From a virus, in the IMG/VR virus record IMGVR_UViG_3300003691_000353, positions 1 to 25,014 of that record: 25,014 nt of DNA; one strand, written 5' to 3'. The notes under the pieces were generated by a model. That model saw nothing but the letters and a program-made list of their open reading frames with translations. It had not been told where the DNA came from and ran no database searches. The position numbers and the translations under genes were made by a program. Below are positions 1 through 25,014 of this stretch, one piece after another; within the stretch, counting starts at the first letter, position 1, and each line of letters begins with the position of its first letter.

Positions 1-907
1 GTACAAAGTTGTCTTCCTTCATTCCTATGTTACGTAGTTGATCCACGATTAACACATCAGGTTTAACTTTGACAACTAACTCCTCGATCTCTCGCGGTGT
101 TCCCGGAGTCATGCGCTGCATATACATATTACCGTAGCCTTGTTGACACGCTTCCTCATACGCCGCATCCGCGTGTTCGGTAACGTAGCTCCTTGGCTTG
201 TCTATCAGCCTACCGATCATACGTAAGCCTATGTCCTCGATAGGTTCCTCGTTACCTATGTACAGGACGGTAAAGCGTTGCGCCAAGAAGCCGAAGCATG
301 CGTTGATAATGAACATCGTCTTACCCATTTCAGGACGGGCGAATACAACTACGTGATGCCCGCGTAATAACCCCCCTCCAAGGCGCTCGTTAAGTGTACG
401 AGGGTACATTATTATACGATTACCATCACCGCCTGATGTTTCTATCAGATCAGATACTCGTGGTGCGCATAATAGTTCACTCTTCTGCTCGCCTCCAAGA
501 TCAGTAGCTTCACTGACCTCGCGGTACTCGTCCATCAACTCAGCAACACCTTTAGACTGGCCGGATGCCAGCAAGGTACCCAGCCTTGCCTCTATCGCTT
601 CACGTTTTGCGCCTAGCAGTTCGGCTACTATATTTGCATCACTGACTTCCTCACTTGCCAGTGCTTGCAGTATATGTTCAAAGGTAGCCTTATGTTTAGG
701 GTTGGTTACGTCCTGCAACACAAGGCCTGTTAATGTTTCAATGTCAACCGCCTGTACAGCCGCGTCACGCTCGTAGTAAGCCCCGACAGCAGCCAAGACT
801 ACACGCCCTGTCTCCGTGAGATCCTCCTCACTCACGTGCTTATCTATCAAGCTGAATGAGTCGCGACTGCATATACTGGCGGCTAGTAGTTTACGCTCCG
901 TTGACAT
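1..907 (-). CDS. DnaB-like replicative DNA helicase, partial (C-terminus beyond left edge)
   Basis: The reading frame starts at the ATG complement at 905-907 and stays open to base 1, giving about 302 residues. An N-terminal helical region is followed by a RecA-like ATPase core with Walker A ARPEMGKT (about residue 192) and Walker B VLIVDQLRNI (about residue 286), the pattern of DnaB-family helicases (RPxMGKT and hydrophobic-VDxLxxI). Family knowledge says such proteins unwind the replication fork as hexamers and work with a primase; a primase is encoded two genes upstream in the same operon. The Shine-Dalgarno AAGGGGGAGG lies just before the ATG and inside the end of the preceding small gene, which overlaps by 17 bases, so translation is probably coupled. 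The arginine finger and C-terminal loops are outside the window. Confidence 0.85.
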   Translation of the reverse strand, partial: MSTERKLLAASICSRDSFSLIDKHVSEEDLTETGRVVLAAVGAYYERDAAVQAVDIETLTGLVLQDVTNPKHKATFEHILQALASEEVSDANIVAELLGAKREAIEARLGTLLASGQSKGVAELMDEYREVSEATDLGGEQKSELLCAPRVSDLIETSGGDGNRIIMYPRTLNERLGGGLLRGHHVVVFARPEMGKTMFIINACFGFLAQRFTVLYIGNEEPIEDIGLRMIGRLIDKPRSYVTEHADAAYEEACQQGYGNMYMQRMTPGTPREIEELVVKVKPDVLIVDQLRNIGMKEDNFV

Positions 908-1133
908 ACGCCTCCCCCTTAGTAGCACCGTTAAGTGTGTGCTCCAAGCCGTTAGATATAACGTACTCATCGTACAGTATAGCTGCCTCTACGATCGTTA
1001 TCCCGCGTCCTCCATAATCAGGATAGTTTAAGGCGCTTGGGCTGTTGCAACGCTTCTTCATGTTTCTCCAAACATTATGCACTGGGTGCCCTGTCTTACC
1101 GTGACGCTCGTGTTGTCTATGCTCCGTACTCAC
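891..1133 (-). CDS. Small HNH-endonuclease-like protein, C-terminal catalytic part missing or degenerate
   Basis: An 80-residue protein with a GTG start preceded by GGAGG six bases upstream. Residues about 15-47 contain HPVHNVWRNMKKRC...YPDYGGRGITI, the N-terminal signature of a phage HNH homing-endonuclease family (xxWxxMxxRCxxP...YGGRGI). In intact members a catalytic segment with a DRID-like motif and an HNH zinc/metal site follows; here the protein ends soon after, and only a loose echo (VISNGLEHTLNG) of that part is visible. It may therefore be a DNA-binding remnant, or a minimal protein with another job. It overlaps the sigma-factor gene by 17 bases and the helicase gene by 17 bases, so it is packed into the operon and probably expressed. 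That it is HNH-derived is inferred from one motif only. Confidence 0.6.
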   Translation of the reverse strand: MSTEHRQHERHGKTGHPVHNVWRNMKKRCNSPSALNYPDYGGRGITIVEAAILYDEYVISNGLEHTLNGATKGEAYVNGA

Positions 1134-1893
1134 GTGACTCCTCCATCGTTAAGTAAGTTCTTAGTTTCAAGAACACCCGTCCTAAGTGTCGGGATACAGT
1201 TGCCTCCGTCATAGTACGCTCGTCTGCGATAGCCGCCTGCGTCATAGGGTCTATGTACATACTTGATGCGAGGTTGATACCGTACAGGTCACATATACAC
1301 TGGCGCTCCATAGGTTGTAAGGTTGCAAGCGCTCGCATAAGACGCGCTTTGCGCTCCCCTTCCAATAGCTCCTGCAAGCCGTCCGCCTCAGGAGTCGCTG
1401 CTACGTAGGTATCCTCTGTATCCTCTGTCTCACCGAAGGCGAAGTCATCTACCCCGTCCTCGCAGGTGTCATACAAAGAGTACTCTAAGGAACATACCGC
1501 AAGAATGTTAGTTACTGATTCTAGCTGCATGTTTAATTTATCAGCTACCTCTTGGTGTGTTGGTTCCCTCATTAGTTCTGCTGTTAACTGGCGCTGTGCT
1601 CGGTGTATTGCTGTGTTGATGCGCCCTTTGCCGTCAGGTAGTGCTATTAAGTCATAGCCTCGTACTCTGAACCGTTTGTTAAGGGCGAACAATACCAAGC
1701 TGTGTGCATACGTCCTGAATTTAGCTCTACCGTCATCTGTGAACGATAGTTCGGCTTCACACAGGGCTACCATAGCATCAGAGATTACATCGGCTTGACC
1801 GTCCTCATCTACAATGCCTCGGCGTACCGCGTAGCGGGTAGCTAGGGCTGTGATGTACTTGTGTATCTCTACTGTTATGTGGGTGTTAGACAT
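1117..1893 (-). CDS. Phage-encoded RNA polymerase sigma factor (sigma-70 family-like)
   Basis: A 258-residue protein that looks like a compact sigma factor. Residues about 28-78 (DEDGQADVISDAMVALCE through FRTYAHSLVLFALNKRFR) resemble region 2, which binds the -10 element. Residues about 100-130 (AELMREPTHQEVADKLN) match the helix of region 3. Residues about 180-250 (RLMRALATLQPMERQCICDLYGI ... AAIADERTMTEATVSRHLGRVFLKLR) match region 4 with a helix-turn-helix. An acidic insert of about 40 residues separates regions 3 and 4. The likely role is to direct host RNA polymerase to phage promoters, as gp36 does in phiEco32; that comparison is from established knowledge, the role here is inference. 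The start overlaps the primase gene by 19 bases, so it is expressed together with replication genes. Confidence 0.75.
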   Translation of the reverse strand: MSNTHITVEIHKYITALATRYAVRRGIVDEDGQADVISDAMVALCEAELSFTDDGRAKFRTYAHSLVLFALNKRFRVRGYDLIALPDGKGRINTAIHRAQRQLTAELMREPTHQEVADKLNMQLESVTNILAVCSLEYSLYDTCEDGVDDFAFGETEDTEDTYVAATPEADGLQELLEGERKARLMRALATLQPMERQCICDLYGINLASSMYIDPMTQAAIADERTMTEATVSRHLGRVFLKLRTYLTMEESREYGA

Positions 1894-2672
1894 TCTAGGG
1901 TCTCCTTAACTCTAGCTTCTGTCATATCTTTAAAGTCCATATCAATAGATAGTATGCTGGACTCATTGAACAAGAGCTTGTGTTTACGTTGTAGCTTTAT
2001 GGATATAGCGAGAGCGTCTGCATCTAACGCCCATACTACATGCTTGGCATGTGCTGCTATCTCTAGCGCATAGTTATAGGAACAACCCGTTCCGCACAGA
2101 GCAACAGCATTTGTATAAAGTGCCACTCTAACTGCGGAAGGGATGTCCTCCACTACTACCACCATAGGGAGCTGGGGATGAGTACGATACCACGACATGT
2201 GAGGCTCATCTTTGTCCATATGGGTAAGTGCTTTGGTGTAAGCATCCTTATCATACGAACGTAATACATGGCCCCTACGTAGACCCACCGGGTCGTAGAT
2301 AGGGTATGCGTACCGGTTTATATCTGGCGCGAACAGAGGGTTAGCAATGTCGCGGTGAGTTGCAGTCCAGCCTAGTGTCTCGTGCAGGTACTTGGCTTCC
2401 TTTGTGTTGCATCGTTGTAGCGTACCCCTATAGGGGTTTAGTTTACGAGGTTTGCTAGGGCGTAGCCTTGTGTGTACAAGGTTCCCTGAACCACGTTTAC
2501 CGCGTTGCTTACAAGATGCACGAAAGCAATGCCAGACGGTGCAACCGTCGTCAGTACGTGCGATGCTGAACGTGTTGTCTGTACTGCCACAGAAAGGGCA
2601 GTTGGTACGTAACTGCTCCCCCAACTGGAGGTTGGATGCAGTAATCATAATACTACTTGTTATATTATTCAT
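1875..2672 (-). CDS. DnaG-type DNA primase with zinc-binding and TOPRIM domains
   Basis: Using the ATG at 2672 gives 265 residues. The N-terminus has a zinc-binding site, CPFCGS ... WHCFRASCKQRG (about residues 26-60), like the primase zinc finger that recognises template sites. A TOPRIM core follows: VVVVEDIPSAVRVAL (about residue 170, catalytic Glu) and HVVWALDADAL (about residue 215, Asp-x-Asp), the metal-binding pair of primases. It would make RNA primers for the helicase encoded downstream. An upstream in-frame ATG at 2741 has no ribosome-binding site, whereas AGGAG lies ten bases before 2672, so the shorter start is preferred. A palindromic element at 2466-2481 lies within the gene and is read as NLVHTR. 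Confidence 0.8.
   Translation of the reverse strand: MNNITSSIMITASNLQLGEQLRTNCPFCGSTDNTFSIARTDDGCTVWHCFRASCKQRGKRGSGNLVHTRLRPSKPRKLNPYRGTLQRCNTKEAKYLHETLGWTATHRDIANPLFAPDINRYAYPIYDPVGLRRGHVLRSYDKDAYTKALTHMDKDEPHMSWYRTHPQLPMVVVVEDIPSAVRVALYTNAVALCGTGCSYNYALEIAAHAKHVVWALDADALAISIKLQRKHKLLFNESSILSIDMDFKDMTEARVKETLECLTPT
2466..2481. repeat. Dispersed 16-bp palindrome, copy 1
   Basis: CCTTGTGTGTACAAGG, one base off a perfect palindrome of the CCTTGTAYGTACAAGG family. It lies inside the primase gene, where it reads LVHTR. Confidence 0.8.
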
Positions 2673-2819
2673 CTTATCTCCTGTCTTGGGGACAGGGCGT
2701 AAGTAACAATCGAGCCGGTTAAGATTTCTTGCGGCTCTCATATATATAAAGGTATGAAATCATCGTTACCTTACGCCTTATTACAAAATATTCTAAGAAG
2801 CGTTGTCTATATAACTAAA
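2673..2819 (-). promoter_or_regulatory. Leader and possible promoter of the replication operon, with two hairpins
   Basis: A 147-base gap between the ATP-grasp stop and the primase start. In the minus-strand RNA, GAGCCG/CGGCTC (2712-2737) can form a hairpin with a 14-base loop. CCTGTC/GACAGG (2680-2696) can form a 6-bp stem with a 5-base loop that covers AGG of the primase Shine-Dalgarno, which could limit primase translation. Further upstream, CATACCTTTATATA (2743-2756, minus strand) is an exact 14-base match to a stretch in the rightward control region at 12,663-12,676. No convincing -35 box is visible, so promoter function is inference. Confidence 0.45.
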
Positions 2820-3599
2820 CTACGCAGCTTCTAAGAGTTTTTGGAACACTTCAGTGTACTTCTCCAAAGTAGACCCAGTTAAAGCAGGGGCGGTATTGAC
2901 CTCTAGCACAGCTACATTACCGTTAGTCTCGTTACGTTTAATATCAACAGCACCGAAGTCTAAACCCAACGCTACTACAGCGTCCACTGCTGCTCCTAGC
3001 ACAGCCTCATGGATTTCGATGTCATCACGACAGAAGACCCAGCCATTGTCATACGAACGGACGAAGTAGTTAGCCTCAACACCCTCACGTGTCTTCTTCT
3101 GCTGCACGTCTACTACTTCACCTCGTACTACATGGACACGGTACTCTTCCCGCCCCTTGAAGTACTGGGTATATAGAGGAGCTTCCGGCACCTCCATGTC
3201 GGCGCGGTCTAGGACAATGATACCTTGCCCACTGTGCCCGTTGACAGTTTCACGAACCATAATAGTTGCGCCATCTAACAGCATGTTACGCGCAACACGG
3301 GCCTCCGTTGTATGTACAAGGTGAGGGACTCCAGCAGTCTGTAACCGATGCAACGCACGACGTTTATCTACAGCTATCTCTACGTTAGCAGGCTTGTTAA
3401 TAATGTTGGCGTTATACAAATGCTCCGGTACAGAAGAAGATCCCCAATTAATAAGAGTGTCAGTTGAACGCGCCACGAAGGTGCTACTACCTCTCCGCAC
3501 CCGCAAGACCCCTAACGCAGCCGCGAGAGACGTGCCGCCGTTAGCGGGACGGGGTATGAAGAAACGTACTCGACCTTTGTTATTACTTGATGTACTCAT
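2820..3599 (-). CDS. ATP-grasp ligase, RimK-like, of the amidoligase cluster
   Basis: A 259-residue protein with ATP-grasp features. GATIMVRETVNGHSGQGIIVL (about residues 109-129) carries the ATP-binding Arg/Lys strand and glycine loop. YTQYFKGREEYRVHVVRGEVV (about 143-163) matches the second conserved block. FGAVDIKRNE...NVAVLEVNTAPAL (about 217-242) supplies the metal-binding Asp and Glu-x-Asn. ATP-grasp enzymes activate a carboxylate as acyl phosphate and join it to an amine or thiol, often adding amino acids to peptides. The substrate is unknown; clustering with a glutamine amidotransferase and two other amidoligases suggests peptide or protein modification. It starts 35 bases after the amidotransferase stop, with AGAGG upstream of the ATG. 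The palindrome at 3306-3321 is read within it as LVHTT. Confidence 0.8.
   Translation of the reverse strand: MSTSSNNKGRVRFFIPRPANGGTSLAAALGVLRVRRGSSTFVARSTDTLINWGSSSVPEHLYNANIINKPANVEIAVDKRRALHRLQTAGVPHLVHTTEARVARNMLLDGATIMVRETVNGHSGQGIIVLDRADMEVPEAPLYTQYFKGREEYRVHVVRGEVVDVQQKKTREGVEANYFVRSYDNGWVFCRDDIEIHEAVLGAAVDAVVALGLDFGAVDIKRNETNGNVAVLEVNTAPALTGSTLEKYTEVFQKLLEAA
3306..3321. repeat. Dispersed 16-bp palindrome, copy 2
   Basis: CGTTGTATGTACAAGG, one outer base differing from the family consensus. It lies inside the ATP-grasp gene, read as LVHTT. Confidence 0.75.
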
Positions 3600-3634
3600 A
3601 GTGCTTTATAACCTCTAGTTATATTGATAGTAGT

Positions 3635-5026
3635 TTAATTATTAAGTCTTATAGCAAACTGCATGCAATCATCGCATACAGGCTCCAGATCGCGTGTCCA
3701 CTCCACAAGTACAGGGGAAGAAAAGTCATCCCCGCACCACATGCACCCGTCTTTGATAGCCTCTTCCCACGCATCCTTTGTCGCTTTCTGCGTGCCTATA
3801 TAATAGACATCCTTGTCACGCGCTGCCTCTTCTTCAAGAGCGTCAGGTATACAGAACACCTCCATGTCTGGAGTTGTGTTCGAGTTAACAAGACGGCAGA
3901 TAAGTACCACCTCATCGTCGGAGTACTTAACGCCGATAGGTCTCACGAGCCATCTGTTATCGAACTGCCCGTCTACAACAGACTCGAAAGTCCCGTGTAG
4001 TAAAGCGGTCACGCCTAGAGTGTCAAGGTGCCCAGCAACCACACGGCGCTTGCCTGTCCTGCTTATGTCAGTCAGAGGTGTAAAGGAGAACCTGTCGTTA
4101 ATAGAAAAGCCTGCGGATAGCAGCTCCTCTTGTAGAATACTCGGTATAACCTCCCACTTAGAGTTAACAAGGATAGTATCCTTCTCAAAGGCTGCGTTAG
4201 TGCTCGTTTGCCGGGTTGTACCTGCCGCTGAACGTGTCCCGTACCAGTTCCCACCGTAACCCCCGTTGCCTTGGAAGGTGTCGTAGTACTTTTTTGGTAG
4301 TAAGGAGTACTCCTGTACCAGAGGCAGCATAGACCCTTTGCTGAACTTCAGGTGCGTGCCAGCAGTGGGCTGAACGATCTCACCAAGGGATAGACGTAAC
4401 TTTGTGTCCATCCAGCGCAGCAAGCCTGCTTCGGATGCCATGTAGATTGTACCGTCCACCGCCTGTGCCATATGGAAAGGCCGATCAGCGTTACGGCATA
4501 TATTAAGCGACTCGTCGCGACGATCGTACCACACTAACGCGAACGCCCCGTCAATCTTGCTAACCACCTTTTCAACCTCATCGGGTTTTACTAAGGCTAG
4601 GTTGTGACACACAGCATGGCTATCTACGTCTACACCTAGCTGCTTCTGCGATTGTGGGAGGTCTACAGTGCTAGTTAACGTGCCATTATGGATCATCGTC
4701 ACGCCTCCTTCAGAGAAGGGGTGCGCCGAGGAGGTGCCTAAACCACCTACGGTAGCAGCGCGGTTGTGCCCCATACAGAACCATTGGTCTCGTATACTCT
4801 TCTCAAAGGCAGAGTACTCTTTCGTGTTAATGAACACCTGCCCAGCTACCGCGTTCTTAAGCCAGCCAGATTTACCTGCCTTGCCTGCCTCCTTAAAGAA
4901 GATGCCTGTCGCGTCGTCGCCTCGTATGGTATCAAGCACCAAGGAGTGTTTCATAAATAACCGCCAATCGTTTGACGCTGCTGCTATCTTATCAGATGGT
5001 CTGATAAACCCTACTATTCCGCACAT
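3635..5026 (-). CDS. Class II glutamine amidotransferase with C-terminal zinc ribbon
   Basis: A 463-residue protein beginning MCGIVGFI, so Cys2 becomes the N-terminal nucleophile typical of class II (Ntn) glutamine amidotransferases. Other family blocks follow: MGHNRAATVGG (about residues 84-94) and SAHPFSEGGVTMIHNGTL (about 100-117), as in GlmS, PurF and AsnB. These enzymes release ammonia from glutamine for a partner synthetase. No GlmS isomerase or AsnB synthetase domain is evident, so the partner is probably one of the neighbouring ligases (inference). The C-terminus carries four cysteines, C428-x2-C431 and C451-x2-C454, which look like a zinc ribbon and could mediate protein contact. The Shine-Dalgarno GAGG lies inside the end of the preceding amidoligase gene, four bases away, suggesting coupled translation. 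Confidence 0.85.
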   Translation of the reverse strand: MCGIVGFIRPSDKIAAASNDWRLFMKHSLVLDTIRGDDATGIFFKEAGKAGKSGWLKNAVAGQVFINTKEYSAFEKSIRDQWFCMGHNRAATVGGLGTSSAHPFSEGGVTMIHNGTLTSTVDLPQSQKQLGVDVDSHAVCHNLALVKPDEVEKVVSKIDGAFALVWYDRRDESLNICRNADRPFHMAQAVDGTIYMASEAGLLRWMDTKLRLSLGEIVQPTAGTHLKFSKGSMLPLVQEYSLLPKKYYDTFQGNGGYGGNWYGTRSAAGTTRQTSTNAAFEKDTILVNSKWEVIPSILQEELLSAGFSINDRFSFTPLTDISRTGKRRVVAGHLDTLGVTALLHGTFESVVDGQFDNRWLVRPIGVKYSDDEVVLICRLVNSNTTPDMEVFCIPDALEEEAARDKDVYYIGTQKATKDAWEEAIKDGCMWCGDDFSSPVLVEWTRDLEPVCDDCMQFAIRLNN

Positions 5027-5030
5027 CTCT

Positions 5031-6164
5031 TTATCCTCTTCTTCTATTGATTATGGTGGTGGGTGCACTTTCTAGGTAACGATTTACTCTCGCTGCATCC
5101 GCACGACTTAAGGCCAGCTCTTCGAGGTAACGCTCAGCCCTATCCTCTCGTAGAGTGGCCATATAGGAACCTCCTCCCTCTCTTGTACCCAGCACCGGTG
5201 GTTCGAATGGGTTAGCGCTTGCAGAAATACTATCCCAAGTTTCGTGAACTACTGACGCAACCGGAGGGGGAGGAGCAGGAGCAGGAGCTGTCTGAGTAAC
5301 TTCTGGCCTGTAAGTAGACCAGATCCCCGCCCCTCTCGGGCTGTCAGCATTAACCGTCGTCGCTTCGCTAGCCCTTGTACGTACAATACTGCTTGCTACG
5401 GAGATACTATCGTACTCGTAAACAAGAGTCGCCCAGTCCTCGATATGAGACGCTTCAAGCGAAGGGAATACCTCTTGTAGTAGTCCTTTAAGATCCTGAT
5501 CCGCCTTCTTAACAACATTAGCTGCTGTTTTGTACTTAATACCAACATCAACAAGCGTTATAAGCGTTTGAATCCACGAAGATAGCTCGTCAGCACTCTC
5601 AAAAGTAGGCGCAGCTCGGAACTCAATCGTCCCGAACCGGCTCAAAGCTGCTACATTGAGAGCGGTGTATTTACAGAAACCAGTATGTAAGGACTCACGC
5701 GCACGGGATGGCGAACGCACTCCTACCAGCCGCCGCAGCCCTATAGCCTGCGCCCTCGCCCTGTACCACGGTACGCAGTACGTACACTCGTCCCTGTCCC
5801 GCCCTAACATATCAAACAGAATAGGCTCAACAATACTATATACGGCGCATACAGCACCGACCTGCGTTAGTGTTTGTTGCTGCATGTTTACATGCACATG
5901 AGTGCTAGTACGTACAGACGCGTTGTACCCGATGCTTATCGCGTTCTCATAGAACGTATTAATCGCAACGGGAAGCGCCTCCATAGTAAGGGGTATGGAG
6001 ACGAACTCCCCTCCCTGCTCACGTAGGCTCCCATCAGCTACTATTTGCCATAAAGAGCACGATTCTAGCCATCGGGCGGAGCTAACCTGCTCTACCTCGA
6101 TCTCTATACCTATCCTCCGCTCCGCGAACTGCCTCGCTTCGCTAGAAATCTCGCTAATTCTCAT
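5031..6164 (-). CDS. Amidoligase (Amidoligase_2-type, glutamine-synthetase-like fold)
   Basis: A 377-residue protein with the signature blocks of the Amidoligase_2 family: RRIGIEIEVEQ near residue 16 (metal/ATP-binding glutamates), STHVHVNMQQQ (about 87-97, His-x-His), and KYTALNVAALSRFGTIEFRAAPTFESADELSSWIQTL (about 165-205, the TIEFR strand). The family is related to glutamine synthetase and glutamate-cysteine ligase and joins carboxylates to amines using ATP. The region after about residue 280 is low in complexity and Pro/Ala-rich (APAPAPPPPVA), probably a flexible linker leading to a basic C-terminal helix. It lies between the unknown 210-aa gene (13-base gap) and the amidotransferase. 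The palindrome at 5373-5388 is read as IVRTR. Confidence 0.8.
   Translation of the reverse strand: MRISEISSEARQFAERRIGIEIEVEQVSSARWLESCSLWQIVADGSLREQGGEFVSIPLTMEALPVAINTFYENAISIGYNASVRTSTHVHVNMQQQTLTQVGAVCAVYSIVEPILFDMLGRDRDECTYCVPWYRARAQAIGLRRLVGVRSPSRARESLHTGFCKYTALNVAALSRFGTIEFRAAPTFESADELSSWIQTLITLVDVGIKYKTAANVVKKADQDLKGLLQEVFPSLEASHIEDWATLVYEYDSISVASSIVRTRASEATTVNADSPRGAGIWSTYRPEVTQTAPAPAPPPPVASVVHETWDSISASANPFEPPVLGTREGGGSYMATLREDRAERYLEELALSRADAARVNRYLESAPTTIINRRRG
5373..5388. repeat. Dispersed 16-bp palindrome, copy 3
   Basis: CCTTGTACGTACAATA; the central 12 bases are perfectly palindromic but the right end deviates. It lies inside the amidoligase gene, read as IVRTR. Confidence 0.7.
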
Positions 6165-6177
6165 AATAACACCTTCC

Positions 6178-6810
6178 TTATTCGCTTACCGCGAGTAGTT
6201 GCACGACACGACTTGTATGTACAAGGGACTCGTCCCCTACAAACTCTAGTGTATCTCGGTTAATAGTCCCTACATAGTTCGTATTGTGTAAAACACTCAC
6301 TACACCCTCCTGTATAGACAGGATTATGTGACGATTAAGGGCTACAGCATACACGTTCCGTGAGAATGAGTTTACCGCTGCCCTTAAATCCCTTGGGTAC
6401 TCTGGACAGAACACTGCTTGCAGCAGCTCATCGGTATAACCTCGTCCTCGCTCCTCTTGTAGCATATAGGCATGCTCTCGATCCCGCCGAAGGGTATACA
6501 AGTACGTGTGAGAGCTACGGAAAGTACGCCCCCACTGCCTTACAGACCGTCTTTCTACGTAATAAGCCCTCCCATTGTAGTTAATAGCCCCACACAAAGG
6601 CCAATGAACACGAATATCTTCCCTGCCAACTCTTCTACGCACATCGTCCGGCGCTGTTCTGATAGAAACAAAAGGTAGCCCGTTATCTAGCTCATCACTA
6701 TCTACAAAGCGCGCTAACTCCCACTCATTATCGACCTTGGCAAAGAATATACCATCGTTTAACCACTGTCGAACGTCTTCGTGCCTTACATCACTCGGTA
6801 GCTTAATCAT
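6178..6810 (-). CDS. Unknown 210-aa protein of the amidoligase cluster
   Basis: I do not recognise this protein. It is soluble-looking, has no signal peptide or membrane segment, and is rich in Arg and aromatic residues in the middle (INYNGRAYYVERRSVRQWG and onward, about residues 76-95). The C-terminal half alternates short hydrophobic strands (HIILSIQEGVVSVLHNTNYVGTI). It sits between the two amidoligase genes with little space on either side, so it is likely an accessory or a substrate of that system (inference). The ATG is preceded by AGGAG nine bases upstream, within a 33-base leader cassette whose close copy precedes another unknown gene at 10,435. The palindrome at 6211-6226 is near its 3' end, read as LVHTS. 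Confidence 0.7.
   Translation of the reverse strand: MIKLPSDVRHEDVRQWLNDGIFFAKVDNEWELARFVDSDELDNGLPFVSIRTAPDDVRRRVGREDIRVHWPLCGAINYNGRAYYVERRSVRQWGRTFRSSHTYLYTLRRDREHAYMLQEERGRGYTDELLQAVFCPEYPRDLRAAVNSFSRNVYAVALNRHIILSIQEGVVSVLHNTNYVGTINRDTLEFVGDESLVHTSRVVQLLAVSE
6211..6226. repeat. Dispersed 16-bp palindrome, copy 4
   Basis: ACTTGTATGTACAAGG inside the 210-aa unknown gene, read as LVHTS. Confidence 0.8.
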
Positions 6811-6839
6811 AAGATCGTGCTCCTGTAGATCGCGCTCAT
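6807..6839 (-). CDS. Possible 10-residue leader peptide, cassette copy 1
   Basis: A tiny reading frame, MSAIYRSTIL, with GGGAG seven bases before its ATG. Its ATG overlaps the stop of the COOH-NH2 ligase gene (ATGA) and its TGA overlaps the ATG of the 210-aa gene (ATGA). The 33 bases match the cassette at 10,432-10,464 at 29 positions; two of the four changes are synonymous and two conservative (A/T, Y/F). Whether the peptide matters, or only its function as a ribosome-loading site, cannot be decided from sequence. Confidence 0.4.
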   Translation of the reverse strand: MSAIYRSTIL

Positions 6840-7672
6840 AAGACTACTCCCGCAGTGATACCTAGCTCGGTTGTTACTCGCAGAAGCTCCCCAGCAGCGT
6901 GTCGGTCTTCATTATTTATAGCTGCTTGTACGTCTGCCCACAGTATATTACCGTAATCAGCAATAACTTCTTCTTTAGGCCGCTGCTCTATGTAATGACA
7001 CAACGCCAAGGCATTAACTCCTACGAGATGTGTTAGCGACGTGTTAGTAAGCCATCTATTAGACAACGTCCGGTACTCAATACCGTAAGGTGTAGGCCGA
7101 TAGCGCCCTGCTTCCCCGTACAGCCCTCGTCGAAGCGGTTGTTTGTCGTACGCCATGCTGGGTAGTCCTAAGAACAGGTCAGCAAACTGCGCTACAACAT
7201 GATCAGGAACCTCCCAAGTTGCGTCATAACCTAGATGGATGTGCCCGCCAGCGAAGCGCCAAGCACCTTCGCCCTCTTGCAATGCCGTAGGATCAACCAC
7301 GTCAGCCTGCTGGCCCCCTAAGTGCGCTCTGTAATCCACACTACAGCCGAATACGGATGCTGCCTGCGTATTAAGATCCTCGTAGGGAAACCACTGCTCC
7401 GGTACGATGTGTAACGCTAAGCCATCTCGACTTGTACGTACAAGGTTAGAACAGCGCCGCAATCCTTCGATTATGGAGTTAGAGAACTCTGTAGCTGTAC
7501 GACTGGCTGGTACATTAAACTCCAGCATTACATTATCCTCCTGTACAGCATAGCCTTCTAGACCTAGACCTCGTGGGGTATCCTTACTACCCCCAACCAG
7601 ACCGCATACGGGTATCGGTGTACCCTCTTTATCCTGCAAAAACAGCTCTGGATCAGTTCCAATAGTAGCCAT
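6836..7672 (-). CDS. phiEco32-like COOH-NH2 ligase (amidoligase, type 2)
   Basis: A 278-residue protein beginning MATIGTDPELFL, the N-terminal signature of the phage phiEco32-like COOH-NH2 ligase family. Other conserved blocks are EDNVMLEFNVPAS (about residues 45-57), GGHIHLGYD (about 141-149, metal-binding His-x-His) and PYGIEYRTLSNRWL (about 196-209). Members have a glutamine-synthetase-like fold and are predicted to form amide bonds between a carboxyl and an amino group with ATP. The length is near that expected for the family. AGAGG precedes the ATG by nine bases. The stop overlaps the first leader cassette. The palindrome at 7430-7445 is read as LVRTS. It differs clearly from the amidoligase at 5031-6164, so the cluster holds two distinct members of the superfamily. 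Confidence 0.85.
   Translation of the reverse strand: MATIGTDPELFLQDKEGTPIPVCGLVGGSKDTPRGLGLEGYAVQEDNVMLEFNVPASRTATEFSNSIIEGLRRCSNLVRTSRDGLALHIVPEQWFPYEDLNTQAASVFGCSVDYRAHLGGQQADVVDPTALQEGEGAWRFAGGHIHLGYDATWEVPDHVVAQFADLFLGLPSMAYDKQPLRRGLYGEAGRYRPTPYGIEYRTLSNRWLTNTSLTHLVGVNALALCHYIEQRPKEEVIADYGNILWADVQAAINNEDRHAAGELLRVTTELGITAGVVL
7430..7445. repeat. Dispersed 16-bp palindrome, copy 5
   Basis: ACTTGTACGTACAAGG; the inner 14 bases are perfectly self-complementary. It lies inside the COOH-NH2 ligase gene, read as LVRTS. Confidence 0.85.
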
Positions 7673-7692
7673 CGTTTCTTACCTCTTGTTTG

Positions 7693-8643
7693 TTAACCAA
7701 AACACCATGAATGTTGACGAGCGTACCAACCAGCGTGTGCTAAATATACACGCTCATCTTTCGTTAAAAGCTCAAACGAGTCTTTCTCGGTGGGTAATAC
7801 AGCAATAACATTTTGATTTTGTAACAGGGAGGACGTTTCCCCGCGACCGAGCTTCTTCAACACATCCTGCGGTAACTCGTCTTGCCAATAAGCTGCTCGT
7901 TTGTCTATATCCCGATAGCGATTGCCGCCCTCCGGCCCTCCCATAGGTGCGTTTGTTAATGTAATAGGATACCACTGCACACTATTGCCAGAGTTAGTGT
8001 TAATAAAAGGACTACAGTTATCTACACGCACTTTGATCGGTATGACCCCCGTTGCCCTCAACGGGTTTTTCTGCACTTCCTGCGAGCTAAAGCCTTTTGT
8101 AAGTGACTCTACCCGCATAGCAGGTCGTATATATTTCAACTTCTTGGCCTGTGTTATAAATGCGTGCATAGCACTGCCCTCGTCGGACTGCCCACTAGCT
8201 ACAAGACCGCGCTGACCTCTGTACGTGCCATAAGAAAAGATAGCGTTAGCTAGAACGCGGTAGCCGTAGGCGCGCATATCTTCTGTATCACGGATCTTAA
8301 TACCGTGATCCCGCACATCAACTAACTTAATTACACCTTCTTTTTTAGTAACTGCCGTACAATCGTGCGGAAGCAGTCTCGTACTAAAAGACTCGTTACC
8401 TCTAAGTACAACGCAAGGGCTGTGCATCCAAGATCCAGCGCAGAAGGACGTAAAGTCTGTTACTTGCGCTGCTACTTCTACAACGCATGCGTCCGAAACC
8501 CGAAATACTGCTTGGAGTATCATGGTATTACGATTACCTGTGTGGTGCATTATAAGCGGGTCACGTGGTCGGTTGTCACTGTATATATTGCTGTAAGCAA
8601 TACATGGTGGGTAATACTCCGGTAATGCTTTTTTTGCTGTCAT
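7693..8643 (-). CDS. Unknown 316-aa protein of the amidoligase cluster
   Basis: I do not recognise this protein. It has no signal peptide or membrane segment. The N-terminus is Pro/Tyr-rich (LPEYYPPCIAYSNIYSDN), a mixed alpha/beta middle follows, and the C-terminus ends in an aromatic stretch (YLAHAGWYARQHSWCFG). Cysteines are scattered without a clear zinc motif. It lies 20 bases upstream of the COOH-NH2 ligase gene in the direction of transcription and follows the 54-aa gene, so it belongs to the same transcript as the ligases. It might be a binding partner, an acceptor protein or a further enzyme of an undescribed family. The ATG at 8643 has a weak AGG eight bases upstream. Confidence 0.65.
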   Translation of the reverse strand: MTAKKALPEYYPPCIAYSNIYSDNRPRDPLIMHHTGNRNTMILQAVFRVSDACVVEVAAQVTDFTSFCAGSWMHSPCVVLRGNESFSTRLLPHDCTAVTKKEGVIKLVDVRDHGIKIRDTEDMRAYGYRVLANAIFSYGTYRGQRGLVASGQSDEGSAMHAFITQAKKLKYIRPAMRVESLTKGFSSQEVQKNPLRATGVIPIKVRVDNCSPFINTNSGNSVQWYPITLTNAPMGGPEGGNRYRDIDKRAAYWQDELPQDVLKKLGRGETSSLLQNQNVIAVLPTEKDSFELLTKDERVYLAHAGWYARQHSWCFG

Positions 8644-8655
8644 AATATGAACCTA

Positions 8656-8820
8656 TTAAACAAACCCGTGAGGTTTGGTAAGTGATATATTGCGTACTGG
8701 TTCTACGCAATCAATGATGTCTTTGGAAGGGGTAGTACCTTTCAGCCCTGCTAGAACATCCGTTCTAGTATGGGTAGAGGTTTTAGTGGTATTCCCTTTG
8801 ATCTTTGCTGGTAATGCCAT
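8656..8820 (-). CDS. Unknown 54-aa basic peptide between the GGCT-like and 316-aa genes
   Basis: A short frame beginning MALPAKIKGNTTKTSTHTR and ending KPHGFV. It starts one base after the stop of the gamma-glutamylcyclotransferase-like gene and has ACGAGG about nine bases upstream, so it is probably a real gene despite its size. The N-terminal third is rich in Lys, Thr and Arg and looks unstructured; the middle (VLAGLKGTTPSKDIIDCVEPV) could form a short helix. No known family is recognised. In a cluster of amide-bond-forming enzymes, a small linear peptide could be a substrate, but that is speculation. Confidence 0.6.
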   Translation of the reverse strand: MALPAKIKGNTTKTSTHTRTDVLAGLKGTTPSKDIIDCVEPVRNISLTKPHGFV

Positions 8821-8821
8821 A

Positions 8822-9250
8822 CTAACTAGCCTCGTTTAAAACTGCATAATGAGCTAACTCATCTTTGGTTGCGTTCCACAAACCACTTGTAACTACCGCA
8901 CGGTCTGTTAAATAGCTGCGTGGTAGTAGATATACCCAAGGATTCGGGTGAACGGTTGTACCGTGGCTATCCAATGGTAACTGCTCTCGCTCGTAGAAGT
9001 CAGGATGCCCTTCAAGCATATCAAGAGCCAAGAACACATCATCCGGTACACTGTACAGCTCACCGAAGATGGTGTTAGATAGATTAGGGTTATTGGAAAT
9101 CTTTACAACACCGGGAAATGCTCCAAGGTCAATCATACGATAAGGCCCGACAAGAGACTTTCTCCCGAGGTAATTAACACGGGAGTCGGTTAGTAGGCGG
9201 TGATTACCGTGACCCGCTTTAAGTGTTCCGTATACAAATACTGTTGTCAT
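8822..9250 (-). CDS. Gamma-glutamylcyclotransferase-like (AIG2/GGCT) protein
   Basis: A 142-residue protein with the start MTTVFVYGTLKAGHGNHRLL, the substrate-binding YGTLxxG motif of the GGCT fold. FLALDMLEGHPDFYERE (about residues 73-89) contains the catalytic Glu of the conserved LDxLEGxPxxYxR block, and VYLLPR is the usual late strand. GGCT enzymes cyclise gamma-glutamyl groups to 5-oxoproline and release the amine, so the protein may trim or reverse a gamma-glutamyl amide made by the neighbouring ligases. It is the first gene of the amidoligase cluster in the direction of transcription. Its Shine-Dalgarno AAGGAGGGG is partly held in a hairpin at 9257-9272. Confidence 0.85.
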   Translation of the reverse strand: MTTVFVYGTLKAGHGNHRLLTDSRVNYLGRKSLVGPYRMIDLGAFPGVVKISNNPNLSNTIFGELYSVPDDVFLALDMLEGHPDFYEREQLPLDSHGTTVHPNPWVYLLPRSYLTDRAVVTSGLWNATKDELAHYAVLNEAS

Positions 9251-9256
9251 TGTATT

Positions 9257-9272
9257 GCCCCTCCTTCGGGGC
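9257..9272 (-). promoter_or_regulatory. Hairpin holding the ribosome-binding site of the GGCT-like gene
   Basis: Minus-strand RNA GCCCC-GAAGGA-GGGGC forms a 5-bp GC stem whose loop and 3' arm contain the Shine-Dalgarno AAGGAGG, seven to twelve bases before the ATG. It could tune translation of the cluster. There is no U-tract, so it is not a standard terminator. Confidence 0.5.
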
Positions 9273-9310
9273 TAATTAAGCAACGCTATGTGCGTTATTG
9301 GTGGTAGTTA

Positions 9311-9326
9311 CCTTACATGTACAAGG
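9311..9326. repeat. Dispersed 16-bp palindrome, copy 6 (intergenic)
   Basis: CCTTACATGTACAAGG, with one arm base changed. It lies in the 80-base gap between the 81-aa unknown gene and the GGCT-like gene, so it is the copy closest upstream of the amidoligase cluster. Confidence 0.75.
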
Positions 9327-9330
9327 TAGG

Positions 9331-9576
9331 TTAGGTCTTTTCTGCGTATGTGAGTTCTTGCCACTTTCGTACCGCATAAAACTTACAAGTGGCTACATTT
9401 ACTTGAGCGGTTCCCCACACGCGGTCTTCTATAGTTGATATGTAGTTTTTAAGCCGCTTCAGGCGTTCTTTAGTTGATGTTTTGCCATTCTTACGAATAG
9501 CCCCGCTAGCCATATAATCTATGGACAATAATTCATCGCCGGTTGTCCACCCGCGTCCTACTGTATACGATCGCAT
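9331..9576 (-). CDS. Unknown 81-aa protein
   Basis: A basic, soluble-looking protein of no recognised family. It opens MRSYTVGRGWTTGDELLSIDYMASGAIRK and has a Lys/Arg-rich helix in the middle (STKERLKRLKNYISTIED). The basic helix would allow nucleic-acid or host-protein binding, but nothing shows it. It starts two bases after the stop of the preceding 175-aa gene, and its Shine-Dalgarno AGAGG lies inside that gene, so the two are translationally coupled. The palindrome at 9311-9326 lies just past its stop. Confidence 0.6.
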   Translation of the reverse strand: MRSYTVGRGWTTGDELLSIDYMASGAIRKNGKTSTKERLKRLKNYISTIEDRVWGTAQVNVATCKFYAVRKWQELTYAEKT

Positions 9577-9578
9577 AC

Positions 9579-10106
9579 TTAATCCTCTAGTTCTTGTTCA
9601 AGAATAACAACAGCCTGTTTAACGACCGCCTCGCTTTTAAAGTAAATACCACCAGCAAGATGATGCGTTGTAGCGTTATAGACATACTGCTCGCCGAACT
9701 GATGGTTCACAACTCTGATAACAAACTTGTTGTTGGCACCATTTAACCAGTTAGGCTTCCACACAGCGCCGTTCAACTCCTCTGCGAGCTTATACAGACG
9801 ATGGTAAAACTTGTACGTACAAGCTGCTTTTGCAGCTGCGCTGTTATTTGTAAACTCCATACCCGCCATACGCCTGTCATGCTCTGACAGGCCTGTTGAG
9901 ACTTCACACCCACGCGTGACAAGCCAGTTACCTCCCAACGGCTCCCATTTAATAGGCTGTATGCCTTTATCTACTTCCTTTTGGAGTGCTTTTAGTTCCA
10001 TTTGCAGGCAATGTACCCGCGCCTTCATCTTGTTCATGGTGTTCTCTGGCTTTCTTTCCATAATAAAACTTCCTACTGTTAGTGGTTGTCGTACTCTAGT
10101 GCTCAT
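9579..10106 (-). CDS. Unknown 175-aa phage protein
   Basis: The ATG at 10,106 overlaps the TGA of the preceding gene (ATGA) and is preceded by AGAGG, so it is preferred over an in-frame start 60 bases upstream without such support. Residues about 25-50 form a likely coiled coil (MNKMKARVHCLQMELKALQKEVDKG). The second half (YKFYHRLYKLAEELNGAVWKPNWLNGANNKFVIRV...) resembles a domain seen in many phage hypothetical proteins, with a helix, then W-x-P-x-W and a strand pair; its function is unknown. The palindrome at 9809-9824 is read in another frame here, as CTYK. Confidence 0.65.
   Translation of the reverse strand: MSTRVRQPLTVGSFIMERKPENTMNKMKARVHCLQMELKALQKEVDKGIQPIKWEPLGGNWLVTRGCEVSTGLSEHDRRMAGMEFTNNSAAAKAACTYKFYHRLYKLAEELNGAVWKPNWLNGANNKFVIRVVNHQFGEQYVYNATTHHLAGGIYFKSEAVVKQAVVILEQELED
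9809..9824. repeat. Dispersed 16-bp palindrome, copy 7
   Basis: ACTTGTACGTACAAGC; the inner 14 bases are a perfect palindrome. It lies inside the 175-aa unknown gene, read as CTYK. Confidence 0.8.
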
Positions 10107-10435
10107 CTGCTTGTAACCTCTACTGTGTTGTTGAGTAAGTGGCGATATGCCATTGCAGCTGCCCAACTATCAGACAACCCGTGTATTACAGTTGGGTCAC
10201 TCTTATCGGTGACTACATAATCTCCCCTTGTATATACAAGATCAGGGAGGGTGTTCTGTTGCTTGTGATACGCAGCCAAACCGTACCACTTTACAGCGTG
10301 ACAATCGCTGTGCATTGGTAACGGCTTAGCGCGTTGGGGGTGTACCATAAGATGAGCAGGCAAAGGCTTGCCGCCCTTACCTCTCGCCGTGATCTCTCGC
10401 GTTCGCTTGCCTTGTGCTTTTGCAATATGTCTCAT
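10103..10435 (-). CDS. Unknown 110-aa basic protein
   Basis: No family is recognised. The N-terminal 35 residues are strongly basic (MRHIAKAQGKRTREITARGKGGK), suggesting nucleic-acid contact. The remainder is mixed and contains LPDLVYTRGDYVVTDK, where LVYTR is encoded by the palindrome at 10,226-10,241. AGGAG nine bases before the ATG sits in the second leader cassette, as for the 210-aa gene at 6810. Its stop overlaps the next start by four bases. Confidence 0.6.
   Translation of the reverse strand: MRHIAKAQGKRTREITARGKGGKPLPAHLMVHPQRAKPLPMHSDCHAVKWYGLAAYHKQQNTLPDLVYTRGDYVVTDKSDPTVIHGLSDSWAAAMAYRHLLNNTVEVTSR
10226..10241. repeat. Dispersed 16-bp palindrome, copy 8
   Basis: CCTTGTATATACAAGA; the inner 14 bases are a perfect palindrome. 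It lies inside the 110-aa unknown gene, read as LVYTR. Confidence 0.8.
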
Positions 10436-10464
10436 AAGATCGTACTCCTGAAGATCGTACTCAT
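10432..10464 (-). CDS. Possible 10-residue leader peptide, cassette copy 2
   Basis: A tiny frame, MSTIFRSTIL, with GGGAG ten bases before its ATG, ending ATGA across the start codon of the 110-aa gene. It is 29/33 identical to 6807-6839 and has an internal direct repeat GAGTACGATCTT separated by CAG. It follows the stop of the 30-aa membrane peptide by one base. Confidence 0.4.
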   Translation of the reverse strand: MSTIFRSTIL

Positions 10465-10465
10465 T

Positions 10466-10558
10466 TTATAACGTCTCCCATAGTAATAGAGACGCGGTTA
10501 CGGTAAGACCTAACAAGATGAACGCATCGGCGTGTGCTACTACGTAGTTAAGCATCAT
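10466..10558 (-). CDS. Predicted 30-aa single-pass membrane peptide
   Basis: The frame reads MMLNYVVAHADAFILLGLTV and continues TASLLLWETL. Residues about 12-27 form a hydrophobic segment long enough to cross a membrane. GGGAGG lies seven bases before the first ATG. The first 11 bases overlap the end of the 76-aa gene in another frame. No family can be assigned to so short a protein; small phage membrane peptides can affect host membranes or lysis, but nothing here proves it. Confidence 0.5.
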   Translation of the reverse strand: MMLNYVVAHADAFILLGLTVTASLLLWETL

Positions 10559-10778
10559 TACACCGCCTCCCACCTTTCTCCTCCAACTCCACCTTGTACA
10601 TACAAGGCAAGCTCCCTAGATCACGTAGAGCCTCTTGGAGGTTCATTTGATAACTTAGCTTATGCAATGACTTTGCGATCATACGCTCCAGATAGACAAC
10701 CACCGCAATGTGGATTAATAGCTCGCGCTCTAATAGTTCCGCGCCTCTTTTGCCTTGCTTCTTTTTTAATTGTGACAT
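10548..10778 (-). CDS. Unknown 76-aa protein
   Basis: The ATG at 10,778 follows GGAGG by eight bases; an in-frame GTG nine bases further upstream lies inside that ribosome-binding site and is not preferred. The protein begins MSQLKKKQGKRGAELLEREL, is mainly helical and amphipathic, and ends in a basic, charged tail (VELEEKGGRR). No family is recognised. Its start is two bases after the stop of the 44-aa membrane protein and its end overlaps the 30-aa membrane peptide, so the three small genes are one translational unit. The palindrome at 10,592-10,607 is read as CMYK. Confidence 0.6.
   Translation of the reverse strand: MSQLKKKQGKRGAELLERELLIHIAVVVYLERMIAKSLHKLSYQMNLQEALRDLGSLPCMYKVELEEKGGRRCNDA
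10592..10607. repeat. Dispersed 16-bp palindrome, copy 9
   Basis: CCTTGTACATACAAGG, palindromic except the central CA step. It lies inside the 76-aa gene, read as CMYK. Confidence 0.85.
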
Positions 10779-10779
10779 A

Positions 10780-10914
10780 TTAGCCACCTCCAGATATTAT
10801 TAATGTTAGTCCTGCAATAACAGCTACCGCACCTATCAAGTACGCACCGCCTTTAACTAGATTCCAAAACCCGAATACTACAAGACAAACCACTATAAAT
10901 AAAAACATCATCAT
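10780..10914 (-). CDS. Predicted 44-aa two-pass membrane protein
   Basis: The frame starts MMMFLFIVVCLVVFGFWNLV, followed by KGG and AYLIGAVAVIAGLTLIIS. That is two hydrophobic helices joined by a very short basic turn, a helical-hairpin membrane protein. CGGAG precedes the first ATG by eight bases. It is the first gene after the consensus promoter at 10,998-11,026. Size and topology are compatible with a small holin or a superinfection-exclusion or host-takeover membrane protein. No endolysin is nearby in the window, so a lysis role is only a possibility. Confidence 0.6.
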   Translation of the reverse strand: MMMFLFIVVCLVVFGFWNLVKGGAYLIGAVAVIAGLTLIISGGG

Positions 10915-10934
10915 TTTAATATCTCCGTTATCCG

Positions 10935-10950
10935 CCTTGCATGTACAAGG
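10935..10950. repeat. Dispersed 16-bp palindrome, copy 10 (leader of small-gene operon)
   Basis: CCTTGCATGTACAAGG. It lies about 40-55 bases downstream of the expected start of transcription from the 10,998-11,026 promoter and 21 bases before the 44-aa gene, a position where a bound protein could block or modulate transcription. Confidence 0.8.
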
Positions 10951-10997
10951 CCGTTGGTTTTACTAGCTATTAGACCTATATCAAACTTTATGCAACT

Positions 10998-11026
10998 ATT
11001 ATATCATACCTATATAACTATGTCAA
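10998..11026 (-). promoter_or_regulatory. Consensus sigma-70 promoter, leftward
   Basis: On the minus strand TTGACA and TATAAT are both exact, separated by 17 bases, with TG one base before the -10 box (extended -10). Transcription would begin near 10,991 and run into the small membrane-protein genes and onward to the amidoligase cluster. This is the best host-type promoter in the window, so this operon is probably expressed early by host RNA polymerase. Confidence 0.85.
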
Positions 11027-11067
11027 CTAACAAACGCTAGTCTTATAAGAGCGGTCTAGCTCGACCT

Positions 11068-11114
11068 TATAACTAAAAGTTATATAGGGATAGAGTGAGT
11101 CCTTTCACCCTATC
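11068..11114 (-). terminator. Tandem hairpins after the early 224-aa gene
   Basis: In minus-strand RNA, GATAGGGTGA / TCACTCTATC (11,089-11,114) forms a 10-bp stem with one G-U pair and a 6-base loop, 20 bases past the 224-aa gene's stop. A second inverted repeat, TATAACT-N3-AGTTATA (11,068-11,084), follows, with a UUUU run between the two. This is a plausible terminator separating that gene from the next promoter, though the U-tract is short. Confidence 0.5.
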
Positions 11115-11133
11115 GCCTATCTAGCCTCTTTTG

Positions 11134-11808
11134 CTATCCTGCCATTGCTGCGGTTAGTGCGTCAAGATCGGCGTTATCCTCCATAGCACCATTATCGTCA
11201 TCGCCCGCTATACTGACAAGCTCTGTGCTCAAGTCTTGAATAGTCAGTGTTAGTGATTCCATTGCGTCACCAATAGAGCTATCAACCTCTATACTTTTGA
11301 CATAATTAGCCATCAACGCTAGTTGGGCAAGCAAACACGCTTGTTGCTCTTGCTCGTGCGTCATCTTTGCAGCTTGCTCTAACACCTTAGCGGCGCTTAA
11401 GTCTTTGCGAATAGCTGTAAATGATCGTGGTTCGCTGGTCTCATCGTCGGTTAGCTCTACGCTATATTCCATCGCACCCAATAACACGCTCTTGGCACTC
11501 ATCGCTGCGCTTGGAATAGTCCAAGTACCGTCTTTTTTACCCTTGGGGCACTTAGCCTTAACAGCCAACCCATTGGCATTGGCTCGGATCATATCAAAGA
11601 CGGTTGACATTGCCTTTTCAAACTTCGCCTGTCCGGTACTCGCAGCAATTGCGGTGAATGTAGCATAAACCCCCGCGCCTTGGGTCTTGGCTTTTTCAGT
11701 TGCTATGCCTGACTTGTTAGCAGCTACAATGCCATCGAATATAGACTGGTTTAGTGCAGTTAATTTAATAGCCTTTACGGGTGCTTTCTTTGCGGTAGTA
11801 GTAGTCAT
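11134..11808 (-). CDS. Unknown 224-aa early protein
   Basis: It is the first leftward gene next to the divergent control region. It starts MTTTTAKKAPVKAIKLTALN, is Ala/Thr/Lys-rich with mainly helical content, and ends in an acidic tail (AGDDDNGAMEDNADLDALTAAMAG). No family is recognised; an acidic tail is also seen in single-stranded DNA-binding and histone-like phage proteins, but this is not evidence of that role. The ATG at 11,808 is chosen: an in-frame extension to 11,919 would run through the probable promoter. AAGG about ten bases upstream, the likely ribosome-binding site, is the right arm of palindrome copy 11, so a protein on that site could also affect this gene. Confidence 0.65.
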   Translation of the reverse strand: MTTTTAKKAPVKAIKLTALNQSIFDGIVAANKSGIATEKAKTQGAGVYATFTAIAASTGQAKFEKAMSTVFDMIRANANGLAVKAKCPKGKKDGTWTIPSAAMSAKSVLLGAMEYSVELTDDETSEPRSFTAIRKDLSAAKVLEQAAKMTHEQEQQACLLAQLALMANYVKSIEVDSSIGDAMESLTLTIQDLSTELVSIAGDDDNGAMEDNADLDALTAAMAG

Positions 11809-11818
11809 AATATATATA

Positions 11819-11834
11819 CCTTGTATGTATAAGG
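11819..11834. repeat. Dispersed 16-bp palindrome, copy 11 (overlaps a ribosome-binding site)
   Basis: CCTTGTATGTATAAGG. On the minus strand its last four bases AAGG form the probable Shine-Dalgarno of the 224-aa gene. Confidence 0.8.
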
Positions 11835-11841
11835 ATAAACC

Positions 11842-11927
11842 CTTGCACCAACATGGTGCGAAGGTACCAACCAACCAAAGCGGCGGCTGACATACATAGT
11901 ATAGCATACTACATGCCAACTATTCAA
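11842..11927 (-). promoter_or_regulatory. Probable leftward early promoter and leader hairpin
   Basis: The minus strand shows TTGAAT (11,922-11,927), an 18-base gap and TATACT (11,898-11,903), a fair sigma-70 match. The leader contains GCACCA-N3-TGGTGC (11,845-11,859), extendable with a bulge to 11,842-11,863, a stable hairpin ahead of the palindrome and start codon. A further TATAAT lies upstream at 11,941-11,946 but lacks a good -35 box. Confidence 0.55.
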
Positions 11928-12050
11928 ATGGCATACACTTATTATATCCCCCCTATTGTAACCCATTGATATGTATACAGTTACGGCTACCAATTAAATA
12001 AACCCACCCCCATATACCCCCTATGCTATTGATTACAACAAGCTATGATA

Positions 12051-12099
12051 TGACGCATTACGTCACATTATGACAATGTATGTATGACAATATATGTCA
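12051..12099. repeat. Pair of TGAC-arm palindromes
   Basis: TGACG-N5-CGTCA at 12,051-12,065 and TGACA-N5-TGTCA at 12,085-12,099, centres 34 bases apart, with another TGACA at 12,071. The second directly abuts palindrome copy 12. The layout resembles a cluster of protein-binding sites at an origin or divergent promoter. Confidence 0.55.
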
Positions 12100-12115
12100 C
12101 ATTGTATGTACAAGG
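12100..12115. repeat. Dispersed 16-bp palindrome, copy 12 (control region)
   Basis: CATTGTATGTACAAGG, directly after the TGACA/TGTCA palindrome in the divergent control region. Confidence 0.8.
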
Positions 12116-12605
12116 TATAGATGATGTGAATGGCGAACGCGCATCTATAACTCATGCCTATAGTATATGGTTATAAGCAGCGTTTTCCTTAGACGTTTCG
12201 TCGCGCGCGGTGGACGGGGGCACCCCCCTGATGAGTATGTGGATGAGAGGAAGTACCCGCATTCATAGATTGGGGGAGCAAATTAGGGGTAATGATAATA
12301 GATCTTATTTAAAAGCAACCCCCCGGTGGGGTAACGAGGGTATATATACGCACGGGCTAGTGCGTCCTGTAGAAAGACCGTTGGAGCAGAGAACGAGTTA
12401 CAGGGATGTAACGACGTGGTAAAGGGAGTCAAGGAGACGACCTTACTCTGAGGAGACGGTCTAAACGAGTCCAGTCTAGGACGACCTAAACGAGAGTGAT
12501 TCTTGTTTGTACGTGTTTATGGATTTATTTTTAAAGTTTATTTTATTTACACGTTCAACGACGTTACGTGTGATACCGTACCCCAAGGGAGGTAGATCAC
12601 GTCTT

Positions 12606-12639
12606 ATGTCTACAATGTTTGGGTTTTCTTAGAAAATCC
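12606..12639 (+). promoter_or_regulatory. Possible 8-residue leader peptide with hairpin
   Basis: GGGAGG at 12,588-12,593 precedes the ATG at 12,606 by 12 bases. The frame MSTMFGFS stops at 12,632, inside an 8-bp hairpin formed by 12,621-12,639 (GGGTTTTC paired with GAAAATCC). The layout resembles an attenuation leader, but there is no U-tract after the stem. Confidence 0.25.
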
Positions 12640-12662
12640 GAGGTGCAAGGTTGTGCAAGACA

Positions 12663-12756
12663 CATACCTTTATATAAGTATAGGGTATTGAAAAACCGCA
12701 TTATACAATGTGATTGAAAACTACGTTAAGGAGTTTGATTGAACATTCAATGTATA
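12663..12756 (+). promoter_or_regulatory. Candidate rightward (late) promoter region
   Basis: It contains CATACCTTTATATA (12,663-12,676), also found upstream of the primase on the other strand; TTGTGC-N16-TATAAG (12,651-12,678), a weak sigma-70-like match; and ATTGAA repeats at 12,687, 12,713 and 12,738 (25-26-base spacing) with CAATGTATAG at 12,748. As I recall, the sigma factor of phiEco32 uses a TAATGTATA element, so CAATGTATA is a candidate phage promoter; no start site is proven. Confidence 0.4.
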
Positions 12757-12844
12757 GTCTCTTGAGAGACACATCACTTGTTAGTTTAGTAAACTAACGG
12801 AAAGGTTATACTTAGTGAGTATTTGAATACGAGGTTAGTATAAC
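12757..12844 (+). promoter_or_regulatory. Three hairpins in the leader of the virion operon
   Basis: GTCTCT-TG-AGAGAC (12,757-12,770), GTTAGTTT-AGT-AAACTAAC (12,780-12,798) and GTTATACT...AGTATAAC (12,805-12,844, 24-base loop) lie in a row before the first virion gene. They could act in mRNA stability, RNase III processing or translation control. Confidence 0.5.
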
Positions 12845-12860
12845 AAGAGGTACAACGTAG

Positions 12861-13265
12861 GTGAATAGAAACGAACGTAAGCAGAAGGCTGGAGAGATCA
12901 GACCTCGTAAGACAGGAGCTATTACTGCCCGTAAGAAGGCTACTGCAACTGAACTAGCTAGACCGAAGAAGAACACTGGTTCCAAGAACACGATCAATCT
13001 CTTGAAGTTGATGGGAGAGGAGTCTGTAAGAGGACGTAACAAGAAGAAGCTGCAAGACGTGTGTGACCTCGTAATCTCCGAAGCCCTTATGGGCGACAGG
13101 GTACTTATGAAGTTAGTGTGGGACTCTGTTGTTTCCAAAGGGCCTATGCAGTCAGACGGTGTAGCGAAAGAGAAGCACGAGATTAACATTAATATACCAG
13201 CAGCACTGCCGGCTAAAGCGGAAGGTGCTACCATAACTATCGAAGGGATTAAAGAAGATGAATAA
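12861..13265 (+). CDS. Possible terminase small subunit (unknown 134-aa protein)
   Basis: The first rightward gene. It starts at GTG, with AAGAGG about 11 bases upstream. The N-terminal 45 residues are very basic (MNRNERKQKAGEIRPRKTGA, then ARKKATA). A helical part follows with LQDVCDLVISEALMGDRVLMKLVWDSVVSKGP, a pattern (helix, A-x-x-GD-x-x-x-x-K-x-x-x-D-x-x-x-x-x-x-P) seen in phage proteins annotated as DUF5681-like or small terminase-like. The C-terminus is short and beta-like. A small terminase would recognise phage DNA for packaging by the large subunit encoded 3.8 kb downstream; the separation is unusual, so I hold this loosely. Confidence 0.45.
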   Translation: MNRNERKQKAGEIRPRKTGAITARKKATATELARPKKNTGSKNTINLLKLMGEESVRGRNKKKLQDVCDLVISEALMGDRVLMKLVWDSVVSKGPMQSDGVAKEKHEININIPAALPAKAEGATITIEGIKEDE

Positions 13266-13437
13266 CAAACAAACATCAGATCACAAGCAAAATGGCGGTC
13301 GTAGCGGTACAAAGACTACTTCCTTATCTCCACGCGAGACTACCTCTGGTAAGATGCAAGGCACTACGCCCGGTGTATCCGGTGCTGGTGTAGCTGGCGC
13401 TGACACAGCTAACCGAAACAAGCGGAGCGGTAGCTAG
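13258..13437 (+). CDS. Unknown 59-aa disordered protein
   Basis: The ATG overlaps the end of the preceding gene by eight bases. The sequence is made almost wholly of Ser, Thr, Gly, Asn, Lys and Gln (MNNKQTSDHKQNGGRSGTKT at the start, NRNKRSGS at the end) with no predicted core, so it is probably disordered. The start is close to the end of the previous gene and the stop is next to the following start, so the genes are coupled. It could be a minor virion or DNA-binding protein; no family is recognised. Confidence 0.55.
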   Translation: MNNKQTSDHKQNGGRSGTKTTSLSPRETTSGKMQGTTPGVSGAGVAGADTANRNKRSGS

Positions 13438-13593
13438 ATGCCGTTCTTCGATAAAGCCCGAGATAACTACGGGCGACAGCCCTCCGAACACCCCATCCCG
13501 GAGAGTCAGCCTAAAGGGCGTAGTATGAGCAAAACCACAACCACCGCTATCGCGAAGCAAAGAAAGCGGATCTCCGGCAGCAAAGGCCGATAG
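13438..13593 (+). CDS. Unknown 51-aa basic protein
   Basis: The ATG directly follows the previous stop. The protein begins MPFFDKARDNYGRQPSEHPI and ends in a basic tail (TAIAKQRKRISGSKGR). Its length, coupling and charge resemble the previous small protein, and both look like minor virion or DNA-associated peptides. No family is recognised. Confidence 0.5.
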   Translation: MPFFDKARDNYGRQPSEHPIPESQPKGRSMSKTTTTAIAKQRKRISGSKGR

Positions 13594-13633
13594 TACCGCG
13601 CGTTAGAATATTAATCAAAATGAGAGCTTAATC

Positions 13634-13936
13634 ATGGCAGAGCTAAAAGATTTAAAAACATTATTCAATGACTCTGATTTATTGGATAAGGTGGAAGGGG
13701 CTATTATTGTTGCTGCTAGCGCATTGACTGAAGGCACTCCAACAGCAGCGGAAAAGAAGTGGGCTGCGGCGGTTGCGGATGCGCCAGTAATAGAAGCCAA
13801 AAAAGCGTTGATATTTGTTATCGCTAAAAACTCTGCGGCTACTATAAGTCAGATTCAAAAAGCTGGAGACCCCGCAGTTCAGGCCAACGTGGACTCGGTT
13901 GTCCCGGTGCTAGTAGACGCACTATCAGGAGAGTAA
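13634..13936 (+). CDS. Unknown 100-aa virion-operon protein
   Basis: A compact, Ala/Val-rich, mainly helical and mildly acidic protein (MAELKDLKTLFNDSDLLDKV at the start, VPVLVDALSGE at the end). No family is recognised. It starts 40 bases after the previous gene with only a weak purine-rich site upstream (GAGAG). Its place just before structural proteins suggests a minor virion or assembly role, which is inference. Confidence 0.55.
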   Translation: MAELKDLKTLFNDSDLLDKVEGAIIVAASALTEGTPTAAEKKWAAAVADAPVIEAKKALIFVIAKNSAATISQIQKAGDPAVQANVDSVVPVLVDALSGE

Positions 13937-13939
13937 CCA

Positions 13940-14437
13940 ATGGCTACCAGTAAGGCGTATTATCTGCCGGAGACTAAACATACGTTCCTAGCTTCGGCTG
14001 GGGATGTGGTATTTACACAGACATCATTGGCGGCTGGCACTGGATGGCAGTCGGCTCAGCTTGACTTAGGCGCTGGCGCTCAACCACCTCTATTCAGATG
14101 GAGAGCTTGGGTACAGTTTGCGACCGCTCCAGTAGTGGGGGAAACGGTAGACTTTTATCTTAAAACGTCAGATGGGACTCACCTTGATAATGACGATGGA
14201 ACAGGGGATATAGCTGTCTCGGCAGAGGATAAGCTACTAAACCTACGGTACATAGGATCGATAACGGTTGACGAAGCTAGTGCAACTCCAGAGTTCTCAT
14301 CTAGCGGAGTCATGGCGATTTACGATAGATACGCTCATATCGTCTGCTGGAACTCTACAGCAGACGCGCTAAGCGCAACAGCGGCAGAGCATGGGTTCTC
14401 TTTAGAGGAGATACCGCTACAAGGCCAAGCGACCTAA
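13940..14437 (+). CDS. Predicted beta-rich virion protein, 165 aa
   Basis: GGAGAG lies seven bases before the ATG. The protein has many short beta strands and a distinctive stretch, FRWRAWVQFATAPVVGETVDFYLKTSDGTHLDNDDGTGD (about residues 53-91), then AVSAEDKLLNLRYIGSITVDEAS. From memory, this YLKTSDG...DNDDG pattern occurs in structural proteins of several tailed phages of unknown exact role, perhaps a tail or decoration protein. A catalytic site is not apparent. Confidence 0.6.
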   Translation: MATSKAYYLPETKHTFLASAGDVVFTQTSLAAGTGWQSAQLDLGAGAQPPLFRWRAWVQFATAPVVGETVDFYLKTSDGTHLDNDDGTGDIAVSAEDKLLNLRYIGSITVDEASATPEFSSSGVMAIYDRYAHIVCWNSTADALSATAAEHGFSLEEIPLQGQAT

Positions 14438-14438
14438 T

Positions 14439-15305
14439 ATGCCTCACTTTGAGCTACCAAAGCACGCTCACCCAGACCTCGTTAATCCGCATAGGAAGCC
14501 GGTTGGCCCCGTATCGAGTGATACTGAGTATGAGTTATTCGCAGCTAAGAATACCCTTGTGGCGGCGTTTTTGCGTGAGTCTGATTATCAGTCGCTATAC
14601 ACCGAGAAAAAGCTAACACCTACAGGGACGGTAGGCAATAAAAGGAAAGCGGGTGGGCTGTATAAGACGCTCCCAGGAGGAGCGGGAAATTATATAACGC
14701 TTTCAGGAGATAACGATCCAGCTATTCAGCCTGAAGTACCATTCTCTGTGTTCGCTAAAGTTTACCGTGGTGGCGCGCTATCTAGTTTTTCGGGAATACT
14801 TGCCCCTGATATGACCGCTAACACTGGTGGTTATTTGCTGGTCGGCACAGTGGAGAATAAGGTAAGGCTCTATATCCATGATGGATCTAGTTTTAAGTTT
14901 GCAGAAACAGATAATGCGTTACCTCTAAACAAAGAGACCGTTATTTCCGGCTCGTGGGACGGCGCGACAGTTCGCATCTATCAGGACGGCAAGTTACAAA
15001 GCACATCAGCAGCAGTTACTAGTATTAACTATTCAGGGCCGTCTACTCAGTCTGCGGTGATAGGGGCGTACCCAATAGGGCATCCGTTAGAAGTCAGTTG
15101 GAACGGGGGTATAGCTTACGTAGGTATAACGCCCAGAAACTGGAGCAGCAGGCAGCACAGGTCATTCTACGAAAATCAATATGATTACTTAAAGCCGCAG
15201 TTATCGCTAGCTTACTCTACGCCAGAGGATTTAGGCGGTGGGCCAACCTTCCAAGCAGCATGGGCTATGGCATCAAAACGAAGCAATGTAATAGGAGCGA
15301 GGTAG
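14439..15305 (+). CDS. Virion protein with LamG/concanavalin-A-like domain
   Basis: A 288-residue protein. Residues about 75-240 form a jelly-roll-like pattern typical of LamG/ConA-like lectin domains: NYITLSGDNDPAIQPEVPFSVF, then NKVRLYIHDGSSFKF, then NKETVISGSWDGATVRIYQDGK, then AVIGAYPIG...WNGGIAYVGITPRNWS. Such domains bind sugars and appear in phage fibre-like proteins, so it may contact the host surface. The N-terminus (MPHFELPKHAHPDLVNPHRK) may attach to the particle. It starts two bases after the preceding stop and lies directly upstream of the fibre-like gene. Confidence 0.7.
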   Translation: MPHFELPKHAHPDLVNPHRKPVGPVSSDTEYELFAAKNTLVAAFLRESDYQSLYTEKKLTPTGTVGNKRKAGGLYKTLPGGAGNYITLSGDNDPAIQPEVPFSVFAKVYRGGALSSFSGILAPDMTANTGGYLLVGTVENKVRLYIHDGSSFKFAETDNALPLNKETVISGSWDGATVRIYQDGKLQSTSAAVTSINYSGPSTQSAVIGAYPIGHPLEVSWNGGIAYVGITPRNWSSRQHRSFYENQYDYLKPQLSLAYSTPEDLGGGPTFQAAWAMASKRSNVIGAR

Positions 15306-15306
15306 A

Positions 15307-16557
15307 ATGTACCCACGGAATAATGCAAGCCCTGAAAGAATCGGAGTAGGCCAAGTCGTGCTCATCTTAGACGGGACAATCCAGTCAGCAGGGGTTGCGA
15401 TAACCGTTCGAGGGCAAGGCCAAGCCGAGGCAGCAGGTGCTGGGACGATCGTATACAATGCTGATAACACTGTAAGCTACACGCCCACGCAAGCAGAAAC
15501 CAACTACACATCATTTGTATTGATTGCTTCAAAGGCTGCTTGTTTCTCTGTTTCCCAAACAATAATCACATCGGCAGCATCTACAGCAGGTGAAGTGGTA
15601 TCAGATGCAGCAAGCCGAACAGCAAGTCAGGCAGACGTAAGCGCGTTAGCTACCACAGCAGCCCTCGCTACAGTTGACTCGAATGTGGATGCCATATTGG
15701 TAGACACAGGCACTACACTGGACACTAAACTGAACGATATACAAGGCACTACTTTTAGTTCTGCTACAGATTCACTTGAAGCCATTAGAGATAGAGGCGA
15801 TGCGGCATGGCCGACAGCTACAGGGTTTGCACTTGCAACCGTAGCGACAGAAGCTAGGATGTCTGAGCTGGACGCAGTGACCGCAGGCAAGATGGCTAAT
15901 CAAATAGACATTATCCAGATTGACACCACCACCGATATACCGGCAAGCATAGCGGCGTTAAACGATGTTGCTGCCACTGATATAGTTTCAGCCGGAGCAA
16001 TCACCACATTGACAGGCGCGGTGGTAAATGTTGATCTGGTAGATACCACCACTACCAATACCGATATGCGCGGTACTGATTCAGCCAACACAGTAGCGCC
16101 AGACAACACAGGTATAGCTAATATTGAAACACAGTTAGGTGTGGCAGGTGTAGGGCTTACCAATCTAGGTGGCATGTCTACGGGTATGAAAGCAGAGGTT
16201 AACATTGAAGCAGATACGGCCCTTACAGACTACGACGGCCCAACCAATGCTGAGATGGAAGCAAGGACTCCGACAGCTGCACAGTTAGCGTACATGACCG
16301 CTAACGCGGCTACCGGCCTACCTGTTACATTCACCACATCCGGTGGGTCAACTACAGCAGCGGTGATTAACCTTGTTGATGGCTCGGCGGGTAGTGCGAC
16401 AGATGACCAGTACAACGGCAGGCTGTTGGTGTTCACTAGCGGGACATTAAAAGGCGTAGTTACCGATATAACTGATTACACCGGGGCAACAACAACCGCG
16501 ACGATCACAGCTATACCGTTTGCACCTACAGCAACACACACAGCTCGGCTGATATAA
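15307..16557 (+). CDS. Fibre-like virion protein, 416 aa
   Basis: It opens MYPRNNASPERIGVGQVVLI with a beta-rich head domain, then has long Ala/Thr/Asp/Val repeats (about residues 100-330, e.g. ATTAALATVDSNVDAILVDTGTTL) that fit a helical or beta-spiral fibrous shaft, and ends in a compact beta domain (about 335-416). Similar repeats are common in phage tail fibres. Base composition is a little more GC-rich than its neighbours, consistent with a mosaic receptor-binding gene. GGAGCGAGG precedes the ATG; the stop shares an A with the next start. Confidence 0.6.
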   Translation: MYPRNNASPERIGVGQVVLILDGTIQSAGVAITVRGQGQAEAAGAGTIVYNADNTVSYTPTQAETNYTSFVLIASKAACFSVSQTIITSAASTAGEVVSDAASRTASQADVSALATTAALATVDSNVDAILVDTGTTLDTKLNDIQGTTFSSATDSLEAIRDRGDAAWPTATGFALATVATEARMSELDAVTAGKMANQIDIIQIDTTTDIPASIAALNDVAATDIVSAGAITTLTGAVVNVDLVDTTTTNTDMRGTDSANTVAPDNTGIANIETQLGVAGVGLTNLGGMSTGMKAEVNIEADTALTDYDGPTNAEMEARTPTAAQLAYMTANAATGLPVTFTTSGGSTTAAVINLVDGSAGSATDDQYNGRLLVFTSGTLKGVVTDITDYTGATTTATITAIPFAPTATHTARLI

Positions 16558-16736
16558 TGGCGTTATCAGGAAGCCAAAAGACAAGAATAGGCGGGCAGGT
16601 AGCTGGGGTAGGTATCAAACAAACCTACACCGCCAAAGCCGCAGGAGTTGGAGGCAAGGCGTACTTTTATCTACATAACCTTATTAGGCACCAGCTACAT
16701 AAACACGCTCTTAACAGCGTTACACTTAAATCATAA
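16557..16736 (+). CDS. Unknown 59-aa protein
   Basis: The ATG overlaps the previous TAA by one base (TAATG). The protein starts MALSGSQKTRIGGQVAGVGI, has a Gly/Ala-rich first half and a His-rich helical end (YFYLHNLIRHQLHKHALNSV). It has no recognised family and no obvious membrane segment. Context suggests a minor virion or assembly protein. Confidence 0.5.
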   Translation: MALSGSQKTRIGGQVAGVGIKQTYTAKAAGVGGKAYFYLHNLIRHQLHKHALNSVTLKS

Positions 16737-16750
16737 AGGCTATATAGAGC

Positions 16751-17062
16751 ATGGCAATACTTCTAAACGGAGTCACAGCTAACACAACAGCAGTCGCGCA
16801 CAGAGATCCGTATGCAGGGAACCCCTGCTTTACTGTAATTATAGAGGGAGGCACCGCCAGTGTGTCTATTCATCAAGGCAACACTCCTGATAGCATGCAG
16901 GTGATCGACACGGTGACTGTAGGCGGTCAGTATAGCATTGATGGTATCGGCGATTACTACGCCGCCAGCGCTACGAGCGTGTCGGGAGCTACTGTAACAG
17001 TAATCTCCTCAGTAAAAGACAGCCTACTGAGCCGTGCGCCGTTACACCCAGAGGACATCTAA
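16751..17062 (+). CDS. Predicted beta-sandwich virion protein, 103 aa
   Basis: It is almost all beta strand and turn (CFTVIIEGGTASVSIHQGNT, then YYAASATSVSGATVTVISSV), a pattern seen in small decoration or neck-associated proteins. The family is not recognised. AAAGG lies about ten bases before the ATG, and the terminase gene starts three bases after its stop. Confidence 0.55.
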   Translation: MAILLNGVTANTTAVAHRDPYAGNPCFTVIIEGGTASVSIHQGNTPDSMQVIDTVTVGGQYSIDGIGDYYAASATSVSGATVTVISSVKDSLLSRAPLHPEDI

Positions 17063-17065
17063 AGA

Positions 17066-18346
17066 GTGGATATAGAATTACACCCCGCACAACTGGAAGT
17101 ATTCCAAGATCCAGTAAGATTTAAGGTCGTACCTGCCGGTAGACGGTTTGGCAAGTCCTTTTTGGCGGCTGTAACCTTATTCGTAGAGGCTTCAAAGAAC
17201 ACCAAGGTAAGAACAGACGGTGTAGATATTGATTTGCACCTAGAAGAGGTGTATTACATAGCTCCTACCTTTGAACAAGGTAAGAAGATCCTCTGGCCGC
17301 TGTTGAAAGAGTTAGGCGAGGACTTAATCGCTAAGAAATACGAGAATACTGGAGAGTTAACCCTACATAACGGTAGGAGAATCTCTATTAAGGGTTCTGA
17401 TAGACCTGACTCCTTACGGGGAGTAGGTTTGTCGTACGTAGTTCTTGATGAGTACGCCTTTATGAAGGAAGAAGTTTGGGAATTGATCATTCGTCCCACG
17501 TTAGCTCGCTCAGAAGGCGGCGCGCTATTCATCGGTACTCCCGATGGAAAGAACCACTTCTATAAGTTGTGGCACAAAGCTATGACAGGAAGAGCTGGCG
17601 ATCAATGGAAGGCATGGACGTTCAAATCCACAGATAATCCCTTCTTACCTAGACTTGAGCTTAAACAAGCTGAAGAGTCTATGTCAGCGGAGCGATACCG
17701 TCAAGAAATGGAGGCTTCATTCGAAGCGGGTGGCGGTATAATCTTTACCCGAGATATGTTCGAGATCCTCGACAAATCGCCGGGAAATGGTGAATACTAT
17801 ATAGCTATTGACCTTGCGGGCTTCCAGAAGACAGAGGGCGGTAGGAAGGTGTCACGCCTAGATGACCACGCTATAGCTGTTGTTCTGAATCATGCAGGAG
17901 GATGGCACGTAGAGGAGATCATCCACGGGCAGTGGGATGTACGAGAGACGGCATTACGCATAGTAAAAGCCTTTCGTGACTACAGACCTGCTAAGCTAGG
18001 TATTGAGAAGGGTATGGCTAAGAATGCTGTACTACCTTACTTGATGGACGAACAGAACCGGTTGAATGTCTACTTCCAAGTAGAAGACTTAACACACGGC
18101 AATCAGAAGAAGGCCGATAGAATCGCATGGGCCATGCAGGGCAGGGCTGAGAAAGGGCGGCTAACCTTGCAGGAGGGCGCTTGGAATACCTTGTTCTTAG
18201 AGCAGGCTGTAGATTTCCCATCTCCTCTATCCCATGACGATTTAATTGATGCTGTATCTTACATAGATCAGCTCGCAGACCCTTGGTACGATGGCCCTGA
18301 GTTCACAGACGATTGGGAGCCGCTTGATGATTATGCTGGCTATTAA
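17066..18346 (+). CDS. Terminase large subunit (DNA-packaging ATPase and nuclease)
   Basis: A 426-residue protein with a GTG start. The N-terminal ATPase has the terminase Walker A GRRFGKS (residues 25-31), Walker B VVLDE (125-129) and coupling motif GTPDG (157-161). The C-terminal RNase H-like nuclease begins YIAIDLAG (catalytic Asp about 249), then LGIEKG (about 313) and ends HDDLIDAVSY (Asp about 390-395), supplying metal-binding acids. The enzyme pumps phage DNA into the prohead through the portal, encoded next, and cuts it. Length and order are normal for the family. All catalytic motifs look intact. Confidence 0.92.
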   Translation: MDIELHPAQLEVFQDPVRFKVVPAGRRFGKSFLAAVTLFVEASKNTKVRTDGVDIDLHLEEVYYIAPTFEQGKKILWPLLKELGEDLIAKKYENTGELTLHNGRRISIKGSDRPDSLRGVGLSYVVLDEYAFMKEEVWELIIRPTLARSEGGALFIGTPDGKNHFYKLWHKAMTGRAGDQWKAWTFKSTDNPFLPRLELKQAEESMSAERYRQEMEASFEAGGGIIFTRDMFEILDKSPGNGEYYIAIDLAGFQKTEGGRKVSRLDDHAIAVVLNHAGGWHVEEIIHGQWDVRETALRIVKAFRDYRPAKLGIEKGMAKNAVLPYLMDEQNRLNVYFQVEDLTHGNQKKADRIAWAMQGRAEKGRLTLQEGAWNTLFLEQAVDFPSPLSHDDLIDAVSYIDQLADPWYDGPEFTDDWEPLDDYAGY

Positions 18347-18362
18347 GGAGATTGAGAACTAG

Positions 18363-20312
18363 ATGAGCCAAATACCAAACCGCATGGGGGACAACGATTC
18401 CCCTAAGCCGGAGATGCAGAGTGGCGCTACCAATGCAAGTATTCTTGCGTGGTGTATGCCTAAGATCACACACGCCCGGCAGGTACGGGACACGAAGTAC
18501 GCACCCCGATGGGGTGAGTATACACGATTATGGAGGGGATTCTGGTCTAGTGAGGACAAGAGCACTGACAGTGAACGCTCAAAGATCATTGCCCCCGCTT
18601 TACAACAAGCCGTAGAAATGACCGCCGCAGAGATAGAAGAAGCTATCTTTGGGCGAAAGGCTTGGTTTGACATCACTGATGATATAGAAGACGATAACAA
18701 AGACGACGCAGTCATATACCGAGACAAGTTGCTAGAGGACTTTGCACTTGACGATGTACCAGCAGCAGTCTCCCGTACAGTCTTATTAGGCTGCATCTAC
18801 GGTACAGGCATTGCGAAGATCAATGTATCGCAGAAGGAGGAGAAGTTCTTCCATGAAGGAGAGATGACAACAGCACCTCGCGTAGCTGTTACATTAGAAC
18901 CTATCCGCCCAGATGAGTTTGTAATTGACCCGTCAGCATTATCAGTAGATGAAGCGTTATTCGTAGCACACGAAATGATACGCCCGGTACACACCATTAA
19001 GCAGAAGCAACGACAAGGCGTGTACAAGAGCGCTTATGTAGATGTGTGGACAGGACGCAAGAGTGATACCGATGGTACTGGTATGAAGGCAAGCACCGAG
19101 CAGAAGGACGGTGGCGTTCTTGTTACTGAGTACTTCGGCAAAGTTCCCGGTACTATGGTAGGAGAAAGTAGTACTGAGTTAGTAGAGGCTATCATTACGA
19201 TAGCTAACGAAGCTGTAGTGTTACGGGCCAAGAAGAGTCCATTCACTATGCAAGATAGACCTATCATTGCGTATCAGCACGACACTGTTCCCGGAGAGTT
19301 TTGGGGTCGAGGTGTTTGTGAGAAGGGGTTCAACCCACAAAAAGCGCTTGATAGTGAGATACGAGCACGTATTGATGCACTAGCATTGATCTCTGCACCT
19401 ATGATGGGTGCGGATATGACACGACTCCCTCGTAACTTTGATACGCGCGTACGTCCCGGTAGAACGATCTTTACACGGGGTAGACCATCAGAAGTGTTTG
19501 AGCCAGTATCCTTTGGTAATCCAGCGATACTAGCACACACATTCCAGCACTCCGGTGATCTGGAGCGGATGGTACAGATGGGTACAGGAGCAATGGACTC
19601 CGCCACCCCCGTAGGCGTTAACTCTCGGAATGAGACCGCATCGGGTATATCCCAGATGCAGGCTGGCTTCATTAAACGAAGCAAACGCACCATGCAGAAT
19701 CTTGAGACCCAGTTCCTTGATATTCTGGTAAGACGCTCTTTGTGGCGTTACATGCAATTCGACTCCGGTCGATACCCTGTGGACATGAAGTTCACTGTAG
19801 ATGCTACAATGGGTATCATGGCTAAAGAGATAGAGAACTCTCAACTAACCGCTATGTTAGGTTATCTGTCACCAGAAGACCCAGCACGGGCTGTAGTCAT
19901 TCAAGCTATATTTGAGAACTCTGCTAGCGCAAGCAAGGCAGAACTTAAAGAAGCTATTAAACAGATGACCGCCCCTCCTTCTGAAGAAGAGCAGCAGATG
20001 CAGAAGCAGATGCAAGAACTACAACTAAGACAGGCCACAGCAGCAGTAGAGAAGGAAGAGGCTATTGCTAAGAAAGAGAAAGCACTGTCAGATAAAGTAG
20101 TTGCAGACATCAAGCTGGTGCTTGCTAAAGCTAACCATGAAGATATTAAAGCCGATCTTGAAGATGATCTAGTAGATATTCAAGCTGCGAATGCTGTAAC
20201 GGGCGCTGAGAAGGCGCGGATGGCAAACAACCAGAACAAGGTTGCGGAGCAAAGAAACCAGATCGAGTTAGTCAAAGCTAAACAAGGTGGAGGATCTACA
20301 AGTAATGGATAA
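18363..20312 (+). CDS. Portal protein
   Basis: A 649-residue protein immediately after the terminase, in the usual portal position. It has an acidic and aromatic N-terminal part, the ERSKIIAPALQQAVEMTAAEIEEAIFG segment (about residues 78-104) and a central block FWGRGVCEKGFNPQKALDSEIRARIDALALIS (about 318-349) typical of podovirus portals that form the dodecameric DNA channel. Residues about 545-640 are charged and helical (EEQQMQKQMQELQLRQATAA and onward), probably the crown/barrel coiled coil. GGAG lies about 12 bases before the ATG. Its end overlaps the next gene by eight bases. Confidence 0.85.
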   Translation: MSQIPNRMGDNDSPKPEMQSGATNASILAWCMPKITHARQVRDTKYAPRWGEYTRLWRGFWSSEDKSTDSERSKIIAPALQQAVEMTAAEIEEAIFGRKAWFDITDDIEDDNKDDAVIYRDKLLEDFALDDVPAAVSRTVLLGCIYGTGIAKINVSQKEEKFFHEGEMTTAPRVAVTLEPIRPDEFVIDPSALSVDEALFVAHEMIRPVHTIKQKQRQGVYKSAYVDVWTGRKSDTDGTGMKASTEQKDGGVLVTEYFGKVPGTMVGESSTELVEAIITIANEAVVLRAKKSPFTMQDRPIIAYQHDTVPGEFWGRGVCEKGFNPQKALDSEIRARIDALALISAPMMGADMTRLPRNFDTRVRPGRTIFTRGRPSEVFEPVSFGNPAILAHTFQHSGDLERMVQMGTGAMDSATPVGVNSRNETASGISQMQAGFIKRSKRTMQNLETQFLDILVRRSLWRYMQFDSGRYPVDMKFTVDATMGIMAKEIENSQLTAMLGYLSPEDPARAVVIQAIFENSASASKAELKEAIKQMTAPPSEEEQQMQKQMQELQLRQATAAVEKEEAIAKKEKALSDKVVADIKLVLAKANHEDIKADLEDDLVDIQAANAVTGAEKARMANNQNKVAEQRNQIELVKAKQGGGSTSNG

Positions 20313-20571
20313 TGAATCACAAAGGGAACTAGCGCGTATGCTAGTTATTGAGCAACTATTTGATACCGAAGGGTGGAAGGAGTTACATCGTGAGTTATCT
20401 AACGAACTGGAGGTGATCCGCAATACTCTACTATATGCCGTGTCGTGGGAAGAGACACGCTTTCAGCAAGGGAGGGCAGACCAGATACAGAACATCTTAG
20501 CACTAGAAGACAGTATAGGTAATGTTAAGACTGCAATGCTTCTGGAAGATGAATTCGTAGAGGAAGGCTAG
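20305..20571 (+). CDS. Unknown 88-aa helical protein
   Basis: The ATG at 20,305 has GGAGG 11 bases upstream and overlaps the portal gene's end; an in-frame GTG at 20,287 has no such site. The protein is acidic and helical (MDNESQRELARMLVIEQLFD, then SIGNVKTAMLLEDEFVEEG). No domain is recognised. It lies between portal and a zinc-ribbon protein and is likely a minor assembly protein. Confidence 0.6.
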   Translation: MDNESQRELARMLVIEQLFDTEGWKELHRELSNELEVIRNTLLYAVSWEETRFQQGRADQIQNILALEDSIGNVKTAMLLEDEFVEEG

Positions 20572-20572
20572 T

Positions 20573-20881
20573 ATGCCGATCTACGATTATATTTGTGATG
20601 ATAATGATCACGTGTTTGAAGCTATAAGCAAACTCGCCGATAGAGAGTACGCCACCTGTACAGAGTGCGGTTCTCGGGCGAAGAGCATTATACTTCAAGC
20701 TGCAATAATTGACCCTCGTATGGGGGTTGATCCGGGCTTTCCTAAAGCTGCGGCAAAGTGGGAGAAGAAACAGTGGTTGAAAGCCACAGGGCGTATGAAG
20801 GATAGCAATCAAGCGGCCTATGGAACAACGCACGATGTCGAACGCGATGCACACAGGATGAGGAAAGAAAGAAACCGTTAA
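20573..20881 (+). CDS. FmdB-like zinc-ribbon protein, 102 aa
   Basis: It begins MPIYDYICDDNDHVFE and has TCTECGSRAKS at about residue 28. This is the FmdB/zinc-ribbon layout (MPIYxYxC...C-x2-C), but the first half has C8-x4-H13 in place of two close cysteines, so metal is probably held by Cys, His and two Cys. The C-terminal part is basic and helical (RMKDSNQAAYGTTHDVERDA, then RKERNR). FmdB-like phage proteins in head modules have no established role. The ATG follows AGGAAGG closely and overlaps the end of the previous operon unit by one base gap. Confidence 0.65.
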   Translation: MPIYDYICDDNDHVFEAISKLADREYATCTECGSRAKSIILQAAIIDPRMGVDPGFPKAAAKWEKKQWLKATGRMKDSNQAAYGTTHDVERDAHRMRKERNR

Positions 20882-20888
20882 AGGGCAA

Positions 20889-20906
20889 TTGGGAGTACCT
20901 CCCCAA
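20889..20906 (+). terminator. Weak hairpin after the zinc-ribbon gene
   Basis: TTGGGAG-TAC-CTCCCCAA pairs with one bulged base. It lacks a U-tract, so it is a weak terminator at best. Confidence 0.3.
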
Positions 20907-20933
20907 CCTTTAGCATAACTAATATAGTAGAGA

Positions 20934-20949
20934 CCTTGTATGTACAAGG
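20934..20949. repeat. Dispersed 16-bp palindrome, copy 13 (upstream of scaffold and capsid)
   Basis: CCTTGTATGTACAAGG, palindromic except the central TG step. It is the only copy in the rightward half, 31 bases before the scaffold start in the largest gap of the head module. ATATAG just upstream (20,922-20,927) could be a -10-like element, so the copy may act on a capsid-gene promoter. Confidence 0.85.
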
Positions 20950-20980
20950 AGAATCTCTAACTAAGAGGAGTTAGTCAAAT

Positions 20981-21793
20981 ATGGCTGAATACGAGAAGTA
21001 CGCTGTGAAGCAGGATAATTTAGACGAAGAGATCGTTTCCGCTTCTGATAATACTCAAGACCGCAAGGGTAATCTTGACACTATACCAGAACGCTTCAAA
21101 GATAAGTCTGCACAGGAGGTAGCTACTAGCTACACAGAGCTTGAGAAAGCTTACTCCAGACAAGGGCAAGATCTTGGAGACATGCGAAAAACGCTAGATG
21201 AGTATATCCTACTACAATCACAAGCAGGCGCTCAAGACACAAACACACAGGCACCTACTCAAGTAGACCCAGTAAGCATTGATGACTTGTATGAAGATAC
21301 TGAAGGCAGTATACGTCGAGTTGTTACAGAGGAAACCGATAACAGGATTTCTCAACTGGAGAACGCTTTAGCACAGGAGAAACTTGATGGATCTTTAAGA
21401 GGATTCGACAAGGACTTCCCCGGTTGGAGAGAACAGGTATCAACACCAGAGTACACTAACTGGCTGCAAGCAGCACCTTATAGGGTGAAGATGGCACAAC
21501 TCGCGGGTGAATCCCAAGACATGTCAGCAGCACAAGGGTTATTGGAAATGTGGTACGAGAATACGTCACAGAGTAACGCACAAGCACAACAGGAGAATAG
21601 AACAGCCTTGCAGAATGCAGGCTTAGAATCTTCTGGAGCTACCGGCGTTGAGCTTGATAATACATTCTCTCGTAGTGAGTTGATGCAGAAACGAATAGCA
21701 GCTAAACAGGGAGACCCTACCGCTGCAAATTGGTTGAGTTCTAATCAAGAAGCTATAGCAATCGCCTACGAGGAGGGTCATATAACTGACTGA
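20981..21793 (+). CDS. Capsid scaffolding protein
   Basis: A 270-residue, very acidic, Gln-rich and mostly helical protein (IPERFKDKSAQEVATSYTEL near residue 36; ISQLENALAQEKLDG near 128), directly upstream of the major capsid gene. Such proteins guide coat assembly and leave the prohead. The C-terminal end (about 235-270: MQKRIAAKQGDPTAANWLSS and onward) is a basic-then-acidic helix-loop-helix, as in podovirus scaffolds that contact coat protein. GAGGAG lies about 11 bases before the ATG. Assignment rests on composition and gene order. Confidence 0.75.
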   Translation: MAEYEKYAVKQDNLDEEIVSASDNTQDRKGNLDTIPERFKDKSAQEVATSYTELEKAYSRQGQDLGDMRKTLDEYILLQSQAGAQDTNTQAPTQVDPVSIDDLYEDTEGSIRRVVTEETDNRISQLENALAQEKLDGSLRGFDKDFPGWREQVSTPEYTNWLQAAPYRVKMAQLAGESQDMSAAQGLLEMWYENTSQSNAQAQQENRTALQNAGLESSGATGVELDNTFSRSELMQKRIAAKQGDPTAANWLSSNQEAIAIAYEEGHITD

Positions 21794-21816
21794 TCTTAAT
21801 TGGAGATTTATAAAGA

Positions 21817-22809
21817 ATGGCATTAGGCACTAATCATGTAACTACCACCCTTGCGTCCGCAGCATCGCGTACCAGATCGAACTCGGCGTTTATTCGCGAG
21901 TTATGGTCTGACGAGATTATCGCGGCGTACAAGGCTAACCATGTGATGCCTCAACTTGTCGTGGTAATGAACCACAAAGGCAAGAAGGGCGACACAATTC
22001 ACGTACCACGACCTAACCGTGGTAGTGCATCGGCCAAGGCAGTCGAGACTCAAGTAACGCTGATCGCGAGCCAAGAGACTCAAAGCCAGTACTTGATCGA
22101 CCAGCACTACGAGTATTCACGATTGATCGAGGATATTGTATCTGTTCAGGCAGACGACAGCTTACGAGCGTTCTATACGGACGACGCAGGTTACGCGTTA
22201 TCTAAACAGGTAGATAGTTTTCTACACGGTCAGGGCGCTAAGTTTGCTGGTGCAGACGCAGCTCCTACAGTAGAAGGCAGCGCTTACTCTAAAGCGGTAA
22301 TTGGTACACCGACATCTTCTGCTCTAGTAGCGTGGGATGGTTCGGCTAATACCAACGCAGGTAATGCTGCAACTATTACCGACGAAGGTATGCGTCTACT
22401 GGTACAACAACTAGATGACAACGATGTACCCTCTATGGGCCGGGCGCTAGTCGTTCCACCTATTGAGAAACGTAAGTTCTTGGGGATTGATCGTCAGATC
22501 GTATTCGACCAAGTTGGTGAGGCAGGCCGTCAAAATGCTATCCGCAACGGATACATTGGCCCATTGTACGGCGCAGAGGCATACGTATCCACGAATTGCT
22601 CTACTGTAACGGATGATGGTTCCGGCACAAACCAACGAGCAGCACTATACTTCCAGAAGGAAGCTATGGTTCTGATTGAGCAGCTAGCTCCTCGTTCTCA
22701 GACTCAGTACAAGCAGGAATGGTTGGCTGATCTGTTCACCGCAGATACAATCTACGGCGGCGGTCTACTCCGCTCCGAAGGCGGTATCGCAATCGTTGTC
22801 CCTAGCTAA
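21817..22809 (+). CDS. Major capsid protein
   Basis: A 330-residue protein with the usual N-terminal start MALGTNHVTTTLASAASRTR, an HK97-fold-like E-loop region (about residues 45-75: VVVMNHKGKKGDTIHVPRP) and spine helix (about 95-130: DQHYEYSRLIEDIVSVQADD). Order after the scaffold and an efficient GGAG upstream fit the main coat protein of a podovirus. The C-terminus is VRS-like, IYGGGLLRSEGGIAIVVPS. Translation ends 13 bases before a strong hairpin terminator. The sequence uses many optimal-looking codons, as expected for an abundant protein. Confidence 0.88.
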   Translation: MALGTNHVTTTLASAASRTRSNSAFIRELWSDEIIAAYKANHVMPQLVVVMNHKGKKGDTIHVPRPNRGSASAKAVETQVTLIASQETQSQYLIDQHYEYSRLIEDIVSVQADDSLRAFYTDDAGYALSKQVDSFLHGQGAKFAGADAAPTVEGSAYSKAVIGTPTSSALVAWDGSANTNAGNAATITDEGMRLLVQQLDDNDVPSMGRALVVPPIEKRKFLGIDRQIVFDQVGEAGRQNAIRNGYIGPLYGAEAYVSTNCSTVTDDGSGTNQRAALYFQKEAMVLIEQLAPRSQTQYKQEWLADLFTADTIYGGGLLRSEGGIAIVVPS

Positions 22810-22822
22810 GGGTACTTAACCT

Positions 22823-22850
22823 AGAGGCTCCCCGAAAGGGGGGGCTCTCT
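22823..22850 (+). terminator. Intrinsic-type terminator after the capsid gene
   Basis: AGAGGCTCCCC-GAAA-GGGG... folds into an 11-position stem with one mismatch and one G-U pair, capped by a stable GAAA tetraloop. The following U-tract is poor (TCTTCCCTATTT), so it may attenuate rather than stop transcription before the tailspike gene. Confidence 0.6.
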
Positions 22851-22876
22851 TCCCTATTTAATAAAAGGTATACGCA

Positions 22877-25014
22877 GTGCCGGAGAATCGTTATAAGCTA
22901 TTAAAACAAGGATTGCCCGGCCCACGCGACTTTAATGTAAGCGATCTGAGCGACAAAGATATTCCTATGTGGGATAGCGCTCAGTCAAGATGGACTCTTG
23001 GCGATGCGGTGGCTAAAGGCGCTGGCGGCATGCTATCCGAAAGACTAATGGCAGACGCCATACTGCGGTCTGATTTAGTAGAAGGGGATGCCCTCTTCAT
23101 TCAAGAACGTCTTGACGGGGTGGCAGGTAACGCTGCTCTGTGGCGTGTTGTCCTTACTACCGGAGTAACCCCCGATGGGTATGGCGTTGTACTGCTAACA
23201 AACACGCCGTCCTTGTCCTTGGAGCTTATAATAACCGGTATGATTAACGTCAAGACTTTTGGGGCTATTGGCGACAGGATTGTTGACGATACCGGCGCAA
23301 TAACTGCCGCGTCTGCGTACGCTAACGCACACAAGAACGAGCATCTCTATTTCCCTAGTACTGTGGGGTATAAAATATCCCTCAACATACCTATGTATAC
23401 AGGAACTATGTGGCTAGGGGACACTCCTGAAATACAGACAATAACAGCAATAGCTCTTACAAGCATAACCTATATAGAGGGTAATGTGTACGAGATAACT
23501 GTAGACAGCCCTTTCAACCTCCACTACCTAGTCCCCGGCGAAGACATAGATTTGTCCGGCTTCGCTAACGAGGAGAACAATGACAAACATGAAGTTAAAT
23601 CGGTAGACCCTGACAACTCTACGTTCCGCATAACGCATGTTGTGGACGATCTAGGGAACAGCGTTGACGAGGCGGTAGCGGCTGGCGCGGCGGTCTTTGA
23701 GTACGTTTCTGGAGGATCGTTACTTTGTTTTAGAGGTCTAGACGGCAATATAACGTACAGCGAACGCTTTATTGACGAGGCCGGTATACAAGATTTCGGG
23801 ATCGACAAGATAGGATTCCAAGGGCCGGGAGTTAATGAGGTAGGCGGTGGCGGACTACGCTTCAAGCGCGGTTCCGACAACTCCCCAATTACCGGGGTTT
23901 TTATAGAGAACCTTCGTCTACGACATTGCGCCGACGAGGCAGGTATCCGGTTTAACGGTCTTGTTAACGCCACGATAAATCTTATAGAGATGCGTCGATG
24001 CGCTAGTATAGGCCTGTACCTAGCCAAAGGAGATAACGGTGGGTCTAATACAAACCTAACTATCTCTTCTATATACATAGCTAACTGCAGAACCGACGCG
24101 GTATTTGAGCAGGTGGTGTATAGCACGTTCTCTAATTGCGTGTTTGAGTCAGCATCTATAGGCGCTGTGTGGGCCAGATGTACTGGCTGCACTGTAACTG
24201 CTTCTACAGAGACTATAAAGTGGAAAGATCGAGGCGGCCAAGGCTACCACCTCCTGTTTATAAACTGCAGGTCTATGACTATAGAGGGGCCTACAACATA
24301 CTACAACACGGACTCTGAGGTAGGCATGGCTAAGTCGGCCATAACCATACTGTCTGAGACTAGCGGCCCGTCAATACCGCCGGGCACTCTTAGTAACTCT
24401 TACACGCATCACTCCTTAACGGACTTGACAGCGTCTGTACTATCTTGGTCAGGAACCTCTCCGAAGGTTTACGCAGATGTAACCAACAATGGTAGCTTTA
24501 CACCCGCGACAAGCGTGACAGACTCTACTTTCGAGGGAGATCCTGATTACATAAAACCTACAAGGATGCTAGGGTTTTATCAAATAACAGAAGACACGCA
24601 CTTTGCAGACAACCAAAGGTATATAATTGAAGACACGTTCCGATTTGATTGGGGGGGCTCTTCTCCCGTAAGTTTCGCAAGACTTCCTGATGAGACCGAC
24701 GACTCTTACGGTGTCCTAGGTACTTGGCTAGATACGACCCAAGAAGGCTTTTATCAAAGGTATGTATGCTTAGACGACACTACTGGAGCAGCGGTGTGGT
24801 TAAGGGCAGGGAATCTGTGGACTCTAAAGTTGTACGGAAGACGGGATAGAACCGTGGCTGCTGTAACCCTAAACTCTAGAGCGCGAGCTATAAAGATAGG
24901 CCGAAACTTTGCTACAGATCTATGCACATCTTACCCGACGTTCCGCTTAAAGGAGTCAAGAACCTCGGCGCAAGGCTCGTTGTACATGTACCTAGACCCC
25001 GAAGACTTCACACC
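22877..25014 (+). CDS. Tailspike/tail-fibre protein with pectate-lyase-like fold, partial at right edge
   Basis: The frame starts at GTG (AAAGG eight bases before; an in-frame stop lies at 22,862) and stays open for about 712 codons to the window end. Residues about 1-115 are a likely particle-binding head. Then NVKTFGAIGDRIVDDTGAIT (about 124-143) matches the conserved V-x-x-FGA-x-GDG-x-x-DDT start of phage tailspike pectate-lyase domains. Residues about 270-420 show repeated beta turns (GVFIENLRLRHCADEAGIRF, NATINLIEMRRC, NLTISSIYIANCRT), as in a right-handed beta-helix. Such proteins bind and often cut surface polysaccharide. The catalytic residues and C-terminus cannot be judged. Confidence 0.8.
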   Translation, partial: MPENRYKLLKQGLPGPRDFNVSDLSDKDIPMWDSAQSRWTLGDAVAKGAGGMLSERLMADAILRSDLVEGDALFIQERLDGVAGNAALWRVVLTTGVTPDGYGVVLLTNTPSLSLELIITGMINVKTFGAIGDRIVDDTGAITAASAYANAHKNEHLYFPSTVGYKISLNIPMYTGTMWLGDTPEIQTITAIALTSITYIEGNVYEITVDSPFNLHYLVPGEDIDLSGFANEENNDKHEVKSVDPDNSTFRITHVVDDLGNSVDEAVAAGAAVFEYVSGGSLLCFRGLDGNITYSERFIDEAGIQDFGIDKIGFQGPGVNEVGGGGLRFKRGSDNSPITGVFIENLRLRHCADEAGIRFNGLVNATINLIEMRRCASIGLYLAKGDNGGSNTNLTISSIYIANCRTDAVFEQVVYSTFSNCVFESASIGAVWARCTGCTVTASTETIKWKDRGGQGYHLLFINCRSMTIEGPTTYYNTDSEVGMAKSAITILSETSGPSIPPGTLSNSYTHHSLTDLTASVLSWSGTSPKVYADVTNNGSFTPATSVTDSTFEGDPDYIKPTRMLGFYQITEDTHFADNQRYIIEDTFRFDWGGSSPVSFARLPDETDDSYGVLGTWLDTTQEGFYQRYVCLDDTTGAAVWLRAGNLWTLKLYGRRDRTVAAVTLNSRARAIKIGRNFATDLCTSYPTFRLKESRTSAQGSLYMYLDPEDFT

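Follow-up and report, generated by a model that had tools for sequence, protein, structure and literature searches.

A phage amidoligase module was reportedly described by Iyer and colleagues in 2009. The modules of phiEco32-, PaP3/LUZ24-, and PA11-like phages contain the same enzyme families as the locus studied here (gene calls of UFV-P2, PMC3890496, and TC6, PMC6209634), and their gene order is much the same: COOH-NH2 ligase, a protein of ~200 aa, amidoligase, amidotransferase, and ATP-grasp ligase, with GGCT nearby. Our locus lies in a 25,014-base virus fragment, the whole of which is called the window. The five enzymes named in the original prediction were all recovered with Pfam and PHROG profiles, at positions 2820-9250 on the minus strand, together with three further module genes at 6178-6810 (210 aa), 7693-8643 (316 aa), and 8656-8820 (54 aa). 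As in phage modules of the phiEco32/PaP3 type, the COOH-NH2 ligase, Amidoligase_2, class II amidotransferase, and ATP-grasp genes are on one strand, a protein of about 200 aa is sited between the COOH-NH2 ligase and the amidoligase, and a gamma-glutamyl-cleaving enzyme (GGCT, 8822-9250) is found beside the COOH-NH2 ligase. The module is already known, and the window adds another member to this type. It differs from the phiEco32/PaP3/PA11-like modules in that GGCT is upstream, with a private 316-aa gene and the 54-aa ORF separating it from the rest, and in that no small ORF occupies the gap between the amidotransferase and ATP-grasp genes. The original prediction knew of no biochemical demonstration, and no experimental function of the module was found in the literature that we searched either.

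Module enzymes and their predicted catalytic residues

The RimK-like ATP-grasp ligase of the core (2820..3599, minus strand, 259 aa) matched phrog_2599 (1e-72) and, above the cut-off, Pfam RimK (3.6e-5). In the PDB it matched alpha-L-glutamate ligase/RimK (4.5e-11). Its invariant residues, K79, R116, E152, R154, K168, D219, E233, and N235, supply the ATP/Mg residues (K, ExR, D, and ExN) that, with the relation to RimK/alpha-L-glutamate ligases, characterize a RimK-like ATP-grasp enzyme. Assignment to the R2K clade was rejected, as the R2K_3 match (2.1e-5, 25.2 bits) fell below the cut-off of 26.3; the R2K.3 family has ExGD where this protein has ExN (E233-V-N235).

The class II glutamine amidotransferase (3635..5026, minus strand; Pfam GATase_6, 9e-17; PHROG, 3e-59) retains the MCG start, R89, HNG at 113-115, and D135, that is, the Cys after Met, the Arg of HxR(x)AT, the HNG motif, and the glutamine-site Asp of class II (Ntn) enzymes. 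Its C terminus is a zinc-ribbon-like CxxC...CxxC. PHROG and GenBank names imply that this protein is GlmS, which is also its closest PDB relative (7.7e-22, N-terminal part only). We rejected that identity: only GATase domains are present, C-terminal sugar-isomerase (SIS) domains are missing, and the C-terminal part is unrelated. The amidotransferase is predicted to supply ammonia. The other core ligase, Amidoligase_2 (5031..6164, minus strand, 377 aa), matched phrog_7469 (8e-38) and, above the cut-off, its Pfam family (3.5e-7), with invariant residues E21, E23, E25, E53, H89, H91, E113, R124, and R183.

The phiEco32-type COOH-NH2 ligase (6836..7672, minus strand, 278 aa; phrog_3815, 1e-52; Pfam, 8e-7) shares D7, E9, K30, D46, E51, H144, H146, R181, E199, and R201 with all 19 homologues and is predicted to make a gamma-glutamyl (carboxylate-amine) bond. 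Neither this family nor Amidoligase_2, for both of which a glutamate-cysteine ligase/glutamine synthetase fold would be expected, showed a detectable sequence relation to solved structures, so the catalytic roles of both depend on published family predictions. The GGCT-like protein (GGACT/AIG2; 8822..9250, minus strand, 142 aa; Pfam GGACT, 5e-21) has the features of the GGCT/GGACT family, a YGxL motif (YGTL at 7-10) and a catalytic-type Glu80, both invariant in 13 homologues. It is the predicted remover of a gamma-glutamyl cap. GGCT enzymes act mostly on small gamma-glutamyl compounds; glutathione or isopeptides, instead of a pathway intermediate, are also possible substrates for proteins of this family. 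The Peptidase_C26 proteins of related modules retain their catalytic Cys, His, and Glu.

Across the module, residues invariant among relatives (13 to 21 homologues) are retained in the window proteins, and all catalytic residues that could be placed are intact. By alignment, the core of Amidoligase_2, class II glutaminase, and RimK-like ATP-grasp ligase is shown to have its predicted catalytic residues intact.

Distribution and genomic context

Annotated phage records matched the COOH-NH2 ligase in 310 cases, the amidoligase in 316, the amidotransferase in 309, and the ATP-grasp ligase in 286, and the phages infect Pseudomonas, Escherichia, Vibrio, and other hosts. Carriers of the module number more than 300 among sequenced phages and infect common hosts; phiEco32 relatives are among them, as are BASEL collection members able to infect laboratory E. 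coli K-12. The window proteins are less than 45% identical to those of any annotated phage, and a near-identity search of the whole window against phages gave no match. In a comparative survey of about 180 related loci, 144 had the three-gene core; in these the same genes lay together, all 698 module genes on one strand, so their clustering is not due to chance. A cellular version of the module was sought in 84,980 species genomes; the scan yielded 15 loci, all in metagenome bins and mostly on short contigs. Other module genes were present at 12 of these loci, and replication genes of phage type as well at 6. Judged by these searches, the pathway is phage restricted and widely conserved.

Replication genes adjoin the module in 102 of 125 loci. 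In the window, a DNA primase (1875..2741; phrog_47, 5e-17) lies directly downstream, followed on the same minus strand by a phage sigma-70-family factor (1117..1893; Sigma70_r3, 5e-10; Sigma70_r4, 3.5e-9) and a DnaB-like replicative helicase that is incomplete at the contig end (2..970; phrog_19, 8e-26). Upstream of the early minus-strand genes, including the module, is a putative sigma-70 promoter (10998..11026, minus strand), TTGACA-17-TATAAT with TG before the -10 hexamer; it was the sole 12/12 consensus match of the promoter scan. The ATP-grasp ligase, amidotransferase, and YtfP/GGCT protein of a relative, SU10, are among its early gene products (PMC4281155). No signal or membrane segment was found in any of the seven module proteins, no RNA elements were found, and PADLOC gave no match that would place the module in a defense system.

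Co-occurrence of module genes

With the ATP-grasp ligase as bait, both the amidoligase and the amidotransferase were present in 43 of 43 loci with flanks. These three genes are the irreducible core. GGCT or C26 was found in 26 of the 28 ATP-grasp-bait loci that have the COOH-NH2 ligase and in 0 of the 15 that do not, and all 45 loci found with the COOH-NH2 ligase as bait had the complete core plus a cleaving enzyme. Ligase-positive loci with flanks had GGCT only (20 loci), C26 only (37), both (18), or neither (1), which gives at least one cleaving enzyme in 75 of 76. In Privateer, GGCT is sited elsewhere in the genome. The 18 loci with both enzymes rule out GGCT and C26 as strict alternatives, and the rule is therefore at least one of the two. 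In the clade without the COOH-NH2 ligase, 18 whole-record searches found no ligase, GGCT, or C26, and the long (~520 aa) amidoligase of that clade showed no similarity that would point to a COOH-NH2 domain fused within it.

On a FastTree tree of the ATP-grasp ligase, at least 12 changes of state were counted for GGCT and at least 6 for C26, and dependent evolution was the better-fitting model (LR 32, p 1.6e-6). Absence of the COOH-NH2 ligase traces to only about 3 changes, and the pairs available for independent-pair tests on well-supported branches were too few for significance. The original prediction placed three kinds of ligase side by side. All three are present, but not as equals: Amidoligase_2 and the ATP-grasp enzyme belong to the core, and the COOH-NH2 ligase is, from gene content, an optional add-on that travels with a GGCT or Peptidase_C26 hydrolase. 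This link between ligase and cleaving enzyme was not part of that prediction and came from the survey of loci.

Accessory proteins

The 210-aa conserved module protein (6178..6810, minus strand) was modeled by AlphaFold2 (pLDDT 87) as small SH3/Tudor-like beta-barrels, with structural matches to proteins of phages CW02, Vp_R1, and RIO-1. Its family is present in 110 loci, and the order COOH-NH2 ligase, 210-aa protein, amidoligase recurs in 69 of 92. It is likely a binding or scaffold subunit. The 316-aa protein at the operon head (7693..8643, minus strand) had no Pfam or PHROG match. In profile comparison, it matched (E, 1.8e-5; 181 columns) a ~320-aa family encoded just upstream of the COOH-NH2 ligase in 12 loci, with the motifs FC[AG]G and NxNSG; by this measure it is a divergent member of a fast-evolving operon-head family. 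Its structure model was poor (pLDDT 51), and a fold search of the model gave no significant match. Both families were recovered by iterative profiles only: single-sequence tblastn against phages found no relative of either protein, nor did a single-sequence search of viral contigs for the 316-aa protein.

The 54-aa ORF (8656..8820, minus strand), which has a Shine-Dalgarno-like site, came from a small-ORF scan, and relatives in other modules were not found. The same scan gave no conserved small ORF fitting a graspetide-like ribosomal precursor peptide; the recurrent small ORFs of the modules are zinc-ribbon or lineage-specific proteins.

A proposed gamma-glutamyl-capping pathway

We propose that the module encodes an early, cytoplasmic amide-forming pathway in which a gamma-glutamyl cap is added and later removed, and we put the probability of this reading at about one-half. 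The COOH-NH2 ligase would spend ATP to couple glutamate, through its gamma-carboxyl, to an amine, which would thereby carry a gamma-glutamyl cap. Amidoligase_2 and the ATP-grasp enzyme would lengthen the capped molecule through more amide bonds, and ammonia released from glutamine by the glutaminase would allow one of these ligases to form a terminal carboxamide. GGCT would then release the cap as pyroglutamate, and C26 would release it as glutamate in other phages. The beta-barrel protein (6178-6810) may tether the enzymes or the substrate, and the variable 316-aa protein may tune the pathway to individual hosts or targets. The product is most likely a soluble small molecule that acts early, in host takeover or counter-defense. 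A fuller version is offered tentatively: lytic phages would possess a dedicated, phage-restricted, multienzyme pathway to a gamma-glutamyl-protected, nonribosomal amide metabolite, made early for host takeover or counter-defense and deprotected by either of two interchangeable enzymes. If true, this would be among the first phage-owned small-molecule biosynthetic pathways of such complexity. The co-occurrence rule, in which the core three go together and a COOH-NH2 ligase is accompanied by GGCT or C26, leads to a specific chemical hypothesis, that of an intermediate with a gamma-glutamyl cap. Such an intermediate can be looked for by targeted mass spectrometry, and the rule indicates the deletions expected to accumulate it.

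Alternative readings

The leading alternative, possible but rather doubtful, is protein tagging, in which the RimK-like ligase and the amidoligases would extend a protein of the host or phage, such as a ribosomal, RNA polymerase, or virion protein, by amino acids or a short chain of amides, and GGCT or C26 would trim the addition. Among solved structures, the ATP-grasp enzyme is closest to alpha-L-glutamate ligases of the RimK type, some of which modify ribosomal protein S6, and related phage R2K ligases are predicted modifiers of host proteins (PMC4431377, PMC7824862). The beta-barrel protein could bind the target, and a variable protein stands at the operon head. However, five enzymes, an ammonia supplier among them, are more than tagging requires, a conserved substrate protein or peptide was not seen within the module, and the general preference of GGCT enzymes for small compounds points away from a protein substrate.

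Salvage of nitrogen and glutamate is improbable. Here, the module would adjust host glutamine, glutamate, or glutathione pools in favor of nucleotide synthesis and would make no product of its own; the glutaminase and the gamma-glutamyl-cleaving enzymes would free glutamate and ammonia, as would suit early expression and linkage to replication, but the invariant core of ATP-consuming ligases would be left unexplained.

DNA hypermodification, with an amide-decorated nucleotide or modified bases conferring restriction resistance, is very unlikely. The replication genes next to the module are consistent with it, and the module-carrying phiEco32 group is "remarkably resistant" to restriction-modification with no known pathway, but the authors of that study pointed to a dCTP deaminase instead (PMC11990801). 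Moreover, DNA of the module-carrying Pseudomonas phage tf was cut by RsaI, HpaI, EcoRV, SmaI, and HaeIII and was cloned (PMC3517423), and dense base modification is therefore absent in tf. The module also lacks a domain that recognizes nucleotides or bases.

MurT and GatD belong to families other than those of the module enzymes. Change of host peptidoglycan by stem-peptide amidation or cross-linking, an option of the original prediction, has very little probability because, although D-Ala-D-Ala ligases also have the ATP-grasp fold and the Gram-positive amidotransferase-plus-ligase pair MurT/GatD amidates peptidoglycan (PMC3267633), the operon is early and beside replication genes, not lysis genes, it is expressed early in a relative (PMC4281155), and the seven proteins lack signal and membrane segments.

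Comparison with known gamma-glutamyl pathways

The likeness of the proposed capping pathway to the putrescine and butirosin systems is offered as a lead only. In the putrescine pathway, PuuA, a ligase whose fold is that of glutamine synthetase, attaches a gamma-glutamyl group to an amine, and PuuD, a Peptidase_C26-type hydrolase of the class I amidotransferase fold, removes the glutamate. The same two operations are proposed here, whereas the intermediate oxidation steps (PuuB and PuuC) are absent and the window phage has GGCT, not C26. In butirosin synthesis, the ATP-dependent ligase BtrJ attaches a gamma-glutamyl group and the GGCT-family enzyme BtrG takes it off. There the ligase is an ATP-grasp enzyme whose substrate is held on an acyl carrier protein, which was not seen in the window; what the two systems would share is a gamma-glutamyl ligase paired with a GGCT-family remover, a pairing seen here as co-occurrence of the two genes.

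Results

The plus strand of the window, a virus record of 25,014 bases, carries genes for terminase, portal and major head protein, and the minus strand an early block whose last genes encode primase, a sigma factor and DnaB helicase. Within the minus-strand module, the order of transcription is GGCT (8822-9250), a 54-aa ORF (8656-8820), a 316-aa protein (7693-8643), the COOH-NH2 ligase (6836-7672), a 210-aa protein (6178-6810), Amidoligase_2 (5031-6164), the class II glutamine amidotransferase (3635-5026) and the ATP-grasp ligase (2820-3599). Profile matches of the window proteins bore out every gene call of the original prediction for this module. Upstream is a sigma-70 promoter match (11026-10998, minus strand; 12/12 consensus, TG before the -10 hexamer). 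The gene for the phage sigma-70-family factor (1117-1893, minus strand) lies between the primase and helicase genes; a sigma factor is also encoded in this neighbourhood in several module-carrying phages. Relatives of a 261-aa ORF with a TTG start (11134-11919, minus strand) lie on the upstream side of the module in about 10 loci (protein cluster c27, e.g., loci L004, L022 and L118); this cluster has no NCBIfam name. Four consecutive plus-strand ORFs (100, 165, 288 and 416 aa; 13634-16557) precede terminase, and the last three have no PHROG match.

Inactive catalytic residues would have counted against the original prediction; none were seen when the window proteins were aligned with 12 to 20 relatives, and the placed residues were kept. 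The amidotransferase retains Cys2, Arg89, HNG and Asp135, the ATP-grasp enzyme K79, R116, ExR 152-154, K168, D219 and ExN 233-235, GGCT Glu80, and the COOH-NH2 ligase and Amidoligase_2 the acid, His and Arg residues that are invariant in their families. The module enzymes are thus apparently functional. The nearest solved relatives of the ATP-grasp enzyme are RimK-type alpha-L-glutamate ligases, and by sequence it is RimK-like and not a clear R2K member. The nearest solved relative of the amidotransferase is the GlmS N terminus; identity with GlmS itself was rejected, as the isomerase domains are missing and the C-terminal end carries CxxC pairs. A protein of about 70 aa (CxxC...CxxC plus acidic tail) that follows the ATP-grasp gene in 38 loci (e.g., L006:6821-7051 and L096:14615-14824) resembles this zinc-ribbon end and is perhaps a split-off domain. 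Since sequence searches detected no solved relative of either amidoligase family, their predicted roles rest on published work on the families.

Among annotated phages, 310 records matched the COOH-NH2 ligase in protein searches, 316 the amidoligase, 309 the amidotransferase and 286 the ATP-grasp ligase, all below 60% identity; hosts include Pseudomonas, Escherichia, Vibrio, Aeromonas and Proteus. Gene order in phiEco32, PaP3, Bjorn and Alcaligenes phage QDWS535 is largely that of the window's module. We compared 179 loci from annotated phages and viral contigs. In the 144 with the three core genes (amidoligase, amidotransferase and ATP-grasp ligase), all module genes (698/698) share a strand, and in 102 of 125 loci a replication gene lies no more than 4 kb downstream of the module. 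A scan of 84,980 bacterial and archaeal genomes gave only 15 module loci, all in metagenome bins and several beside phage-type replication genes. The module belongs to phages.

With the ATP-grasp ligase as bait, amidoligase and class II amidotransferase were present in all 43 loci with flanks, the COOH-NH2 ligase in only 28. COOH-NH2 ligase loci with flanks carried GGCT only (20), C26 only (37), both (18) or neither (1), counting Privateer's GGCT, which is located elsewhere in its genome. The C26 partner belongs to the Peptidase_C26 family; it is a class I protein, and its Cys, His and Glu are conserved. On the tree, at least 12 state changes were counted for GGCT and at least 6 for C26, and a dependent-evolution model for the two fitted better (LR, 32; P = 1.6e-6). 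Losses or gains of the COOH-NH2 ligase itself number only about three, and supported branches gave too small a number of independent pairs for a sign test to reach significance. Both the definition of the three-gene core and the conditional link between COOH-NH2 ligase and cleaving enzyme are new here.

A distinct clade (L123, L100, L105 and similar loci) has a stripped three-gene version without COOH-NH2 ligase, GGCT or C26, the latter two also absent in whole-record searches. Its proteins are of about 490 to 520 aa (amidoligase, with an unrelated N-terminal half), 300 to 390 aa (amidotransferase) and 250 aa (ATP-grasp). The module of Stenotrophomonas phage StenR_269 (L017) has GGCT and no COOH-NH2 ligase; it also includes another class II amidotransferase and a pair of paralogous genes of about 300 to 335 aa, one annotated "L-glutamine synthetase" without Pfam support.

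The 210-aa protein, which has no database name, is newly recognised here as a conserved part of the module. An iterative profile found its family in 110 loci, and it sits between COOH-NH2 ligase and amidoligase in 69 of 92 loci with that order. Its model is good (pLDDT, 87) and shows small beta-barrels. Structural matches at E < 0.001 were to viral proteins, among them proteins of phages CW02 and Vp_R1; RIO-1 fell just beyond that cut-off, and matches in the PDB were only local and Tudor/SH3-like. The 210-aa protein is probably a subunit for binding or scaffolding. The 316-aa protein belongs, as a divergent member, to a fast-evolving family whose genes head the operon in the nearest relatives, and its model (pLDDT, 51) was too poor for use.

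Discussion

GGCTs and C26 enzymes belong to unrelated families that both cleave gamma-glutamyl bonds. Because one or the other, with a single exception, always accompanies the COOH-NH2 ligase, this ligase is best explained as making a gamma-glutamyl bond that GGCT or C26 would later open. Since the amidotransferase lacks a synthase domain, the ammonia it releases would have to go to one of the module's ligases.

The main rival is protein tagging by the module. The ATP-grasp, amidotransferase and YtfP/GGCT proteins of the phiEco32 relative SU10 have been detected and assigned to the early gene products (PMC4281155); that preparation was not gradient purified, so detection does not make them virion parts. 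DNA modification is invited by the striking restriction resistance of the phiEco32 group, for which no cause is known (PMC11990801), but five common restriction enzymes cut the DNA of phage tf, which also carries the module (PMC3517423). Early expression, the link to replication genes and the lack of membrane segments in module proteins all speak against peptidoglycan, a target offered by the original prediction.

A gamma-glutamyl bond made by the COOH-NH2 ligase and opened by GGCT or C26 would follow the same make-then-open logic as butirosin synthesis (BtrJ/BtrG) and putrescine breakdown (PuuA/PuuD), in both of which such a bond is formed and later opened.
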